In this document: positions 1 to 64,000 of the stretch, piece by piece
Numbering within the stretch: position 1 is the stretch's first letter
Layout: each line of letters opens with the position of its first letter
From: an uncultured Christensenella sp.
GTDB taxonomy: Bacteria > Bacillota > Clostridia > Christensenellales > Pumilibacteraceae
NCBI GenBank assembly: GCA_949948895.1
Contig: CATLHE010000010.1
Coordinates: 1-64,000 of the forward strand
Direction: 5' to 3'
Length of the DNA: 64,000 nucleotides
The notes under the pieces: generated by a model
What the model saw: the letters and a program-made list of their open reading frames with translations, nothing else
The model's database searches: none
What the model was told of the DNA's origin: nothing
Translations under genes and position numbers: made by a program

Positions 1-708
1 GCGGAAGAAGCGGCTGAACAAGCCCGACTCGAAGCCGAGCAAGCCAAGAAAGAAGCCGAAGATGCGGCTGAGCAGGCTCGCCGTCAGGCAGAAGAGAACC
101 TGCTTGCCGAAGCCGAAGAAGCCAAACGCAAAGCTCAGGAAGAGATCGAGGAAATGCGTCGCCGCGCCGAAGAGGATGCGGAGAGAAAGCAACGCGAGGA
201 AGAGGAGCGCCTGAAAGCGGAAGCCGACAGACGCGACGCTATCGCTCAAAAGGTTGCCGCGCGCAAAGAAAAGATCGTTGTTTTCCGCGAGCGCATGAAA
301 GACGTCAAGGGCGACGAAGACGCAAAGAATCTTCGCGAGCAGTTGTACACGATGCAACTTTCGTTTGACGAGGACGAGCGCGGATCGACCGACCTCATGG
401 ACTTCTACAACAAGACCATGGACGATATCCAGCACGCGGGCGAGATCGCCACGCTCAAAGCGGAAAACGCCAAAAAGCCGAAGCGTGTCGTCAGAAAGGT
501 TACCGAGCGCGTCAACCGCATTCCCAAAAAGAAAGCGGGCGCTAAGAGACGTCCCGGCAGCGCCGGAGCAAGACGCCCCGCAGGCGCAAGACGCCCTGCT
601 TCGGGCGCGGCAAGACGCCCCGCATCCGGTGCGAGACGCCCGTCGAGCGGCGCGCGTCCCGGCGCGAGACCCCGTCCCGGCACGCGTCCTCCTACGCGAG
701 GCAGATAG
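1..708 (+). CDS. Coiled-coil protein with Arg/Pro/Ala-rich C-terminal tail (5' end cut by window)
   Basis: The reading frame is open from base 1, so the gene begins upstream and its start is not seen; it ends at TAG 706-708. The visible N-terminal part is almost entirely Ala/Glu/Lys/Arg heptad-like helix, typical of a long coiled coil. A short less regular segment follows, and the last ~60 residues are very basic, with repeats of the type RRPASGARRP. No family or enzymatic motif is recognised. The next gene also encodes a long acidic coiled coil with a basic low-complexity region near its C-terminus, so the two may be related structural proteins. An acidic rod plus basic tail would fit binding to nucleic acid or another polyanion, but that is inference. 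The frame is certain; the function is unknown. Confidence 0.8.
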   Translation, partial: AEEAAEQARLEAEQAKKEAEDAAEQARRQAEENLLAEAEEAKRKAQEEIEEMRRRAEEDAERKQREEEERLKAEADRRDAIAQKVAARKEKIVVFRERMKDVKGDEDAKNLREQLYTMQLSFDEDERGSTDLMDFYNKTMDDIQHAGEIATLKAENAKKPKRVVRKVTERVNRIPKKKAGAKRRPGSAGARRPAGARRPASGAARRPASGARRPSSGARPGARPRPGTRPPTRGR

Positions 709-963
709 ACGTGAGTCTTCGAGGTCGTCGGGTTAATTCGACGGATTTCGGCAAATGCTAATACTGTCACCGAATTGGGCGGCAGTATAGGCGCTCGATA
801 AGGTAAGCCGAGCGACGCGTAACCGAGTTTGGTGCGCGTCGCGTAAGCGACTGACCGCATTAGCGGAATAAAACGGTTTTGATCCGCATAGCGGATGGAA
901 ATAGGCGGGCGACGTCGTCGTATATGCGTCACCGCAGTACAAATAAAAATGCGAGGAACATTT

Positions 964-3900
964 ATGGAAAACCAAGAAAACGCTACCTTTTCTCTTGAAG
1001 ACAATCCCGACGAAGAGATTGTCGAAGAGGAAGTTATCGATCGCGACGAAGAATACGAAGTCGACGACGATGACGAAGAGGAAGAAGAATACGACGATGA
1101 GGACTACGACGACGAAGAGTACGACGATGAGGACTACGAGGAAGAAGAGGACTATGACGACGGGTACAACGACGATTACTACGACGACCGTCTGAATAAA
1201 GTTCTCGACGAGATCGCAGAAATCAAGCGTGGTATGCAAGCGCCGTCTACGGTTGTACAGCAACCGGGAATGGTCATGCCTCCGCAGTATGTATATCAGC
1301 CGTCCGCGCCGCCTGCGGGCAGCGAGGTTGTCATGTATAATGAGATCTCGCGCCTTCGCGACGAGCTTGCAAAAAACCAGAGCAGTCTGGAAATGCAGAA
1401 AGAGCTTTCGCGTATCAAAGAAGACATGGCGCGCGATCAGCGGTTTACAGAGGCGCAATACAATGCGGAAATCAAACGGTTGCAAGATAAGATTGACGAC
1501 CTACTAAAAAACGCACAAAGCCCTCAAAGTGAGCAGCTTCCGCCTGCGCAGGAGCCCGCTCGCCTTGAGGGCGCCAAATCCGTAGATTACGATAAACTTA
1601 TTGCCATCAACGAGGCTATTTTACGCACGACTTGCGACAACGACGCAAGGCTCGAAAGCGAAATAGTTCAGCTTCGCAAGAAAGTCGAAGAGTTCCCGTC
1701 AACGGAAGAGCTTAACCGCGCCGTGTCGTCGGTCAAAAAAGCCGCGCACAACGCCGCAGCCGCAAACCCCGATCTTATCAACAAGCTTTCGGCGGATATA
1801 TCCGCATTGCAGTCTGCTGTTCAAAACGCAGGCGGAGCTACCGCAGCAAGCGGCAGCGCTCCCGCTGTTTCTGTTGTTCTCAGAGACGGTTCGGACGACG
1901 TCAGCGCGAGCGAGCTTCTTCGTCAGCTTTACGATATAAAGAGCGCACTCGGTTCTTCGAGCGCGGCGGCAGTAAAGCGCACGCAAACGCTTAACGATCT
2001 TGTAAACGATTACAAGAAAGTCAATTTCGACATACATTCGCAAGCGGCTACTTACAAGGATAAGCTCGCTTCGTTGTTCGCGTATGCGAAAAAATTGGAG
2101 GAATGCGAGGAGCAAGACGCAGTAGACCTTATCGTGTCTACCAATAATCTTATAGAAGAGCTTGCCTCCGTACCCGTAACGCGTTCCGTATTCGCCGATA
2201 TAGTTTCGTACTGCTCGGAAAACGGCGACGCGTCGGTATCGTCGGCAATGCGCGACAGCGCCGAGCGTTACTTCAACATTTCGGACAAACTCAAGACCGC
2301 GTCGATGGACGAGGTTTCCGATTATCTTCCCGATCTTATCGCCGAGAAAAACGTACTTCAAAAGAATGTTAAGCTCGACGAGAACGAGAAGCTTCTTGCA
2401 GAGCTTAAAGCTGTTTTGGCGAGCGACGACCGTTCCGAAGACGCCGTCAAGGATCTGGTAGCCAAGCTTGTTACAGTCAAAGCGGGCGAGGTCGTGGAGC
2501 TCAAACTCGTCCCCGCGCCCAAAACCTATAAAGCCGTTCATTCGGTAAGCGACGAGAGCATATTCTCCAAGCTCGCCGAGCTCAAAGCGGCGGTAGTGGA
2601 CTTCGGCGAGTCAGTCAATAAGCCCGCCGAGCAAGAAGTCGAAACCGCGCCTGAGCCCGTTGCCGCGCCCGAGCAGATTTCCGACGAGGATAAGTATAAA
2701 GTAGTGCTCGATGCGATTGCCGAACTCGAACAGCGTCTCGGCGAGGTCGTGGGCACGAGCAATATTTCGGATGCCATCGAAGAACTCCGCTCGAACTATA
2801 TCGATATCACAGATAGGTTGGTGGACATCACCGAAAAGGTGTCCGATACCGTACCGCCCGAAGTCACGGCGTCCGAGCTTTCCGACGAGGAACGCGACAA
2901 GCTTTTGTCAGACCTCGATTATATCCACGGCAAACTCGACGAGTACGACGGGTTCATATCTCAGATATCCGAAGTTCGCAACGATATAATCAACCTGCCC
3001 GTACAGGACTACGGCGAGCAGTTTACGTCGGTCATTAGCGAGATCACCTCGCAGTGCGATAAGCTTTACGAAGATATCTCCAATCTCCTTATCGAGACGG
3101 AGACGAATATCCTCAATCGCATTCCCGAACCGACGGTCGTTCCCGACGCGATAGCCGACGCCAAGGCGGAGATAATCGCCGAAACGCAAGCGATCCGCGA
3201 CACGCTCGTTCAGGTCAACGAAGCTGTCATATCTTTGCCTGTGTCGGTCGCGGTGGATCAGCTCCGCGGTGACATACTCAATCTGACCGATCAGATCGCT
3301 GTAAACGCCGACGCAGACCTTGTAGACAGACAAAAACTCCTTGAGGACGTCGCGTACTTGCGCGAGCAAGCCGAAACGGCTCTTTCTCAACAGTCACAGC
3401 CCGTATCCGACGATAATGCCGCAGCTACGCGTCAGTTGCTAGACGACGTCGCGTACTTGCGCGAGCAAACCGATACTATCATTGCTCAACAAGCTCAACC
3501 CGCATCCGACGATAACGCCGCAGTCACTCGTCAGTTGCTTGACGATGTCACGTACTTGCGCGAACAGGTCGAGCTTGCGCTTTCCGACAGAGAGCAGGTA
3601 GCGTCGTCCGAAACGGATACCGACGTAGATAGCGGCGCTGAAGAGCGCGACAGACTGTACTCATACCTCGACGATATCGCGGCGCGTGTGGAAAAGATAT
3701 CGGCGCTTGCGGACGACGTGACCGTAGCGCGCGACAATACCGCTACGACGCTCGATATCATCACTCCGATAGCAGATACGCTCAATACGGTAGCGTCCGA
3801 CGCGGTATCTGCGCGAGATGCCGCGACTTCCGCGCTCGATGCGCTCGCGCCTATTGCCGATCAGCTCAACGCTATACTCGACAGGCTCGACGCGGAAGCG

Positions 3901-6900
3901 GAAGACCTGACACAGGACGACGTTGTAGATACTGTCATAGCCGACGAGCAAAGCGATTATATTGCGGAAGACTTGACGGAGATCAAGGAAGACCTCAATA
4001 CTATACTCGACACCATACCGTTGTTCCCTCAGAGCGACGATCTTGTAACGGCTCGCGACAATACGTTCTCAATACTCGATACGCTCACGTTAATGCCTCA
4101 GAGCGACGATGTTATAGCTACTCGCGACGGCGTTGCGTCCGTTCTCGACGCAGTCAACGCGCTTGCCGACAGCATTCGTCGGTTGGAGGAAGGAAACGGC
4201 GAGAATAGCGCCCTGACCGAGGACGTTGCGGCTATACGTGCCGCGCTTCCCGAAGGTCTTGCCGAAGATCTTGCCGTAGTGCGCGACAATACCGGAGCAA
4301 TGCTCGACTCGCTTGCCACGCTCACGCAGTCGCAAGAAGACGTACGCTTCATTCGTCAAAAACTCGAGGAAGAAGCGGAAACTCCCGACACAAGTTCGGT
4401 GTCTGACTCGCTTGCCGACGTAATGCAAGACCTCGGGCTCATTCTCGACAAGCTCGAAGCGTTGGAGAATAGCGCCGTTGCCGACAAACAAGAGATCGTC
4501 GACACGGTCAGCGGCATTCGCGAAGAGATACACATTTCCGAGCTTGACGAAAAAATCGGCGCGGCGGGCATAGACGACGAAACGCGCGACACGCTTGTCG
4601 GCGAGATCTCCGAAATTCGCGAGCGTCTCGGCGAGATAGAAAGCACGACGCGCAATATCAACGATGTTAATGCTTTGGCGCTTGACAATATAGCCAATCA
4701 GCTTGCCGATATACAGGCTGTGTTCGAGGCGGATATCATCGACCTCAAAGCGCAGTTGGAAAGCGGCGTCACGGTCGCGGATAACGGCGACGTAGCAACC
4801 GCGTCCGTCGGCGACGGCTTGCAGTCCGTCATGGACGAGCTTGCCGCCATAAAAGAAAAGATCGACGCCGAAAACGAGTACGATACCGTCGAAGAGATTC
4901 TCTCGCTTCGCGAGGACGTAAAAGCGGCGAGGATAGTCGACCAGAACGAAGTATCGGGCGAACTCGAAGCAATAAAGAACGAGCTTGCCGCTATATCCAG
5001 CGGAAACATACTCGACGAAATACGCGCGCTTCGCGACGAAGTTGCGGCTATGTCCGGTCAAGTCGGCGAAACGTCGGCGGCGCCTACCGAGGGCGAAGTC
5101 AATCTCGTTCTCAACGAGATAGTATCGCTCCGCGACGAAGTATTCGCGTTTAAAGACGAGGTGCTCAGCGCCACTGCCGCAAAGGAAGAACCCGTAGAGG
5201 AAGTTGTTTCCGAGGGCGGTGAAGAATACAACGACGAGTTTAACAATATTCTCGACGAGCTTACCGACATTCGCGCCGCACAAGGCGAGCTTACTGCAAG
5301 CGTCGAAGAACTCAAAGACGCTATAAGCCGCAGGACAACGCTTGCCACCGACGCCGACAGCGAAGCGGTCGCCGCAAACGGCGAGCTCAACGTAGTGCTC
5401 GACGAGATAATCAATCTTAAAAACGACGTGGACGCGCTCAACGAGCGCATACCCATCGACAGTATAGGCGCGATCTTCGAACAGGTAGACGAGATCAGAG
5501 CGGTACTCGACGAGCTTGTGGAAACCAACCCGTCGACGGCATCCGACGAGACCGAACTCGGTCCCGTTAGCCTCGAAGATATTCGCGACAGGCTCGACGA
5601 TATCGCGCTTTCCACGTCCTCAGTGGACCTTGTGGCGCTTTCCGACAAAGTAGACGGAATAAGCGCGACGGTCAACGAACTCGTGCTCGGTCACGTTGCG
5701 GACGGCGAGACGGTCGAGAGCGGAGCTTTTGTAGGCGGCAACGCCATAGCCGAAACGCTCGAAAGCCTGCGCGCCGATATGGACGAGGTCAAAGCGGCTG
5801 TATACGGTCAGCCGATGTCTCACGACGTAGACGGCGAGATAGCGGAGCTTCGCGAAGAACTCGAAAACCTCCGCGCCGAGAACGAAGCGCTGCGTCAGGC
5901 GCAGAACGACAGCGTAGCGGCGGAACTTGCCGAGCTTCGCGACGCGGTGCGCAATATGACGCTTTCCGCTGCGCCCGTAGCGGACGATAACGGCGATACT
6001 TCGTACGCCGCGCTTATCGAAGAGATAAGAGGACTCAAAGATCAGATCGCGGAAGTTTCCGTGGCTCAGCCCACCGTCGCGGCTACGCTCGACGAGGACG
6101 TTGTGCAAGCGATACGCGACGCGCTCGCAGAGCACGGCACAAACGCTCCGCTTGCTGAAGAACTCGGCGATATACGCGACGAGATAGCCCAGCTTCGCTC
6201 GCTTACCACCGTTACGGCGGAAAGCGGCGGCGCGGCGGAGATTGCGGCGCTTCGCAACGAGCTTACCGAGCTTAAGAGCTCGCTTACTGCAAGCGACAGC
6301 ATGTACGGGCTTGCCGAAGACGTTACGGCTATTAAAGCCGATGTACAAACGCTCAAAGACGAGCCCGACCTCGGCGTCATCAACGAGATACTCGCGCTCC
6401 GCGACGAGTTCCAAGCGCTCCGCGAGGAGATCGAGGACGTCAAGCGTATTGCCGGCGAGACAGACAAACAGTCCGACGATATCATACTCGGCGAGGTCCA
6501 ATCGCTTCGCGATCAGTTGTTTGCGATAAGCATGGCAAACGTGAACGACGCGTCGTCAGGCGAGACCAATTACGAGAGCTACAACAATCTTATACTCGAC
6601 GAGCTCGCGTCGCTCAGAGAACAAGTGGAGACCGCCGGATCGTCTGAGGACCTCCGCACGGTTCAGGACGAGCTCGCCAAGCTCAAAGCGACTATCGATA
6701 AACGCGAAGAGCTTTACGACGCGCTCGCGGAAAGAGTCGCAAGGCTCGGTTCGGACGCGACAAACAACAAGATCCTCGACGAGCTTGCTTCGCTCCGTAC
6801 AGAGCTTGCCAACCAGCGCGATGCCGATCTTACTACGCTCAACTTCATGTCGGAAATGGCGCACCTTTTGGAGCGTCAGAACAGCTACATCTCGCAGACC

Positions 6901-7902
6901 ACGGGAAGCAAGATCACGGACGAGATCGAAAGTCTCAAAGCCGAGATCGCATCTTCCGACGCAGTCGCAGAAGAAGTGGCTAAGCTCCGCGAAATAATGA
7001 TACAGTCGGGTAGCGCGTCCGATAACGAGACGATACTCGGTGAGCTTGCCGACCTGCGCGAAGAACTCAGCAGCGAGAAACCAAGCCGCGAAAACGAGCT
7101 CATTTTGCAGGAGATAGCAAGACTTCGCGACGAGATAACAGTGCTTGCAGACCGCGACAGCAGAGCCGCCGCGGCGGAAGCCGAGTCCGCGAAATCGTCC
7201 GACGACGAGCTTGCAGATTCTCTGTCCGCGCTTAAAGACCAGCTCAACGAAATAGCCGAGATAATCGAGCCCGAAAAGAAAGAGCCGAAAAAGACGACTA
7301 CGACTCGTAAAAAGTCTACGGGAACGGGCAAAAAATCGACGGGTAAGTCATCGAGCGGCGGCGCCAAAAAGAGCGGTTCCGGCACGAAACGCACTACTTC
7401 GACCAAGAAAACGACGCAAAAGCGCACCACAACACGCACAAACAGCTCGACAAGATCGAAAAATACCGCCAACGCGGAAACAGCGGTAACGGAAAAACCG
7501 ACGGAAACGCAGACCGTTGAGTCGATAGTGATCGAGGATGTTTCGGACTTTGACGCCAAGATAAACGAGCAGATAGCCGATCTCGGCGGTTCGGAAATGA
7601 CGCTTAACCCGCACGCGACAGAAACGACGCTTTCGACGTCCGATACCATGGACGTAGCGGATAGGCTCGCGCAACAGGTCGCTAATAAGCTCGTTATCGA
7701 ACAGCTTGTGGAACAGCTCGGCGACGACGGCATGAGCGAAGATCAGGTCGACGAGATACTTCGCGAACTCCCGCACGAGCTCACGACCACGGCGCTTGAC
7801 GAGCAGTCCGACAGAGTTCGTAAGCTTGCAAACCGTCTCGTGCTCAACAAGCTTCGCACCCGTCTCAGCGGAAAACCCGACAAAGACGGCGACAACAACT
7901 AA
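964..7902 (+). CDS. Giant (2,312 aa) acidic coiled-coil protein with Lys/Thr-rich histone-like segment
   Basis: Start chosen at ATG 964 because GAGG (953-956) sits at normal Shine-Dalgarno distance; an upstream in-frame start at 895 has no such site. Residues ~15-75 are an extremely acidic Asp/Glu/Tyr stretch. Residues ~80-2100 are dominated by irregular repeats of the form LDEIxxLRDEL, consistent with a very long interrupted coiled coil. They include a tandem 33-residue repeat (nt 3331-3580). Around nt 7270-7470 lies a Lys/Thr/Ser/Gly-rich basic segment like a histone H1 tail. The last ~130 residues look globular and helical. There is no signal peptide or membrane segment, so it should be cytoplasmic. 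No known family recognised. Size and composition suggest a scaffold or filament-like element that could touch DNA through its basic segment (inference). A terminator follows directly. Confidence 0.85.
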   Translation: MENQENATFSLEDNPDEEIVEEEVIDRDEEYEVDDDDEEEEEYDDEDYDDEEYDDEDYEEEEDYDDGYNDDYYDDRLNKVLDEIAEIKRGMQAPSTVVQQPGMVMPPQYVYQPSAPPAGSEVVMYNEISRLRDELAKNQSSLEMQKELSRIKEDMARDQRFTEAQYNAEIKRLQDKIDDLLKNAQSPQSEQLPPAQEPARLEGAKSVDYDKLIAINEAILRTTCDNDARLESEIVQLRKKVEEFPSTEELNRAVSSVKKAAHNAAAANPDLINKLSADISALQSAVQNAGGATAASGSAPAVSVVLRDGSDDVSASELLRQLYDIKSALGSSSAAAVKRTQTLNDLVNDYKKVNFDIHSQAATYKDKLASLFAYAKKLEECEEQDAVDLIVSTNNLIEELASVPVTRSVFADIVSYCSENGDASVSSAMRDSAERYFNISDKLKTASMDEVSDYLPDLIAEKNVLQKNVKLDENEKLLAELKAVLASDDRSEDAVKDLVAKLVTVKAGEVVELKLVPAPKTYKAVHSVSDESIFSKLAELKAAVVDFGESVNKPAEQEVETAPEPVAAPEQISDEDKYKVVLDAIAELEQRLGEVVGTSNISDAIEELRSNYIDITDRLVDITEKVSDTVPPEVTASELSDEERDKLLSDLDYIHGKLDEYDGFISQISEVRNDIINLPVQDYGEQFTSVISEITSQCDKLYEDISNLLIETETNILNRIPEPTVVPDAIADAKAEIIAETQAIRDTLVQVNEAVISLPVSVAVDQLRGDILNLTDQIAVNADADLVDRQKLLEDVAYLREQAETALSQQSQPVSDDNAAATRQLLDDVAYLREQTDTIIAQQAQPASDDNAAVTRQLLDDVTYLREQVELALSDREQVASSETDTDVDSGAEERDRLYSYLDDIAARVEKISALADDVTVARDNTATTLDIITPIADTLNTVASDAVSARDAATSALDALAPIADQLNAILDRLDAEAEDLTQDDVVDTVIADEQSDYIAEDLTEIKEDLNTILDTIPLFPQSDDLVTARDNTFSILDTLTLMPQSDDVIATRDGVASVLDAVNALADSIRRLEEGNGENSALTEDVAAIRAALPEGLAEDLAVVRDNTGAMLDSLATLTQSQEDVRFIRQKLEEEAETPDTSSVSDSLADVMQDLGLILDKLEALENSAVADKQEIVDTVSGIREEIHISELDEKIGAAGIDDETRDTLVGEISEIRERLGEIESTTRNINDVNALALDNIANQLADIQAVFEADIIDLKAQLESGVTVADNGDVATASVGDGLQSVMDELAAIKEKIDAENEYDTVEEILSLREDVKAARIVDQNEVSGELEAIKNELAAISSGNILDEIRALRDEVAAMSGQVGETSAAPTEGEVNLVLNEIVSLRDEVFAFKDEVLSATAAKEEPVEEVVSEGGEEYNDEFNNILDELTDIRAAQGELTASVEELKDAISRRTTLATDADSEAVAANGELNVVLDEIINLKNDVDALNERIPIDSIGAIFEQVDEIRAVLDELVETNPSTASDETELGPVSLEDIRDRLDDIALSTSSVDLVALSDKVDGISATVNELVLGHVADGETVESGAFVGGNAIAETLESLRADMDEVKAAVYGQPMSHDVDGEIAELREELENLRAENEALRQAQNDSVAAELAELRDAVRNMTLSAAPVADDNGDTSYAALIEEIRGLKDQIAEVSVAQPTVAATLDEDVVQAIRDALAEHGTNAPLAEELGDIRDEIAQLRSLTTVTAESGGAAEIAALRNELTELKSSLTASDSMYGLAEDVTAIKADVQTLKDEPDLGVINEILALRDEFQALREEIEDVKRIAGETDKQSDDIILGEVQSLRDQLFAISMANVNDASSGETNYESYNNLILDELASLREQVETAGSSEDLRTVQDELAKLKATIDKREELYDALAERVARLGSDATNNKILDELASLRTELANQRDADLTTLNFMSEMAHLLERQNSYISQTTGSKITDEIESLKAEIASSDAVAEEVAKLREIMIQSGSASDNETILGELADLREELSSEKPSRENELILQEIARLRDEITVLADRDSRAAAAEAESAKSSDDELADSLSALKDQLNEIAEIIEPEKKEPKKTTTTRKKSTGTGKKSTGKSSSGGAKKSGSGTKRTTSTKKTTQKRTTTRTNSSTRSKNTANAETAVTEKPTETQTVESIVIEDVSDFDAKINEQIADLGGSEMTLNPHATETTLSTSDTMDVADRLAQQVANKLVIEQLVEQLGDDGMSEDQVDEILRELPHELTTTALDEQSDRVRKLANRLVLNKLRTRLSGKPDKDGDNN
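3331..3580 (+). repeat. Tandem 99-bp (33-codon) repeat inside the giant coiled-coil gene
   Basis: Two full copies and one partial copy, starting at 3331, 3430 and 3529, each encode a segment with the core DDVAYLREQ followed by a Gln/Pro/Ser linker. The third copy diverges after ~17 codons. The period keeps frame and marks recent local expansion of the coiled coil. Confidence 0.8.
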
Positions 7903-7936
7903 TAGCAACAAAAGATAAATCCATATATCGGAAAAG

Positions 7937-7965
7937 GAGACACGGTACGCCGCGTCTCTTTTTTT
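7937..7965 (+). terminator. Rho-independent terminator after giant coiled-coil gene
   Basis: Inverted repeat GAGACACGG / CCGCGTCTC with a 4-base loop and one mismatch, followed by a run of seven T, 34 bases after the stop codon. Confidence 0.85.
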
Positions 7966-8019
7966 ACGTAGCATGTTGCGGTAGCTATATCGTCGAACTA
8001 TAATATATACATGCTAAAT

Positions 8020-8324
8020 CCAAGCTATGCTTGGTGCGGGCTTACGCCCTAGATCCTTCGGCTTCGCCTCAGTATGACAAGCCAAGGGCTTGGCGAATGT
8101 CGCGTATTTGCATCGGTAATAATTCAATGTCACACCCGAATAATAGCGGTGCAAAATGCAACGCTTTTTTTCGGGTGTGCCGTCATTTCATCGTTAGCGC
8201 ACATACACGACAGACGCCAAGCGTAAGGCTCGCACACGACAAGCATCCAAACCGTGTTTGGTCGGGTGACATGCAAAACAAATCACACAAGCCGACACAC
8301 GACAAACATCCAAGCTGTGCTTGG
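8020..8324. repeat. Interspersed mosaic repeat region (copy A, inverted relative to the 42.2-42.8 kb array)
   Basis: The 474-base gap between the giant gene and murA holds no supported gene. It contains 15-base palindromes CCAAGCTATGCTTGG (8020-8034) and CCAAGCTGTGCTTGG (8310-8324), and an imperfect one near 8250. It also has the module AGATCCTTCGGCTTCGCCTC (within 8045-8081), a long inverted repeat framed by CACACCCGAA and TTCGGGTGTG (~8131-8182), and several ACACGACA boxes. Reverse complements of the same modules recur at 42219-42840, so this is a dispersed family and not random sequence. A spurious open frame crosses it (8031-8354), but its sequence is explained by the repeats. Confidence 0.8.
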
Positions 8325-8376
8325 CACGCCGCGTCATTCACCTTCATATACTAAAAAAGAAATAAGAGGGTGACGT

Positions 8377-9648
8377 ATGCAAAAATTCATTATCGACGGC
8401 GGAACGCCGTTACAGGGAGAAGTCAGCGTGCAAACCGCCAAGAACGCGGCATTGCCGATAATAGCCGCTTGTATTCTTACGGATGAGCCGGTCGTGATAG
8501 AGCGTTGCCCGCATTTAAAGGACATCGACGCCATGCTCGACATCATGCGGCACCTTGGCTGTACAGCCGAGTTCGACGGCGACGATCTAAAGGTTTGCTG
8601 TCGCGACGTGGCGCTAAACGTCATAAATTCCGATCTGACGGGCAAACTGCGCTCGTCGATATTCATACTGGGTTCGATCCTCTCGCGCTGTAGACGCGCA
8701 TACATAAGCCATCCGGGCGGATGCGAGATAGGACTGCGCCCCATAGATCTACATATTTCGGGACTCAAAAGTTTGGCGGTCAAAATCGCCGACGACTGCG
8801 GCGTTATATACTGCGACGGCACGGAAATGCGCGGCGGAGTGGTCAACCTCGATTTCGCGTCCGTAGGCGCTACCGAAAACCTGATGATGGCGGGCGCGCT
8901 TATCGACGGCGACACGACAATAGTCAACGCCGCGCGCGAGCCTGAAATAGTCGATCTCGCGCAGTTCATAAACGCCATGGGCGGGCGCGTATCGGGCGCG
9001 GGCGGATCGGTCATAAAAGTACGCGGCGTGGCAAAACTCCACGGGTGCAGATACCGACCGATGCCCGACCGCATTTGCGCGGGTACATACATGACGGCGG
9101 TAGCCGCCGCGGGCGGAAAGATCACGGTGTGCGGCGTTGTTCCAGAGCACGTTTTGGGCGTAACGGAGCGCCTTAAACAAATAGGCGTAAAACTGACGGT
9201 GCACGGCGACAGCGTTACCGCATCGATGCAGGGCAGACCGCGCCCGTTACATAAACTAGAGACGAACGTATATCCCGCGTTTCCTACGGATATGCAGCCG
9301 CAGTTTACTGCGGCTCTTGCGGTCGCTTCGGGCAGTTCGGTCGTGGTTGAAAACCTGTTTGAAAACCGCTTCGGCTACACCGTGGAGCTCGCGAAAATGG
9401 GCGCGGCTATCACTGTAAAAGACCGAGTAGCCGTCGTTCGCGGCGTGCCCAAACTAAGCGGCGCGGTCGTTCGCGCCCACGATCTTCGCGGCGGCGCGGC
9501 GCTTGTCGTGGCGTCGCTCGCGGCGGAAGGTCGGTCGGTTGTATACGGCGTAGAGCATATAGACAGAGGCTACGAATATTTGGAACGCGAGCTTACGGCG
9601 CTCGGCGCAAAAATAAAACGCGTAGACTGCGTAGCGGGCGAACGGTAA
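8377..9648 (+). CDS. murA: UDP-N-acetylglucosamine 1-carboxyvinyltransferase MurA
   Basis: First committed step of peptidoglycan synthesis: transfers enolpyruvate from PEP to UDP-GlcNAc in the cytoplasm. The 423-residue length matches the EPSP-synthase-fold family. Visible hallmarks are KNAALPI near residue 22, the catalytic loop GGCEIGLRPIDLHI with the fosfomycin-target cysteine at ~C116, and a C-terminal RGGAALVVASLAAEG-type segment. The start is ATG 8377 with GAGGG 6 bases upstream. It lies just ahead of ftsQ, an order common in Gram-positive dcw clusters. There is no obvious terminator before the ftsQ promoter, so some read-through is possible. Active-site residues appear intact. Confidence 0.97.
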   Translation: MQKFIIDGGTPLQGEVSVQTAKNAALPIIAACILTDEPVVIERCPHLKDIDAMLDIMRHLGCTAEFDGDDLKVCCRDVALNVINSDLTGKLRSSIFILGSILSRCRRAYISHPGGCEIGLRPIDLHISGLKSLAVKIADDCGVIYCDGTEMRGGVVNLDFASVGATENLMMAGALIDGDTTIVNAAREPEIVDLAQFINAMGGRVSGAGGSVIKVRGVAKLHGCRYRPMPDRICAGTYMTAVAAAGGKITVCGVVPEHVLGVTERLKQIGVKLTVHGDSVTASMQGRPRPLHKLETNVYPAFPTDMQPQFTAALAVASGSSVVVENLFENRFGYTVELAKMGAAITVKDRVAVVRGVPKLSGAVVRAHDLRGGAALVVASLAAEGRSVVYGVEHIDRGYEYLERELTALGAKIKRVDCVAGER

Positions 9649-9741
9649 AAACGCCGATCCTGAGCGCGGTGGAAACAAATAATGCAAGTAATCATAGTGC
9701 ACACGGCATGTAAGTAAAAGACGCGTAATGTAATAAAAAGC

Positions 9742-9770
9742 TTGATTTTTCGTACGCGGTTTGTTATAAT
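9742..9770 (+). promoter_or_regulatory. Sigma-A promoter of ftsQ, placed for a leaderless mRNA
   Basis: TTGATT (9742-9747), 17-base spacer, perfect TATAAT (9765-9770). Only 7 bases separate the -10 box from the ATG at 9778, and there is no Shine-Dalgarno, so transcription should begin at or next to the start codon. Confidence 0.85.
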
Positions 9771-9777
9771 GTAACAC

Positions 9778-10599
9778 ATGAGAAACAAGAGGCTGATAAT
9801 ACTATTATCCGTCGTAGCGGCGCTCGTGCTTGTGATAATCGTGTGCGGCGCGACTTTTCTTGTTCGTCACGTGGAAGCGTACAATTATTACGAGGACTCG
9901 TCCGAGTATGACGAGCGCGTCATTGACGCTTCGGGGATAAAAATGAACAGCTCGATGTTCTTTATCGACGAAACGGCTGTGCAAGAGAAAATAGAAAATA
10001 AATACCCCAATATCGGCGTCGTCAATATCGAGCGCAAGTTCCCCGACAGGGTCTCTATAAATTACGTAGTCTACGACAATCTGTTCCAATACCTGAGCGG
10101 CGATACGTATTATCAGTGTTATTCGTCAGGTAGGATAGGCGGCACGTCCAAAACTCCGCTCGGCGGGTACTTCTTGGTAAGACCGCGCGACGCCGTATCG
10201 AAAACAGTCGGAGCAAAATTCCAGTCTTCAAACGGGTATGACTACAAACTCATAAAACAGTTTACCGACTACCTGCACACGACTGCGCTCGGCGACAAGC
10301 AAATAGTCGAGCGTATAAGCTTCGTCGATCTTACCCGCGACGGATATTTTTACGTCCGCACTGCGGCGGGCTGCTCGATAGAGATACGCGGCACCGGCGA
10401 CGATTTCAAAGGTCTTTTGGACGGCGCTTGGAGCATATTCGTCGATCCCGATCCCGATCTGCCCGTGAGCAAGGCGAGCGGTATCATAAGAGCATACGTC
10501 GATCGCTCCGTATCGGGCGAAAAGAAATACCGTTTCACCTACGATCAGAGCTACGACCAAAACGATTACAAGAAAGACTATCTCGGCGTGAATGACTGA
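9778..10599 (+). CDS. ftsQ: Cell-division protein FtsQ/DivIB
   Basis: A 273-residue bitopic membrane protein. A short basic cytoplasmic start (MRNKR) is followed by one transmembrane helix (residues ~6-30) and then an extracytoplasmic POTRA-like region with the typical IEKxYPxIxxVxIERKFPDRVxI pattern around residues 70-100. FtsQ/DivIB bridges early and late divisome proteins and regulates septal peptidoglycan synthesis. Its position after murA and upstream of ftsA/ftsZ supports the call. ATG 9778 has no ribosome-binding site and sits 7 bases from a perfect -10 box, so translation is probably leaderless. The C-terminal ~70 residues are not distinctive. Confidence 0.88.
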   Translation: MRNKRLIILLSVVAALVLVIIVCGATFLVRHVEAYNYYEDSSEYDERVIDASGIKMNSSMFFIDETAVQEKIENKYPNIGVVNIERKFPDRVSINYVVYDNLFQYLSGDTYYQCYSSGRIGGTSKTPLGGYFLVRPRDAVSKTVGAKFQSSNGYDYKLIKQFTDYLHTTALGDKQIVERISFVDLTRDGYFYVRTAAGCSIEIRGTGDDFKGLLDGAWSIFVDPDPDLPVSKASGIIRAYVDRSVSGEKKYRFTYDQSYDQNDYKKDYLGVND

Positions 10600-10649
10600 C
10601 ACGGTATAACAGGCGTATAGCGCCGACAGAATAATATCTAATATTTTAT

Positions 10650-10686
10650 AGTGCTGTCATATGCGAAATAAGACAGCACTGTTTTA
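10650..10686 (+). terminator. Terminator after ftsQ
   Basis: Perfect 9-base stem AGTGCTGTC / GACAGCACT followed by GTTTTAAT. It insulates ftsQ from the oxidoreductase gene downstream. Confidence 0.9.
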
Positions 10687-10705
10687 ATATATTAAAAAAT
10701 ACCTA

Positions 10706-10734
10706 TTGCTTTTTCCTTTTTAATGTGTTAAAAT
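10706..10734 (+). promoter_or_regulatory. Promoter of the OYE-family oxidoreductase
   Basis: TTGCTT (10706-10711), 17-base spacer, TAAAAT (10729-10734). A strong AGGAGG ribosome-binding site follows at 10749-10754, six bases before the ATG. Confidence 0.75.
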
Positions 10735-10760
10735 AGAAAAAACTCAATAGGAGGAAAAAG

Positions 10761-12812
10761 ATGGATCAAAAATATGAACCGCTGTTTACCCCGTGGAAAA
10801 TACGCGACGTGGAGATCAAAAATCGAATCGTATTGTGTCCCATGGGCGGTACGTCGCTTTTCGGATGGATAGAACCGACGCACTTCGATGAAATAGCCGC
10901 AGACTTTTTCATTGAAAAAGCGAAGAATAACGTCGGACTTATAATACCCGGCATTGCTCCCTTACGTAATTTGCTGGGCGGCGGCTGGATATATAAAAGT
11001 AAATCTACTTTCAAAAAATTGAAAGTTTTCATGGACGAGATTCACAAGTACGGCGCGAAGCTGTTTATTCAGCTTACGGCAGGTTTCGGGCGTTCGTTCG
11101 CAATGACCGACGGAATGGCAGACATGATGCGCAACAAGCTGTTAGGCGCCATATGCAAACCGCTTTTGAATATTTCGAGAATAAGCGCGGCTCCGAGCGC
11201 ATTGCCCAACCGTTGGGCGGAAGACGTAACTTGCCGTGAAATTACCAAAAAAGAAATAAGAGAATTGGTGTATGCATTCGGAGAAACGTCGCGGCTTTGT
11301 AAAGAAGCGGGCGTCGACGGTGTTGAGATACATGCGGTACACGAAGGTTATCTTATCGATCAGTTTACTCTTAAATACATGAATCACCGCACCGACGAGT
11401 ACGGCGGAAGCTTTGAGAATCGTTATAGATTTCCCGTCGAAATTGTTAGGGAAATAAAGAAAAAGTGCGGGGAAGATTATCCGGTTTCGTTGCGGTACTC
11501 TGTTGTGAGCAAGACGAAAGGTTTTTGCAAAGGCGCTGTGCCGGGCGAGGAATACGAAGAAGTCGGGCGAGATATGGAGGAAAGCGAAAAAGCCGCAAAA
11601 TATTTACAGGACGCAGGCTATGATATGCTGAATGCGGATAACGGCACTTACGACGCTTGGTATTGGGCGCATCCGCCTATGTATATGCCGCAAAACTGCA
11701 ACTTGGAAGAGGTATCGCATATTCGCAAGTTCGTGGATATTCCCGTTGTTTGCGCAGGTAGAATGGAGCCCGACGTAGCCGCCGAAGCTATAAAGGCAGG
11801 CAAGATAGACGGAATGGGCGTCGCGCGCCAGTTCTTGACCGACGGCGAATGGGTCACGAAACTCATGGAAGACAGGATAGAGGATATACGACCTTGCATA
11901 TGCTGTCATAACGCTTGCCTCGGCATGCCGCATTACAAAGGTAAGGCAAACGCGGAGGGCATGACGGATGCCAAAAATATGTCGCAGTGCGCGCTTAATC
12001 CGCAGACTATGCGCGGGCATAAATACGATATCAAACCTGCAAAAAAGCCTAAAAATATAGCTGTTATTGGCGGCGGGATCGGCGGGATGGAGACTGCGAG
12101 AGTTGCGGCGCTTCGCGGGCATAAAGTTACGATTTACGAAAAGACAGATCATCTCGGCGGCGTATTCGTCGAAGCCGCGGCTCCGTCGTTCAAAGAGAAG
12201 GACAAGGCTCTTATCGAATGGTATAAGCGTCAGGTGTCAAGCCTCCCGATCGAAATAAAGTTCAATACGGAGATCAAGAACATAAAAGAAATAGACACCG
12301 ATGAAATAGTCGTCGCAACAGGAGCAAAGGCGCGCAAGCTGAATATTCCGGGAATCGAAAACAGCATGGAAGCTATCGAGTATCTTGACGGCAGGGAAAC
12401 GGGTGATACAGTTGTCGTAATAGGCGGCGGTCTTACGGGATGCGAGATAGCGTACGATCTTTTTAATAAAGGCAAGAATCCCATAATAGTAGAAGCCAAA
12501 AACGATCTTATGGCGGTTAAAGGACTGAGCTTTGCGAATTCGTCGTACCTAAGAGATTTCTTCGATCACAAGAAAGTGCCCGTATATCTCGAAAGCACCG
12601 TTACTGAAATTACGCCCGACACTGTGACGATCAAGGCAAAAGACGGTAAAGAGACGAAAGTGTCTGCCGACAGCGTTGTGGTATCGGTCGGATATATTCC
12701 TGCGCCGCTCGCCAAGAAGTCGGGAAAAGTCCATATAGTCGGCGATGCGGAAAGCGTCGGCAATTTGAAAACAGTTATTTGGAAAGCGTATGAAGTAGCC
12801 GAAAAACTGTAA
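10761..12812 (+). CDS. NADH:flavin oxidoreductase, Old Yellow Enzyme / 2,4-dienoyl-CoA reductase (BaiCD/H-like) type
   Basis: The 683-residue protein has the architecture of FadH, trimethylamine dehydrogenase and the bile-acid enzymes BaiCD/BaiH. An N-terminal FMN TIM barrel (~1-370) contains NHRTDEYGGSFENRYRFP and a phosphate-binding CAGRMEPD loop. A 4Fe-4S cluster segment follows, with cysteines around residues 379-386 (CxCCxxxC) and one more before ALNP. A C-terminal FAD/NAD(P) part has two dinucleotide motifs, GGGIGGMETA and GGGLTGCEIA. Such enzymes reduce conjugated C=C bonds in acyl-CoAs, steroids or other enoates; the substrate here cannot be told. It has its own promoter, ribosome-binding site and flanking terminators, and it sits between ftsQ and ftsA, so it is probably an independent insertion into the division cluster. 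Confidence 0.9.
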   Translation: MDQKYEPLFTPWKIRDVEIKNRIVLCPMGGTSLFGWIEPTHFDEIAADFFIEKAKNNVGLIIPGIAPLRNLLGGGWIYKSKSTFKKLKVFMDEIHKYGAKLFIQLTAGFGRSFAMTDGMADMMRNKLLGAICKPLLNISRISAAPSALPNRWAEDVTCREITKKEIRELVYAFGETSRLCKEAGVDGVEIHAVHEGYLIDQFTLKYMNHRTDEYGGSFENRYRFPVEIVREIKKKCGEDYPVSLRYSVVSKTKGFCKGAVPGEEYEEVGRDMEESEKAAKYLQDAGYDMLNADNGTYDAWYWAHPPMYMPQNCNLEEVSHIRKFVDIPVVCAGRMEPDVAAEAIKAGKIDGMGVARQFLTDGEWVTKLMEDRIEDIRPCICCHNACLGMPHYKGKANAEGMTDAKNMSQCALNPQTMRGHKYDIKPAKKPKNIAVIGGGIGGMETARVAALRGHKVTIYEKTDHLGGVFVEAAAPSFKEKDKALIEWYKRQVSSLPIEIKFNTEIKNIKEIDTDEIVVATGAKARKLNIPGIENSMEAIEYLDGRETGDTVVVIGGGLTGCEIAYDLFNKGKNPIIVEAKNDLMAVKGLSFANSSYLRDFFDHKKVPVYLESTVTEITPDTVTIKAKDGKETKVSADSVVVSVGYIPAPLAKKSGKVHIVGDAESVGNLKTVIWKAYEVAEKL

Positions 12813-12836
12813 TTTATCAAATCGACTAAATCTTGA

Positions 12837-12866
12837 GAGAGATAACTTTATTAGTTATCTCTCTTT
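12837..12866 (+). terminator. Terminator after the OYE-family gene
   Basis: Perfect 11-base stem GAGAGATAACT / AGTTATCTCTC with a 5-base loop, then TTT. Confidence 0.85.
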
Positions 12867-12907
12867 GCGCTTTGAGCGGTAAAATTTGAGTATTTTACGG
12901 CAACTAC

Positions 12908-12936
12908 TTGACAAACAAACAGTGCGCGTGTATAAT
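12908..12936 (+). promoter_or_regulatory. Sigma-A promoter of ftsA-ftsZ
   Basis: Perfect TTGACA (12908-12913), 17-base spacer, perfect TATAAT (12931-12936). The leader before the TTG start codon at 13062 is ~120 bases, so this unit has a conventional untranslated region, unlike ftsQ. Confidence 0.9.
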
Positions 12937-13061
12937 CATATCGGTGTGTATTCGTACAGAATAACCGTCGTGCGCATTGTTTTATAACGGTGCTATCGAT
13001 AAAATGAACGGCTCGCGCTCGGCTGTCTAGTCGGTCGATCCGAGGCGGTAAGAGGTTTGTT

Positions 13062-14285
13062 TTGAAGCAGAACGTCGCAATAATCGATTTCGGTACGGGC
13101 AAAATTACCGCACTCATCGGCAGTCGAGGAATTAACAATACTATCAATCTCGACGGTATCGGGGTATGCGATTATGCAGGCTTCGTAGGCGGAAAATGGA
13201 TAGAGCCCGAGGGCTTGGCTTCCGCCGTGGCTCATGCCGTGTCCGCCGCGGGCGTGGGTGTGGGCAGTAACGCCGTCGATAAACTATACGTCGGCGTGCC
13301 GGGCGATTTTTTGCGTTGCGACGTAAACGAAGTGACTTCGGCGTTCGGCAAAAAGCGCAGAGTGACGGAAACGGATTTGGACGACCTCAACGCGCAAGGC
13401 AATCTGTACTTTAACGACGAAGAATATTCGGTCATCAATATTCAACCGATATATTATAAATTGGACGACGACGGCAAGCTAGTCGCGCCCGTCGGGCTGT
13501 ATACGACGCGGCTCAGCGCGTGCATATCGTACATTTCGGCGCAAAAGGAATTTTTGGCTACCGTCGATGCGGCGGTAAAGAGCGCAGGCTTTTCCAAAAC
13601 GGAATTTTTGGCAGCGCCGCTTGCCGAGATACTGTACTTGTTCGACGGGTATAAGCGCGATAAATTCGTCATGTTAGCCGACGTGGGCGCGTACGGCACT
13701 ACGCTCTCTCTCGGTCGCGGCGACGGACTTTGCCGCGTATACAATTTCCCTTGGGGCGGCGAGAACATAACAGCCGCGCTTGCGGACGGGCTCGGCATAG
13801 AACAAGCCGAAGCGGAACGGCTCAAGCATAAAGTAGTATTGACGCTCGACGCGGGGTTCGTGCCCGATTCGGATGACGTGGAAGACGACGACTCGACCGA
13901 AGTCCACATTACCCAAACCGAGTACGTAGTAGAATACAAAACCGAGCGGCATACTTACCCGATAGCGATGACAAACGGCATAGTCGCAGGCGAGATAGAA
14001 AGATTTTGCAAGTACGTCAAAAAAGTATTGGGCATTTGCGATTACGACTACCCCGAGTTTTTGACGCTGTCGCTTACAGGCGGTGGGCTTGTCAAGATGC
14101 GCGGCGCGGTCGAATACGTCAAGGAATGTCTCGGGCGCGACGTCGAGCGTAAGATCCCGACCCAACCGCTCTTGGACAAGCCGCAGCTTGCTTCGGCGCT
14201 CGGAACAATGGATATGGTGCTAAACGGCGAAACGCCTTACCTCGGCTTCGTCGGCAAGATCAAACGACTGTTTACGCGGCGGTAG
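13062..14285 (+). CDS. ftsA: FtsA-like actin-fold cell-division protein
   Basis: A 407-residue actin/Hsp70-fold protein starting with TTG at 13062, preceded by TAAGAGG. Phosphate-1 motif IIDFGTGKITALIG is at residues ~7-20. A variable SHS2-like region follows, and the second ATP-binding segment LADVGAYGTTLSLGRGD is near residue 205. The C-terminus ends LGFVGKIKRLFTRR, a basic amphipathic tail as used by FtsA to anchor to the membrane. FtsA tethers FtsZ filaments to the membrane and recruits later divisome proteins. It lies 32 bases ahead of ftsZ in the same transcription unit. It is divergent from textbook FtsA in the middle, but context makes the assignment strong. Confidence 0.88.
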   Translation: MKQNVAIIDFGTGKITALIGSRGINNTINLDGIGVCDYAGFVGGKWIEPEGLASAVAHAVSAAGVGVGSNAVDKLYVGVPGDFLRCDVNEVTSAFGKKRRVTETDLDDLNAQGNLYFNDEEYSVINIQPIYYKLDDDGKLVAPVGLYTTRLSACISYISAQKEFLATVDAAVKSAGFSKTEFLAAPLAEILYLFDGYKRDKFVMLADVGAYGTTLSLGRGDGLCRVYNFPWGGENITAALADGLGIEQAEAERLKHKVVLTLDAGFVPDSDDVEDDDSTEVHITQTEYVVEYKTERHTYPIAMTNGIVAGEIERFCKYVKKVLGICDYDYPEFLTLSLTGGGLVKMRGAVEYVKECLGRDVERKIPTQPLLDKPQLASALGTMDMVLNGETPYLGFVGKIKRLFTRR

Positions 14286-14317
14286 CGTCGCATAATACAA
14301 CGCATAAGGAGATAGAC

Positions 14318-15562
14318 ATGACAATCGAAGACGCGCGTTCCGGCGATAAGTACGCCGCAGAAACACCCTCGTCGCCCGTTAAGGTCGCCATTATAGGCGT
14401 AGGCGGCGGCGGCAGTAATGCCGTAGACAACATGATCGCCGCAGGCGTGAGGGTCGATACTTTTATGGCGATAAATACCGATAGGCAGGCGCTTAGGCTT
14501 TCCAAAGCCAAGCACCGTATTCAGATCGGTTCCAAAATAACCAAAGGTTTCGGCGCGGGCGCAAACTACGAGGTCGGACAGAAAGCGGCGGAAGAAAGCA
14601 AAGAAATGCTCGCCAATTTCATCAAGGAAAAAGATCTCATATTCATAACCGCAGGTATGGGCGGCGGCACGGGTACCGGCGCCGCGCCCGTGATAGCGCA
14701 GATAGCAAAAGATCTCGGCAAGCTCACGCTCGCTTTCGTCACCACGCCCTTCAAGTTTGAGGGCGAGAAGCGTATGCGCAATGCCGAGATAGGCATATCC
14801 AACCTGCGCAAGCACGTCGATTCAATCATCATAATCCCCAACGAACAGCTCGCGAGCGTCGCAAACGACATGACCACTCAGGACGCGTTCAAGTATGCCG
14901 ACGACGTTTTGCGCCAAGGCGTTCAAGCCATTACCGATCTTATCCTTAACCCCGGCAAGATCAACGTGGACTTTGCCGACCTTCGTACCGTTCTCGAGAA
15001 CGGCGGCGACTCGTTTATGGGTATCGGAAGAGCGAGCGGCGAGAAACGCGCTATCGAGGCGGTAACACGCGCAGTCAATAATCCCGTGCTCAACGTGTCT
15101 ATCGAGGGCGCGACTCAGATAATAGTCAACGTCGAGGGCAAGGACGTAAGAATGAACGAGCTGTACCGCGCAGTCGATCTTGTGCGCGAGATATGCTCGC
15201 CTCAAGCGAATATAATTTTCGGTATGGGTATAGTTCCCGCGCTCGAAGACGAGATACAGATAACCGTTATCGCGACCGGCTTTAATAAAGCCGCAGCAGC
15301 CGCCGCAAACGCCGCGGCGCTCGGTCACGCGCCGACAGTGCCCCCCGCGGAACACCAGTACAGACAGGCTCCCGTAGCGCCGCAACAGTATACCGCGCCC
15401 GTGCAAGAACAGGCGAAACCTCAGCAACCCGTTCAGCAGTCGTTTTTTGCGCCGCCTCAAGCTCAGCCTCAGCAGCCGCCCGCAAGACCCCGAGACCGCG
15501 GCTACGTCAGTCTCGAAGACGATATCGAGGATAATTGGCTCAGACGCTTGAATAATAAATAA
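14318..15562 (+). CDS. ftsZ: Cell-division GTPase FtsZ
   Basis: Tubulin homologue that forms the Z ring. The 414 residues include GVGGGGSNAVDNM near residue 27 and the tubulin signature GMGGGTGTGAAP near residue 113. The T7 synergy region NVDFADLRTVLENGG is near residue 215. A Gln/Pro/Ala-rich linker (~330-390) precedes a short conserved C-terminal peptide ending DNWLRRLNNK, which would bind FtsA. AAGGAG precedes the ATG. It is co-transcribed with ftsA. All GTPase motifs look intact. Confidence 0.98.
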   Translation: MTIEDARSGDKYAAETPSSPVKVAIIGVGGGGSNAVDNMIAAGVRVDTFMAINTDRQALRLSKAKHRIQIGSKITKGFGAGANYEVGQKAAEESKEMLANFIKEKDLIFITAGMGGGTGTGAAPVIAQIAKDLGKLTLAFVTTPFKFEGEKRMRNAEIGISNLRKHVDSIIIIPNEQLASVANDMTTQDAFKYADDVLRQGVQAITDLILNPGKINVDFADLRTVLENGGDSFMGIGRASGEKRAIEAVTRAVNNPVLNVSIEGATQIIVNVEGKDVRMNELYRAVDLVREICSPQANIIFGMGIVPALEDEIQITVIATGFNKAAAAAANAAALGHAPTVPPAEHQYRQAPVAPQQYTAPVQEQAKPQQPVQQSFFAPPQAQPQQPPARPRDRGYVSLEDDIEDNWLRRLNNK

Positions 15563-15567
15563 ATTAC

Positions 15568-16206
15568 ATGAAACCGACGGCTTCTTCATCTTGCAAAGAT
15601 AGTATAACGGTTCAACAAGCGCGTTGTCCCGTATGTGGGAATGAAACGAGGAAAGAGATATTCGATATTTGCGGCGTATGCTTTTGGGAACATGATTTTA
15701 GTCAGGAATCTAATCCGAATGATACAGAGGGTGCAAACAGGTTATCATTAAACAATTACATAAAGCTTTGGCGCAAGTTAAACGATTTAATGCCGAGATA
15801 TATCTCAAAATACGAGATAACAAAAGGAAAAGGGTATGGCGAATGGACATATTCTTGTTTAAGTGTACCCAGAAAATATATCAACGAATTTATTGACGAA
15901 TTAACAGCTCATAATATCCCGATTAACCTGAATTATTATAATATTTGTTTAGAAAAGCATTTGAAAGTATCCGATTTTCACGGTTATCCCTATATCGCCT
16001 CGAAATCGGTAAAAGAAAACAATCTTAAAGCCGTAGAGATAATATTTTCGGAAGATCCGCTGAAAACTTGTGAACAATATAATTTGATACAATTAACTAA
16101 ATTGTTGAAAAAAAGTGAAAATATTAAGCAAGAGTGGGAGCGGTTGACTCCACTCATAGATATAGATATGCAGTGGAGAATCGAAGACCTAGGTGGCACG
16201 ATATAA
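15568..16206 (+). CDS. CPCC-type cysteine-rich domain protein with unknown C-terminal half
   Basis: A 212-residue product starting 5 bases after the ftsZ stop, with no clear ribosome-binding site, so translation may depend on ftsZ. Residues ~19-70 match the small CPCC zinc-ribbon family: cysteines at ~20, 23, 35 and 38, then CFWEHDFSQ, a DTEGAN motif and SLNNYIKLW. These domains are common in Bacillota accessory genes and in polymorphic-toxin immunity-like proteins. The C-terminal ~130 residues are not recognised. The gene is more AT-rich than ftsA/ftsZ and lies next to a broken acetyltransferase gene, both signs of an accessory insertion behind the division operon. Function unknown. Confidence 0.75.
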   Translation: MKPTASSSCKDSITVQQARCPVCGNETRKEIFDICGVCFWEHDFSQESNPNDTEGANRLSLNNYIKLWRKLNDLMPRYISKYEITKGKGYGEWTYSCLSVPRKYINEFIDELTAHNIPINLNYYNICLEKHLKVSDFHGYPYIASKSVKENNLKAVEIIFSEDPLKTCEQYNLIQLTKLLKKSENIKQEWERLTPLIDIDMQWRIEDLGGTI

Positions 16207-16236
16207 TGTGCATATTTGTAGTTTGGGTGTCGATAT

Positions 16237-16274
16237 TTTAAAGCGTAAGTGATTAGTGTCGCTTACGCTTTAAA
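16237..16274. repeat. Perfect 13-base inverted repeat (possible terminator)
   Basis: TTTAAAGCGTAAG (16237-16249) pairs perfectly with CTTACGCTTTAAA (16262-16274) across a 12-base loop, 30 bases after the CPCC gene. A/T pairs at its base could allow it to terminate on either strand, but there is no separate T-run. Confidence 0.65.
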
Positions 16275-16338
16275 GCATAACGCCCGACGGCGCGCGGATT
16301 ATGCTTAACCGTAAACACACTAACATGCAGGAAAGATC

Positions 16339-17093
16339 ATGAGAATAAGAATAGCGGATAAAGGTGATGTCGAATATTTGGCGCGACGCGATAAGCATAT
16401 ATCCGAGCGGGAACTCGATATAAGCGTATCGCTATCGAGTGTATATATCGCCGAAGAAGATTCGCGCTTTATCGGTTGGTTGAGATATAATTTGTTTTGA
16501 GATAATACGCCGTTTTTGAATATGCTTTATATAGAGGAAGAATATCGCGGCAAGGGCTATGGCGGAGCGATTTTGGCGCATTGGGAAAACGAGATGAAAA
16601 CGCTAGGGCATACTTGCGTTATGACTTCCACGCTGTCGACTGAGACGGCTAGGCAGGCGGGACCCGAACCCGTGAGCCGTAGCGGGCTGATTTTGCCCGT
16701 TTCGGCGTCAGACTTCGCTTGTAGTAGCAGCCAAATGCTGCGCGACGCTTTGCATATGTCCTCACCTTAATAGAAGAGACACGCAAAGCGAAACAGCCTG
16801 TGGCTGCGCTCGTCTTCCTTGAACAGAGCTAAAATCAGCTCCGCTACGGCGCTTTGCGGTTTTGGCGGCATAGAAGCAAATAATAGCGGTGAAAGACGCG
16901 ATGGGCGTAGCCCATGTGCTACGTTCGAGCGGCTTTCGCCGCTAGTATGCCGTTTATATCCCGCCAAAACCTCGCGGGTTAGAGCCCCGACTGCCTAAAT
17001 TTTTACGAAAGGTTGGGATATAAGAATATCGGCGGGTTCGAATATTTGGACGAGCCGTATGAAATACTTTTTCAAAAACGTTTATCGGTATAG
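16339..17093 (+). pseudogene. GNAT-family N-acetyltransferase, broken by a nonsense codon and a 348-bp insertion
   Basis: ATG 16339 (AGGA upstream) opens a GNAT frame that hits TGA at 16498-16500 in the context RYNLF-stop-DNTPFLNML; homologous GNATs usually have Trp there, so TGG to TGA is the simplest explanation. The acetyl-CoA loop YRGKGYGGAIL follows in frame, then MTSTLST. The frame is then interrupted by the element at 16650-16997. The expected C-terminus (NFYERLGYKNIGGFEYLDEPYEILF) resumes at ~16998 and ends at TAG 17091-17093. Other genes here use TGA as a normal stop, so recoding is unlikely. Two independent lesions make this a pseudogene. Confidence 0.85.
16650..16997. mobile_element. 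MITE-like non-coding element with 27-bp imperfect terminal inverted repeats
   Basis: The left end 16650-16676 begins TAGGCAG and contains AACCCG. The right end 16971-16997 is its reverse complement with about six mismatches and ends CTGCCTA. The element splits the acetyltransferase gene. No transposase is encoded. The interior is rich in smaller inverted repeats, including GCCGTAGCGG-GCTGATTTT, present near the left end and, as a variant, in the opposite orientation at ~16830-16860. A target duplication cannot be fixed; CTA occurs at the left boundary and at the end of the right repeat. A spurious open frame runs into it from the pseudogene. Confidence 0.8.
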
Positions 17094-17185
17094 AAAAATT
17101 TATATCAATTACTTTAAGCGCGCGGCGTGTTTTATGGCGGTCGCGCTTTTTGCTTTAATAAGCGCGTCGACGTAAATTCCGATTT

Positions 17186-17289
17186 TTGTCGAGCGGTTAT
17201 AAAAGTTACAAAATCGGTGTAAAACGCACAAAAAAGGCGATCTCATTCGACATAAACGGAAAGACAAATAAAAGCGTCGGTGATAAACT
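17186..17289 (+). promoter_or_regulatory. Spo0A-box-containing control region of spoIIGA-sigE
   Basis: Holds a near-consensus Spo0A box TTGTCGAG (17186-17193) and an exact TGTCGAA core on the opposite strand (TTCGACA at 17246-17252). A possible -10 TAAACT (17284-17289) lies 6 bases before the ATG, with only a poor -35 (AAGACA). A poor -35 plus 0A boxes is what is expected for the Spo0A-activated spoIIG promoter known from Bacillus. Assignment by motif only. Confidence 0.6.
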
Positions 17290-17295
17290 TGTCGT

Positions 17296-18138
17296 ATGTA
17301 CATAGAATTTGTGATTGCCGATAATTTTTTGCTTACGTATCTTGCCGCGGTCACGGCGACAAGGCTTTGCCGCAAGCGCGTCAGTATTTGGCGGTGCATG
17401 ACGGCGGCGACGGTAGGTACTGTGGCGGCGGTGTTTTATCCACTACTCACTGTGCCCGCGCCGTGGCTGTTTGCGATAAAAATATCGCTCGGGCTTATTT
17501 TATCGGTAATATTGTTTATCAAGACGCCAAGGTTCTTGCCGTCCTGTCTGTTGTTTTTTTGCGCAACGTTCACGTTCGGCGGGGCGTGCTATGCATTGGG
17601 ACTTGTTATGTATTCGGACATGACGCGCGCGGCGGAGTTTTCCAAGCGGTGTCCGCTTTTTCTCGTGCTCGGCACGTGCGCGATAATGTATTTATCGATA
17701 AGGTATATTTTAAAGCGTACGCGACTGCCGAGAGCGCGCGCTCCGTACGAGTACGGAGCGGAGGTTACGGTGTTTGGAAAAAGCTTGAAGTTTTCGGCGT
17801 TTTTGGATACGGGCAACTGCGTGTACGACGACAAAACGGGATTGCCCGTAGTCATAACCAATGCGGAAAGGTTCACGTCCAAACTCGACGTAGAAAGCGC
17901 GCGGGAGTTTTTGAAAAGCGTGGATAAATTCAGGCGTCTGTCTGTCACGACGCCCGTCGGCACGGCTAGCGCATATTTGATAAAACCGACGCAAATAACG
18001 GTCTATTCGGACAAGCACAAGCATAAAATAGATGCAATGGTAGGGCTTGTTCAAGGCAGGGAATTTTCCGCCGAGCACGAGATGCTTTTGGGTCCGACGG
18101 CGCTTGCCGATTTACCGACCCGCACGGAGGGAGTATGA
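17296..18138 (+). CDS. spoIIGA: Sporulation sigma-E factor-processing peptidase SpoIIGA
   Basis: A 280-residue membrane-embedded aspartic-type protease that cleaves pro-sigma-E in the mother cell. The N-terminal half has about five hydrophobic segments (first at residues ~3-17). The C-terminal protease half has the active-site motif [10 protein letters not shown] with the catalytic Asp at ~171. It overlaps sigE by 4 bases (ATGA), the standard spoIIG arrangement. There is no Shine-Dalgarno at ideal distance; the -10-like TAAACT 6 bases upstream suggests a leaderless transcript. In known systems the peptidase is activated from the forespore by SpoIIR, which is not in this window. Confidence 0.93.
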
Positions 18139-18848
18139 AGTTTAAAAAACTGTTAGCAAAACTGAAACGCGTTTTCGCCTCGCTCCAATCCGACGAGTGC
18201 GCGCTGGAATACATAACTAGCGACGGGTTGCCGCATCCTCTCGATCCGCAGGAAGAAGCCGCTGCGCTCGCGAGCCTGAAAAGCGATCCTACCGTCAGAA
18301 CGACTTTGATAGAGCACAATCTGAGACTTGTCGTGTACATAGCGCGTAAGTTCGACAATACGGGCGTGGACGTAGAAGACCTCATATCGATAGGAACGGT
18401 AGGGCTTATCAAGGCGGTCAACTCGTTCGATCCCGAAAAGAACATCAAGCTCGCCACTTATGCGTCGCGTTGCATAGAGAACGAGATACTCATGCATCTT
18501 CGCCGCGTCGTACGGCTCCGTGCCGAAGTGTCGCTCGACGAGCCGCTCAATGTAGATTACGAGGGCAACGAACTCGTAATGGCGGACGTACTTGGCACCG
18601 ATCCCGACGCGATAGGCAAGGAACTCGAGAACGAAGCGGAAAGGCGACTGCTGAGCGAGGCGCTCGGTCGGCTTCCCAGCCGCGAGCGGGTAATAATGCA
18701 AATGCGGTTCGGACTTGGCGGCGCGAACGAGAAAACTCAAAAGGAAGTGGCGGACATACTCGGCATATCGCAGTCTTACATATCGCGGTTGGAAAAGAAG
18801 ATAATTTTCAGACTGAAAAAAGACATATCCAAAGCGTTGCAAGCGTAA
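18135..18848 (+). CDS. sigE: RNA polymerase sporulation sigma factor SigE (pro-sigma-E)
   Basis: A 237-residue sigma-70 family factor that directs the early mother-cell programme. The basic, hydrophobic N-terminus (residues ~1-25, [14 protein letters not shown]) fits the pro-sequence removed by SpoIIGA. Region 2 contains [32 protein letters not shown] and the [15 protein letters not shown] helix. Region 4 has the helix-turn-helix [21 protein letters not shown]. It is coupled to spoIIGA and followed by a terminator shared with the convergent sigG. The near-perfect sigma-E promoter of spoIVA at 36852-36881 is a likely target. Confidence 0.96.
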
Positions 18849-18858
18849 CAAGCGAAAT

Positions 18859-18890
18859 AAAAAATCGCGGTCGGTCGATCGCGATTTTTT
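18859..18890. terminator. Bidirectional terminator between sigE (+) and sigG (-)
   Basis: AAAAAATCGCG (18859-18869) pairs with CGCGATTTTTT (18880-18890). A/T tracts on both sides make it work in either direction between the convergent genes. Confidence 0.85.
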
Positions 18891-18911
18891 TATCGGTATT
18901 GTCGCAAGGCA

Positions 18912-19679
18912 CTACACGACTTTATTGTGGATAGCCGCTATCGCCGTTTTTTCGAGTCGGCTCACTTGGGCTTGAGATATGCCTATTTCTTTGGATATCT
19001 CCATTTGCGTTTTGCCTTCGTAAAAGCGCATGGTCAGTATCTTGCGCTCGCGTTCTCCGAGCTTGCTCACCGCGTCGTCTATGTCGATGCGACTGAGCGC
19101 GTTCTCGTCGGTCGAGCCTTCTATTTGATCCATGACAAGCACGGTGTCGTCGCCGTCGTGATAAATGGGCTCGAAAAGCGATATGGGATCGGATATCCCG
19201 TCAAGCGCGTATACTACGTCGGATACTGGAATATTGAGCGCGGCGGCAATGTCTTCGACGGTTGCCGTGTCGCCCGTGTCGTGCTCTATCTGTTGGCGCG
19301 CCTGTAACGCATGATACGCCGTATCGCGTACCGAACGCGAAACGCGAAGCGGCGAGCAGTCGCGCAGGAACCTGCGGATCTCGCCTATGATCATCGGCAC
19401 GGCGTAGGTTGAAAATCTAAGGTTGTACGAAACGTTGAAGTTTTCCATGGCTTTTATAAGCCCTATGCAGCCGACTTGAAAAATATCGTCGGCGCTTTGT
19501 TTCTTGCCGGCGAACCGCTGAGTCACAGACAGCACGAGCCTCAAGTTTGCCATGATGAATTTTTCGCGCGCGGCTTCGTCGCCGTTTTGCGCTTTGACGA
19601 TGAGTTCCATCATTTCTTCGTGTTTTAGTTTGGGCAGGGTGGACGTATCGAGTCCGCAAATTTCAACGCGTGTATTCAT
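18912..19679 (-). CDS. sigG: RNA polymerase sporulation sigma factor SigG
   Basis: A 255-residue forespore-specific sigma factor controlling late forespore genes. The N-terminus MNTRVEICGLDTSTLPKLKHEEM is the SigG-type sequence. Region 2 carries NLRLVLSVTQRF and DIFQVGCIGLIKAMENFN, and region 4 ends with TQMEISKEIGISQAQVSRLEKTA. The start at 19679 has AAAGAGG upstream on the minus strand. In Bacillus and most Clostridia sigG lies just after sigE on the same strand; here it is inverted and convergent, so read-through from spoIIG cannot reach it. No clear sigma-F-type promoter was located upstream, which leaves its control open. Confidence 0.97.
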   Translation of the reverse strand: MNTRVEICGLDTSTLPKLKHEEMMELIVKAQNGDEAAREKFIMANLRLVLSVTQRFAGKKQSADDIFQVGCIGLIKAMENFNVSYNLRFSTYAVPMIIGEIRRFLRDCSPLRVSRSVRDTAYHALQARQQIEHDTGDTATVEDIAAALNIPVSDVVYALDGISDPISLFEPIYHDGDDTVLVMDQIEGSTDENALSRIDIDDAVSKLGERERKILTMRFYEGKTQMEISKEIGISQAQVSRLEKTAIAAIHNKVV

Positions 19680-19854
19680 GATTCCTCTTTTTGTTTTTCC
19701 GTGTTCAAAGACCGTAAAGCAGTCGATACGGTCGCATGTAAATTAAGTTTGGCTGTTCGATAGCGTTAGTATTCGCGGATAGTGCGCGTCATACCGTACA
19801 CGACCCGAAAAGACTGTCGAATCCGCATTCCGATACGGAATCGGCAAAAATCGA

Positions 19855-19884
19855 TTGTCAAAACGCGCTCTCGCCGCATATATA
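19855..19884 (+). promoter_or_regulatory. Putative promoter of ylmC-like gene
   Basis: TTGTCA (19855-19860), 18-base spacer, TATATA (19879-19884), ending 6 bases before ATG 19891. An AGGAG lies only 2 bases from that ATG, too close to act as a normal ribosome-binding site for it. Confidence 0.5.
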
Positions 19885-19890
19885 GGAGTT

Positions 19891-20286
19891 ATGAATACGG
19901 ATATGACATATTGCGAACTCCGCCGCCGCGAAGTGATAAACGGCAGCGACGGCAGACGGCTTGGGCACGTTATCGATCTCGCGTTTTCGATTGAAAGCGG
20001 CAAGGTGAGCGGCATAATTTTGCCGTACGGCAAACGCGGCGTTTTCGGCAAGGCGCAAGATCTGTTTGTGCCGTGGTCGTGCGTTCAGAAAATAGGCGAG
20101 GACGTCATTCTCGTCGAAATATTGGATCTGCCAACGGGCGCGCCCACTTGCGTGCCGTCGGACGGTCCCAAAACGCTTCCGACCCCGTCGCCCCCGCCCA
20201 AAAAGCGCAAGGACGCGGACTGCGACGGAAAATGCGAGAAATGCATGTTGTTCGACTGCGCGCGGCGCTGGGAAGTGTCGGGTTGA
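19891..20286 (+). CDS. YlmC/YmxH-family sporulation-associated PRC-barrel protein with Cys-rich tail
   Basis: A 131-residue product. The N-terminal ~80 residues match the small PRC-barrel proteins (YlmC/YmxH) that often sit near sigE/sigG: LRRREVINGSDGRRLGHVIDLAFS, then a G-x-I-x-G-I-I-L-P strand and a closing VPWSCVQKIGEDVILV. The extra C-terminal ~45 residues are Pro-rich and end in a cysteine cluster (C-x3-C-x2-C-x4-C), which could bind a metal; I do not know it from typical members. The start is ATG 19891, or ATG 19903 if the AGGAG at 19884 is used with a 14-base spacer. The family's biochemical role is unclear. Proximity to sigG supports a sporulation link. Confidence 0.75.
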   Translation: MNTDMTYCELRRREVINGSDGRRLGHVIDLAFSIESGKVSGIILPYGKRGVFGKAQDLFVPWSCVQKIGEDVILVEILDLPTGAPTCVPSDGPKTLPTPSPPPKKRKDADCDGKCEKCMLFDCARRWEVSG

Positions 20287-20329
20287 CGGTCGAGTAATAA
20301 ACTTATAACGATTGTGGCGATAAAATATG

Positions 20330-20358
20330 TGGACAAAAAATCAAGCTTGTGTTATAAT
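20330..20358 (+). promoter_or_regulatory. Promoter of nrdR
   Basis: TGGACA (20330-20335), 17-base spacer, perfect TATAAT (20353-20358). Confidence 0.75.
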
Positions 20359-20360
20359 AA

Positions 20361-20429
20361 TCGCGATCACGGAATGAACTTCGCTATCGGGTAAGGTACC
20401 GAAATAGCAAAATCGATCTGTGATCGCGA
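20361..20429 (+). promoter_or_regulatory. Long inverted repeat / nested hairpin in the nrdR leader
   Basis: TCGCGATCAC (20361-20370) pairs perfectly with GTGATCGCGA (20420-20429). An inner hairpin is possible (GCTAT..ATAGC enclosing CGGGTA..TACCG). The outer left arm overlaps the predicted transcription start (~20365), so it may act as a DNA operator, or as a partly formed RNA structure. It does not match a riboswitch class I know, nor the NrdR-box consensus. Confidence 0.55.
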
Positions 20430-20454
20430 ATATTATTAAAAGGACAAGCGTATT

Positions 20455-20901
20455 ATGAAATGTATCTATTGCGGCAATGCGGAAAGCAAAGTAGTGGATT
20501 CGCGTTCTACGGACGACGGGAACAGCATCCGCCGCCGCCGCGAATGTTTGCAGTGCGGTAAACGGTTCACGACGTACGAAGTGATCGAATCCACGCCCAT
20601 ACTGGTCGTTAAAGCCGACGGTACAAGGCAGCCCTTCGATCCGCTCAAGATCAAAAACGGCGTGATAAAGGCGTGCGAAAAACGCCCCGTTGCCATACGC
20701 GATATCGACGCTCTTTGCACGTCGGTGGAAAAGCAGATATACAACTCTTTGGAACAGGAGATAACGTCGCAGGCGATAGGCGAGCTCGTTATGGAACGGC
20801 TCAAGACCCTCGATCAGGTCGCATACATACGGTTCGCGTCGGTGTATAGGCAGTTCCGCGACGTAACGACTTTCATCGAGTTTATCAACGAATTCAAATA
20901 G
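20455..20901 (+). CDS. nrdR: Transcriptional repressor NrdR
   Basis: A 148-residue Zn-ribbon/ATP-cone regulator of ribonucleotide reductase genes; it senses ATP/dATP. The N-terminal zinc ribbon has CIYCGN at residues 3-8 and CLQCGKRFTTYE near 31-43. The ATP-cone starts at ~50 with the conserved LVVKADGTRQPFDPLKIKNGV, and the family C-terminus AYIRFASVYRQF is present. Length is as expected. AAAGGA precedes the ATG. In many Bacillota nrdR sits near sporulation or replication genes, as here after ylmC. No NrdR box is seen in this window. Confidence 0.96.
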   Translation: MKCIYCGNAESKVVDSRSTDDGNSIRRRRECLQCGKRFTTYEVIESTPILVVKADGTRQPFDPLKIKNGVIKACEKRPVAIRDIDALCTSVEKQIYNSLEQEITSQAIGELVMERLKTLDQVAYIRFASVYRQFRDVTTFIEFINEFK

Positions 20902-20909
20902 GCGGTCAA

Positions 20910-21122
20910 ATGACGCTGGACGACGCTCACTGTAAACACGGTAAAATAACGCGCATAGACGGCGACGGCGATATCCATCGCAGGCTCGTGGATATGGGGC
21001 TTATGGGAATGAGCTACACCGTAGTCGGTCGCCGCGGCGGCGCCGCGCTTGTCGATCTCGGCGATTTTTCCGCCGTCGTAAGAAACGGCGTGGCTAAGTA
21101 TATAGGAGTGTCCGAAAAGTAA
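20910..21122 (+). CDS. feoA: Ferrous iron transport protein FeoA
   Basis: A 70-residue SH3-like cytoplasmic protein: KITRIDGDGDIHRRLVDMGLMGMSYTVVGRRG is the FeoA core with the conserved RLxxMGL. FeoA assists FeoB-mediated Fe(II) uptake. It starts 9 bases after nrdR and ends directly at the feoB start codon, so the genes are translationally coupled. The weak ribosome-binding site suggests expression relies partly on upstream nrdR translation. Confidence 0.9.
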   Translation: MTLDDAHCKHGKITRIDGDGDIHRRLVDMGLMGMSYTVVGRRGGAALVDLGDFSAVVRNGVAKYIGVSEK

Positions 21123-23165
21123 ATGCGTATTGCGCTCTGCGGCAATCCAAACGTAGGCAAGACCACCATATTCAACCGCTTGACACGTTCGGACGCGCCC
21201 GTCGGTAATTGGCATGGCGTGACGATTGACGCGCGCGAGAAAAAGATATCGGGCACTTCGGACGTGCTCATCGATCTTCCCGGCGCGTATTCTCTGACCG
21301 CGCGGTCTAAGGAAGAGACGGTCACGCGCGACGGAATACTGTTCGGCGGGTATGACGCAGTGGTATATGTGGCGGAGGTCAATAACCTAAGGCGCAACTT
21401 GTATTTACTGACGCAGATAATGGAGACGGGCGCGCGCGTTGTCCTTGTAGTCAACATGATGGACGAAGCGCGAGGCAAGGTCGATCTCGATGAAATATCG
21501 CGCAGATTGGGCATACCCGTGATAGGCGCGAGCAACAGAGCGGAAAACCCGAAAGCCGCAGTGCTCGCAGCGGTAGTAAAGGCGCGTCCGTCGGCAGTGA
21601 CTTATGCTACGGACAAGATCGTTTCGGGTACGGCAATGACCGTAAAGTCCGCCGCCGCGCGCGTCGGTATATCTACGACGTTTGCCGCGCTCAAAGTATT
21701 GGAAGGCGACGGGTATATAGCTGAAAAACTCGGGCTTGACACTGCCGACGCTAAACTTTATAAATGCGGTTCGGCGTGTAATGCTTGCGCGGCATGCGAG
21801 CTCGGCGCGCTCAGAGACGAGCCCGCAAGACTGAGATATGCTTATATAGATCGCGTGCTTGACGGAACAGTCGAAAAGGTCGACGCGTTCAAGCGGACTC
21901 GCAAGATAGATAAGATCGTACTCGGAAGAGCGGCTTTACCAATATTTCTTTTGGTAATGGCGTTGGTGTTTGTCATTACTTTCGAGGTAGCGAGACCGCT
22001 CTCGGAATTATTGAGCCGCGGGATAGAACTTTTAAAAACTCCGGTGTCAAATGCGAATTTACCCGATTGGGCAAAAAGCTTGCTGTGCGACGGCGTGATA
22101 GGCGGCGCGGGCGCGGTCCTCGCTTTCTTGCCGCAGGTAGTTTTGCTGTTTTTAATGACGGCGTTGCTCCAAGACAGTGGGTATATGAGTCGTGTCGCAT
22201 ATGTGACCGACGGATTTTTCAAAAGATTCGGGTTGAGCGGTCGCGCCGCTTTTTCCATGCTTTTGGGGCTGGGCTGTTCGGCGACAGCCGTGCTCTCAAC
22301 GCGCGGCATAGCCGATAAAGGCGCAAGACGCCGCGCCGTATTTGCAGTGCCGTTCGTGCCGTGCAGTGCAAGGCTTGCGGTGTTTACGGCGATATCGGCG
22401 TACCTCGGCTTAAACGGTTTAGCGGTGGCGGCTATGTATGTTCTGGGCTTTTGCGCCGCGCTCGCCGTGCTGTTTATATTGCGCGCAGTGCGCCCGACGG
22501 ACGGCGAAGAAGCATTGCTTATGGAAATGCCGCCGTATCGCATACCGTCGTTTAAACGCACGGTCAAAGCTGTGTTCGGAAGCGTTCTGTCGTTTGTCAC
22601 GCGCGTAGGGTCGGTCGTGCTCGGCGTGGGCATTATCACTTGGGTGCTGTCGTCGTTCTCTTTGGCGACGGGATTTACGGGCGGCGGCGAAACGAGCATC
22701 ATGAGCACTTTTGCGGGGTTTATCGCGCCCGTGTTCAAGCCGCTCGGTTTCGGTGATTGGCGGGCTGTGGCTGCGTTGCTGTCGGGCATTGCCGCAAAAG
22801 AAACGCTCATATCGGTCATCGCATCGCTAGGCGGTATGGACGCGATATTCGCCTCTAAGGCCGCCGCCGTATCGTTCATGATATTTTCTTGCCTATACGT
22901 TCCGTGCGTTGCGACGGTAGCGGCGATAGCCAAGGAAAACGGTTTTCGTGCCGCGGCTCTGTCCGTAGCGGTTCATACCGTAGCGGCTTATATCGCGGCG
23001 CTCGTATATTACGCTTCGGCAAAAGGTTTTGCCGTAAATAAGGGAATGACCGTTACGGTCATCGCATGCACTATAACCGTTGTCGTTGTGACGGCGGTCG
23101 TAATAAAAATTATCGCGCATAGGCGCGTGACACGCGGGGTAAAAAACAACTGTGGGAAAACGTAA
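21123..23165 (+). CDS. feoB: Ferrous iron transporter FeoB
   Basis: A 680-residue membrane GTPase for Fe(II) uptake. The G domain has G1 GNPNVGKTT (~7-15), G2 Thr in the HGVTIDA segment, G3 DLPGAYSL and G4 NMMD. A cysteine-rich insert (C-x3-C-x2-C-x2-C, ~residues 218-229) lies between the helical domain and the membrane part. The membrane domain has the two Gate motifs typical of FeoB, including LGLGCSATAVLSTRG and FVPCSARLAVF. The ATG abuts the feoA stop. The product is slightly shorter than Escherichia coli FeoB and lacks its FeoC-like partner. The Cys insert might sense iron or redox state (inference). Confidence 0.96.
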   Translation: MRIALCGNPNVGKTTIFNRLTRSDAPVGNWHGVTIDAREKKISGTSDVLIDLPGAYSLTARSKEETVTRDGILFGGYDAVVYVAEVNNLRRNLYLLTQIMETGARVVLVVNMMDEARGKVDLDEISRRLGIPVIGASNRAENPKAAVLAAVVKARPSAVTYATDKIVSGTAMTVKSAAARVGISTTFAALKVLEGDGYIAEKLGLDTADAKLYKCGSACNACAACELGALRDEPARLRYAYIDRVLDGTVEKVDAFKRTRKIDKIVLGRAALPIFLLVMALVFVITFEVARPLSELLSRGIELLKTPVSNANLPDWAKSLLCDGVIGGAGAVLAFLPQVVLLFLMTALLQDSGYMSRVAYVTDGFFKRFGLSGRAAFSMLLGLGCSATAVLSTRGIADKGARRRAVFAVPFVPCSARLAVFTAISAYLGLNGLAVAAMYVLGFCAALAVLFILRAVRPTDGEEALLMEMPPYRIPSFKRTVKAVFGSVLSFVTRVGSVVLGVGIITWVLSSFSLATGFTGGGETSIMSTFAGFIAPVFKPLGFGDWRAVAALLSGIAAKETLISVIASLGGMDAIFASKAAAVSFMIFSCLYVPCVATVAAIAKENGFRAAALSVAVHTVAAYIAALVYYASAKGFAVNKGMTVTVIACTITVVVVTAVVIKIIAHRRVTRGVKNNCGKT

Positions 23166-23982
23166 AGAAGTAACGGCGGAAAACGAGACGAGCCTCGTTG
23201 CGGCGGTAATGTCCGCGGCGGCGGGGCTTACTCGAGCCAAAGCGTACGAGCTGATAAAAGCGGGCGAAGTAAGAGTGAACGGCGCGCGGGTAAAGAGCAA
23301 TATCGGACTGAAAGCGGGCGATACGGTCGCGGTATTCGTGCCCGACGCGGTTTGCGCTCCGTTATCGCCCGTAATAGTTTACGACGACGAAAATATAGCA
23401 GTCTTCGATAAGCCCAAGCATGCGGCATACGACAAAATGGAAGAGCTGTACGGCGCTCCGCTGTATGCCGTGCATCGGTTGGATACCAACACGACGGGGC
23501 TTATCGCGTTTGCAAAAACGATAGCCGCTCAAAACGAACTACTTGCGGCGTTTAAAGATAGGCGTGTTGTCAAACGCTACGAAGCGGTCGTTTGTCCCTG
23601 TCCGAAATGCGACGGCGGTACGTATACGGCTTATGCGGCTATGAAAGACGGCGTAGCTATCGTGTCCGACAAACCGAGAGACGGCTATAAAACGATGATA
23701 ACCGAATACGAGGTAAAAGAGCGTATAGGTAACGCCGCGCTCGTTTCCGTCACGCCGCATACGGGAAGAACGCATCAGATACGCGCGCACCTTTCGCATT
23801 TGGGTATGCCGATAGTAGGCGATCCCAAGTACGGATCGGGCAAAGACCCGACGGGCGCGCCAAAGACGCAAATGCTCGCCGCCGTCGAACTGTCCTTTTA
23901 TCGACTGCAAGGCGGGCTCGAATATCTTAACGGCAAAACGTTCAAAACCGATAACGGGTTCGATCTTGCGTTTTTGAGATAG
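23152..23982 (+). CDS. RluA-family RNA pseudouridine synthase
   Basis: A 276-residue enzyme starting with GTG 23152, overlapping the feoB 3' end by 14 bases. An N-terminal S4-type RNA-binding domain (~20-70, with AYELIKAGEVRVNGARVKSN) is followed by the catalytic domain containing HRLDTNTTGLIAFAK, whose Asp is the nucleophile of pseudouridine synthases. The RluA/RluC-type ending GRTHQIRAHLSHLGMPIVGDPKYG is also present. It converts specific uridines in rRNA or tRNA to pseudouridine; the target cannot be predicted. Location in the feoAB unit looks incidental. Confidence 0.92.
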   Translation: MGKRKEVTAENETSLVAAVMSAAAGLTRAKAYELIKAGEVRVNGARVKSNIGLKAGDTVAVFVPDAVCAPLSPVIVYDDENIAVFDKPKHAAYDKMEELYGAPLYAVHRLDTNTTGLIAFAKTIAAQNELLAAFKDRRVVKRYEAVVCPCPKCDGGTYTAYAAMKDGVAIVSDKPRDGYKTMITEYEVKERIGNAALVSVTPHTGRTHQIRAHLSHLGMPIVGDPKYGSGKDPTGAPKTQMLAAVELSFYRLQGGLEYLNGKTFKTDNGFDLAFLR

Positions 23983-24064
23983 ACGGGGATGGGGCAAACT
24001 CGGCGCGTAAAAGCCGAGATCGTGTAAAGCGCCGACGGCGCGGCAAAAACTTATCTGTAAGTTA

Positions 24065-24093
24065 TTGACAAAATATGCCAAATAGGGTAAACT
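24065..24093 (+). promoter_or_regulatory. Promoter of the DUF975-like gene, placed for a leaderless mRNA
   Basis: Perfect TTGACA (24065-24070), 17-base spacer, TAAACT (24088-24093), 9 bases before ATG 24103. No Shine-Dalgarno between them. Confidence 0.7.
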
Positions 24094-24102
24094 ATATATC
24101 CG

Positions 24103-25746
24103 ATGACAAATAAGGACGTAAAAGCCGAGGCGAGAAGCAAGCTTGCCTTGAATATGCACCAAGCGAGCATATTGTATACGATACAGTTTGCGATATTCAG
24201 TACGCTGATAGCGCTTGTCGTTATGTCGTGCATGTGCCTAAGCACCGTTAATAAAGCGGCGGCTGTGGTAATGATTTGTTACGGGATATTGTTGCTGTTG
24301 ATAGCGTTTGTCGGAAGCGGTATGCTCGGCTTCGGTATGACCGATTTTTATCTCGCATCGTATAAATGCAAACCGTACAACGTACACCGTTTAGGCGACA
24401 CGCTCGCGCGCGGCGGCGTTACCAAGATATTATTGCTAAACGTACAGCGCGTGCTCTTGGGATTTTTGCTCACGCTGTGCTTGATAGTCCCCGGCGTATT
24501 CTATTTGATAAGAACGTCCATGGCGGAGCACCTTCTAATAGCCAATCCCAAACTCAAAGCGTCCGCCGCGCTCAAAGCGTCGAGTAGCGTTATGAGTGGC
24601 AAAACGGGCGCGTACTTCTCGCTTGTCGCATCGATGTTGGGATGGTATTTTCTCGGTATCGTCACTTTGGGACTCGGGTTTATATTTATCATGCCGTATA
24701 TAAACCTGACCAAAACGGTATATTATAAGCGTAATCTTCAAGGCGACAAAGCCGAATATAAAGTAATAGTTCAGCCCGTGAGCCCTGCGATCTCTACTCC
24801 GAGCGCGCCCATGCAAGCCCGCCCGTTAAGGGAAATGACCGATATTGACATGAACGACTTTATATCCGACGAGCCTGCGCGGCCTATCGTGATAGACAGT
24901 CAGGAAAGCGCGATCCCGCCGATAGATACGCTCGGCTCGGACGATATGGCGGAAATGAACGCGGCAATGCGCGATTTTTCGGGCATACCCGATCTTAAAA
25001 CGGAAGAGCAGACGATCTCCCCGATGCAGGAAGTTCCTATATCTCCCGTATCTCCCAAGCAAAAAGCGTCCGCGTCGACTTCGCGATCGCACGCCGCGGA
25101 CGACGCGCCCGCCTCATTCGGAACGCCCGAATCGTTCGGTACCCCCGACTCGTTCGGAACGCCCGAAACGCCCGTAGCGCCCACCGCGCCCATCGTGGGC
25201 GAGCATAAAAATGATAACGACTCGAGTTTTGTGGAAATAGTCAAACCGATGACGACGCGCGAGATAGACGAAGCCAACGTAATGGGCAGACGAATAGACA
25301 AAATGTTCTCAAACGCCGCCGCGCAAGAAGCACCGCAAAAAGACTATATGTCGGTGCACGGGCGTCAAGCTCCGGATGATTTTGTTACAAGCGAGATCGA
25401 TCCCATAACGCCTATGGAAGGGCATGTGGTGGACACCGGCGCCCAAGCGGTCAAGCCGCCCATGAGCGACGCCGAGTTCGACGCGTTTATAAAGAGTTTC
25501 GAGCTTCCCGAGCAGGACGAGGTGTTCAAGCCTTTGGTGCGTACCAAAAAGGACGACGATACGGACGCGGCTAAAAGCTCCGCCGCTCAGCCTCAACCGC
25601 GCGGAGGCGTGTATACCACGCCGCCGATCACGCCGCATCACAGCGCGCGCCCGTCGTCCGATCATTCGGCGCACGGCGGTGAAGAGTCGCGTACCGAAAG
25701 GATCAGGCGCGAGCGCGAGGAACGGCTCAACAATTTGCGAAAGTAA
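24103..25746 (+). CDS. DUF975-family integral membrane protein with long disordered cytoplasmic tail
   Basis: A 547-residue protein. Residues 1-~215 resemble DUF975 membrane proteins: an amphipathic N-terminus (VKAEARSKLALN), four or five hydrophobic helices and the glycerophosphodiester-permease-like region RYSMAEHLLIANPxLKASAALKAS (here RTSMAEHLLIANPKLKAS). The remaining ~330 residues are Pro/Ser/Asp/Glu-rich and probably disordered. They include a short repeat SFGTPE/SFGTPD/SFGTPE (near nt 25117-25170) and end in a charged Arg/Glu helix (RIRREREERLNNLRK). Typical DUF975 proteins stop after the membrane part, so the tail is unusual. The tail may dock partner proteins (inference). Function unknown. 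Confidence 0.75.
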   Translation: MTNKDVKAEARSKLALNMHQASILYTIQFAIFSTLIALVVMSCMCLSTVNKAAAVVMICYGILLLLIAFVGSGMLGFGMTDFYLASYKCKPYNVHRLGDTLARGGVTKILLLNVQRVLLGFLLTLCLIVPGVFYLIRTSMAEHLLIANPKLKASAALKASSSVMSGKTGAYFSLVASMLGWYFLGIVTLGLGFIFIMPYINLTKTVYYKRNLQGDKAEYKVIVQPVSPAISTPSAPMQARPLREMTDIDMNDFISDEPARPIVIDSQESAIPPIDTLGSDDMAEMNAAMRDFSGIPDLKTEEQTISPMQEVPISPVSPKQKASASTSRSHAADDAPASFGTPESFGTPDSFGTPETPVAPTAPIVGEHKNDNDSSFVEIVKPMTTREIDEANVMGRRIDKMFSNAAAQEAPQKDYMSVHGRQAPDDFVTSEIDPITPMEGHVVDTGAQAVKPPMSDAEFDAFIKSFELPEQDEVFKPLVRTKKDDDTDAAKSSAAQPQPRGGVYTTPPITPHHSARPSSDHSAHGGEESRTERIRREREERLNNLRK

Positions 25747-25758
25747 CGGTAGGTCATC

Positions 25759-26778
25759 TTGAAGAAGAACAAACGCAGTTATTCATTGACGGCTAAGGAG
25801 AGAAAAGCTCTTAACGCCGCGGAAAAAGGCAAGGGCAAGTCCCGCAAAACCGATAACAACGGACAGTTGACGCAAGAACAGGAGATGATAGCGTCGCAAA
25901 AACGCTCCAAGCAAAACGCCGTCACTGTCGGCGCTGTGCTTTGCGTTGCCGTCGCTCTTATTATCGCAGGGCTCATAGCGCCCGTGATAGCGTACGGCGT
26001 AAATCCCTATCGCGACTATGATTACGTTATTGCGAGATTCAATCTTTCAAACGGTATGGTCTTGGAATACGTTATCGAAGAGAACGAGTACGACATTGCC
26101 GCGACCAACTTTATATTCCTGGCTAAGAACAAGTATTTCGACAACACGGTACTATTCGACGCGGGCAGCGAGGATCAAAACACCGACGGTTGGGTGAGGT
26201 TCGGCGGATACGAACAGCAGCCGTCCGTTTGGGAAAATTCGTCAAGCGACCATAAGAGCACGCACCACCACTCGCAAAATAAAACGTTCTGTTCGGAGTT
26301 TAAAGCGCTCCCGAACAGCAGTTTCAAAAACGTATGCGATAAGTTCGGTTACGATCTTTATGCGGACAAAAACGGCGAGAACCCCGATCGGCTCGACGAT
26401 ATAGGCGTTTTGGCTTATATGTACAGCGATACGAGCACGGAGTTTCAAATGTCGTATAAAGAACTTCCGTCGACGCAGATAGCCGTGATGAACGGCGACG
26501 GCGGCGTTACTATGCGCGATATGAAAGCGACGATGGTAGGTTATGCGTTAAACGACAACACTGTTGAAAACCTCAAAAGGATAGCGGCTACGGCTAAGCG
26601 CAATACGAGCATATCGATAGGCGCGCTGTGGTATCCGCCGTCACCCACCATATATATCAAAAGCGTCAAGGTGTACAACCTCGACAGCGCAAAGTGGCGC
26701 GACTTCGACTTTATCGATTATATGAGCAAGTCCAACGAAAACGGTCCGCGCCTTCGCAGTTGGACGGGAAGAGCGTAA
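25759..26778 (+). CDS. Membrane-anchored cyclophilin-like (peptidyl-prolyl isomerase-like) protein
   Basis: A 339-residue product with TTG start at 25759. A basic, hydrophilic N-terminus (~50 residues, Lys-rich) precedes one transmembrane helix (~54-78) and an extracytoplasmic domain. That domain begins VIARFNLSNGMVLEYVIEENEYDIAATNFIFLAKNKYFDNTVL, which has the cyclophilin pattern (strand, then A-x-x-N-F-x-x-L-x-x-x-x-Y-[FY]-D-x-T). The usual FHRVI-x-x-FMxQGGD is replaced by FDAGSEDQNTDGWVRFGGY, so the isomerase site looks degenerate and it may act only as a binding domain or chaperone. A His-rich loop (DHKSTHHHSQ) could bind metal. It lies 12 bases after the DUF975-like gene and is probably co-transcribed. 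Confidence 0.6.
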   Translation: MKKNKRSYSLTAKERKALNAAEKGKGKSRKTDNNGQLTQEQEMIASQKRSKQNAVTVGAVLCVAVALIIAGLIAPVIAYGVNPYRDYDYVIARFNLSNGMVLEYVIEENEYDIAATNFIFLAKNKYFDNTVLFDAGSEDQNTDGWVRFGGYEQQPSVWENSSSDHKSTHHHSQNKTFCSEFKALPNSSFKNVCDKFGYDLYADKNGENPDRLDDIGVLAYMYSDTSTEFQMSYKELPSTQIAVMNGDGGVTMRDMKATMVGYALNDNTVENLKRIAATAKRNTSISIGALWYPPSPTIYIKSVKVYNLDSAKWRDFDFIDYMSKSNENGPRLRSWTGRA

Positions 26779-26808
26779 AAACTATAAGCGCAAAGACATT
26801 AATACAGT

Positions 26809-26849
26809 AACAGCGAGTAGATCGGATTTCCGTCTATCCGCTGTTTTTT
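26809..26849 (+). terminator. Terminator after the cyclophilin-like gene
   Basis: Imperfect hairpin AACAGCGAGTAGATCGG / CCGTCTATCCGCTGTT followed by a T-run (TTTTTT). Confidence 0.75.
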
Positions 26850-26915
26850 ATTACGACATAATAATAATGAATATCGTTTGTATAATACGGTATATCCGCG
26901 TCGATAATCATAGTC

Positions 26916-27572
26916 ATGATCATCGGTCTTGTATTATTGGGTTTGGTTGTCGCTCTGCTGTTTTTGGGCATAGCGCAACGCGTTTTTAAAAGCTTCGGCA
27001 TTTCGTATTGGCTGGCATTTGTCGTAGTCGCGGCGCTTATCGGAAGCGCGTTTATCCCCACATTTACGGCGGGCGGAGTCAGCGTGAGCGTCGCAGGGTT
27101 TATTACGCCTATATTGGCGGCGACGGTGTTTTTCGTGCTCTCGTATCGTTCGGGCGAGCTGTTGCGGGCTATAGTCGCGCTCGCGTCGGTATTTGCGACT
27201 TACGTAGCAATAGCCGTCATGCTGCCGAGAGTATTGGACGAAACGTCAGCTGCGGATATATCGGGCGTGCTGTGCGGCATTGTCGCGTTTGCAGTGGGAA
27301 AGACGCGGGTTTCCGTTCTTGCTTCGACGTTCGGCGGCATGGCGCTCGGCGACGTTATCGCGTCGGTAGTAAGCATGTTTGCTTACGGCGGCGCGCCGAG
27401 AGTAGGCTCTGCGGCGGCGTTCGACGCTATCATCATAGCGTCGGTGCTTGCTATCGTGCTGTTCGAAGCGGCGGCGGGTATCAAGCGCGCGACAAACAGA
27501 CGAAACCGCGCGCTGTGCGAGGCGGCGGAGGAATTCGACCCCGACGAATACAAAAAGTATTTTGACGAATAG
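26916..27572 (+). CDS. DUF1614-like multi-pass membrane protein
   Basis: A 218-residue, strongly hydrophobic protein with about six membrane helices. The start MIIGLVLLGLVVALLFLGIAQRVFKSFGISYW, followed by a GSAFIP segment and GGVSVSVAGFITPI, resembles DUF1614 proteins (pattern: helix, QRVxxxxxxS, then GSFxxIP, then G-rich strand). A short acidic C-terminus (DPDEYKKYFDE) faces the cytoplasm. A GATAAT hexamer ends 7 bases before the ATG and there is no ribosome-binding site, so translation may be leaderless. Function unknown. Confidence 0.6.
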   Translation: MIIGLVLLGLVVALLFLGIAQRVFKSFGISYWLAFVVVAALIGSAFIPTFTAGGVSVSVAGFITPILAATVFFVLSYRSGELLRAIVALASVFATYVAIAVMLPRVLDETSAADISGVLCGIVAFAVGKTRVSVLASTFGGMALGDVIASVVSMFAYGGAPRVGSAAAFDAIIIASVLAIVLFEAAAGIKRATNRRNRALCEAAEEFDPDEYKKYFDE

Positions 27573-27610
27573 AAAACAAATCGCTTGCGCGCATCCGAAT
27601 AAATAATGAC

Positions 27611-27639
27611 TTGACAATTTTATCTCGGTGTGTTATAAG
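27611..27639 (+). promoter_or_regulatory. Strong promoter of the der-plsY-cassette operon
   Basis: Perfect TTGACA (27611-27616), 17-base spacer, TATAAG (27634-27639) with an extended TG motif. The ~40-base leader contains a perfect hairpin TGCGGCA / TGCCGCA around 27652-27670. Confidence 0.85.
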
Positions 27640-27685
27640 TAAAATACCATGATGCGGCATATTGCCGCACTGCGGGATACTGCTT

Positions 27686-28993
27686 ATGAAACCGACTGTA
27701 GCCATTGTCGGACGCCCCAATGTGGGTAAGTCCACGCTAATAAACAGAATAAGCGGCAGACGCGTCGCCATAGTGGACGATATGCCGGGCGTCACGCGCG
27801 ACAGGCTGTATGCCGACTGCGAGTGGTGCGGTAAAGCGTTCACGCTTATCGATACGGGCGGTATCGACGACGGCGCGGACGATATTTCGCGTTCGGTAAA
27901 ACGTCAGGCTTTCGACGCGGTGGGCGCATGCGACGCCGTCATATTCGTGACGGACGCCAAGCAGGGCGTTATGCCGTTTGACCGCGAGATAGCCGAAACA
28001 TTGCGGCGAAGCAACAAGCCCGTCGTGCTTGCGGTAAACAAGGCGGACGCCGCGGCAAAAGAGGCGTTTTACGAGTTTTACGCGCTTGGTATAGGCGAGC
28101 CGATATCGGTGTCCGCCGAGCACGGCTGGGGCGTAGGAGATATGCTCGACGCCGTGTGCAGCGAGTTTTCGTCTTGCGAAGAAGAGCAGAACAAGCCGCT
28201 TTCGATAGCCGTCGTAGGCAAGCCCAACGTGGGCAAGTCGTCCATAGTAAACAGGCTTTGCGGATACGAGCGAAGCATAGTGTCGGACGTGGCGGGCACT
28301 ACGCGCGACGCGATAGATACGCCCATTACGGTGGATGGCGAAGACTATCTGTTGATAGATACCGCAGGCATGCGCAGAAAGCGCGACGTGGAAGATAAAT
28401 CGATAGAACGGTATTCGGTGCTTCGCGCTATCGCCGCGATTAAACGCGCCGACGCCGTTCTCATAGTCATAGACGCAACAAACGGCGTGACCGAACAGGA
28501 CGAGAAGATAGCGGGGCTCGTGCATGAATCGGGCAAACCGTCGGTGATAGTGTTAAACAAATGGGACGCGGTCGAAAAGGACGGGCATACGCTCGACGAA
28601 ATGACGCTCGAACTGAAAGAGCGATTCGCGTTTATGAGTTACTTTACGAGTATCTCGGTATCGGCGGCGAGCGGCACGCGCATTACAAAACTTCCGCAAG
28701 CGGCGAAAAAATCGTTCGACAATGCGTCGCGCCGCATATCCACGGGACTGCTCAACGAGCTTATCGCGCAGGCTACCGCGGCTACCGAACCGCCGTCGCA
28801 CAAGGGCAGACGGCTCAAAATATACTATGCGTCTCAGCCCGCGGTGTGCCCGCCGCTGTTTGTGTTTAAGGTCAACGACGAGAAACTCGTGCATTTTTCG
28901 TACGAGCGGTATTTGGAAAACTCCATAAGGCGCGCGTTCGATTATTCGGGCACGCCCATAAGATTAAAGTTCATAGGAAAAGGCGAACAATGA
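27686..28993 (+). CDS. der: Ribosome-biogenesis GTPase Der (EngA)
   Basis: A 435-residue double-GTPase needed for 50S subunit maturation. The start is placed at ATG 27686, giving the canonical MKPTVAIVGRPNVGKST; an upstream in-frame TTG adds eight non-conserved residues. G domain 1 has GRPNVGKS, DTGG and NKAD. G domain 2 has GKPNVGKSS (~residue 183), DTAGMRRK and NKWD. A C-terminal KH-like domain follows, including SHKGRRLKIYYASQ. The plsY start overlaps its stop (ATGA), typical of the der-plsY pair in Clostridia. Its essential role means the downstream cassette is likely expressed in growing cells by read-through. Confidence 0.97.
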   Translation: MKPTVAIVGRPNVGKSTLINRISGRRVAIVDDMPGVTRDRLYADCEWCGKAFTLIDTGGIDDGADDISRSVKRQAFDAVGACDAVIFVTDAKQGVMPFDREIAETLRRSNKPVVLAVNKADAAAKEAFYEFYALGIGEPISVSAEHGWGVGDMLDAVCSEFSSCEEEQNKPLSIAVVGKPNVGKSSIVNRLCGYERSIVSDVAGTTRDAIDTPITVDGEDYLLIDTAGMRRKRDVEDKSIERYSVLRAIAAIKRADAVLIVIDATNGVTEQDEKIAGLVHESGKPSVIVLNKWDAVEKDGHTLDEMTLELKERFAFMSYFTSISVSAASGTRITKLPQAAKKSFDNASRRISTGLLNELIAQATAATEPPSHKGRRLKIYYASQPAVCPPLFVFKVNDEKLVHFSYERYLENSIRRAFDYSGTPIRLKFIGKGEQ

Positions 28994-29706
28994 CGATCTC
29001 TTTTGAAATGCAGATACTTGCGGGCGTGCTTGTCGTTATATGCTCGTATTTTATCGGCAATATAAACAACGCGATACTTTTGAGCAAGCTCAAAGGCAAA
29101 GACATTCGCGAGTGCGGGAGCGGTAACCCCGGCACTATGAATATGATACGTACGTACGGTAAGATATTCGGCGTGTTTACTTTGGTGCTTGACGTAGCAA
29201 AAGGTGTCGTGCCTTCGCTACTCGGTTGGCTGTTTATGGGCGACGGAGAATTTCTCGCGCTCGGCGCGGACAGGATAGGTCTGTACGTAGGCGGATTATC
29301 CGCGGTATTGGGGCATATATATCCCGTAGTCATGAAGTTTAAGGGCGGTAAAGGCGTAGCGACCATACTTGGGATATGCCTGACGGCGCAGCCTTTATAT
29401 ACTCTCGGATTTTTCGCTTTCGGCGTTGCGTTTTTGTTCGTTACCAAGATAGGCTCGCTCACGTCGTTTATAATGATGTGCGCGCCGCTCGCGGTAGAGG
29501 GCGTGCAGGCGGCGTCGTCGCCCACGGCAATAGCGAGCGCGATACTCGTATTCACGCTGTTTGCTCTGACTCTGTTCGCGCACAGGGGCAATCTCGTTAA
29601 AACGTTTTCGGGTAACGAAGGCAAGGTCGTGCTGAAAAAATCTAAAAAACAAAAGCGCGCCGTCGACAGATCTATAGTCTACGGCAATGTTATAATAGCC
29701 GAGTAA
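28990..29706 (+). CDS. plsY: Acyl-phosphate:glycerol-3-phosphate acyltransferase PlsY
   Basis: A 238-residue membrane enzyme that makes lysophosphatidate, the first step of phospholipid synthesis. Motif 1 SGNPGTMNMIRT (usually SGNPGATN) is near residue 45, and motif 3 (FKGGKGVAT) is near 120. There are several membrane helices. It overlaps der by 4 bases. In many Clostridia gpsA and spoIVA follow; here gpsA is absent and the FtsK/ESCRT-like cassette starts 12 bases downstream. The C-terminal ~20 residues are basic. Confidence 0.93.
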   Translation: MTISFEMQILAGVLVVICSYFIGNINNAILLSKLKGKDIRECGSGNPGTMNMIRTYGKIFGVFTLVLDVAKGVVPSLLGWLFMGDGEFLALGADRIGLYVGGLSAVLGHIYPVVMKFKGGKGVATILGICLTAQPLYTLGFFAFGVAFLFVTKIGSLTSFIMMCAPLAVEGVQAASSPTAIASAILVFTLFALTLFAHRGNLVKTFSGNEGKVVLKKSKKQKRAVDRSIVYGNVIIAE

Positions 29707-29717
29707 CGGAGATAAGT

Positions 29718-31253
29718 ATGTCTAAGAACATCAAGGAGCGCGCCGAGCGCAACGCCAAGATACGGCGCACAGTCGCGCAGATAGAAAAGACGGTAAATAA
29801 ATTGGAGCGCATGAAGGACGAGTACCTTCAAAAAGCGACGGACGCGAAAGCGCGCGGGGATTCCGCGTCGTACGCGCTTGCAAAGAGCGGGCTCAACGTC
29901 ACGCTGTCGCAGATAAAGCGCGCCAACGAGATGCTGTTGAATATAGAAATAACGACCGAGCTTCAAAAAATGGGCGAGGTCAATTCCGATTTTTTGACAG
30001 GCATGTCGGTCATTGCCAAGCGTATAGGCAAGATAAACAAACAATCGGATTTTGTCAAGCTCCAAAAAGAAATAGAAAAAGCACTTTCGGGCATGGAAGA
30101 AGCCCAAGCGGGGCTTGACGTGTTTTTGCAGAATACCGACGCGCAGTTTGCCGCCATCTCTCAATCGGAAGGCTCGCTTTCCGATAAGCAGATAGACGAA
30201 TTGGTGGACGGAAAAGTAAGCGAGCGCGAGCTGTTGATGGACGCGCAGATAGACGGACTTTTAGGCGGTAAAGTAAAAGCGGATATCGGAGAAAACAGCC
30301 GCGCCGAAGCGCGTGTTTCTGTCGGCGGTAACGACGATAACGGTAAAGCGGAAGCAAGCGCAAAGTCGGTCGCGAAGCCGTTTCCCGAGCCTCTCGGCAG
30401 GTTTGTTTTCGATAAAAAAAGCTCGCCCGAGATAAGTTATTCGGACGTGCTCGGCGGCGGCGAAGAATGCGGCGCGAGCGTCATGCTTGCGGACGTGATA
30501 GAAAAACGCGAAGAGCTCGGCGTGTTTTTGGGTCGGACAGGCGACGGAGAAGTCGTACATGTGCCGTTTTCGGAAGCTCCCGCCATACTTGTCGGCGGCG
30601 TTATCGGCAGCGGAAAAAGCGTATTTATTCATCAGCTTATATGTTCGACGGTGCTTACCCATTCTGCGGAGACGGTGCGGCTCGTTTTGATAGACCTCAA
30701 AAACGAAGAGCTTTCGCGCTATAACGGTATTCCTCATCTTGCGGCAAACGCAGTGACCGATGCATCGGGCGTTATGCCTACGTTAAAAGCTTTGCAGGCG
30801 GAAATAGACCGCAGGTACGAGCTTACCGCAGAGTTCGGCGGCAATATAAAAGACTATAACGCGCAGAGAGCCGATAAGCTCCCGTACATCGTTGTCGTTA
30901 TCGACGAGCTTAAAGACGTTATCGAGGCAGTGGGCGGAGCGTTCGAGCGCGAGTTCGGCAGAGTATCGAGACAAGCCGCGGCTGTCGGAGTGTACTTTGT
31001 CGCGGCGACGCGCGTCGTCGATAAAAGCACTCTTACGCCGCTCATAAGCGCGGCTTTTCCCGCTCGCGCGGCGTTCAGGACCGATACAAAAGACGCGTCG
31101 AAGCTTTTGGGCGCAGTCGGCGCGGACGAAATTACGGGCGCGGGCGAGCTGTTGTTTGTAAACGGCGGCAAGAGCGTCAAGTGCGTCGCGCCGTACGTTA
31201 CCGAAAAAGAGATCAACAAAGTGGTCGCCGCTTTCGCCGAGGATAGGATATGA
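29718..31253 (+). CDS. Soluble FtsK/SpoIIIE-type ATPase fused to an ESCRT-III-like helical domain
   Basis: A 511-residue protein. Residues ~1-180 are long charged helices clearly homologous to the next gene product: shared SYALAKSGL/QYALAKNAI, EMLLNIEITTEL/QMLLNLQISSQI, and a later LSDKQIDELV/VTGDEIDKMI. A linker (~180-240) leads to an FtsK/SpoIIIE motor domain. Its Walker A is GGVIGSGKSVF (~294-303), followed by LVLIDLKNEELSRYNGIPHL, Walker B YIVVVIDEL (~390-397), and the RxSRQAAAVGVYFVAATR segment. It has no N-terminal membrane helices and no gamma DNA-recognition domain, so it is not the chromosomal FtsK or SpoIIIE. It could be a translocase or a substrate-remodelling ring guided by the helical domain. 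Ribosome-binding site CGGAGA; it overlaps the next gene by 4 bases. Confidence 0.85.
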   Translation: MSKNIKERAERNAKIRRTVAQIEKTVNKLERMKDEYLQKATDAKARGDSASYALAKSGLNVTLSQIKRANEMLLNIEITTELQKMGEVNSDFLTGMSVIAKRIGKINKQSDFVKLQKEIEKALSGMEEAQAGLDVFLQNTDAQFAAISQSEGSLSDKQIDELVDGKVSERELLMDAQIDGLLGGKVKADIGENSRAEARVSVGGNDDNGKAEASAKSVAKPFPEPLGRFVFDKKSSPEISYSDVLGGGEECGASVMLADVIEKREELGVFLGRTGDGEVVHVPFSEAPAILVGGVIGSGKSVFIHQLICSTVLTHSAETVRLVLIDLKNEELSRYNGIPHLAANAVTDASGVMPTLKALQAEIDRRYELTAEFGGNIKDYNAQRADKLPYIVVVIDELKDVIEAVGGAFEREFGRVSRQAAAVGVYFVAATRVVDKSTLTPLISAAFPARAAFRTDTKDASKLLGAVGADEITGAGELLFVNGGKSVKCVAPYVTEKEINKVVAAFAEDRI

Positions 31254-31819
31254 GCAAAGAGAAAAAACGCATAAAAGAGCAAATGCTCGTGAACGAGGCG
31301 ATAGCGTCCATAAAGCGTCAACTCACGAGCCTTGAAAACAGCCGCGCGAAGTATATTGCCGCGGCGGCAAAAGCGCGAGCAAACGGTATCTCGTCGCAGT
31401 ATGCGCTTGCGAAAAACGCGATACGCATAGTGACCGCGCAAAAAACCGTCGTTGAGCAAATGCTTTTGAATTTGCAAATAAGCTCGCAGATCAAAGACGT
31501 GTCCGAAATGACCAAGATATTTGCCGACGGCATGAAGCTTTTGTCGGGCTCCATAGTGGATACGACGGACGGGCTCAAATTTGAAAAGGTATCCAAGCAA
31601 ATGGCAAAAGCCACGCTTTCGACGCAAATGAAGCAGGCGGAAGCGGACGCGTTTTTGGACGCAACGCAGGCGGGATTCGAGAGCTTTTCCGAAATGTCGG
31701 GCGGCGTGACAGGCGACGAGATCGACAAAATGATAGAAGCGGAAATGACGGGCGGCATGGGCGTCGACGCGGAAATAGAAGAACTCACGCGCAAACTGAG
31801 ATCGATTAAAGAAGAATAG
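31250..31819 (+). CDS. Small ESCRT-III (Snf7/Vps2)-like helical protein with C-terminal MIM1-like motif
   Basis: A 189-residue, all-helical, soluble protein. Its first ~65 residues are strongly basic (KEKKRIKEQ, IKRQLTSLENSRAKYI, AKARANG). The last ~40 are acidic (GDEIDKMIEAEM, VDAEIEEL), the charge split seen in eukaryotic and archaeal ESCRT-III subunits. It ends DAEIEELTRKLRSIKEE (173-189), close to the MIM1 helix of Vps2/CHMP proteins (L-x-x-R/K-L-x-x-L/I-K) that binds Vps4 MIT domains. The neighbour encodes exactly such an MIT-AAA protein. The N-terminal domain of the preceding FtsK-like protein is a paralogue. It is distinct from PspA/Vipp1, which lack a MIM tail. Start ATG overlaps the upstream TGA. 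The fold assignment is by pattern and context, not by search. Confidence 0.65.
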   Translation: MSKEKKRIKEQMLVNEAIASIKRQLTSLENSRAKYIAAAAKARANGISSQYALAKNAIRIVTAQKTVVEQMLLNLQISSQIKDVSEMTKIFADGMKLLSGSIVDTTDGLKFEKVSKQMAKATLSTQMKQAEADAFLDATQAGFESFSEMSGGVTGDEIDKMIEAEMTGGMGVDAEIEELTRKLRSIKEE

Positions 31820-31820
31820 C

Positions 31821-32891
31821 ATGTCTGATAACGTTTTGGAATTGGAATTATTCGACAACGCGTACAAAGCGGCGACTGCGGCGCTTACTCGCGGCGATAC
31901 GGATACGGCGCGCAAGTATTTTATGCGCGCCGCAGATATCATGAATAGCCTCGCGGAAAAAAGCGAGCCGCCGCTATCTGAAACGCGCAAAGCGCGCGCC
32001 GAAAAACTGCGGTACATAGCGGACAATCTAGACGATACCGCAATGGGGCGTATCGAAAAGGACGGCGCGAGCGCGGAAGAGACGGAAAGTCGGTTCATAG
32101 ACACACAAAAGCGACCTACCGAGAGCGTGTCGTTCGACGATATAATCGGCTTGGACGACGCTAAGGCGGCGATACATAAGCTTTTGATCGATCCGCTCAA
32201 AAATCCCCAAGCATATCTTAGGTACGGCATAAAAGCGGGCGGGTTTATTCTGTTGGAAGGTCCGCCGGGAACGGGTAAGACTACGTTTGCAAAGGCGGCG
32301 GCGAGCGAGCTATCCGTTCCGTTTTCCGAGATAGACGCAAACGCGCTCGTCGATTCTTACATAGGCAAAACGGGCAAGAATATTGACAGAATGTTTCGCG
32401 AGGCGCGCGCGCTCGCAAAAAATAACGGCACGCCCGTCGTACTGTTTATAGACGAGATAGATTATCTCGCGCAAAAACGCGGCGGCGAGAATAAGACGGC
32501 GGCGGAAGCCGTACCCGCGCTCATCAAGCAAATGGACGGGTTTTCGACCGGCTCGGACGACCTCGTCATAATAGCTGCAACAAACATAAAAAACACGTTG
32601 GACCCCGCGATCTTAAGTCGGTTCGGCAACGTGATACATATACCGCTCCCGACAGAGTCCGAGCGCGCGGAGATATTGAGGAGCAAGCTGAAAATGCTCG
32701 ATCCCGCGGATATTGCCGCGCTCGATTTTTCTGCTGCGGCTAAAAAATCGGAAGGGTTTTCGGGCAGAGACTTATCCAAGGTGGCTTTGGACCTTAAAAG
32801 CGCGCTTGCGGCGCGCGACGCGGGCGTCAAGCCTATAAACATGCCGCTCGGCAGGCTTTTGAACGAACTGATAGAAAAGACCGTAAAATAA
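31821..32891 (+). CDS. Vps4-like AAA ATPase with N-terminal MIT-like domain
   Basis: A 356-residue protein. Residues ~8-72 form three predicted helices with the MIT pattern (AYKAATAALTRGDTDTARKYFMRAADIM ... RKARAEKLRYIADNL), like Vps4 and spastin. The AAA core follows SFDDIIGLDDAK (~104-114). It has Walker A GPPGTGKT (147-154), a pore-loop-like DSYIGKTGK (~179-187), Walker B VLFIDE (207-212) and sensor-1 ATN (253-255). The segment LDPAILSRFGNVIHIPLP (~260-277) parallels Vps4 and carries the arginine finger at ~R267. FSGRDLSKVA (~313-322) matches the Vps4 YSGADI segment. The second Arg of the Vps4 pair is missing. It starts 1 base after the ESCRT-like gene. Expected role: remodelling the ESCRT-like polymer through the MIT-MIM contact. 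Confidence 0.82.
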   Translation: MSDNVLELELFDNAYKAATAALTRGDTDTARKYFMRAADIMNSLAEKSEPPLSETRKARAEKLRYIADNLDDTAMGRIEKDGASAEETESRFIDTQKRPTESVSFDDIIGLDDAKAAIHKLLIDPLKNPQAYLRYGIKAGGFILLEGPPGTGKTTFAKAAASELSVPFSEIDANALVDSYIGKTGKNIDRMFREARALAKNNGTPVVLFIDEIDYLAQKRGGENKTAAEAVPALIKQMDGFSTGSDDLVIIAATNIKNTLDPAILSRFGNVIHIPLPTESERAEILRSKLKMLDPADIAALDFSAAAKKSEGFSGRDLSKVALDLKSALAARDAGVKPINMPLGRLLNELIEKTVK

Positions 32892-32916
32892 CCGATATTA
32901 TAAAAAGGGGTTTTGT

Positions 32917-33399
32917 ATGACGAGAGCGGAAATCGGCCGCGAATATTTTTTGGACGGATGTAATTGCAGTCAATCTGTGGTTATGGCGTTTTCCGATCTT
33001 TTGGATATAGACGAAAAGACTTTGATGCGGTTATCGTTGCCTTTCGGCAGCGGCACTGGACGAATGAGATTGATGTGCGGCGCGCTTAACGGCGCGTTTA
33101 CAGTGCTAGGATTGTTGTACGGCGACTGTGACGGTCGCAAGACTTATAACAAAGACGAGATGTATGGATTAGTGCAAAAAATACGCGATCGGTTCAAGGA
33201 GCGGCACGGCACTATAATGTGCGGCGCGCTTTTGAGCGGCGTAAACGTTTCGACGGCGCCCGTGTCCGACGTTCGCGACGCTACGTATTATAAAAAGCGT
33301 CCGTGTCCCAATTTCGTATACGATACGGTGGAAATATTGGAAGAGTTTATCGATTCCCACGGAATAAAGAATAAAAAGGCGGCGTACAGTGGGCGATAA
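32917..33399 (+). CDS. C_GCAxxG_C_C-family cysteine-rich redox protein
   Basis: A 160-residue protein with the family pattern: GREYFLDGCNCSQSVVMAF at the N-terminus, PFGSGTGRMRLMCGALNGAF (the CGAxxG core) near residue 50, GTIMCGALLSGV near 105, and a final Cys in RPCPNFVYDTVEILEEF. Members are thought to be redox-active or metal-binding, and many are found beside transporters or in anaerobe accessory loci; the exact reaction is not known. Ribosome-binding site AAGGGG. The downstream TIR-NLR gene begins inside its 3' end (11-base overlap), so the two are coupled. It follows the Vps4-like gene by 25 bases. Confidence 0.85.
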   Translation: MTRAEIGREYFLDGCNCSQSVVMAFSDLLDIDEKTLMRLSLPFGSGTGRMRLMCGALNGAFTVLGLLYGDCDGRKTYNKDEMYGLVQKIRDRFKERHGTIMCGALLSGVNVSTAPVSDVRDATYYKKRPCPNFVYDTVEILEEFIDSHGIKNKKAAYSGR

Positions 33400-36300
33400 G
33401 TACGACGTTTTTCTCTCATATGCCAGAAGCGACAGCGAAAAGACGGTCGAACTCGTTTATCGAAAACTGTGCGCCGCAGGGCTTAAGCCTTGGTGGGATC
33501 GCGCCGATATGACGCAACGCGAGCTCGTTTTTACAGAGGAGATCGGCAAGGTCATTCGCTCCGTAGACAGGCTCGTTCTGTTTATAGGTCCGAATACGGC
33601 GGCGAGCGCATACGTTGATGCGGAATGGCGGTACGCCCGCAGCGTCGGGGTCAAAGTCTATCCCGTGCTTTATAATTGCGATAACAACGTTACCGACAGG
33701 ATAAAACTCGTTCCCGCGCGGCTTGCGGGCGGGCATGTTCGCGATATTTCCGATACGTCCGATTTCGAGCGGGAGACGGATAAGCTCATAGCCGATCTTA
33801 AATGCCCGCTCAGTCTGCTGTCGGTCAATCATAACGTGCCGAAACTGCCGTTCGGATACGTGGAGCTAGGCGAATTCATAGACGGCATATCCGACTGCTT
33901 GTTTTCCTCGTCCTCGGACGGGATAGGCGTAAAGCGCATAGTGTCGCTCAACGGCATGGGCGGTATAGGCAAATCCACCGTCGCTGCCGCGTTTTGTTGC
34001 GACGAAACGGTGCGCCGCGCCTTTTCCGATATCTATTGGATAAAGCTCGGCGCGGAAGCGGACATCAGGAGCGCGTGGCGTGATATAGCCGAAGAACTCG
34101 ACAAGCCCGGCGATCTCAACGAGACGGAGATCATGCGCGAGCTGTCGCGCACGTTTGCGGATACCGATTGTCTGTTTGTTCTGGACGATTGCTGGCACGT
34201 GGAAATAGTGGAGTTTTTTAAGTGCGCGCTTGACAGAACGCGCAACCGCGTGTTGTTTACTTCGCGCGATCTTTCGATAAACAACGTTCTCGGTATCGAT
34301 CATATCGATATCAAAAAGCTCGGTAATTCGCAGGCGAAAAAACTGCTTGCAAACCGTTGCAGATTGGACGTAAACGAACTGCCCGAAGCGTGCGATACTC
34401 TGTTGGAAAAGCTGGGCGGGCATCCGCTCGCCATCGCTATCAGCGCCTCTATGTACCTCGAATGGAACGATTGGAATTTGATAATCGATTCCTATTACGA
34501 ATCGGAATCCGAGTTCGGAATGAATATGCCCGACTACGGTTATAAAAACGTTTTCCTTTCCGTCTCCGCATCGTTGAAACTGCTTAGCGAAAATTACCGC
34601 AAAGCTTTTGAAAAACTCGTCGTGTTCCCGTACGGCAAGTCGATCGATATAGGCGTTTTGGGTCGGTTCGTAAGCGTCGATATTTGCGGCGATAAATCCG
34701 ACGGGCTTGCCGCAAAAACGTCGATATTCGTTAAAAAATTGGCGTCCAAATCGCTTATAGAATTCGACGAGCAAAGCAAGTCTGTTACGGTACACCCGCT
34801 TATCTTGGATTATCTTAAAAAGTCGGCGGACGAACGGCGGCTGCAAAATTTGTTTTTGGAATGTATAAGCGGCGAAAGCGAAGATTATTATTACGAGAAT
34901 ATCATATATCATTTGATAAGAGCGGGTAGCGTCGATAAGGCGAAGCGCGTTTTGTTCGACTACGCGTATTTGATCAAGAAGATCGAGATATGCGGTGTCA
35001 ACGACCTCATTACCGATCTGTCTTATTTTGACGGCGACGACAAAGAACTTTTGCTTTTCGAGGATTTTATTCGGCTTGCCGCGCCGATAATCCGTAACGA
35101 GCCGCTCGAATTGGTCAGTCAGCTGTTCGGTCGGTTTGAGTACCCCATGAGCGACGCGCCGCTTATAAACAGTCTGATGCAAAGCGCGCTTTGCGAGAAA
35201 AAGGTTTGTTTTATACCCGTTAAGCCGTGCATGAATCCGCCGCGCACTGCGCTCGTCAATCATTTCAGCGCCGAAAACAAGATATTCGGGTTGCATAGGT
35301 ATCGCAAGACCATAGTTATTTCGGACAAGTCGGGACAAGTATCGCTCGTCGATACTTCGAAGATGATTCAGATCGGACAGTTTTCCGTCGACGGCTGGGT
35401 CATCGACGCGTTTGTGCATAACGGCTGTCTGTGGGTGGTCTATGACAAAAATAAGCTTGTGCTTTTCGATATTGACAGCGGCGACGATGTGCAAAGATAT
35501 ACGCTCGACGGCATGTATCAAGCGCATGCGTCAAACGCTAAGGGAACGTACATAGGCGATCTTACGGGCGCTGTGTACATTTTTAACAAAGACAACGTTT
35601 TAATCGAGCGCGCACATTTGCTTACCGGCATCAGCTTTATGCGCGACAATAACGGCGCTATCGAGGTGTACGGGCTTAATAAATGCGTGTACGAGATGCG
35701 CGGGACCGAGTTCGTACTGAAAGAACAGTCCGATCACCGTGTCGTCAAAGCCGACGGCAACGCAGAGCTCGGTTACGACGGCATACTAAGGTTTAACGGT
35801 GGTACGGCGGAAGGCGTGGTCGACTTCGACAGCGTCGGGAATACTCTTGGCTATATAACCAAGGCAAAACGCATTGTTGCGCTCGATACGTCGAGCGGCG
35901 CCGTCGTAAAAGAGTTTGTCTCAAACAACAACTTATCGCACATAGTCGCAGACGGCGATCATTTGTACGTGAGCGACGATCAGAATACCGTGGATAAATG
36001 GGATATAACGCTCGAACAAAAGGGCGGGATATTCGTCGAGCCGTGGGTGACCGCTCAGGCGTATTTTGACGGTACCCGCTACTATGCGGCGTTTGACGGA
36101 AAAGTTTATGCGGACGGCGCGCCGATAATAGATACGGGGGAATGGCCGAACGGACTTGCGGCTTCCGATAAGTATTTGATCTTTGCCAACGGTATCAACG
36201 AACTGAAAATTTACGACCGAAAAACTTTCGCGTCCGTATGCACGGTGAACTGCGAGAAAGCGGTCACGGGTATTACGTGCCTCGGGTCTCGGGTGTATAT

Positions 36301-36712
36301 TTCCGACGGCGTGGGCACGGTCGGCGTGTTCGATCTGGACTCGCAAAAACTATGCGAAAGAAAAAAGGTGGGCAGCTGGATCAACTCTATCGCGTCTTTC
36401 TCCGATACGATCATAGTCGCGGATCGCTACGGCAGGATATTCTTGCTGTCGCCGGACGGGCTCGAAAAAGAAAAAGAGATCAAAGTCGGGGAAGAAATAA
36501 CGTCGGTGGCGGCGGTGCAAACCGAGTCGTCGCGGTATATAGCGTATGCTAATCAGAGAGGGGTCGTCAAACTGATCGATCTCGAAGGGAAACGGCATGC
36601 CGTTTATCATACGACTATTTCGCATATACTTTCCATGCTATACGTAAACTGGGCGCTTAACATTTCGACCGATCTGACGACTGAAAAAGTAAATATAGCA
36701 AATCTTAAATAA
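33389..36712 (+). CDS. TIR - NB-ARC (STAND) - beta-propeller protein, NLR/APAF-1-like
   Basis: A 1,107-residue protein with GTG start. Residues ~4-135 are a TIR domain (YDVFLSYARSD; the putative NADase Glu in SAYVDAEWRYA, ~E79). The NB-ARC ATPase follows, with P-loop GMGGIGKST (189-197), Walker B CLFVLDDCW (261-269), the sensor segment RNRVLFTSRD and GLPL-type GGHPLAIAI. A winged-helix-like segment (~450-480) and a helical spacer lead to a C-terminal ~480-residue repeat region of WD40-like strands (for example VIDAFVHNGCLWVVYDKNKLVLFDIDSG), probably a beta-propeller sensor. Such STAND proteins oligomerise on ligand binding and activate the effector; TIR effectors cleave NAD+ or make signalling nucleotides. 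Overlap with the C_GCAxxG gene and a terminator at its end mark it as the last gene of the cassette. An antiphage role is likely but unproven. Confidence 0.88.
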   Translation: MGDKYDVFLSYARSDSEKTVELVYRKLCAAGLKPWWDRADMTQRELVFTEEIGKVIRSVDRLVLFIGPNTAASAYVDAEWRYARSVGVKVYPVLYNCDNNVTDRIKLVPARLAGGHVRDISDTSDFERETDKLIADLKCPLSLLSVNHNVPKLPFGYVELGEFIDGISDCLFSSSSDGIGVKRIVSLNGMGGIGKSTVAAAFCCDETVRRAFSDIYWIKLGAEADIRSAWRDIAEELDKPGDLNETEIMRELSRTFADTDCLFVLDDCWHVEIVEFFKCALDRTRNRVLFTSRDLSINNVLGIDHIDIKKLGNSQAKKLLANRCRLDVNELPEACDTLLEKLGGHPLAIAISASMYLEWNDWNLIIDSYYESESEFGMNMPDYGYKNVFLSVSASLKLLSENYRKAFEKLVVFPYGKSIDIGVLGRFVSVDICGDKSDGLAAKTSIFVKKLASKSLIEFDEQSKSVTVHPLILDYLKKSADERRLQNLFLECISGESEDYYYENIIYHLIRAGSVDKAKRVLFDYAYLIKKIEICGVNDLITDLSYFDGDDKELLLFEDFIRLAAPIIRNEPLELVSQLFGRFEYPMSDAPLINSLMQSALCEKKVCFIPVKPCMNPPRTALVNHFSAENKIFGLHRYRKTIVISDKSGQVSLVDTSKMIQIGQFSVDGWVIDAFVHNGCLWVVYDKNKLVLFDIDSGDDVQRYTLDGMYQAHASNAKGTYIGDLTGAVYIFNKDNVLIERAHLLTGISFMRDNNGAIEVYGLNKCVYEMRGTEFVLKEQSDHRVVKADGNAELGYDGILRFNGGTAEGVVDFDSVGNTLGYITKAKRIVALDTSSGAVVKEFVSNNNLSHIVADGDHLYVSDDQNTVDKWDITLEQKGGIFVEPWVTAQAYFDGTRYYAAFDGKVYADGAPIIDTGEWPNGLAASDKYLIFANGINELKIYDRKTFASVCTVNCEKAVTGITCLGSRVYISDGVGTVGVFDLDSQKLCERKKVGSWINSIASFSDTIIVADRYGRIFLLSPDGLEKEKEIKVGEEITSVAAVQTESSRYIAYANQRGVVKLIDLEGKRHAVYHTTISHILSMLYVNWALNISTDLTTEKVNIANLK

Positions 36713-36731
36713 CCGTATATAACTATCAAAG

Positions 36732-36752
36732 ACCGCCGCTCGGCGGTTTTTT
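36732..36752 (+). terminator. Terminator closing the der-to-NLR operon
   Basis: Perfect stem ACCGCCG / CGGCGGT followed by TTTTTT, 20 bases after the NLR stop. Confidence 0.92.
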
Positions 36753-36771
36753 CGTGCGCGTAAAATACGTG

Positions 36772-36811
36772 GCAAGATAAGCGCGCGTTAAACGTTGCGT
36801 TTATCTTGCGC
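36772..36811. repeat. Inverted repeat between the cassette and spoIVA
   Basis: GCAAGATAAGCGC (36772-36784) can pair with GCGTTTATCTTGC with one G:T pair. No T-run follows. It may be a remnant second terminator or a boundary structure upstream of the sigma-E promoter. Confidence 0.5.
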
Positions 36812-36851
36812 GTAAAAAATCGTATACGTTATTTCGACAATCAAATCAATC

Positions 36852-36881
36852 GTCATATTCGGAGAAGCGTCGACATATAAT
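36852..36881 (+). promoter_or_regulatory. Sigma-E (mother-cell) promoter of spoIVA
   Basis: GTCATATT (36852-36859), exactly 14 bases, then CATATAAT (36874-36881). This matches the Bacillus sigma-E consensus (-35 G-x-ATATT, -10 CATACAAT) closely, and spoIVA is a classical sigma-E gene. Confidence 0.85.
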
Positions 36882-36923
36882 CATGCAAGGAAAGCCGATA
36901 AGTCGCGGCATACGGGAGGTATC

Positions 36924-38399
36924 ATGGAAGAATACGACGTTTACAAAGATATAGCGGAGCGTACGGGCGGCGATATATATATCGGCGTTGTAGGCCCCGT
37001 GCGATCGGGAAAATCGACGTTTATAACAAACTTTATGAATACGTTTGTTATACCGTCGGCGAGCGGACACGAGCTCGAGCGCATGCGCGACGAGCTGCCG
37101 CAGAGCGCGGAAGGCAAAACGGTAATGACGACTCAGCCCAAGTTCGTTCCGAGCGAGGCGGCGAGAATAAAGCTCAACGATTCCGCCGAGATATCGGTGC
37201 GGCTCGTCGATTGCGTCGGGTACATGGTGGACGGTGCCAACGGACACATGGAAGGCAAAGAAGCGCGCATGGTCAATACGCCGTGGGACGACGCGCCCAT
37301 TCCGTTTGAGCGCGCCGCGGAAATAGGCACAAAAAAGGTGATATCCGAGCATTCCACCATAGGCATAGTCATGACGAGCGACGGGTCGATAAAGACCGAG
37401 CTTTCGCGCGAAGCGTACGTGGCGGCGGAAGAACGCACAGTAAACGAACTCAAAGCTTTGGGTAAGCCGTTCGTCGTTGTGCTCAACTCGTCCGTGCCCG
37501 ACTCCAAAGAGACTAAAAAACTCGCGCAGGCGCTTGCCGATAAGTACGCGAACGCGGTAGTGCCGCTCAACGTGGCGTCGCTTACCAAAGCGGACGTAGT
37601 CAAGCTTTTCGAAAACGTTTTGTACGAGTTCCCGCTCCGCGACGTGTATTTCGAGACTGCAAGGTGGATACGCGCGCTCGACGCGGAAAACGCGATAGTA
37701 AAAGATCTTATGGAAAAGGCGGCGGCGCTTACCGCTTCGACTTCGCGAATGTCCGATTGCAACGCCGATCGCGAGCCTATAGAGAGCGAATTTTTCGACG
37801 GCATCGCGCTCAAATCGATAGAGCTCGATAAAGGCAGGGCGGTGTTTACCGTCAAGGAAAAAGAGGGGCTGTTCTACCGCGCGCTCAGAGAGGAATGCGG
37901 CGTCGAGATAAACGACGAGTTCGATCTTATGGCGTCGCTCGGCGAGCTCGTAAAAGCCAAGCGCTCGTTTGATAAGCTGTCCAAAGCCTTGATCGAAGTG
38001 TCTGAAACTGGTTACGGCGTAGTCACGCCCACAATGGACGAGATGACGCTGGCAGAGCCCGAGATATTCAAACAGGGCAACCGCTTCGGCGTAAAACTCA
38101 AAGCGTCCGCGCCGTCGCTTCACGTGATGCGCGTGGATATAGAGACGGAAGTCTGCCCGGTAGTCGGCACGGAACAGCAGAGCGAGGAATTGGTCAACTA
38201 CTTGCTTTCCGAGTTCGAGCAGAACCCCAAAGGCATATGGCAGACCAATATGTTCGGCAAATCGCTCGAAAGTCTCGTCAACGAGGGCTTGAATAACAAG
38301 CTGACGGCAATGCCGACGGAAACGCAAAAGAAAATGCGAAAGACCCTGTCGCGAATAATCAACGAGGGCAGGGGCGGGATCATCTGCATACTTTTGTAA
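36924..38399 (+). CDS. spoIVA: Stage IV sporulation protein A (SpoIVA), spore-coat ATPase
   Basis: A 491-residue mother-cell protein that polymerises, with ATP hydrolysis, around the forespore as the basement layer of the coat. The Walker A-like GPVRSGKSTFI is at ~24-34. VDCVGYMVDGANGHMEGKEARMVNTPW and the VKLFENVLYEFPLRDVYFETARW segment are nearly invariant in the family. The C-terminus LSRIINEGRGGIICILL is the region that targets the forespore surface in Bacillus. Ribosome-binding site GGGAGGT. It is driven by its own sigma-E promoter and insulated from the upstream cassette by a terminator. Confidence 0.98.
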   Translation: MEEYDVYKDIAERTGGDIYIGVVGPVRSGKSTFITNFMNTFVIPSASGHELERMRDELPQSAEGKTVMTTQPKFVPSEAARIKLNDSAEISVRLVDCVGYMVDGANGHMEGKEARMVNTPWDDAPIPFERAAEIGTKKVISEHSTIGIVMTSDGSIKTELSREAYVAAEERTVNELKALGKPFVVVLNSSVPDSKETKKLAQALADKYANAVVPLNVASLTKADVVKLFENVLYEFPLRDVYFETARWIRALDAENAIVKDLMEKAAALTASTSRMSDCNADREPIESEFFDGIALKSIELDKGRAVFTVKEKEGLFYRALREECGVEINDEFDLMASLGELVKAKRSFDKLSKALIEVSETGYGVVTPTMDEMTLAEPEIFKQGNRFGVKLKASAPSLHVMRVDIETEVCPVVGTEQQSEELVNYLLSEFEQNPKGIWQTNMFGKSLESLVNEGLNNKLTAMPTETQKKMRKTLSRIINEGRGGIICILL

Positions 38400-38411
38400 T
38401 AATTAACGATA

Positions 38412-38440
38412 CAAAAAGCCTCGAGCAATCGGGGTTTTTT
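38412..38440 (+). terminator. Terminator after spoIVA
   Basis: AAAAAGCCTCGA / TCGGGGTTTTTT hairpin with one G:T pair and a 4-base loop; T-tract follows. Confidence 0.85.
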
Positions 38441-38442
38441 GT

Positions 38443-38471
38443 TTGACAATAAAATTTATGAATGATAAAAT
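38443..38471 (+). promoter_or_regulatory. Promoter of the ABC exporter operon
   Basis: Perfect TTGACA (38443-38448), 17-base spacer, TAAAAT (38466-38471), starting directly behind the spoIVA terminator. Confidence 0.85.
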
Positions 38472-38521
38472 ATACGCAGATAATTTAATATAGTCGAAAT
38501 TAAGGATAAGTGTAGATTTCA

Positions 38522-40279
38522 ATGATTAAAGAATTGGCTAAAAGCGTGAGAGAGTATAAAGCGGCGTCAATATTGACGCCTATTTTCGTAACGTTTGAAG
38601 TTATACTCGAATGTCTCATACCGTTTGTTATTGCCAAGCTTGGAAAGGCGATAGACGTTGCGGAAGGTATGACCGTCGATCTCAACGAGATACTGATGTA
38701 CGGCGGGATACTTGTCGCCATGGCTGTTGTGTCGCTGCTTTGCGGCGCGTGTTCGGGCGCGTTCTGCGCGAAAGCGTCTACGGGCTTTGCCAAGAATTTG
38801 CGCAAAGACATGTATTACAAGATACAGGATTTTTCGTTTGAAAACATAGACAAGTTTTCCACGCCGTCGCTTGTCACGCGTATGACGACGGACGTGACCA
38901 ACGTTCAGTTCTCGTACATGATGATAATACGCATTGCCGTAAGATGCCCGATGATGATGATATTTTCGCTCGTCATGGCGTTTGTCATGGGCGGCAATCT
39001 CGGCTGGATATTCGTCGCGGTCATACCTCCGCTCGGCGGCGCGCTGTTTTTTATAATGCGAAAGGCTATGCCTTTATTCAGGCGAGTGTTCAGAAAGTAC
39101 GACAAGCTCAACGAGTCAATACAGGAGAACGTGCGCGGTATTCGCGTAGTCAAGTCGTTCTCGCGCGAGGACTACGAAAAACACAAGTTCGATATTGCGG
39201 CGACGGAGCTCCAGAAAGACTTTACGCGCGCAGAGCGCATACTTGCATGGAATAATCCCGTCATGCAGTTCTTCTTTTACGCCGTGCTTACGACGGTGCT
39301 TTTCGTAGGTTCGTACCTGATCTTAAAGAGCAACGGCGCGACGACGGACGTTTTTACGGTGTCGCAGCTCATAGTTTACGGCATGCAGATACTCATGTCG
39401 CTCATGATGTTTTCCATGGTGTTCGTCATGATAGTCATGTCCGCCGAAAGCGCGCGCCGAGTATGCGAGATACTCAACGAGAAAAGCACGCTCGAAAGTC
39501 CGGAGAACGCAGTCAGGGAAGTCGCGGACGGCTCGGTCAGTTTTGAAAAAGTCAACTTTAAGTACGCGTCCGCCGCAGAGCGTAACGTGCTCGAAAATAT
39601 CGATATCAGTATTCGCTCGGGCGAGACGATAGGCATAATCGGCGGCACGGGTTCCAGCAAGACGTCGCTCGTCAATCTCATATCGCGTTTGTACGACGTT
39701 ACCGAAGGCGAGGTAAAGGTGGGCGGAATAAACGTAAAAGAATACGATCTTACCGCGCTCCGCAATCAAGTCGCGGTCGTATTGCAAAAGAATGAGCTGT
39801 TCTCTGGCACTATCAAAGAAAACCTAAGGTGGGGCGACGAGAATGCCACCGACGAAGAGCTCGTCGAGGCGTGCAAGCTCGCGCAAGCCGACGAGTTCAT
39901 ACGATCGTTCCCCGACGGGTACGACACGTATATCGAGCAGGGCGGTACCAACGTTTCGGGCGGGCAGAAGCAACGGCTTTGCATAGCTCGCGCGCTCTTG
40001 AAAAAACCGAAGATACTAATACTCGACGACTCGACGAGCGCGGTGGATACGCGCACTGACGCGCTTATACGAAAGGGATTCCGCGATTATATTCCCGAAA
40101 CGACCAAGATAATAATAGCGCAGCGCACGTCGTCGGTAGAGGACGCCGACCGCATAATCGTTATGGACGGCGGCAGGATAGACGCCGTCGGCACTCACAG
40201 CGAGCTTTTGGGCAAAAACGCGATCTATACCGAAGTGTACACTACTCAAAACAAAGGGGAGGCGCAAGATGAAGCATAA
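38522..40279 (+). CDS. ABC exporter half-transporter, degenerate-site subunit
   Basis: A 585-residue type IV ABC exporter subunit: six membrane helices (~1-320) then a nucleotide-binding domain. Walker A reads GGTGSSKTS, with Ser379 in place of the usual Gly before Lys. The signature is VSGGQ. Walker B is ILILDDS, so the catalytic Glu is Asp. The H-loop His is replaced by Gln (IIAQRTSSV). These changes mark the degenerate ATP site of heterodimeric multidrug-type exporters such as TM287/288 and EfrCD. The partner overlaps it by 11 bases. Substrate unknown; drugs, lipids or peptides are all possible. Confidence 0.92.
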   Translation: MIKELAKSVREYKAASILTPIFVTFEVILECLIPFVIAKLGKAIDVAEGMTVDLNEILMYGGILVAMAVVSLLCGACSGAFCAKASTGFAKNLRKDMYYKIQDFSFENIDKFSTPSLVTRMTTDVTNVQFSYMMIIRIAVRCPMMMIFSLVMAFVMGGNLGWIFVAVIPPLGGALFFIMRKAMPLFRRVFRKYDKLNESIQENVRGIRVVKSFSREDYEKHKFDIAATELQKDFTRAERILAWNNPVMQFFFYAVLTTVLFVGSYLILKSNGATTDVFTVSQLIVYGMQILMSLMMFSMVFVMIVMSAESARRVCEILNEKSTLESPENAVREVADGSVSFEKVNFKYASAAERNVLENIDISIRSGETIGIIGGTGSSKTSLVNLISRLYDVTEGEVKVGGINVKEYDLTALRNQVAVVLQKNELFSGTIKENLRWGDENATDEELVEACKLAQADEFIRSFPDGYDTYIEQGGTNVSGGQKQRLCIARALLKKPKILILDDSTSAVDTRTDALIRKGFRDYIPETTKIIIAQRTSSVEDADRIIVMDGGRIDAVGTHSELLGKNAIYTEVYTTQNKGEAQDEA

Positions 40280-42218
40280 CGCCCCCAAAAAAGTCAAGAT
40301 GGAAAAAGGCATACTCGGCCGCACGCTTAAGATGCTGTTTAAGTTTTACCCCAAGATGATGACGGTAACGCTTATTTGCATCGTGTTCAACGCCGTAGTC
40401 AGTTCGTTGCCGTCCATATTCATGGAGCGGGTGTTTACCGTTGCCGGCGAAGCGATAAAGGCGTATTCTTACGCGCCCGCGGCGCATCCCGATCTTTGGA
40501 GCGAGTTCGGGTTCGAGATAGTCAAGTACATGCTAATACTTATAGGCTTGTATGTGCTGTCGCTTATATCGGGCGCGGTGCGGTCTCAGCTCATGGCGAT
40601 AATCACGCAGGGCTTTCTCAAAAAGACGCGCGGACTGATGTTCGACGGCATGCAAAATCTTCCGATTAAGTATTTCGACAGCAACAGCAACGGCGATATC
40701 ATGAGCTATTACACCAACGATATCGACTCGTTGCGTCAAATGGTGTCCGAGTCGCTTCCGCAAATGCTGACGTCGGCTATAATGGTAGTCACGCTTTTCG
40801 CTATCATGCTGTGGTACAGCGTATGGCTTACGTTGATAGTTGTCGCCGGTATCGCGATCATAATAGTCGTGACCAAGGTCGTCGGCGGCGGCGCTGGCAA
40901 GTATTTCGTGAGCCAACAGCGCGCGATAGGCAAGGCGGAAGGTTTTATAGAAGAAATGATGAACGGGCAGAAGGTCGTCAAGGTGTTCTGCCACGAGCAA
41001 AAAGCCAAAGAGGATTTCGACAGAGTAAACGATTTCCTTTGCGATCAGTCTAACCGCGCCAACCGATACGCGAATATGCTCATGCCCATACTCGGCAATA
41101 TCGGGCACGTTTTGTACGTATTGGTCGCGGTGCTCGGCGGTGTGTTTATCATACGCGGCGTGGCTAACGCGTCCATTGGCGTGGCGGTGGGTACGGTCGC
41201 GCCCGTGTTCGGCGTGGCGCTCGTCGTGTCGTTCTTGCAAATGACGCGGCAGTTCACTAACAATATCAATCAGGTATCCAATCAGATCAATTCCGTTATA
41301 ATGGGCGTGGCGGGCGCCAAGCGCCTATTTGCGCTCATTGACGAAAAGCCCGAAGTGGACGACGGGTATGTGACGCTCGTAAACGCGAAAGAGCAGGACG
41401 GCGAGCTTGTCGAGTGCGAGGAGCGCACGCATATTTGGGCGTGGAAGCATCCGCACCATGACGGCACGGTCACATACACGCGGCTCACTGGCGACGTGGT
41501 GCTCACGGAAGTGGATTTCGAGTATGAAGAGGGCAAGCCCGTACTCCACGACGTGTCGGTGTATGCCAAGCCCGGACAGAAAGTCGCGTTCGTCGGCGCG
41601 ACGGGCGCGGGCAAGACGACCATTACCAATCTTTTGAACAGGTTTTACGATATTGCCGACGGCAAGATACGCTACGACGGTATAAACATCAATAAGATCA
41701 AAAAGTCCGATCTTCGGCGTTCGCTCGGTATTGTTTTGCAGGATGTCAACCTTTTCACCGGCACGGTCATGGATAATATTCGATACGGCAAGCTTGACGC
41801 GACGGACGAAGAGTGTATCGCCGCCGCCAAACTTGCGGGCGCGGACGATTTTATAACGCGTTTGCCGGAAGGCTATAACACCGTGCTCTCGGGCAACGGT
41901 GCGAACCTGTCGCAAGGACAGCGTCAGCTCGTGTCGATAGCGCGCGCCGCCGTTGCCGATCCGCCCGTCATGATACTCGATGAGGCGACAAGCTCCATCG
42001 ATACGCGCACGGAAGCGATTGTGTCGCGCGGTATGGATGCGCTCATGCACGGCAGGACGGTTTTCGTTATTGCGCACAGACTGTCTACCATTAAGAATTC
42101 TGACGTGATCATAGTGCTCGACCACGGCAGGATAATCGAGCGCGGCAGCCATGAAAAACTGCTCGAAGAAAAAGGGCAGTATTATCAGTTGTATACGGGC
42201 GCGTTCGAAATGGAATAG
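40269..42218 (+). CDS. ABC exporter half-transporter, consensus-site subunit
   Basis: A 649-residue partner of the preceding subunit. A basic cytoplasmic elbow (~1-25) precedes six membrane helices. The nucleotide-binding domain has an intact Walker A GATGAGKTT, signature LSQGQ, Walker B MILDEA with catalytic Glu, and H-loop IAHR. A ~45-residue insertion between membrane and ATPase domains (ECEERTHIWAWKHPHHDG, around residue 385) is His/Trp-rich and seems specific to this subgroup. Translation is coupled to the first subunit. No terminator is seen after it; a dispersed-repeat array begins at its stop codon. Confidence 0.93.
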   Translation: MKHNAPKKVKMEKGILGRTLKMLFKFYPKMMTVTLICIVFNAVVSSLPSIFMERVFTVAGEAIKAYSYAPAAHPDLWSEFGFEIVKYMLILIGLYVLSLISGAVRSQLMAIITQGFLKKTRGLMFDGMQNLPIKYFDSNSNGDIMSYYTNDIDSLRQMVSESLPQMLTSAIMVVTLFAIMLWYSVWLTLIVVAGIAIIIVVTKVVGGGAGKYFVSQQRAIGKAEGFIEEMMNGQKVVKVFCHEQKAKEDFDRVNDFLCDQSNRANRYANMLMPILGNIGHVLYVLVAVLGGVFIIRGVANASIGVAVGTVAPVFGVALVVSFLQMTRQFTNNINQVSNQINSVIMGVAGAKRLFALIDEKPEVDDGYVTLVNAKEQDGELVECEERTHIWAWKHPHHDGTVTYTRLTGDVVLTEVDFEYEEGKPVLHDVSVYAKPGQKVAFVGATGAGKTTITNLLNRFYDIADGKIRYDGININKIKKSDLRRSLGIVLQDVNLFTGTVMDNIRYGKLDATDEECIAAAKLAGADDFITRLPEGYNTVLSGNGANLSQGQRQLVSIARAAVADPPVMILDEATSSIDTRTEAIVSRGMDALMHGRTVFVIAHRLSTIKNSDVIIVLDHGRIIERGSHEKLLEEKGQYYQLYTGAFEME

Positions 42219-42840
42219 CCAAGCACAGCTTGGATATTTGTCGTGTGTTTACGTTGATGTTGTTTTTGTGTTGCACCCGACCAAATGCGTTTGGATAACT
42301 GTCGTGCCAAGCACAGCTTGGATATTTGTCGTGTGTTTGCGCTTGTAATATGTTTTATGTAACGCCCGAAAAAGAGCGGTGCAAAAATCAACGGCGTGCC
42401 GTGGTCGTCACGCCCTACGAGATGTGATCAATCGATACCGTTATTATTCGGGTGTGCCGTCATTCTACCGCTCACGCCCACACACGACAGTCGCCAAGCC
42501 TCTGGCTTGTCATCCTGAGGCGAAGCCGAAGGATTTAGGCGAACCGCCGCAAAGAGTAAACGTTAAACCAATTGTACCTCATCCGTAGGGAGCGCAGACC
42601 CCGTGAGGGATTGAGCGACAGCACAGTGCGCTGTCGCGCCCGAACGCTCTTGCAAGCTAGGCTTGCAAGACACCGCTATTGCGGTATGCGCTCCGCAAAC
42701 CAAATGTTTGACGTTTGTCGCGTGTTTGCGTTTGTGATTTGTTTTACGTTACACCCGACTAAGCACAGCTTGGATATTTGTCGTGTGTTTGCGTGGGTGT
42801 ATTGTTTTACGTTTCACCTGACCAAGCTCGAGGCTGTTTG
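42219..42840. repeat. Interspersed repeat array (copy B): palindromic CCAAGC units and mosaic modules
   Basis: The 727-base gap before the beta-glucan locus holds no credible gene. A ~62-base unit occurs at 42219, 42307 and 42759 with the palindrome CCAAGCACAGCTTGG, followed by ATATTTGTCGTGTGTTT and a T/G-rich stretch ending ACCCGA. Degenerate copies lie at ~42281 and ~42701. Between them is the module CTTGTCATCCTGAGGCGAAG (in 42506-42541), the reverse complement of 8045-8081, plus a stem GGCTTGC-type palindrome (CTTGCAAGCTAGGCTTGCAAG, ~42649-42669) and GACAGCACAGTGCGCTGTC (~42618-42636). The array is the inverted counterpart of the repeat patch before murA. Confidence 0.8.
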
Positions 42841-42869
42841 ATAAATCCTTTTCGATTTTATTGACGGTA

Positions 42870-42927
42870 TTGACAAGCTTTGCAAAATGTGATATAACAG
42901 CGTATACGAGAAGTATGCGCTGTTTTT
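42870..42927 (+). promoter_or_regulatory. Promoter of the beta-helix lipoprotein gene with overlapping hairpin
   Basis: TTGACA (42870-42875), 17-base spacer, TATAAC (42893-42898). An 11-base inverted repeat ACAGCGTATAC / GTATGCGCTGT (42897-42923) overlaps the -10 and start site and is followed by TTTTT. For transcripts entering from upstream it would be a terminator; at DNA level it could be an operator. Confidence 0.75.
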
Positions 42928-42945
42928 GCATACATAGGAGAGGAT

Positions 42946-44994
42946 ATGAGGGCGAAAAAATGTCTTGCCGCCGCGCTTGCCGCACTTACCGCGTTTTGTT
43001 TTACGGCTTGCGGTCCTGACGATAACGGCGGCGGAGAGAATAACGATCCTGTCGAAGACAACGTTCACTTTGCCGTGAACGGAGATACAGCAACTGTCAG
43101 TTGGGATAAAAAGTCGGGGGCGAGCGGGTATACCGTGGAAAAAAGCCCGTCGCGTTACGGCGAATATGAGTTTGTTGAGTATTTGCCGTCGTCGGCGACC
43201 GAGTTTGAGACGAACGACATATCTTCGTATTATAAGATTTCGGCAATGATGGATGGCGGATTGTCCGTCGAGGTCGGCACGTACGGTTACGAGACCGAGT
43301 TATTCGGTGAAAATACGTACGTATACGCGCCAACCGACGACATGCAAAAGATACAGGAAGATTTTGACGCTTTTTACGAGATGACTTATGATCAGAGCAA
43401 CGGTGTCGCTCGAGGCGAGTTCAGGGAAGATAGGTTTGCCGCGCTGTTCAAAGCGGGCGAGTACGAGATAAGCGCGGACGTCGGATACTATACAGCGCTC
43501 TACGGGTTGGGCAACGTGCCCGACGACGTAGTCTTGGACGGCATGAACGTCACTTCAAACGTGTCGCTGTGCAATTTTTGGCGCACTGCGGAAAACCTCG
43601 CCGTGGACAGCGATATCACTTGGGCAGTGTCACAGGCGACGAGCTTGAGGCGCATACATGCAAAGCACGATCTCGCGCTCTGGAAGGACGACAGTACTTC
43701 GGGCGGGTTTATTGCCGATACCAAAGTAGACGGTGTAGTTTCGTCGGGCTCGCAACAGCAGTTCTTATCGCGCAATTCGGAGTACGGCGGTTGGTCGGGC
43801 TGTGTTTGGAACATGGCATTCGTAGGCGTGGAAGGCAACGGCATACCCGGTAACTCTTGGTCGGGCACGGGCTCTAACTTCACCAATATAGAAACGAGCG
43901 GCGCACTTCGCGAAAAGCCGTTTTTGACCTATGACGATACGCACGGCTATCGCGTTTTCGTGCCGTCCGCAACAAACGGCGCGCGCGGCGTGAGCTGGGC
44001 GGCGCAAGGCGGCACGGCGGGCTCGTACGTTTCTTTAAACGAATTTTATGTAGCGAGAAGCGACAGAGACGACGCTAAAACCATAAACGCGGCGCTTGCT
44101 TCGGGTAAGCATGTGTTGTTTACGGCGGGCATCTATGAAATAGACGAGCCTATCGAAGTTAAGAATGCAGATACGATAATCTTGGGCTTGGGGCTCGCGA
44201 CGCTTCGCGCGTCCTCTAAAAACACCGATACCGTGATGCGCGTAGCCGACGTTGGCGGCGTATGCGTGGGCGGAATACTCTTCGACGCGGGAAAAAGCTC
44301 CGAAACGCTGTTGGAAGTCGGTTCGGCGGAAAGCGCTAAGAGCGCGGGTTCGCCGATAACGCTCAACGATCTGTTTTTCCGCGTGGGCGGTTGGACTTAC
44401 GATCCCGTATCGGTCGGTACGTGCGTGACGATAGGCGCGAACAACGTGATAGGCGATAATCTTTGGATATGGCGCGCCGACCATTCCGCAACGCGTATAC
44501 AATCGACGGGGCTGTTCAAGGGCATAGGCTGGACGCAAAACCCGAGCGACACGGGAATTATCATAGAGGGCGACAACGCCACGTTTTACGGGCTGTTCGT
44601 CGAGCACTTCCTCAAATACCAAACTATCTGGCGAGGTAACGGCGGCAACACGTATTTCTATCAATCGGAATTGCCGTACGACGTGCCGTCGTTCGGCGCA
44701 TGGACGCCGGACGGAACGGCTTGCGGTTATGCGTCGTACTATGTCGATCCGCAGGTGGAAACGCACACGGCACGAGCGCTTGGCGTGTATTCGTACTTGC
44801 GCGACGCGGCGGTAACTCTCGACAGCGGTATAGTCTGTCCGCAAAAGGACGGCGTGAGGTTCGAGCACATGGTAACCGTGTGGCTTAACGGCGTGTCGTC
44901 CTCGGCGGTCAATTCAATCATTAACGGAGCGGGAGATGCGGCTACCAACGGGCACAGAGTATCCGTGCTGGAAGCATACCCGTTGTCGGAGTAA
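42946..44994 (+). CDS. Secreted lipoprotein with right-handed beta-helix, probable polysaccharide-active enzyme
   Basis: A 682-residue protein with a lipoprotein signal peptide (Cys in FTACG, ~residue 22). A fibronectin-III-like domain (~37-110) precedes a long domain with WAVSQATSLRRIHAK, GSQQQFLSRNSEYGGWSGCVWNMAFVGVEG, REKPFL and VEHFLKYQTIWRGNGGNTYFYQSELPYD. I recognise this as the family often labelled adenylyl cyclase or coagulation factor 5/8-type protein in Actinobacteria. It is really a double beta-helix fold reminiscent of GH55 exo-beta-1,3-glucanases, so the cyclase label should not be used. In a locus with GH16 and GH3 enzymes, a beta-glucan-cleaving or -binding role is the best inference. 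GGAGAGG precedes the ATG. Confidence 0.75.
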   Translation: MRAKKCLAAALAALTAFCFTACGPDDNGGGENNDPVEDNVHFAVNGDTATVSWDKKSGASGYTVEKSPSRYGEYEFVEYLPSSATEFETNDISSYYKISAMMDGGLSVEVGTYGYETELFGENTYVYAPTDDMQKIQEDFDAFYEMTYDQSNGVARGEFREDRFAALFKAGEYEISADVGYYTALYGLGNVPDDVVLDGMNVTSNVSLCNFWRTAENLAVDSDITWAVSQATSLRRIHAKHDLALWKDDSTSGGFIADTKVDGVVSSGSQQQFLSRNSEYGGWSGCVWNMAFVGVEGNGIPGNSWSGTGSNFTNIETSGALREKPFLTYDDTHGYRVFVPSATNGARGVSWAAQGGTAGSYVSLNEFYVARSDRDDAKTINAALASGKHVLFTAGIYEIDEPIEVKNADTIILGLGLATLRASSKNTDTVMRVADVGGVCVGGILFDAGKSSETLLEVGSAESAKSAGSPITLNDLFFRVGGWTYDPVSVGTCVTIGANNVIGDNLWIWRADHSATRIQSTGLFKGIGWTQNPSDTGIIIEGDNATFYGLFVEHFLKYQTIWRGNGGNTYFYQSELPYDVPSFGAWTPDGTACGYASYYVDPQVETHTARALGVYSYLRDAAVTLDSGIVCPQKDGVRFEHMVTVWLNGVSSSAVNSIINGAGDAATNGHRVSVLEAYPLSE

Positions 44995-45030
44995 AATTAT
45001 ATAAAATTTTGAAAAATTTGACGAAAACTA

Positions 45031-45059
45031 TTGCAATCGTCGAAAATAAGTGATATATT
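45031..45059 (+). promoter_or_regulatory. Promoter of the GH16 gene
   Basis: TTGCAA (45031-45036), 17-base spacer, TATATT (45054-45059). The predicted start near 45066 gives an unusually long ~200-base structured leader. Confidence 0.7.
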
Positions 45060-45078
45060 ACAGTTAAGCCTGATCGAT

Positions 45079-45092
45079 CCGAAACGTTTCGG
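45079..45092. promoter_or_regulatory. LacI-family-type operator palindrome in the GH16 leader
   Basis: Perfect palindrome CCGAAACGTTTCGG with the central CG typical of LacI/GalR operators, ~13 bases downstream of the predicted start site, where bound repressor would block transcription. It is also the top of a longer inverted repeat (45069-45104, GCCT...AGGC enclosing TCGAT...ATCGA). No LacI-type gene is in the window. Confidence 0.65.
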
Positions 45093-45201
45093 TATCGAAG
45101 AGGCGCACTTTAAAGGCTGAGTGTCTTTGATAAGCGCGAAGCCGACCGAAAAAATATAAACGGTGCGTAGTAATAACGAACGCACAAAGAAGGGTGCCCT
45201 T

Positions 45202-45232
45202 CTTTGTTTACCTATTTCATAGGTAAACAAAG
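45202..45232 (+). promoter_or_regulatory. Perfect 14-bp leader hairpin, mutually exclusive with an upstream hairpin
   Basis: CTTTGTTTACCTAT pairs perfectly with ATAGGTAAACAAAG around a 3-base loop, 30 bases before the GH16 start. The preceding palindrome AAAGAAGGG-TG-CCCTTCTTT (45186-45205) shares CTTT with it, so both cannot form fully together. No T-run follows, so it is more likely a stabiliser or switch than a terminator. Confidence 0.65.
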
Positions 45233-45262
45233 AATCTTATCAAACAACATAAAAGGGAGATC

Positions 45263-46690
45263 ATGAGAAACGATTATTTCAGAAAGGTAATAGTTGGATT
45301 TTTGGTGGCGATACTGGCGCTTGCTTTCTGCGGCTGCGGGGCGTTCGGCTCTAATGACGATAGCAAGCCCGTCGATCCGGCGGTATACATATCGCAATCG
45401 GAAATATCTCTTGCTGTCGGAGACAGCGTCAAGCTTAACGCGGTTTCTACCGACGGGAGCGAAGTGACGTGGGATACGAGCAATGCGGCGGTAGCTACCG
45501 TCGTAGACGGCTTGGTCACGGGCGTTGCCGAAGGTCAGGCGATAATTATGGCGTCAACCGATTCGGTGATGACCGTTTGCACTATAAACGTCAAAGCCGC
45601 CGGCACTTCTCAAAACCCGTCAAACCCGGGCGGTACGCAAAAGCCCGAAACGCTTGTTTTGTCTATTTCGAGTTATAGCTTGGGAATAGGAGACAAAGTA
45701 ACGCTGATAGCGACCTCGTCCGATTCTAACGCTCAAATAATTTGGGATTCTTCCAATAAGACCGTGGCTACGGTGAATAACGGTACGGTGACGGCATTGG
45801 CGGAGGGCAAGACGACTATCACAGCCAACACCGGCACGGCGGTCGCCAGCTGTGAGATAAGAGTAACGCAAAACGTGCCGAGCGGCGCGCAAAAACCGGG
45901 GTACAGCCTTGTATGGAACGATGAGTTCAACGGCACCGCGCTCGATAGAACCAAATGGAATTATCAAGAGGGCATACGCGACATATACCACGAATACGAT
46001 TCGCAGAACTGGAACTGGGGCAATAACGAACAGCAGTATTACACTCAGGACTCCGTCAAAGTGGAGAACGGCTCGCTCGTAATAACCGCCAAGCGTCAGG
46101 AGACCGAAGGCAAGCCGTATAAATCGGGCAGGATACTCACGCGCGATCTTGCGTCTTGGACTTACGGGTACTTCGAAGCGAAAATGAAAACGCCCACGGG
46201 CAACGGTATGTGGCCCGCGTTTTGGATGCTTCCTCAGCCGTCGTCATACGCCAATGTGGAAAACAAGTACGGCGGATGGCCGTACAACGGCGAGATAGAC
46301 ATTATGGAAGCCAAGGGCAGTCGGCTCAATAAGATAGACACGACCTTGCACTTCGGTCCGATCACGGTTGATTCTTGGAGCAGTCAGTATACCACCAAAG
46401 AGACGACGCTCTCTTCCAACACCGACGAGTGGCATACGTATGCCGTAGAGTGGACCGCCGATTACATCGCCTGGATAGTGGACGGCAAGGAAGAAATGCG
46501 CATGGACAGCAGCGCTTGGTATACCCGTTCGCCTGCCGCGACGAGCGATTCCGCGCCGTTCGATCAACCGTTTTACATTCTTTTGAATCTTGCGGTAGGC
46601 GGCATGTACGACGGCGGAGTAGAGCCCGACGCGAGTTTTACGCAAGCCAGCATGTACGTAGATTACGTGCGCGTATACGAAAAGAACTGA
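45263..46690 (+). CDS. Secreted GH16 laminarinase lipoprotein with two Big2 domains
   Basis: A 475-residue lipoprotein (lipobox ending FCGCG, Cys ~28-30). Two bacterial Ig-like Big2 domains (~45-120 and ~130-205; pattern VTWDTSNAAVATVVDGLVTGVAEG) act as spacers. The GH16 domain starts YSLVWNDEFNGTALDRTKWNY. The active-site motif GEIDIMEA carries nucleophile Glu344, Asp346 and acid/base Glu349. W-rich substrate-binding loops (NWNWGNNEQQYYT, GMWPAFWMLP) fit endo-beta-1,3(4)-glucanases that cut laminarin or lichenan at the cell surface. GGGAGA precedes the ATG. The leader carries a LacI-type operator and hairpins, consistent with substrate induction. Confidence 0.95.
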   Translation: MRNDYFRKVIVGFLVAILALAFCGCGAFGSNDDSKPVDPAVYISQSEISLAVGDSVKLNAVSTDGSEVTWDTSNAAVATVVDGLVTGVAEGQAIIMASTDSVMTVCTINVKAAGTSQNPSNPGGTQKPETLVLSISSYSLGIGDKVTLIATSSDSNAQIIWDSSNKTVATVNNGTVTALAEGKTTITANTGTAVASCEIRVTQNVPSGAQKPGYSLVWNDEFNGTALDRTKWNYQEGIRDIYHEYDSQNWNWGNNEQQYYTQDSVKVENGSLVITAKRQETEGKPYKSGRILTRDLASWTYGYFEAKMKTPTGNGMWPAFWMLPQPSSYANVENKYGGWPYNGEIDIMEAKGSRLNKIDTTLHFGPITVDSWSSQYTTKETTLSSNTDEWHTYAVEWTADYIAWIVDGKEEMRMDSSAWYTRSPAATSDSAPFDQPFYILLNLAVGGMYDGGVEPDASFTQASMYVDYVRVYEKN

Positions 46691-46698
46691 TAGATCTC

Positions 46699-46739
46699 GG
46701 TGGATTACTACCTCTGGTAGAACACATAAAAAATGGAGG
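46699..46739 (+). promoter_or_regulatory. Conserved leader hairpin before the first Big2 lipoprotein
   Basis: GGTGGATTACTACC, then CTCTGGTAG and CATAAAAA before GGAGG. The stem ACTACC / GGTAG sits ~35 bases upstream of the start codon. The same arrangement recurs at 52255-52302 before the second Big2 lipoprotein. With no strong promoter close by, it may be an mRNA processing or stabilising element downstream of GH16. Confidence 0.6.
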
Positions 46740-46749
46740 ATGATGAGAA

Positions 46750-48486
46750 ATGAAACGTACCAGACTCGGGAAATTGGGTGCAATAGTTTGCGCATTGCTT
46801 TCTTTTGTGCTTATATTCTCGCTTGCCGCATGCGGCAACAAGGACCAAGGTGATAAAGGCGGAAATTCGCTTACGCTCACAACAAAAACTATCTCCGTCA
46901 AAGAAGGCGGTACCGCCACCGTATCGGTAACGTCGGCTACTTCGGAAGACGTTGTTTGGTCGATCACGCCCGCGACTTTTGCTACCGTCAAGGGCAGCGG
47001 CGCAGGCAACAAGCTTTGCACGATCACGGGCGTAGCTGCAGGCAAGGCGACGCTTACGGCAAAAGCGGGCAATAAATCCGCTACGTGCACCGTAACGGTA
47101 ACCGCCGACTCAGGCGAAGAAACCTTAACGATCAAGCTTGAAGATGAGGCAGTTTCAAAGCTCGATATCGATAAGGGCGACAGCATGACTCTTACTGCTG
47201 TAGCATCTAAAGGCAGTGCGGTTTCTTGGTCGAGCGATAGCGAAGCAGTCACCGTCGAAGACGGCGTTATCACGGCTGTATCGGCAGGTACGGCAAAGAT
47301 CAAGGCAAGCGTAAGCGCCGAGCTTTATGCGGAAGTAGAAGTTACCGTGCTCGAGCCTATAACCATAGGCTTTAATGCGGGAACTCCTGCAGGTTGGTCT
47401 TACTGGGCGGGCGACAGCGATGCAAACGTATCCAAATGCTACTATAAACCCGCCGCAAAAGAGGTGCACATCGTTTACACGGCTACCTACGGCACCGCTT
47501 ACGGCGTACAGATCAAATTCAGCAATAAGTACACGGGCAAAACGCATGATACCGATCTAGTGATCAATGCTCCCGCTGCGGGCAGCGTTACCGTTAACGA
47601 TACCAATCAAGTTTTAGTTAAAGGCGACAATACGATATCCGTAGAGGGTTCTACGGGTAATGCGTTGCAGATCAATTTCGGCAGCGAAGATAACCGCACG
47701 GAAGAAGGTAATACTTATACCGATCTATTTAAGGGCGGTGCGGACGTTCCGCTTGAATTCGTTGTTAAGAATATTTCTTTTGCTTCCGAAGCGATAGAGC
47801 TCGTTGCTCCTTCGTTCGCTTATGACGAGACGGAAAAAACCGTTGCTATCACCGACGAGAGTAATGCTTCCGATAAAGTTCTCAGATACGAACTCGGATT
47901 TTTCGCGAGCGAGACGGCGACCGAAACCTCTGCCGTAGTTACCGTTACCGACGGCAACGCCGTAGATTTCACGACTGTATCGGAAGGTACTTACGTTGTC
48001 AAAATCAGAGCCGTTGGCGGAGCAGATGCCATCGATTCCGATTGGTCGGCAGAAGCCGAAGAAATACAGGTTGTCAATCCCAATACGCCTATCGGCACAG
48101 AGACGACTGAAGATTGGTACTATTGGACGGAAGGTTCTGTAGGAAATACGTATAAAGACGCCGACGGCGCGGTACATATCAATGCGCTCAACGCATCGGC
48201 AAATTCCTATAGCTTCCAGCTTAAAAAGAATTTGACCGCACCTATCACTACCATAAAAATGACCGTTCGCGCCGAAGGCGCCGGTTACTTGGCTTTCGGA
48301 CCCGAGTCCGGCAGTGTGAAAGAAGTGCAGATCGCGGCGGGCGAGGATGTAGAGATCGAATTGACGGGTCTCGATATCAGTGGCACTCTCGTTATTTGCT
48401 TCGGTAACAACGTAAGCAAATGGAGCGGCGCCGAATTGTCCTGTGTCAGCGGCGACGTCGTTTTGAGCAATATCGAGTTGAGCTAA
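46750..48486 (+). CDS. Surface lipoprotein with Big2 repeats and carbohydrate-binding-like domains
   Basis: A 578-residue lipoprotein (signal MKRTRLGKLGAIVCALLSFVLIFSLAACG, lipobox Cys ~28). Two Big2-type Ig domains (~38-118, ~120-202) are followed by a beta-sandwich (~205-345) that looks like a CBM4/9-type carbohydrate-binding module (GWSYWAGDSDANVS...VHIVYTA). A fibronectin-like stretch (~350-450) and a second similar sandwich (DWYYWTEGSVGN) follow. There are no catalytic motifs. It parallels the lipoprotein at 52309 in domain order and leader, so the two are diverged duplicates. Likely role: capturing beta-glucan at the cell surface, a functional counterpart of SusD-like or SGBP proteins (inference). 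Confidence 0.8.
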   Translation: MKRTRLGKLGAIVCALLSFVLIFSLAACGNKDQGDKGGNSLTLTTKTISVKEGGTATVSVTSATSEDVVWSITPATFATVKGSGAGNKLCTITGVAAGKATLTAKAGNKSATCTVTVTADSGEETLTIKLEDEAVSKLDIDKGDSMTLTAVASKGSAVSWSSDSEAVTVEDGVITAVSAGTAKIKASVSAELYAEVEVTVLEPITIGFNAGTPAGWSYWAGDSDANVSKCYYKPAAKEVHIVYTATYGTAYGVQIKFSNKYTGKTHDTDLVINAPAAGSVTVNDTNQVLVKGDNTISVEGSTGNALQINFGSEDNRTEEGNTYTDLFKGGADVPLEFVVKNISFASEAIELVAPSFAYDETEKTVAITDESNASDKVLRYELGFFASETATETSAVVTVTDGNAVDFTTVSEGTYVVKIRAVGGADAIDSDWSAEAEEIQVVNPNTPIGTETTEDWYYWTEGSVGNTYKDADGAVHINALNASANSYSFQLKKNLTAPITTIKMTVRAEGAGYLAFGPESGSVKEVQIAAGEDVEIELTGLDISGTLVICFGNNVSKWSGAELSCVSGDVVLSNIELS

Positions 48487-48508
48487 TCGTTTGCGACGCT
48501 AATCGAGC

Positions 48509-48547
48509 AAGCGGCGGCGGATAATGCCGTCGCCGCTTGACTTTTTA
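48509..48547 (+). terminator. Terminator after the first Big2 lipoprotein
   Basis: AAGCGGCGGCGG / CCGTCGCCGCTT (one mismatch) followed by GACTTTTTATT. Its end overlaps the -35 of the next promoter. Confidence 0.85.
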
Positions 48548-48566
48548 TTACAAAATGCGCTATATT
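48537..48566 (+). promoter_or_regulatory. Promoter of the membrane-anchored GH3 gene
   Basis: TTGACT (48537-48542), 18-base spacer, TATATT (48561-48566). AAGGAG follows before ATG 48599. Confidence 0.65.
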
Positions 48567-48598
48567 GTTATCATCATAACGCAAGGAGAATAGGGTAT

Positions 48599-51500
48599 AT
48601 GTCAAAATCAAAGCGCGGCAGCGGAGTATTTAAACGCAGTAACGCCAAACTTATCGCTTTGCCTATAGTTGCGGTCATTTGCGTAGTAGTTATCGTACTC
48701 GCAAATTACTATCTCAACTATTACAAATCGCTGTTGTATCGCGTGTTCGGCGGCGACGGAGTATCCGTATCGGCATCGGCGACCGAGCTGGTCGAGGCGG
48801 ATAAAGTCGTAAGACGCACGGCTGAAGAAAGTATGGTCTTGTTGTACAACGATCAAGGCTTTTTGCCCAAACGCGACATCAAAAAAGTCAATCTTTTCGG
48901 ATGGGGTTCTACCGACAGCGGTTTCTTGCTTACCGGCGGCGGTAGCGGCGGCGCGACTATACTCGATACCGACCGTAACGGTAACAAGCGCACTAAGCTG
49001 GACCTTAACGACGCATTTAAAGAAGCGGGCATAGAGTACAACACCACGCTGTATAATGCGTACAAAGATTTCAGCTCGTTCGACGCCGACTATCGCAAGA
49101 CGGGCACTACGGGCGCGAACGTTGTCGAAAGCCTTAAAAACCCCGGCGCGAGTTGGTATACGGAAAAGCGTATGACCCAAGCCAAGCAGTATTCCGACGT
49201 TGCGGTGGCTGTTATCAGCCGTTGGGGCGCGGAAAACGCGTCGCATTCGGAGCTTCGCTCGGTCGGCGGATATTCCGACGGAAAGTTCTTGGAACTGACC
49301 AAGGAAGAACTCGCCATGTTCGACGCGCTCGAAGCAAACGGGTTTAACGTAATAGTCGTGCTCAACGTTTGCAACAACATAGAGCTCGGTTTTATCGAAG
49401 ACTACGATTGCATCAAGGCGTGCATTTTTGCGGGTATCCCCGGACAGTCGGGTGCGATAGCTATCCCCGAGATAATAAAAGGTACGGTCAATCCGTCGGG
49501 GCGCATAAGCGACACGCTTCCTTACGATTATCAAACCAACGATCCCACATACGTAAACGCAGTAAAAAGCGGAAACGATATAGTATATCAGGAAGGTATC
49601 TATTTCGGTTATAAGTGGTACGAGACCGCCGACGTCGAGAAATATTTCAACGAAGTGGACAATAGGTTCGGTACGGGCTATGACGGCGTAGTTCAGTTCC
49701 CGTTCGGTTACGGACTGTCGTATACCACTTTCAAATGGACGACCGATTTCTCGAACGTTACTTCTCTTACTGCCGACGGCAAGTATGAAGTAAAAGTAAA
49801 AGTTGAAAACACGGGAAGCGTCGCAGGCCGCGACGTGGTTCAGCTCTACGGTCATGCACCGTACGTGAACGGCAAAGTGGAAAAAGCCGAGCGCGTGCTT
49901 TTGGACTTTGCCAAGACCTCGTTGTTGGAAGCGGGGCAGTCCGAAACCGTGACGCTGTCTTTCTCCGCTTACGATCTCGCGTCGTACGACGAGTATGACA
50001 AAAACGCCAATAATCATACGGGCTACGAGCTCGATGCGGGCGAGTACAGGATAGAGGTAATGCAAAATGCGCACGAGTATAAAAACGCCGAGCCTACCGA
50101 AGGCGATACCGGCGACTATAAGCGCGTAAATCTCGCCTCGGCTATTCTTTTCGACAACGATCCGACGACGGGTAAAAAAGTAGAAAACCTTTTTACGGGC
50201 GCGAACGCTTATGCCGGTTGCCCGATAGACGGCAACAGCAACATTTCGTATCTGTCGCGTGAAGACGGTTTTGCCAACTTCCCGCAAAGCGCGGCGGCGC
50301 GTAGCGGTAATGTCCCTACGCTCGATCAGATAAAAGCGGCGAGCAAGGCGCGCTACGACGAAACCAAAGTAAACGCCAAAGTTCAGTACGGTAAAAATGC
50401 CTCGATGTTCCTTGTGGGTACGAAAAAGTCCGACGGCAATATCGACCGCGTATCGCTCGATACTTTGTCGGGCGAGGGCGATTCCGCCGTTACGCTTTCT
50501 TACAACACTTACATATTGGAATTCCTTATGGAAGATACCGATTCTTCGCTTTGGGAATCTTTCCTCAATCAGGTAACACGTGAGGAGACCAAAAACCTCA
50601 TAGGTAGAGGCGGTTTCCAAACGATAGCGCTTTACAGCTTAGGTAAACCGCGTTGCGTCGATAAAGACGGTCCCGCAGGATTCAATAACAGCGTAGACGA
50701 CGCGCTCGAAGCCAAGAGCGATCAATACACGCTTTTCTGCAGCGAGTCTCTCGCGGGTTGCGGATTCAGCAAAGAGATCGCATACGCGATAGGCGAGGCG
50801 CAGGCAAAGATAGGTAACTCCGTAGGCTTCCAAGGTTGGTACGGTCCGGGTGTAAACCTTCACCGTTCGGTATACAATTCGCGCAACTACGAGTATTACA
50901 GCGAGGATGCCGTACTCAGCGGCAAGCTCGCGGCTGGTACGATTAAGGGCGCGTACGACAACAATATGTACTGCTATCTGAAACACTTTGCTGTTTCCGA
51001 AGCGGGCTTCAACGCCAAAAACCTCAACACTTGGCTTACCGAGCAGTCTTTGCGCGAAAGTTATCTCCGTCCGTTTGAAATAGCCGTTAAAGAGGGCAAA
51101 GCAAACGCCATCATGAGCGCGTTCAATAGAGTTGGCGGCGTTCTTTCCGGTTATAACTATGCGCTTCTTACCGACGTTTTGCGCGATGAATGGGGCTTTA
51201 AAGGCAGCGTTATAACCGACTGGTATATGGGCAACGACGGGTACATGTCCGATTATGAAGCGGGCGTTCTTGCCGGCAACAATTTGTGGCTTGCCGGTAC
51301 CAGCCCCGAAGAGGCTAATATAAACCTTGACGACAAGTATGTGGCTTATGCCGCGCGTCAGTCGGTCAAGGGCATTATGTACACGTTTATAGACACCAAC
51401 CTAACCGCAAGCGATATCAAAATTAATCCAGCGCCGCGTTCGGCTTTGGTTGTCACCGTGTGGGTGCTTATCAACGTAGTGTTCGGATTGGGCATAGCGG

Positions 51501-52240
51501 CGTGCATAGTGTTTACGGTGCTTCCGTTTACGCGCAAGCCTAAGCCCGAGACAGTAGACGGCGGCAAAGGTGGCGCGCCTGCGGACGTCGACGGTGCGAC
51601 TGAAAGCGCCGACGGCATAGCGTCGAGCGACAGCGGCAATGTAGATATCGCAGATGCAGAAGGACATTCTGAAGATACTGCGGACGCAGACGCTAAAGAC
51701 GAGGTCAGTGAAGAAAATCTTTCGCAAACAGCTGAGACTGCGGCGGTTTCAGACGAAACGATAGCCGAAGCAGTCGAACCCGATACGGCGGAATCGCCCG
51801 AAATATCGGCAAAAGAACCCGTTACAGGCGATGAACATAAAGAAGCGGAAACCGTCGCGTCCGAAAAAGCGGATGAAACGGCAGCCGCGGATCAAAATGT
51901 AAAAGAGCAAGAATCGTCTGAAAAACAGCCCGTCAAGCGTGCTTCGACAAAACAGTCTTCGGGAGCTAAGACTTCCGCGGCTGCAAAAAAGCCGACGGCA
52001 AGTAAGTCGTCTGCAAAGTCGACGGCGACGGGCGCGGCGAAGTCCTCGACGGCTAAATCCACTGCCGCGGCAAAATCGAAATCCACAACGACAAAGTCGA
52101 CGGCAAGCAAGACGGCAACGGCTAAATCGACGGCGAGTAAGACTTCAACTGCAAAATCGAATTCGGGAAAATCGACTGCAAAAAAGGCTTCTCAAAACAA
52201 CGACGGCGCAAGTTCGTCAGAGGATAAAGCGTCCGATTAA
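48599..52240 (+). CDS. Membrane-anchored, circularly permuted GH3 glycosidase with Lys/Ser/Thr/Ala-rich C-terminal tail
   Basis: Start ATG 48599 with AAGGAG; an upstream in-frame start is not supported. The protein has 1,213 residues. One membrane helix (~20-42) precedes the extracellular part. The GH3 domains are in swapped order: first the alpha/beta C-domain (VIVVLNVCNNIELGFI; GIPGQSGAIAIPEIIKGTVNPSGRISDTLP) and fibronectin-III domain (GYGLSYTTFKW...VKVKVENTGSVAGRDVVQLY), then the TIM barrel with KHFAVSEAG, ESYLRPFEIAVKEGKANAIMSAFNRVGG and VITDWYM, nucleophile Asp874. A second membrane helix (~940-962) leads to a ~240-residue tail, first acidic and then built of Lys-Ser-Thr-Ala repeats like a histone H1 tail. 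By topology the tail should be cytoplasmic. Likely a beta-glucosidase releasing glucose from laminari-oligosaccharides. The tail is highly unusual for a GH3. Confidence 0.9.
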   Translation: MSKSKRGSGVFKRSNAKLIALPIVAVICVVVIVLANYYLNYYKSLLYRVFGGDGVSVSASATELVEADKVVRRTAEESMVLLYNDQGFLPKRDIKKVNLFGWGSTDSGFLLTGGGSGGATILDTDRNGNKRTKLDLNDAFKEAGIEYNTTLYNAYKDFSSFDADYRKTGTTGANVVESLKNPGASWYTEKRMTQAKQYSDVAVAVISRWGAENASHSELRSVGGYSDGKFLELTKEELAMFDALEANGFNVIVVLNVCNNIELGFIEDYDCIKACIFAGIPGQSGAIAIPEIIKGTVNPSGRISDTLPYDYQTNDPTYVNAVKSGNDIVYQEGIYFGYKWYETADVEKYFNEVDNRFGTGYDGVVQFPFGYGLSYTTFKWTTDFSNVTSLTADGKYEVKVKVENTGSVAGRDVVQLYGHAPYVNGKVEKAERVLLDFAKTSLLEAGQSETVTLSFSAYDLASYDEYDKNANNHTGYELDAGEYRIEVMQNAHEYKNAEPTEGDTGDYKRVNLASAILFDNDPTTGKKVENLFTGANAYAGCPIDGNSNISYLSREDGFANFPQSAAARSGNVPTLDQIKAASKARYDETKVNAKVQYGKNASMFLVGTKKSDGNIDRVSLDTLSGEGDSAVTLSYNTYILEFLMEDTDSSLWESFLNQVTREETKNLIGRGGFQTIALYSLGKPRCVDKDGPAGFNNSVDDALEAKSDQYTLFCSESLAGCGFSKEIAYAIGEAQAKIGNSVGFQGWYGPGVNLHRSVYNSRNYEYYSEDAVLSGKLAAGTIKGAYDNNMYCYLKHFAVSEAGFNAKNLNTWLTEQSLRESYLRPFEIAVKEGKANAIMSAFNRVGGVLSGYNYALLTDVLRDEWGFKGSVITDWYMGNDGYMSDYEAGVLAGNNLWLAGTSPEEANINLDDKYVAYAARQSVKGIMYTFIDTNLTASDIKINPAPRSALVVTVWVLINVVFGLGIAACIVFTVLPFTRKPKPETVDGGKGGAPADVDGATESADGIASSDSGNVDIADAEGHSEDTADADAKDEVSEENLSQTAETAAVSDETIAEAVEPDTAESPEISAKEPVTGDEHKEAETVASEKADETAAADQNVKEQESSEKQPVKRASTKQSSGAKTSAAAKKPTASKSSAKSTATGAAKSSTAKSTAAAKSKSTTTKSTASKTATAKSTASKTSTAKSNSGKSTAKKASQNNDGASSSEDKASD

Positions 52241-52254
52241 TATCGGAATTTAAA

Positions 52255-52302
52255 GGTGATTACTACAAGTTGTAGCAATTCATAAAAACATAATATGGAG
52301 GG
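52255..52302 (+). promoter_or_regulatory. Conserved leader hairpin before the second Big2 lipoprotein
   Basis: GGTGATTACTACAAGTTGTAG with stem CTACAA / TTGTAG, then CATAAAAA and GGAGG. Matches the element at 46699-46739 in sequence, order and distance to the start codon. Confidence 0.6.
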
Positions 52303-52308
52303 AAATGT

Positions 52309-54126
52309 ATGAAAAGGCTAAAATTCGGAAAACTGAGTTCGATAGTTTGCGCATTGCTTGCGCTTGTGCTCGTTTTCTCTCTGGCTGCCTGCGGAGACAA
52401 AAAAGACAATGGCGGCAATAATAACGGTAACGGGCTTGCTCTTAATACTCAGTCCGTGTCTGTTGACATCGGCGCTTCTGCACCTGTTCTCGTTACTTCG
52501 GCAGTTACGGAAGACGTTGTTTGGTCGAGTTCGAACGAAGACGTAGCGACCGTAGTGGGTAGCGGTAACGGCAAGAGAATGGGTACCGTCGAAGGCGTAG
52601 CTGCAGGTACTGCGACGATCACGGCGACTTCGGGCGGCAAATCGGCAACTTGTAAAGTTACCGTAACGGAAGCCGAAGTTGTTACGATAACCAAGGACGG
52701 AACAGCCGCGCCCGCGTCTATCGCGCTTACCGGCAAGGATGCAAGCGTTCAGCTTGCGGCAAGCTCTTCCAAAAATCACGAAATAACGTGGACGTCCAAT
52801 AAGCCTCTTATCGTCTCCGTTGAAAACGGTTTGGTGAAAGCTCTCGAAAACAGCGGCACGGCTATCGTTACAGCCCAATGCTCGACGCACTCCGACGTAC
52901 TCGCAACTGTCGAAATAGTCGTAGGTAGCGGCGAAGATTCACGTTACGACATGAAGAACGGAACGGAAGGCACCGCGGCGTACGCTCTTAAAAATCATGA
53001 GTGGTGCGCTTGGACTGAGTGGGGCGGCATTACTAAAGCCGTTTACGATAACGGCGTTGTCAAGTTCGCGTTTACCAATAACGATTGGACGCAAGAAGGC
53101 GGCGAGTTCTACTGCGTACAGCTGTTCTATGCGCATGAAGACAGAAGCAGTTTTGTTGAAAACACCACGTATAAGCTTTCGTTCAAGCTTAAATCGAATG
53201 CGGCGGGCAGAGTTACGATCAACGGCATGCAGCTCCGTATAGCCGAGAGCGAAACGCCCGTAGAGTACGTGGTTTACTACAATCACAATAACGCCCTTGC
53301 CGACTTTAACATGCAGTTCGGTCAGGCGGGACAGCATCCGTCCGATATGGTTGCGGGCGAGTTTGAGCTCAGCGATTTCAAATGGGAAGAAGCAGGCCCT
53401 GCGGTCAAACTCGCGGCTCCTTCGTTCACCTATGACGCAAGCACCAAGAAGATAGCCATCACCGACAGTAACCCCGCGGGCAGCTGCACGTACAGGCTTG
53501 ATTTCTATCAGGGCGGCGTTGCAAAGGGCTCGGTCAACGTTACAAACGGCGGCGTCGTTTCTACGTCTACTATATCCTCTAACGGCGAATACGACGTATA
53601 TCTTGTAGCGGTATCCACCAACCCGCACTTTACCAATTCGGATAAGTCGACAGCCACGGCGACCATAACCGTAAGCAACGACAAAGTAACGATCGCGAGC
53701 GGCGATCAGACGGCGGCTATCAATGCTCCCGGCAGCTGGCGCTATTTTGCGATGGGCGGCGCTACGGTCAGCCCCGATCCGTATATCGAGAACGACGTTA
53801 TCCATATCGCTTATACCAACAATAACGGTAACGGCGGTTACGGAATGCAAATGTTCTATGAGGGCGCGTCGGTAGTCACGGGCAACAGCTATACCGTTAC
53901 GTGCAAAGTAAAATCGCTCGGCTCCACCGGTAGAATAACCGTAAACGGTAAAGAAGTTTCGTTTACCTCGGCGGGCGAGACGAAAGAGATCACCGTTACC
54001 TATGTGGAAAGCGGCGGCGACGGTACGGAATCTTCCGGCTACACCGGCGCGTCGGTAGCTATCGTATTCGGTACGGGCGACGGTTCGTACGAGATATCCG
54101 AGTTTGCTATCAATCCCGCAGCATAA
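52309..54126 (+). CDS. Surface lipoprotein with Big2 repeats and carbohydrate-binding-like domains (second copy)
   Basis: A 605-residue paralogue of the 46750 product: nearly the same signal (MKRLKFGKLSSIVCALLALVLVFSLAACG), two Big2 domains (~45-120, ~125-205), and a CBM-like beta-sandwich with NHEWCAWTEWGG and VQLFYAHED (~210-365). A fibronectin-like linker follows (~370-455), and then a second sandwich (SWRYFAMGGATVS...MQMFYEGASVVTGNSYTV). Aromatic-rich loops suggest glycan binding. No catalytic residues are visible. GGAGGG precedes the ATG. It is separated from GH3 only by the conserved hairpin and likely belongs to the same transcript. A second binding protein may widen ligand range. Confidence 0.8.
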   Translation: MKRLKFGKLSSIVCALLALVLVFSLAACGDKKDNGGNNNGNGLALNTQSVSVDIGASAPVLVTSAVTEDVVWSSSNEDVATVVGSGNGKRMGTVEGVAAGTATITATSGGKSATCKVTVTEAEVVTITKDGTAAPASIALTGKDASVQLAASSSKNHEITWTSNKPLIVSVENGLVKALENSGTAIVTAQCSTHSDVLATVEIVVGSGEDSRYDMKNGTEGTAAYALKNHEWCAWTEWGGITKAVYDNGVVKFAFTNNDWTQEGGEFYCVQLFYAHEDRSSFVENTTYKLSFKLKSNAAGRVTINGMQLRIAESETPVEYVVYYNHNNALADFNMQFGQAGQHPSDMVAGEFELSDFKWEEAGPAVKLAAPSFTYDASTKKIAITDSNPAGSCTYRLDFYQGGVAKGSVNVTNGGVVSTSTISSNGEYDVYLVAVSTNPHFTNSDKSTATATITVSNDKVTIASGDQTAAINAPGSWRYFAMGGATVSPDPYIENDVIHIAYTNNNGNGGYGMQMFYEGASVVTGNSYTVTCKVKSLGSTGRITVNGKEVSFTSAGETKEITVTYVESGGDGTESSGYTGASVAIVFGTGDGSYEISEFAINPAA

Positions 54127-54144
54127 TCGATCAAAAGCCAAAAG

Positions 54145-54177
54145 ACGGCGTAGCGGTAATTGCCGCTGCGCCGTTTT
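54145..54177 (+). terminator. Terminator after the second Big2 lipoprotein
   Basis: ACGGCGTAGCGG / CCGCTGCGCCGT (one mismatch) with a 6-base loop, then TTTTAA. Confidence 0.88.
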
Positions 54178-54270
54178 AAGTGGCGACGATATTTAAAGCC
54201 GATAAACCGAACGCGTTTTTTCGCTATATCGACAGAATGTGCAAAAATCAAGCCAAATCGGTTTACGGTA

Positions 54271-54299
54271 TTGCTATTTTTTAAAAAGTTTGGTATAAT
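54271..54299 (+). promoter_or_regulatory. Promoter of the cytosolic GH3 gene
   Basis: TTGCTA (54271-54276), 17-base spacer, extended -10 TGGTATAAT (TATAAT 54294-54299). Confidence 0.8.
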
Positions 54300-54324
54300 C
54301 GAATAAACGTACAAAGAGGTGGAA

Positions 54325-56844
54325 ATGGACAGACCGATAATAGATAAACTGTCGTTGAGACAAAAAGCGGAACTTTTAACGGGCAAAGACTTTTGGTCTA
54401 CCCGTGATATCGACGAACTCGGTATACCGAGCATATATCTCTCGGACGGACCGCACGGACTGCGCAAGCAGGCCGCCGCCGCCGATCATTTGGGGCTCAA
54501 CGCGAGTATTCCCGCAACCTGTTTCCCGACTGCCGCGACCATGGCAAACAGCTTCAACGAGGCGCTCGGTGAGGAAATGGGAAGAGCATTGGGCGAGGAA
54601 GCGGCGTCGCAAAGCGTAAACGTTTTGCTCGGTCCGGGTATCAACGTTAAGCGCAATCCGCGTTGCGGCAGAAACTTCGAATACTTTTCCGAAGACCCGT
54701 ATCTCGCGGGTAAAATGGCAGCGTCGTATATTCGCGGTATTCAGGAAAACGGCACTTCCGCATGCGTTAAGCATTTTGCGGCAAACAACCAGGAAGAGCG
54801 CCGCATGGTCTCCGATTCGGTCATCGACGAGCGCACGCTTCGAGAGATATACCTCACGGCGTTTGAGATAGCCGTAAAAGAAGGAAAGACAAAGTCGCTC
54901 ATGACGTCGTACAATAAGATTAACGGCGTCCATGCCGACGAGAACGAGCATCTTATACGCGATATACTCCGCGGCGAGTGGGGCTTTGACGGCGCTATCG
55001 TTTCCGACTGGGCGGGGTGCAATAACAAAGTCGCGTCCACCAAAGCGGGCAGCGATCTTGAAATGCCGTCGTGCAAGTACGGCGCGGACGATATAGTCAA
55101 AGCCGTCGAAAGCGGCGAGCTCGGTATCGAATATGTTGACGAGTGCGTTTTGCGCGTACTCGAGCTTATCGAGAGCACTTCGGCGGGAGAAAAGGGCAAG
55201 CCGTTCGACGTAGAAGCGCATCATAAGCTCGCCCAAAAATGCGCGGAAGACAGTATTGTGCTTCTTAAAAACAACGGCGTTTTGCCGCTTGTAGCCGACG
55301 TTAAAGTAGCCGTTATAGGCGATTTTGCCGAGAATTTGAGGTATCAAGGCGCAGGCTCGTCTATTGTCAATCCGACGGTGCTCAACCGCTTTACGGAGAT
55401 TCTGCATAAGCCCGCGCCAAAAAACAAGCCCTATAAGCAGGGCGTAGGCACGACGGGCGGAAAAACCGAGATAAAAGTCGTCGAGTCGATAGTCGAGGAT
55501 TTCGACGAGTACACGCTAAACGTAGTCGGTTATGAAAAGGGTTTCGACCGTTACGGCAAGAAGAGTAACGGGCTCTTGAAAAAAGCCTGCCGATTGGCGG
55601 AAAGCTCCGACGTTGTGCTCATGTTCCTAGGGCTCGACGAGGTCAGCGAAGCCGAGGGCTTGGACAGAGAAAATATCGGTATTCCGTATAATCAGATAAA
55701 GCTGTACAGGGCGATAAAGGCGACGGGCAAAAAAGTCGTTGTCGTCTTGTCGTGCGGGAGCGCGGTGCGCCTCGGGTTCATGGACGACGCCGACGCTATC
55801 GTTTACGCGTGCTTATCCGGTCAGGCGTGCGCGGACGCCATACTCAACGTTATAACGGGCGTAGTCAATCCAAGCGGTAAGCTTGCCGAAACGTTCCCCA
55901 AAAAGTATGCCGATTGCCCGACGAGCGGGTATTTCCCCGGAAAGGAAATGACGGTCGAATACCGCGAAGGTCCGTTTATCGGGTACAGATATTACGACAC
56001 AGCAAACGTAGACGTTTTGTATCCGTTCGGGTTTGGGCTTTCTTATACCCGTTTCGAGTATTCGGGACTCAAGATCGATAAAGACGGCGTTTTGTTCGAC
56101 GTATCAAACGTAGGCGAACGCGACGGCGCCGAGATCGCTCAGCTTTACATATCCAAAGCCGACAGCGCAATCATTCGTCCGCAAAAAGAACTGAAAGGCT
56201 TTGCCAAGGTCTATCTTCGGGCAGGCGAAACGGCGCGCGTACATATCCCGTTCGACGACAAGTCGTTCAGATACTTCGACGTTAAAAACAACGAGTGGGC
56301 TGTCGAGGCGGGCGAGTACGGCATAATGATAGGCGCGTCGTCGCGGGATATTCGGCTCGAGGGAAGCGTCAAACGCGACGGAATTACGCCCGAGTTCGAT
56401 AAAACGAGCCTGCCGTCATATTGCGTAGGCAATATCAAAAAAGTGAGCGACGCCGAGTTTAAAGCGTTGCTCGGACACGATATACCGCCCTCGGGCTATA
56501 AGTTCTATAAAAAGAAGCGAATGGTCATAGACGAGAATTGTACCGTTTCCGATCTCAGGTATTCCAAACGTTGGATAGGTAGGGCTTTTTCGGGCGCGAT
56601 ACGGTTTGCCATAAGCCTTTTGCAAGCCATAGGCAAGCGCACGACAGCCAATACTTTGGTCATGGGCGTGTTGCATCAACCCGTACGCGGGCTTGCCAAG
56701 TTCGGCGGCATGTCGCGCCGTCAGTTGGAAGGTATGCTCCTTATGTTTAACGGGCACTTGTTTAAAGGTCTGCACTACCTGACTTCCAAGAGCAAGGAAG
56801 AAAAAGACGCGATAAAGGCGCAAAAAGCCGCGCGCGACAAATAA
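54325..56844 (+). CDS. Cytosolic GH3 beta-glucosidase
   Basis: An 839-residue enzyme in the usual GH3 order. The start is placed at ATG 54325 with AGAGGTGG upstream; a GTG two codons earlier is possible. The TIM barrel has YLSDGPHGLRKQ, LGPGINVKRNPRCGRNFEYFSEDPYLAG, KHFAANNQE and IVSDWAG with nucleophile Asp228. The alpha/beta domain has LGLDEVSEAEGLDRENIGIP, probably containing the acid/base Glu. A fibronectin-III domain follows (GFGLSYTRFEYSG...VSNVGERDGAEIAQLYIS). The C-terminal ~130 residues are an extra basic, helical segment. There is no signal peptide, so it should hydrolyse imported cello- or laminari-oligosaccharides in the cytoplasm. It has its own promoter behind a terminator. Confidence 0.94.
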   Translation: MDRPIIDKLSLRQKAELLTGKDFWSTRDIDELGIPSIYLSDGPHGLRKQAAAADHLGLNASIPATCFPTAATMANSFNEALGEEMGRALGEEAASQSVNVLLGPGINVKRNPRCGRNFEYFSEDPYLAGKMAASYIRGIQENGTSACVKHFAANNQEERRMVSDSVIDERTLREIYLTAFEIAVKEGKTKSLMTSYNKINGVHADENEHLIRDILRGEWGFDGAIVSDWAGCNNKVASTKAGSDLEMPSCKYGADDIVKAVESGELGIEYVDECVLRVLELIESTSAGEKGKPFDVEAHHKLAQKCAEDSIVLLKNNGVLPLVADVKVAVIGDFAENLRYQGAGSSIVNPTVLNRFTEILHKPAPKNKPYKQGVGTTGGKTEIKVVESIVEDFDEYTLNVVGYEKGFDRYGKKSNGLLKKACRLAESSDVVLMFLGLDEVSEAEGLDRENIGIPYNQIKLYRAIKATGKKVVVVLSCGSAVRLGFMDDADAIVYACLSGQACADAILNVITGVVNPSGKLAETFPKKYADCPTSGYFPGKEMTVEYREGPFIGYRYYDTANVDVLYPFGFGLSYTRFEYSGLKIDKDGVLFDVSNVGERDGAEIAQLYISKADSAIIRPQKELKGFAKVYLRAGETARVHIPFDDKSFRYFDVKNNEWAVEAGEYGIMIGASSRDIRLEGSVKRDGITPEFDKTSLPSYCVGNIKKVSDAEFKALLGHDIPPSGYKFYKKKRMVIDENCTVSDLRYSKRWIGRAFSGAIRFAISLLQAIGKRTTANTLVMGVLHQPVRGLAKFGGMSRRQLEGMLLMFNGHLFKGLHYLTSKSKEEKDAIKAQKAARDK

Positions 56845-56882
56845 ACCGCATAAATTATCGAGCGGATCGGAGTAGGATTATT

Positions 56883-57452
56883 ATGGAGTATACGCTTGAG
56901 CAAAAATACGAGCTCATATCGCAAGACGCATTAATGTTCGATTCCAAAGATCCAATCGACATTGTAAAGGGGCTGATGCATCGCGAATATGTAAATATAC
57001 ACGGTCCGGAGCATCATTTTCTGGACGGCGTCGCGTTTTTGGTCGCTTATAAAAATGCGGGCGGTAAGCTTGACATTGCCGATGCCGTAAAAAAATTAAA
57101 AGAGCGAACGGTAAAAATGCCCGGCGCGATGTGCGGATTATGGGGTATATGCGGTTCGGTTGCGGCGGTCGGCGCGGCGTTGTCGATCATACACGAGACC
57201 GGTCCGCTATCCGACGATCGGTTTTATAAAGATCATATGGAGTATACCTCTTCGGTATTGCACGATATGAGTGTTGTCGGCGGACCGCGCTGTTGTAAGA
57301 GAAATGCGTTCTTGTCATTGACAAGGGCAAGCGAGTTCGTCAAAGATAAATACGGCGTAGAAATGGTATGCGGAAATACGGATTGCGAGTTTTCTGACAG
57401 AAATGTGCAGTGCATAAAAGAAAGATGCCCGTTCTATAAAAAACGTGCATAG
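56883..57452 (+). CDS. DUF5714-like cysteine-rich protein
   Basis: A 189-residue protein with a pattern I associate with DUF5714: IHGPEHHFLDGVAFLVAY, PGAMCGLWGICGSVAAVGAALSI (CGxWGxCG near residue 84), VVGGPRCCKRNAFLSLTRA, and C-terminal cysteines (CGNTDCEF, CIKERCPFY). About eight Cys plus two His suggest binding of an Fe-S cluster or another metal. The family often neighbours radical-SAM or methyltransferase genes in anaerobes; none is present here. A start at 56883 has AGTAGGA upstream. It may be co-transcribed with the GH3 gene 38 bases upstream, as no terminator separates them. Function unknown. Confidence 0.65.
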   Translation: MEYTLEQKYELISQDALMFDSKDPIDIVKGLMHREYVNIHGPEHHFLDGVAFLVAYKNAGGKLDIADAVKKLKERTVKMPGAMCGLWGICGSVAAVGAALSIIHETGPLSDDRFYKDHMEYTSSVLHDMSVVGGPRCCKRNAFLSLTRASEFVKDKYGVEMVCGNTDCEFSDRNVQCIKERCPFYKKRA

Positions 57453-57477
57453 GACAAATAAACAAAAGCAATAAAAA

Positions 57478-57513
57478 ACCCGATCGGAAGATAAACTGCG
57501 GTCGGGCTTTTTT
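57478..57513. terminator. Bidirectional terminator
   Basis: CCCGATCG / CGGTCGGG hairpin (one G:T pair) flanked by AAAAAA and TTTTTT. It serves the DUF5714-like gene (+) and the MmcQ/YjbR-like gene (-). Confidence 0.85.
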
Positions 57514-57546
57514 GTGTTTTACTGTGTGCGTAGTGCAGTACGCCGA

Positions 57547-58212
57547 CTAATGCGTTATGTCGTAGCTACGGTCGATACGCCGCTTTAATTCTTCGTCCGA
57601 TACAGAATTATCGAGACAAACGGTATACCAATGTTTTTTGTTCATGTGATAGCCGTAAAAATACTTTTTGCCGTCTATGAGTGAATCCAATAGCTCGGGT
57701 TCTTCGCGCTGATCAACTATTTCGATGGTACCGACGCCGTCCAATCCCAGCTTTTTGCGTTCTACGGTCAAGAGCGCGGCGTACCATTTATTATTGTCGC
57801 TTCTTCTGAATATGGCGTTATCGGGGAATTTTTCCCAAAGATATTCGGCGCTATTGCCGTATTTTTTGAACGCATACTCGATGAGCATTTTTGCCTGTGC
57901 GCTCTTGAATATCTGAGTGTGAAAACATTTTTCGGCTATGTCGAGTAAGACTTCCTCCGACGCCGCGCGAAGTTTTCCAACAAAAGCGCCGCTTGCCGCG
58001 TCTATATGATAGAGTGCGAAAGGCTCGGCGGTCGATATTTCTATAACGTCGGTCGTTATTTCTTTATCGGAAATTCTGACTTCGAGCGAGAACCGTCCGT
58101 CCGACATAAGGGTAGAATATGCGTAAATACCGCATGCGTACGTAAAACCGTATTCGAGCAGTTTGTCGGGATCGTAAGCTTTGCGCTTGAAAATATCGTT
58201 TGCTATCTCCAT
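57547..58212 (-). CDS. MmcQ/YjbR-family protein with extra N-terminal domain
   Basis: A 221-residue protein. The C-terminal ~105 residues match the CyaY-like MmcQ/YjbR fold: YLWEKFPDNAIFRRSDNNKWYAALLTVERKKLG, a strand-rich middle, then YHMNKKHWYTVCLDNSVSDEELKRRIDRSYDIT. The N-terminal ~110 residues (GFTYACGIYAYSTLMSDGRFSLEVRISD) form a partly beta domain found in longer family members. These proteins are commonly called DNA-binding, but the biochemical role is poorly established. It is a stand-alone gene on the minus strand; its promoter lies in the AT-rich gap before the divergent TetR gene. Confidence 0.8.
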   Translation of the reverse strand: MEIANDIFKRKAYDPDKLLEYGFTYACGIYAYSTLMSDGRFSLEVRISDKEITTDVIEISTAEPFALYHIDAASGAFVGKLRAASEEVLLDIAEKCFHTQIFKSAQAKMLIEYAFKKYGNSAEYLWEKFPDNAIFRRSDNNKWYAALLTVERKKLGLDGVGTIEIVDQREEPELLDSLIDGKKYFYGYHMNKKHWYTVCLDNSVSDEELKRRIDRSYDITH

Positions 58213-58362
58213 AGTCAGTCATCCTTGTTTGCGTATTCGAAGCTTAATTATACAATATAAAATTATAGCACATGCCGATAAATTGTCAAGCGCACAATCA
58301 TACGATCGTTCGCTTTGAAAATACGTAAGTATTATCGTTGTTAAATTAATGACTCTTATCGG

Positions 58363-58391
58363 TTGCGTTTTGTGCAGCAATAGTGTATAAT
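58363..58391 (+). promoter_or_regulatory. Promoter of the tetR-antiporter operon
   Basis: TTGCGT (58363-58368), 17-base spacer, perfect TATAAT (58386-58391). An in-frame ATG lies only 11 bases downstream (58403); GAGAGG at 58405-58410 may instead serve ATG 58424. Confidence 0.75.
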
Positions 58392-58423
58392 GGAAACAAA
58401 ATATGAGAGGTTTTGTTTCTGAT

Positions 58424-58894
58424 ATGAAAAATAGGATATTGGAAGTGTCGATATCAGGCTTGCAAAAAGACGGATTGAGGTTTTCCGTCGACACTATTGC
58501 AAAAGAACTCAAAATATCGAAAAAGACGGTGTATAAATATTTTCCGAGCAAGGAAGAACTGGCAGTCGCGGTATACGAAAAATTCTATTGTGACCTCGAT
58601 ATGGAATTGAGCGGGATAGACTCTATCGAAAACGATAAAGAATTTATACAAGTGCTTGATTTGTATTATAGGTCTTATTGTATGATACGCGAAGATATAT
58701 TTAATAAGTTTGCGTTGAACGATTCTATAAAAAACTATGCCTTGGTCAAGCACGGTATTATCGTCGAAAAATTCCGTAATTATATGCGAGGCGACAAAGA
58801 TACCGTCGTCTTTATAATCGACAGTGTGTTCGAAAAGCTTAACGGAGCTCCTCTGAATTTAGAGATAGCAAAAAAATTGGAGCAGTTGATATGA
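58424..58894 (+). CDS. TetR/AcrR-family transcriptional regulator
   Basis: A 156-residue regulator. The N-terminal helix-turn-helix is typical: ILEVSISGLQKDGLRFSVDTIAKELKISKKTVYKYFPSKEELAVAVYEKF. The C-terminal ligand domain is short and not diagnostic. The start is taken as ATG 58424 (MKNRILEV); ATG 58403 adds seven residues and would make a nearly leaderless message. The stop overlaps the antiporter start (ATGA), so the regulator most likely controls its own operon and the antiporter. The inducing signal is unknown. Confidence 0.88.
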   Translation: MKNRILEVSISGLQKDGLRFSVDTIAKELKISKKTVYKYFPSKEELAVAVYEKFYCDLDMELSGIDSIENDKEFIQVLDLYYRSYCMIREDIFNKFALNDSIKNYALVKHGIIVEKFRNYMRGDKDTVVFIIDSVFEKLNGAPLNLEIAKKLEQLI

Positions 58895-60135
58895 CCGTCG
58901 ATCTGCTGAGATTATTCGGAATTTTGTGTATCGCATTCGTTGTCGGTAAATTGGCGTCAAAAATCAAATTACCTGCTATTTTGGGCTGGTTGATAACGGG
59001 GATCGTATTCGGTCCGTATCTCGCTGAGATCGTGTCGTTGGAAATAATAGAATCGATGTGGTATAAGATATTCGTAAAAGTCTTCGAATGCTTCGCGGGA
59101 GTAATGATAGGCAGGGAGATAATCTTTAAGAAAATAGCGCGGTCGGGTAGGCAGATCATAGGTATCACGGTGATACAGGCATTGGGAACGTTTCTTTTTG
59201 TAACTCTGGCGTTTGCGATAGCGTTTGCCATAGGAAATATACCGATCTATTTGGCTTTTGTGATGGGCGGTATAGCTCTCGCGACAGCGCCCGCTCCCGC
59301 ATTGTCCATAGTCAATGAGTATCACACCGACGGTCCGGTTACAAAAACATTGATACCCCTTGCCGCCATAGACGACGTTATAGGCGTAATAGTGTTTTTT
59401 ACGACCATATCCGTTATCGGAGCGGTTAAAGGCGGGCAATCCGCGTCGGTACTTGCTACCGTCGGTATGATAGTTTTTCCTTTTGTTATCGGTATAGCGT
59501 TTGGCATTTCGACGGGGTTTATACTCAAAAAAATAAAAAGCGGAATAGGTTGTTTTATCGTTTTATTAATCGGGTTGGCTTGTTGTATCGTGGTGGGAGT
59601 GATTATCGATTTATATTTATTCCGCTCGTTCACTTTAAACTATCTGCTCATAGGGATGTCGTTTTCCGCATCTGTCGCGAATATAATAGATGAGCAAAAG
59701 CTTGAGGGCATGATGAAAAAGTATGCGCCCATACTCGGCGTTTCGCTTTTGATCGTCATTGTCAATTTGGGAATGCCTCTCGATTATCGGCTTATAGCGG
59801 GCGCGGGGGCGTTTACTGCTGTGTATATTTTGGCAAGAGCGGTCGGTAAGGTCGGGTTCTCCTTTTTGGGCGGAAAGATCACAAAAGCCGATCCCATGGT
59901 TACAAAATGGCTGGGTTTTACTCTGTTGCCGCATTCAGGCGTGTCGTTGGTGTTTGCGAGTATAGCGGTAAATACTTTCTCGACTATAGATACGGCGTTG
60001 GCAGCCGTTGTTTCGGGTACGATAGTCGCCGCAGCGATAATCAATGAGATCATATCCGTTATATTGGCAAAAATAGCATTTAAAAAAGCGGGGGAGCTTG
60101 GTACCGCAACTCAGTTCGACGCGCTTTTACCGTAA
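58891..60135 (+). CDS. CPA2-type cation:proton antiporter
   Basis: A 414-residue membrane protein with ~12 helices, of the NhaA-fold CPA2 (KefB/NapA-like) group. AILGWLITGIVFGP is near residue 30. The ion-binding aspartates lie in PLAAIDDVIGVIVFF (~residues 158-159, the DD pair typical of electrogenic Na+/H+ antiporters). LLPHSGVSLVFAS is in the last third. There is no C-terminal TrkA-N regulatory domain, so it is a minimal antiporter. Translation is coupled to the tetR gene. Likely role: Na+ or K+ extrusion and pH homeostasis under TetR control. Confidence 0.9.
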   Translation: MTVDLLRLFGILCIAFVVGKLASKIKLPAILGWLITGIVFGPYLAEIVSLEIIESMWYKIFVKVFECFAGVMIGREIIFKKIARSGRQIIGITVIQALGTFLFVTLAFAIAFAIGNIPIYLAFVMGGIALATAPAPALSIVNEYHTDGPVTKTLIPLAAIDDVIGVIVFFTTISVIGAVKGGQSASVLATVGMIVFPFVIGIAFGISTGFILKKIKSGIGCFIVLLIGLACCIVVGVIIDLYLFRSFTLNYLLIGMSFSASVANIIDEQKLEGMMKKYAPILGVSLLIVIVNLGMPLDYRLIAGAGAFTAVYILARAVGKVGFSFLGGKITKADPMVTKWLGFTLLPHSGVSLVFASIAVNTFSTIDTALAAVVSGTIVAAAIINEIISVILAKIAFKKAGELGTATQFDALLP

Positions 60136-60191
60136 CGTAAACCGCATGTGTTTTTATCAAAAAAGTAAATTAAGCATGGAATCAATAAACT

Positions 60192-60221
60192 GTTGCAAGG
60201 CGCGTTGAAGTGTGGTATCAT
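60192..60221 (+). promoter_or_regulatory. Putative promoter for the 60266 gene pair
   Basis: TTGCAA (60192-60197), 18-base spacer, extended -10 TGGTATCAT (TATCAT 60216-60221). Confidence 0.55.
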
Positions 60222-60265
60222 ATATTTGCTCGATGAGAGCGGAAATAAAGTTATTTGGAGAATTT

Positions 60266-60709
60266 ATGAATACCGACGAATTTCTCGAAGAAACTCTCGA
60301 AGATTATCTTTTGGAGTGCGTTTGCGACAAAGTGGAAGAAGTATCCGAACTTAAAGCGATGTTGGAAGATATAGAATATCTCGATGACAAAGATAAATTG
60401 ATCGCGGATACCACGCATTGCGAAATATTGGACGTCGATGATAGTTATGTGGAGGATTACGAAGTAAAAGACGGCAAAATCCACGTCAGATATCTTATTG
60501 ATTTTATTATGCAAACGTTTATCGACGACGAGTTTATTTGGCGCGTTCAGGGCACCGCAGTTGCAGAGCTCAATATACCGGAAGAAAACGCAAAAGAATG
60601 GGACGGCTTCGACAGCAAAAAGTTTACCGTCGACAGCGAATATAAGAAACTAGCCGAAATCACTAAGATGAGTTATCGTTTTATCGAATGCGATACGATA
60701 GATAACTGA
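60266..60709 (+). CDS. Hypothetical acidic protein (147 aa)
   Basis: Start ATG 60266 with GGAG five bases upstream; an earlier in-frame start at 60212 lies inside the predicted promoter and is rejected. The protein is acidic, has no membrane segment or signal, and contains alternating strands and helices (VRYLIDFIMQTFIDDEFIWRVQGTAVAELNIPEE). No family is recognised. It is followed 29 bases later by a DUF4177-like gene in the same direction, probably co-transcribed. Function unknown. Confidence 0.75.
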   Translation: MNTDEFLEETLEDYLLECVCDKVEEVSELKAMLEDIEYLDDKDKLIADTTHCEILDVDDSYVEDYEVKDGKIHVRYLIDFIMQTFIDDEFIWRVQGTAVAELNIPEENAKEWDGFDSKKFTVDSEYKKLAEITKMSYRFIECDTIDN

Positions 60710-60738
60710 TAAACATATTTAACTGAGAAAGCAGTATC

Positions 60739-61086
60739 ATGTACGAATATAAAGTCGAAAAGTACAGGGTCAAAAATGCCGAGAAAGGAATGAACGAACT
60801 CGCCAAACTCGGTTGGAGAGTAGTCGCCGTTTTACCGAATACGGCGATGTACGGGGTCGTCGTGACTTATGAACGGGAAGTAGACAGCGAACACTCAATC
60901 TGCGCCGAGTGCGGAAGCAAGTTTTTGTTGGCAAGCTCGAAAATGGAATCCCTGTGCCCGGAATGTGCGCACTTTTTGTACGGTTATCCTAATTGCGAGC
61001 ACGTTTTTGAAAACGGCAAATGCATTAAGTGCGGTTGGAACGGCAATCACAGCGAATATATCAAATCCCTGTTGAGCGACGATTAA
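60739..61086 (+). CDS. DUF4177-like protein fused to a zinc-ribbon
   Basis: A 115-residue protein. Residues 1-45 (YEYKVEKYRVKNAEKGMNELAKLGWRVVAVLPN) match the small DUF4177 ferredoxin-like domain (pattern W-E-Y-K-V, then LNELGxEGWRVVA). A cysteine-rich part follows with CAECGSK (~58), CPECAHF (~78) and CIKCGWN (~102), which could form one or two zinc ribbons. The fusion suggests a regulatory or scaffold function, but nothing specific can be said. A terminal-inverted-repeat element begins 43 bases after its stop. Confidence 0.7.
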   Translation: MYEYKVEKYRVKNAEKGMNELAKLGWRVVAVLPNTAMYGVVVTYEREVDSEHSICAECGSKFLLASSKMESLCPECAHFLYGYPNCEHVFENGKCIKCGWNGNHSEYIKSLLSDD

Positions 61087-61128
61087 GCGTAATCAAATAT
61101 ATATCTTAACAAAAAAATTTGACAATAG

Positions 61129-61421
61129 ATACGGGGTGGCGACCCTAGTAAAACACGCCCTAAGCGGCTCTTTTGCTCTTTGTCTGCGTTAAGCTCGCTT
61201 GTAGTAGCGCCGAGGCTACGACTTCGCTCGCTTGCCTTGACAAAAGCAACAAAATAGCTCGCTTAGGGTACATAGTATTTTTACGAGCAAAATCACGAGG
61301 ATAGACGCGCGAAACGCCGCGAAGTCGTACTCGGTAGTACGGCGAGCGACGGTTTGCGCGTATAGTCCGCGATTTTGCCGTATAAACGTGTTCTACAGGG
61401 GTCGCCACCTCGTAACCCGTA
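61129..61421. mobile_element. Second MITE-like non-coding element with terminal inverted repeats
   Basis: The outer ends ATACGGG (61129-61135) and CCCGTAT (61415-61421) are inverted. Inside them, GGTGGCGACCC...AACACG (from 61137) mirrors CGTGTTCTACAGGGGTCGCC (from 61387), giving ~25-base imperfect repeats. A nested pair CCCTAAGCG / CGCTTAGGG lies at ~61158-61268. The internal GCTTGTAGTAGC also occurs in the first element (~16719). No transposase. It fills most of the 370-base gap between the DUF4177-like and XRE genes; apparent open frames inside are explained by the element. Confidence 0.75.
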
Positions 61422-61457
61422 TGAGATAAAACTCTAACGGGCTTTCGGCTTGAATAG

Positions 61458-61781
61458 TTACATCGTTTTCATCAAGTTCAAGATCGATTTTTTCTTTTCG
61501 GCAGACAGTGTGTTCCATAAACGTATCACTTCTTTCTGTTCTTCGGTAAGAGCCATGAGTTCATCTTCGTTCAACAGAAAATCAATTACGCTTATCTCGA
61601 AAGCGGAACATATAGCTTCCAGCAAATATAAGGAAGGTGAGGATTCTCTGTCGCGCCAATTATAAATGGTTGTGGGAGCTATACTCGCTTTTTTCGCAAG
61701 TTCGTAAATAGTCCACCCCTTTTCCGATCGCAGAGCGTCGACTTTATCGTAAATTTCTTTTCCGCTTAATAAGTCCAACAT
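61458..61781 (-). CDS. XRE-family helix-turn-helix regulator (copy 1)
   Basis: A 107-residue protein with a Cro/C1-type HTH in the first ~65 residues (GWTIYELAKKASIAPTTIYNWRDRESSPSLYLLEAICSAFEISVIDFL). A short C-terminal helical segment follows (LTEEQKEVIRLWNTLSAEKKKSILNLMKTM) that probably dimerises. AAAGG precedes the start on the minus strand. It is nearly identical in layout to the gene at 61886 (about 80% of residues match by eye), so this is a tandem duplication. The upstream AT-rich region holds GGTAAT-type repeats that may be its operators. The closeness to copy 2 on the same strand suggests cross-regulation. Confidence 0.9.
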   Translation of the reverse strand: MLDLLSGKEIYDKVDALRSEKGWTIYELAKKASIAPTTIYNWRDRESSPSLYLLEAICSAFEISVIDFLLNEDELMALTEEQKEVIRLWNTLSAEKKKSILNLMKTM

Positions 61782-61885
61782 AGTATTACCTTTGATTTAC
61801 ATTATAATATATCAATTGGGTAAAATTATTCCCTATGATCTATATTGATATTACCCAATCTATTGATATAAGCACTGTTATAATC
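61782..61885 (-). promoter_or_regulatory. AT-rich control region of XRE copy 1 with GGTAAT/ACCC repeats
   Basis: Read on the minus strand: GGGTAATATC, then TTTTACCC, then TGATATATTATAATG (-10-like TATAAT), then AAGGTAATACT just before the ATG. Order and spacing are conserved in the region upstream of copy 2, which points to shared operators. Confidence 0.55.
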
Positions 61886-62209
61886 CTACATTGTTTTCAT
61901 AAGATTTATTATTGACTTCTTTTTCTCCGAGGATAACGTATTCCATATGCGTATTACTTCTTTTTGTTCTTCAGTAAGAGCGATAAGCTCATCTTCATCT
62001 AATAAAAAATCTATGACTGAAATTTCAAACGCAGAACACACGGATTCTAGTAAATATAAAGTAGGAGAGGATAGTCTATCTCGCCAATTGTAAATGGTAG
62101 TTGGAGCTACGCCTGCTTGCTTTGCGAGTTCGTAGATCGTCCAACCTTTTTCTATCCGCAAAGTATCTACTTTATCGTAAATATCTTTCCCACTTAATAA
62201 ATCTAACAT
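61886..62209 (-). CDS. XRE-family helix-turn-helix regulator (copy 2)
   Basis: A 107-residue paralogue of copy 1 with the same HTH (GWTIYELAKQAGVAPTTIYNWRDRLSSP) and C-terminal segment. Differences are scattered and mostly conservative, and several fall in or next to the recognition region (KASIAP versus KQAGVAP), so DNA specificity may differ slightly. It is more AT-rich than the flanking core genes. Ribosome-binding site AAGGG. It diverges from the SLOG-type gene at 62351, which it may control. Confidence 0.9.
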   Translation of the reverse strand: MLDLLSGKDIYDKVDTLRIEKGWTIYELAKQAGVAPTTIYNWRDRLSSPTLYLLESVCSAFEISVIDFLLDEDELIALTEEQKEVIRIWNTLSSEKKKSIINLMKTM

Positions 62210-62280
62210 AATATTACCCTTAATTTATATTGTAATATATCAGTAGGGTAAAAATATTACCTTTAATCTATATAAACATT
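62210..62280 (-). promoter_or_regulatory. Control region of XRE copy 2 with repeats matching those of copy 1
   Basis: Minus strand: AAAGGTAATA, TTTTTACCC, TGATATATTACAAT, AAGGGTAATATT before the ATG. Same element order as 61782-61885, and adjacent to the divergent promoter at 62291-62319. Confidence 0.55.
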
Positions 62281-62290
62281 ACTCATTTGG

Positions 62291-62319
62291 TTGATATTTG
62301 TTTTTGCTTTGACTATAAT
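62291..62319 (+). promoter_or_regulatory. Promoter of the SLOG-type gene
   Basis: TTGATA (62291-62296), 17-base spacer, perfect TATAAT (62314-62319). GGAGGA follows at 62341. Confidence 0.8.
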
Positions 62320-62350
62320 ATTATTAAGGATTCATTTGATGGAGGAATAT

Positions 62351-62890
62351 ATGAAAACGGCATTTATAGGACATAGACAAGTATTTGCAAGAAATATCGA
62401 ATCAAAACTTGCGGATGCAATTCAGACCGAGATAAACAACGGGTGTATTGCTTTTACTATGGGAACGCACGGGGAGTTTGACGACCTTGCGCTGAATGCT
62501 TGTAGGCGGTTAAAAAAGACTTATTCCCAATTGCAGATAGAAGTTGTAATTACGAGTTTGAATAGTATCAGGAAAGTAGACGAGCGCGATATCGTTCCTT
62601 ACAGCGACGTAAAAACCGTCATGTATGAGATCGAGGATGCGCACTACAAACAGCAGATTATGTTAAGCAATCGGCAGATGATAGATAGTTGCGACACACT
62701 TATTTGCTACGTTGATAATACCGCATACCGAAGCGGCGCGAAAGCGACTTTGCGTTATGCTGAGAAGAAAGGGCTGAAAGTAGTCAATCTTTACAGTGAA
62801 GACGATCAACCGTTTTACGGTGTTTCAAACGAAAAGGTAAAAGAGTTTTGGAGAAACCTATATGATGAGATCATAGGAAAAAAAGTATAA
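62351..62890 (+). CDS. SLOG-family (YpsA/DUF1273-like) protein
   Basis: A 179-residue Rossmann-like protein starting at ATG 62351 (GGAGGA four bases upstream). KTAFIGHRQV at the N-terminus is the DUF1273/SLOG start. A glycine-containing loop FTMGTHGEFDDLALNACRRL, an acidic DERDIVPY and a later TLICYVDNTAYRSGAKATLRYAEKKGLKVVNLY complete the fold. SLOG proteins bind nucleotides or nucleotide-derived signals and are frequent in phages, mobile elements and defence loci. Placed divergently from two XRE regulators and near a MITE-like element, it looks like accessory DNA. The ligand is unknown. Confidence 0.75.
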   Translation: MKTAFIGHRQVFARNIESKLADAIQTEINNGCIAFTMGTHGEFDDLALNACRRLKKTYSQLQIEVVITSLNSIRKVDERDIVPYSDVKTVMYEIEDAHYKQQIMLSNRQMIDSCDTLICYVDNTAYRSGAKATLRYAEKKGLKVVNLYSEDDQPFYGVSNEKVKEFWRNLYDEIIGKKV

Positions 62891-62956
62891 GTCAATAAAA
62901 ATTCGGTATTATGGCTCGCTATTGCGATAGCAGTAGCGACAGCAAAAAAGCAATAG

Positions 62957-62994
62957 AAAAACACCGCAGCGCGTTATGGTCTACGGTGTTTTAT
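62957..62994 (+). terminator. Terminator after the SLOG-type gene
   Basis: AAAACACCG (62957-62965) pairs with CGGTGTTTT (62984-62992), T-rich end. It could also terminate the convergent tRNA transcript. Confidence 0.8.
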
Positions 62995-63018
62995 TGACAG
63001 TCTTTTCGTACTGTTTAT

Positions 63019-63101
63019 TGGTGCGAGCGACAGGACTTGAACCTGCACGGTTACCCACCGGATCCTAAGTCCGGCGCGTCTGCCAATTTCGCCACGCTCG
63101 C
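63019..63101 (-). tRNA. tRNA-Leu(UAG), CCA encoded
   Basis: Minus-strand cloverleaf: acceptor GCGAGCG / CGCTCGC, D-arm TGGCGAAATTGGCAGACGC typical of tRNA-Leu, and anticodon loop CTTAGGA with anticodon TAG. A variable arm and T-arm GGTTCAAGTCC follow. The 3' end ACCA is encoded. It reads Leu codon CTA and relatives. Confidence 0.95.
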
Positions 63102-63113
63102 AAAACTTTTACG

Positions 63114-63142
63114 AGTATATCATATCCGTGCGGGAAAAGCAA
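63114..63142 (-). promoter_or_regulatory. Promoter of tRNA-Leu
   Basis: On the minus strand TTGCTT, 17-base spacer, TATACT, ending 12 bases before the tRNA 5' end. Confidence 0.7.
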
Positions 63143-63166
63143 GTGTTTATTAACTCGGAGAATTCC

Positions 63167-63195
63167 TTGATATTTTATTTTATATGTTGTATAAT
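63167..63195 (+). promoter_or_regulatory. Promoter of rdgB, placed for a leaderless mRNA
   Basis: TTGATA (63167-63172), 17-base spacer, perfect TATAAT (63190-63195). The ATG at 63202 is only 6 bases further, with no ribosome-binding site. Confidence 0.85.
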
Positions 63196-63201
63196 TGCGG
63201 T

Positions 63202-63780
63202 ATGAAAAAAATAGTTTTGGCAAGCGGAAACGCGGGCAAGCTCGCGGAGTTCAAGAGCATACTCGACGACTACGAGATAATTTCTCCGTCCGATCTGGGG
63301 ATCAAATTCGACGTAGATGAGACGGGCAGTACGTTTTACGACAATGCACTCATCAAGGCGCGCGCGCTGTTTGAGATTTGCAAGCTTCCTACGCTCGCGG
63401 ACGACAGCGGTATTTGCGTCGATGCGCTCGGCGGCGCGCCGGGCGTGTTTTCGGCGCGGTACAGCGGCGGTACGGACAAAGACAATAACGCTAAACTGCT
63501 CGCGGAGCTTAAAGGCAAGGCATCTCGCGCCGCGCACTTTTCTTGCTGTATCGTATATTACGACGGAACGCGGATAGTTTCGGCGACGGGCGATACATAC
63601 GGGCGTATCATAGAGTCGGAAGACGGCGAGGGCGGGTTCGGTTACGATCCTATATTTTTGAGCGACGATCTCGGCGTCACGTTCGGGCGCGCGTCTGCGG
63701 AAGAAAAGAACAAGGTAAGCCATCGCGCGCGTGCGCTCGCCGCACTGCGTGAAAAACTCGGCGCGCTCGCTAAGTCGTGA
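63202..63780 (+). CDS. rdgB: XTP/dITP diphosphatase (RdgB/HAM1)
   Basis: A 192-residue housecleaning enzyme that removes ITP, dITP and XTP from the nucleotide pool. MKKIVLASGNAGKLAEF is the substrate-binding SxNxxK start. FYDNALIKARAL and LADDSGICVDALGGAPGVFSARY (metal-binding acidic residues) follow, then GFGYDPIF and the terminal KNKVSHRARAL. ATG 63202 is chosen: it gives the conserved start, and an upstream in-frame ATG at 63184 precedes the -10 box. It overlaps the phosphodiesterase gene by 4 bases (GTGA), a common pairing in Bacillota. Confidence 0.95.
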   Translation: MKKIVLASGNAGKLAEFKSILDDYEIISPSDLGIKFDVDETGSTFYDNALIKARALFEICKLPTLADDSGICVDALGGAPGVFSARYSGGTDKDNNAKLLAELKGKASRAAHFSCCIVYYDGTRIVSATGDTYGRIIESEDGEGGFGYDPIFLSDDLGVTFGRASAEEKNKVSHRARALAALREKLGALAKS

Positions 63781-64000
63781 AAAAACATACTGCCGTTATA
63801 GTATCGGATGTTCATTACGACGCCGAACGCCTGCGAGCATTGATGCCCGTTATAAACTCTTCCGAGCTTTTCGTGTTTTGTGGCGACGGGTTGAATGCGG
63901 TGATGAATGAGCGCGGCGCGATCCTTGTGCCTATGGTGTGCGTTCGCGGCAACAATGATTTTTATACCGATATCACAGATACGGCTATTGCCATGCTCGG
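63777..64000 (+). CDS. MJ0936/YfcE-family metallophosphoesterase (3' end cut by window)
   Basis: GTG 63777 overlaps the rdgB stop. The first 74 residues read KKHTAVIVSDVHYDAERLRAL, then FVFCGDGLN and VCVRGNNDF: the D-x-H, G-D and G-N-x-D metal-binding motifs of the calcineurin-like YfcE/MJ0936 phosphodiesterases. The frame is open to the window edge. Substrate unknown; members hydrolyse model phosphodiesters. Confidence 0.88.
   Translation, partial: MKKHTAVIVSDVHYDAERLRALMPVINSSELFVFCGDGLNAVMNERGAILVPMVCVRGNNDFYTDITDTAIAML

Follow-up and report, generated by a model that had tools for sequence, protein, structure and literature searches.

ESCRT is the membrane-cutting machine of archaea and human cells, and the pairing of its filament subunit with a disassembling ATPase has been reported as restricted to archaea and eukaryotes. 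Bacteria contain PspA and Vipp1, which have the ESCRT-III superfamily fold; whether these proteins have an ATPase equivalent to Vps4 is left undecided in the available part of PMC8281802. The idea of a bacterial pair has some precedent: the accessible portion of Ravi et al. 2024 (PMC11237479) reports bacterial Vps4-like AAA proteins, including transferred ones, as well as homologues of PspA or Snf7 encoded near AAA ATPases. In the arrangements given in that portion, however, a TPR-6TM protein takes the place of snf7 beside the transferred Vps4-like gene, a two-AAA protein accompanies PspA, and neither a triplet operon nor fusions to FtsK or RuvB are described there. The part of PMC7615534 at hand makes no mention of a bacterial Vps4 pair. 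In a literature search with most subscription papers outside its scope, the available text of the matches listed contained no description of such a triplet operon or of an ESCRT-III-FtsK fusion.

The locus described here lies in a 64,000-nucleotide stretch of DNA (the window, meaning the whole stretch analyzed). Its three genes resemble the archaeal Cdv/ESCRT system (CdvB with CdvC/Vps4) in that an ESCRT-III-like protein adjoins an MIT-like AAA protein of the Vps4 clade, most relatives of which carry a Vps4_C tail; they differ from it in being bacterial, in including members whose ESCRT-III-like domain is fused to FtsK or RuvB, and in a tail that lacks MIM1; nor was a CdvA or winged-helix partner noticed among the genes inspected. 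With PspA/Vipp1, and with the PspA-YdjI pair of B. subtilis, they very probably share the bacterial ESCRT-III superfamily fold and have in common, in relatives, an SPFH zinc-ribbon protein in the operon. Unlike PspA/Vipp1, the family is matched in Pfam by Snf7 rather than PspA_IM30, and it is accompanied by a dedicated Vps4-like ATPase at 71 of 71 loci.

The three-gene unit and its setting

The coupling of the three genes, as first described, is real: all are on the + strand, the first two overlapping by four bases and the last two separated by a single base. The features of the unit are:

29718..31253, + strand: fusion of an ESCRT-III-like domain to an FtsK/SpoIIIE-type motor, 511 aa (open reading frame, Pfam, homology to the 189-aa protein)
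29718..30257, + strand: helical ESCRT-III-like domain at the N-terminus of the fusion, residues 1-180 (shares homology with the 189-aa protein)
30510..31010, + strand: FtsK_SpoIIIE ATPase domain of the fusion, residues 265-431 (Pfam E 2e-28)
31250..31819, + strand: ESCRT-III/Snf7-like protein, 189 aa (open reading frame, structure model, fold matches, family-level Pfam)
31763..31810, + strand: C-terminal helix of the 189-aa protein, residues 172-187, a candidate ATPase-recruiting tail (departs from the MIM1 consensus)
31821..32891, + strand: Vps4/CdvC-like AAA ATPase, 356 aa (Pfam, CdvC model, trees; Vps4_C tail unrecognizable in this member)
31821..32042, + strand: MIT-like three-helix N-domain of the AAA protein, residues 1-74 (structure model, profile matches)

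The triplet begins 11 bases past the phospholipid-synthesis gene plsY, which itself overlaps der by four bases, and so probably forms the last part of an operon with der and plsY; spoIVA is found downstream. The same order, der-plsY-triplet, recurs at three other loci (L049, L050 and L051, in genomes G014, G017 and G012, respectively), L050 being that of Anaerocaecibacter muris CLA-AA-M11, from the genus of the window. TIR was rejected as a constant component, as the TIR/NB-ARC gene of the window is not present between the ATPase gene and spoIVA at any of these three loci; TIR proteins do occur at other loci of the family. On another contig of the window genome, a second locus comprises a TIR/TPR protein, an SPFH protein, a member of an upstream family termed c5 (see below) and another ATPase of the same AAA family as that of the triplet. 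A search of the genome with the 189-aa protein revealed no copy of the small protein at this second locus, the only matches in the genome being the query and the N-terminal part of the FtsK-type fusion.

The small protein and its family

The homology noted originally between the 189-aa protein and the N-terminal domain of the FtsK fusion was borne out (E 3.7e-20, 28% identity), and the two form one family. The division into a basic N-half and an acidic C-half, noted originally in the window protein, is found in all 57 aligned members. Taken by itself, the window protein is not recognizable as ESCRT-III (Pfam Snf7, E 0.33), and PspA_IM30 (PF04012) is absent from its three Pfam matches at E <= 10. 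Across the family, Snf7 is the commonest of the 104 Pfam families matched, with a match at E <= 10 in 25 of the 57 (the best at 4.6e-6), against nine for the runner-up. Among the fusion proteins, that of L142 aligns with Snf7 over positions 4-151 of 171 (E 2.4e-5; 24.5 bits) and that of L144 over positions 2-146 (E 6.2e-4; 19.9 bits), both below the 27.3-bit cut-off. When 41 genomes were searched in six frames with Snf7, nothing exceeded the cut-off, which the Sulfolobus control did not reach either; four of the 19 matches listed belong to the small-protein family and cover most of the model. Regarding PspA_IM30, none of 41 genomes, the window genome included, has a match above the cut-off (weaker ones occur in 13), and none was found in the window genome at E 0.01.

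The AlphaFold model of the 189-aa protein (mean pLDDT 68, best across the first 80 residues) contains five helices, H3-44, H48-105, H111-147, H155-166 and H172-187, which follow the order of ESCRT-III: α1, α2/3, α4, α5 and a C-terminal helix. The top Foldseek match was CHMP2A-CHMP3, with a probability of 1.00 but a non-significant E of 0.15, and the ESCRT-III superfamily accounts for 14 of the best 50 rows. In VIA, residues 1-110 superpose on Asgard ESCRT-IIIB at 2.2 Å and residues 6-109 on Snf7 at 2.5 Å; bMERB domains score equally high, with BAR and rubrerythrin folds close by, so that the fold search supports ESCRT-III without deciding for it. A profile search of the PDB with the family returned only S100-A5 and a coiled-coil peptide. 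The original assignment to ESCRT-III is supported by helix order and family-level similarity to Snf7, while the fold matches are supportive without being significant; overall, membership of the 189-aa protein in the superfamily is very probable.

A C-terminal helix close to MIM1 had also been proposed, and this claim proved weak. The MIM1 consensus, (D/E)xxLxxRLxxL(K/R), would be expected in the C-terminal tail; the tail of the window protein contains the core [LIVM]xx[RK][LIVM]xx[LIVM][KR] and lacks the leading acidic residue. Neither the strict nor the relaxed motif occurs in any of the 57 members, and the core is found in one, the window protein itself. MIM1 was rejected as the recruitment motif for want of conservation. 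A tail-based recruitment that does not use MIM1 would nonetheless fit the gene pairing, the acidity of the tail and the MIT-like N-domain of the ATPase.

The ATPase and the motor fusions

The window AAA protein matches Pfam AAA with an E of 1.3e-35. In 48 aligned members of its family, both Walker motifs are present in 44 and the Vps4_C tail in 39, the window protein not being one of these. Two trees place the AAA clade with Vps4, CdvC, katanin and spastin, and not with p97, PAN or FtsH. Support for this Vps4-side grouping is 98/94 (95/93 with AAA columns only), the reference clade itself being weak (68/47 and 70/48); eight of the 12 reference sequences in these trees were entered by hand, and the AAA-only tree leaves out L161 and L143. 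An alternative placement with p97-D2 has a p-AU of 0.0545. The sequence L037:6227-7456 is not an AAA protein, and the alignment that contained it was set aside.

The CdvC model aligns with the window protein from residue 16 and, at L117, with residues 8-366 of 379. By the CdvC equivalog NF041006, whose curated cut-off is 650 bits, the window protein scores 150 bits and six further AAA proteins 165-224 bits, all below it; CDC48 models score at least as high as CdvC on the AAA cores of five of six relatives. The N-domain is modeled as three helices (pLDDT 82-97 by block). Pfam MIT matches four of 28 N-domains of the family (best 1.5e-4), and the N-domain profile retrieves from the PDB, among 30 weak rows, 2w2u and 2v6y (p60 katanin; E 0.02-0.26), which we take to be archaeal MIT domains; there are matches to TPR models and to a designed protein as well. 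Of the Vps4-like ATPase with an MIT-like N-terminus described at first, the Vps4-type architecture and clade are supported, although the CDC48 scores weaken the case, and the identification of the N-domain as MIT is suggestive.

The fusion protein of the window retains Walker A (GVIGSGKS) and Walker B (VVVIDEL). Its FtsK_SpoIIIE match is confined to residues 265-431, short of a complete DNA-translocase motor: the FtsK alpha domain was not found by Pfam, and the ATQRP motif is absent. Two other FtsK_SpoIIIE genes above the cut-off exist elsewhere in the genome. The protein shares motor-domain homology with the FtsK/SpoIIIE DNA translocases, from which it differs in having the motor domain only, behind an ESCRT-III-like domain. 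Within the genus, the motor is still recognizable at L049, is without Walker A at L051, where no Pfam match remains at E 0.05, and is missing at L050, where the ESCRT-III-like domain stands alone. L032 and L143, from another genus of the family, have the domain joined to both FtsK alpha and motor domains, and L142 and L144 to RuvB with its lid and winged helix. Of 54 matches to a profile of the fusion-type domain, seven lie in frames of more than 400 aa, one of them in G755. To our knowledge, these fusions are unlike any known ESCRT system. The domain is thus recurrently joined to DNA motors, and the motor is dispensable in the genus of the window. The proposal of an FtsK-motor subunit stands for a motor domain located behind a homologous helical domain, but not for a translocase as a required subunit in this genus, where the motor is eroded or missing.

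Distribution, alternatives and proposed role

The small-protein family was found in 16 of 61 genomes and, across the order, in 32 of 297 genomes and 17 of 116 genera; the fusion-type domain profile matched 37 of 396 genomes of the order (window counted throughout). Five of 391 genomes matched in a class sample, including the window and one marginal case, G407, which was taken as a chance match (E 2.5e-4, covering positions 28-70 and containing a stop), and in a phylum sample none of the 397 other genomes did (1 of 398 at E <= 1e-4, the window genome). These counts indicate an accessory, patchily distributed family of one order of Clostridia. At 71 loci, collected by a scan of named genomes for conserved peptides that favors closer relatives, an AAA family gene starts less than 4 kb downstream of the small protein on the same strand in every case (all-frame check), within 200 nt in 57. 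The c5 family lies less than 200 nt upstream at 65 loci, and a cluster of SPFH type (c4) is upstream at 58. In the c4 members of L117 and L030 (a copy of L058), Pfam identifies SPFH/Band_7_1 proteins with zinc ribbons, and the neighbors at L032 and L041, outside the 71 loci, are also SPFH proteins. The c5 family was considered as a second ESCRT-III and rejected: its profile matches that of the small family with a probability of 1% (E 0.05), the 25 Pfam families listed, of 43, for its 42 members do not include Snf7 (single-member matches would not appear), and its PDB matches are two, to a SusD homologue and to a designed protein. Some loci have large zinc-ribbon/TPR proteins (a TIR or LRR domain is present in certain of them), trypsin-like proteases, BrxL, an SNF2 helicase or TIR proteins nearby. 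A viral origin was set aside, as no relative turned up when viral contigs were scanned once with sequence patterns.

The fusions to FtsK and RuvB make DNA coating the main rival explanation: the helical protein would coat or clamp DNA, or motors bound to DNA, and would be stripped off by the AAA protein, in a nucleic-acid or defense device rather than at a membrane. Besides the FtsK fusions with alpha domain and the RuvB fusions with lid and winged helix, BrxL, SNF2 or TIR neighbors at some loci fit this explanation, as do the copolymers of CHMP1B and IST1 on ssDNA and ssRNA in the PDB. It is unlikely, however, given that the commonest upstream cluster is an SPFH-type one with zinc ribbons and not a DNA protein, that the motor is lost at L050 and degraded at L051, that the window triplet directly follows plsY, and that the viral-contig scan yielded no relative.

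It is very unlikely that the small protein is an unrelated coiled-coil scaffold resembling ESCRT-III, served by a Cdc48-like AAA unfoldase that independently gained a TPR- or MIT-like N-domain. The individual E-values are weak, other helical folds score close in VIA, and the CDC48, TPR and designed-protein matches could all be read in this way, but Snf7 heads the Pfam families matched and aligns near full length in the fusions, the AAA clade comes with a Vps4_C tail in most members, and the CdvC alignment at L117 spans almost the whole protein.

We consider the triplet to be, probably, a reduced form of an ESCRT-III/Vps4-type filament-remodeling system of one order of Clostridia, on the basis of the computed family homology, the order of the predicted helices, the clade and architecture of the AAA protein, the constant pairing and the SPFH-type neighbors in relatives. 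The 189-aa protein would most likely polymerize into filaments through its long α1-α2/3 hairpin, probably on the membrane's inner face. The MIT-like N-domain would bring the AAA protein to the acidic C-terminal tail, and the ATPase would then extract subunits from the filament with ATP, leading to its reshaping or recycling. The FtsK-fusion protein may co-assemble through its homologous N-domain; erosion of the motor in the genus points to the domain, rather than the motor, as the part under constraint.

The SPFH neighbor suggests a placement at the membrane by analogy with YdjI and PspA, as far as the available part of PMC8581546 goes, and SPFH proteins are also found at some archaeal ESCRT loci, according to the portion of PMC10936438 at hand. 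A specific form of the filament-remodeling system, possible if tentative, is a phage-shock-like (PspA/YdjI-type) envelope-stress operon in which the ESCRT-III protein replaces PspA and has its own ATPase. The upstream SPFH protein with C-terminal zinc ribbons in relatives recalls the B. subtilis pspA operon ydjFGHL, as given in the accessible portion of PMC11237479, and PspA_IM30 does not exceed the cut-off in the genomes searched; the window triplet itself, however, has no SPFH gene, which is found instead at the second locus of the genome. Envelope maintenance is a first guess at the cell process. It is rather unlikely, though conceivable, that this is a true bacterial ESCRT, with filaments, a dedicated MIT-Vps4 ATPase and some subunits bearing DNA motors (FtsK, RuvB), in which constriction or turnover would be physically tied to DNA movement, for example to clear or guard DNA at a closing membrane neck.

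The constant bacterial pair, which the named strain Anaerocaecibacter muris CLA-AA-M11 carries, is directly testable; such a pair bears on the origin of the ESCRT-III/Vps4 partnership.

Partners of the small protein at related loci

The gene upstream of the ESCRT-III-like small protein encodes, in 65 of the 71 named loci that contain the latter, a conserved protein of ~200 aa (family c5), for which comparison with Pfam gave no convincing family. A BREX-type gene adjoins the ESCRT-like pair at one locus; its sequence cluster is present in five loci, the Pfam check covering L054 alone.

L117 9376-9981, c5 family member, with homologues in other loci
L054 5708-7144, BrxL-like Lon protease (BREX)

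Fusions, an ATPase variant and a second operon

Both RuvB fusions contain the P-loop, lid and winged helix in their RuvB portion, and the L144 protein additionally gives a weak match to a TnsA-like endonuclease. The variant ATPase combines a SpoVK/CbbX-like first AAA module with a CDC48/CdvC-like second one; in L030, a copy of the L058 locus, it is followed by a trypsin-like protease and a giant TIR-TPR-LRR protein. In the second operon of the window genome, a Vps4-like ATPase is encoded along with c5, an SPFH protein and a zinc-ribbon/TIR/TPR protein, but the ESCRT-III-like protein is missing.

L142 2966-4633, fusion of an ESCRT-III-like domain with RuvB
L144 1301-4186, fusion of an ESCRT-III-like domain with RuvB
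L058 10577-12706, ATPase with MIT-like N-terminus and two AAA modules
L161 4496-10227, second related operon (contig C2)

Genes 3' of the triplet in the window

Two genes follow the triplet, the first immediately 3' of the ATPase gene and the second farther downstream, ahead of spoIVA.

32917-33399, +, C_GCAxxG_C_C redox family protein
33389-36712, +, 1107-aa TIR - NB-ARC - APAF1_C-like protein carrying beta-propeller-like repeats

At the corresponding position of L049, L050 and L051, which share the der-plsY-triplet order, no C_GCAxxG_C_C gene is among the genes listed and the TIR/NB-ARC gene is absent. The 1107-aa protein is a STAND-type signalling or defence protein.
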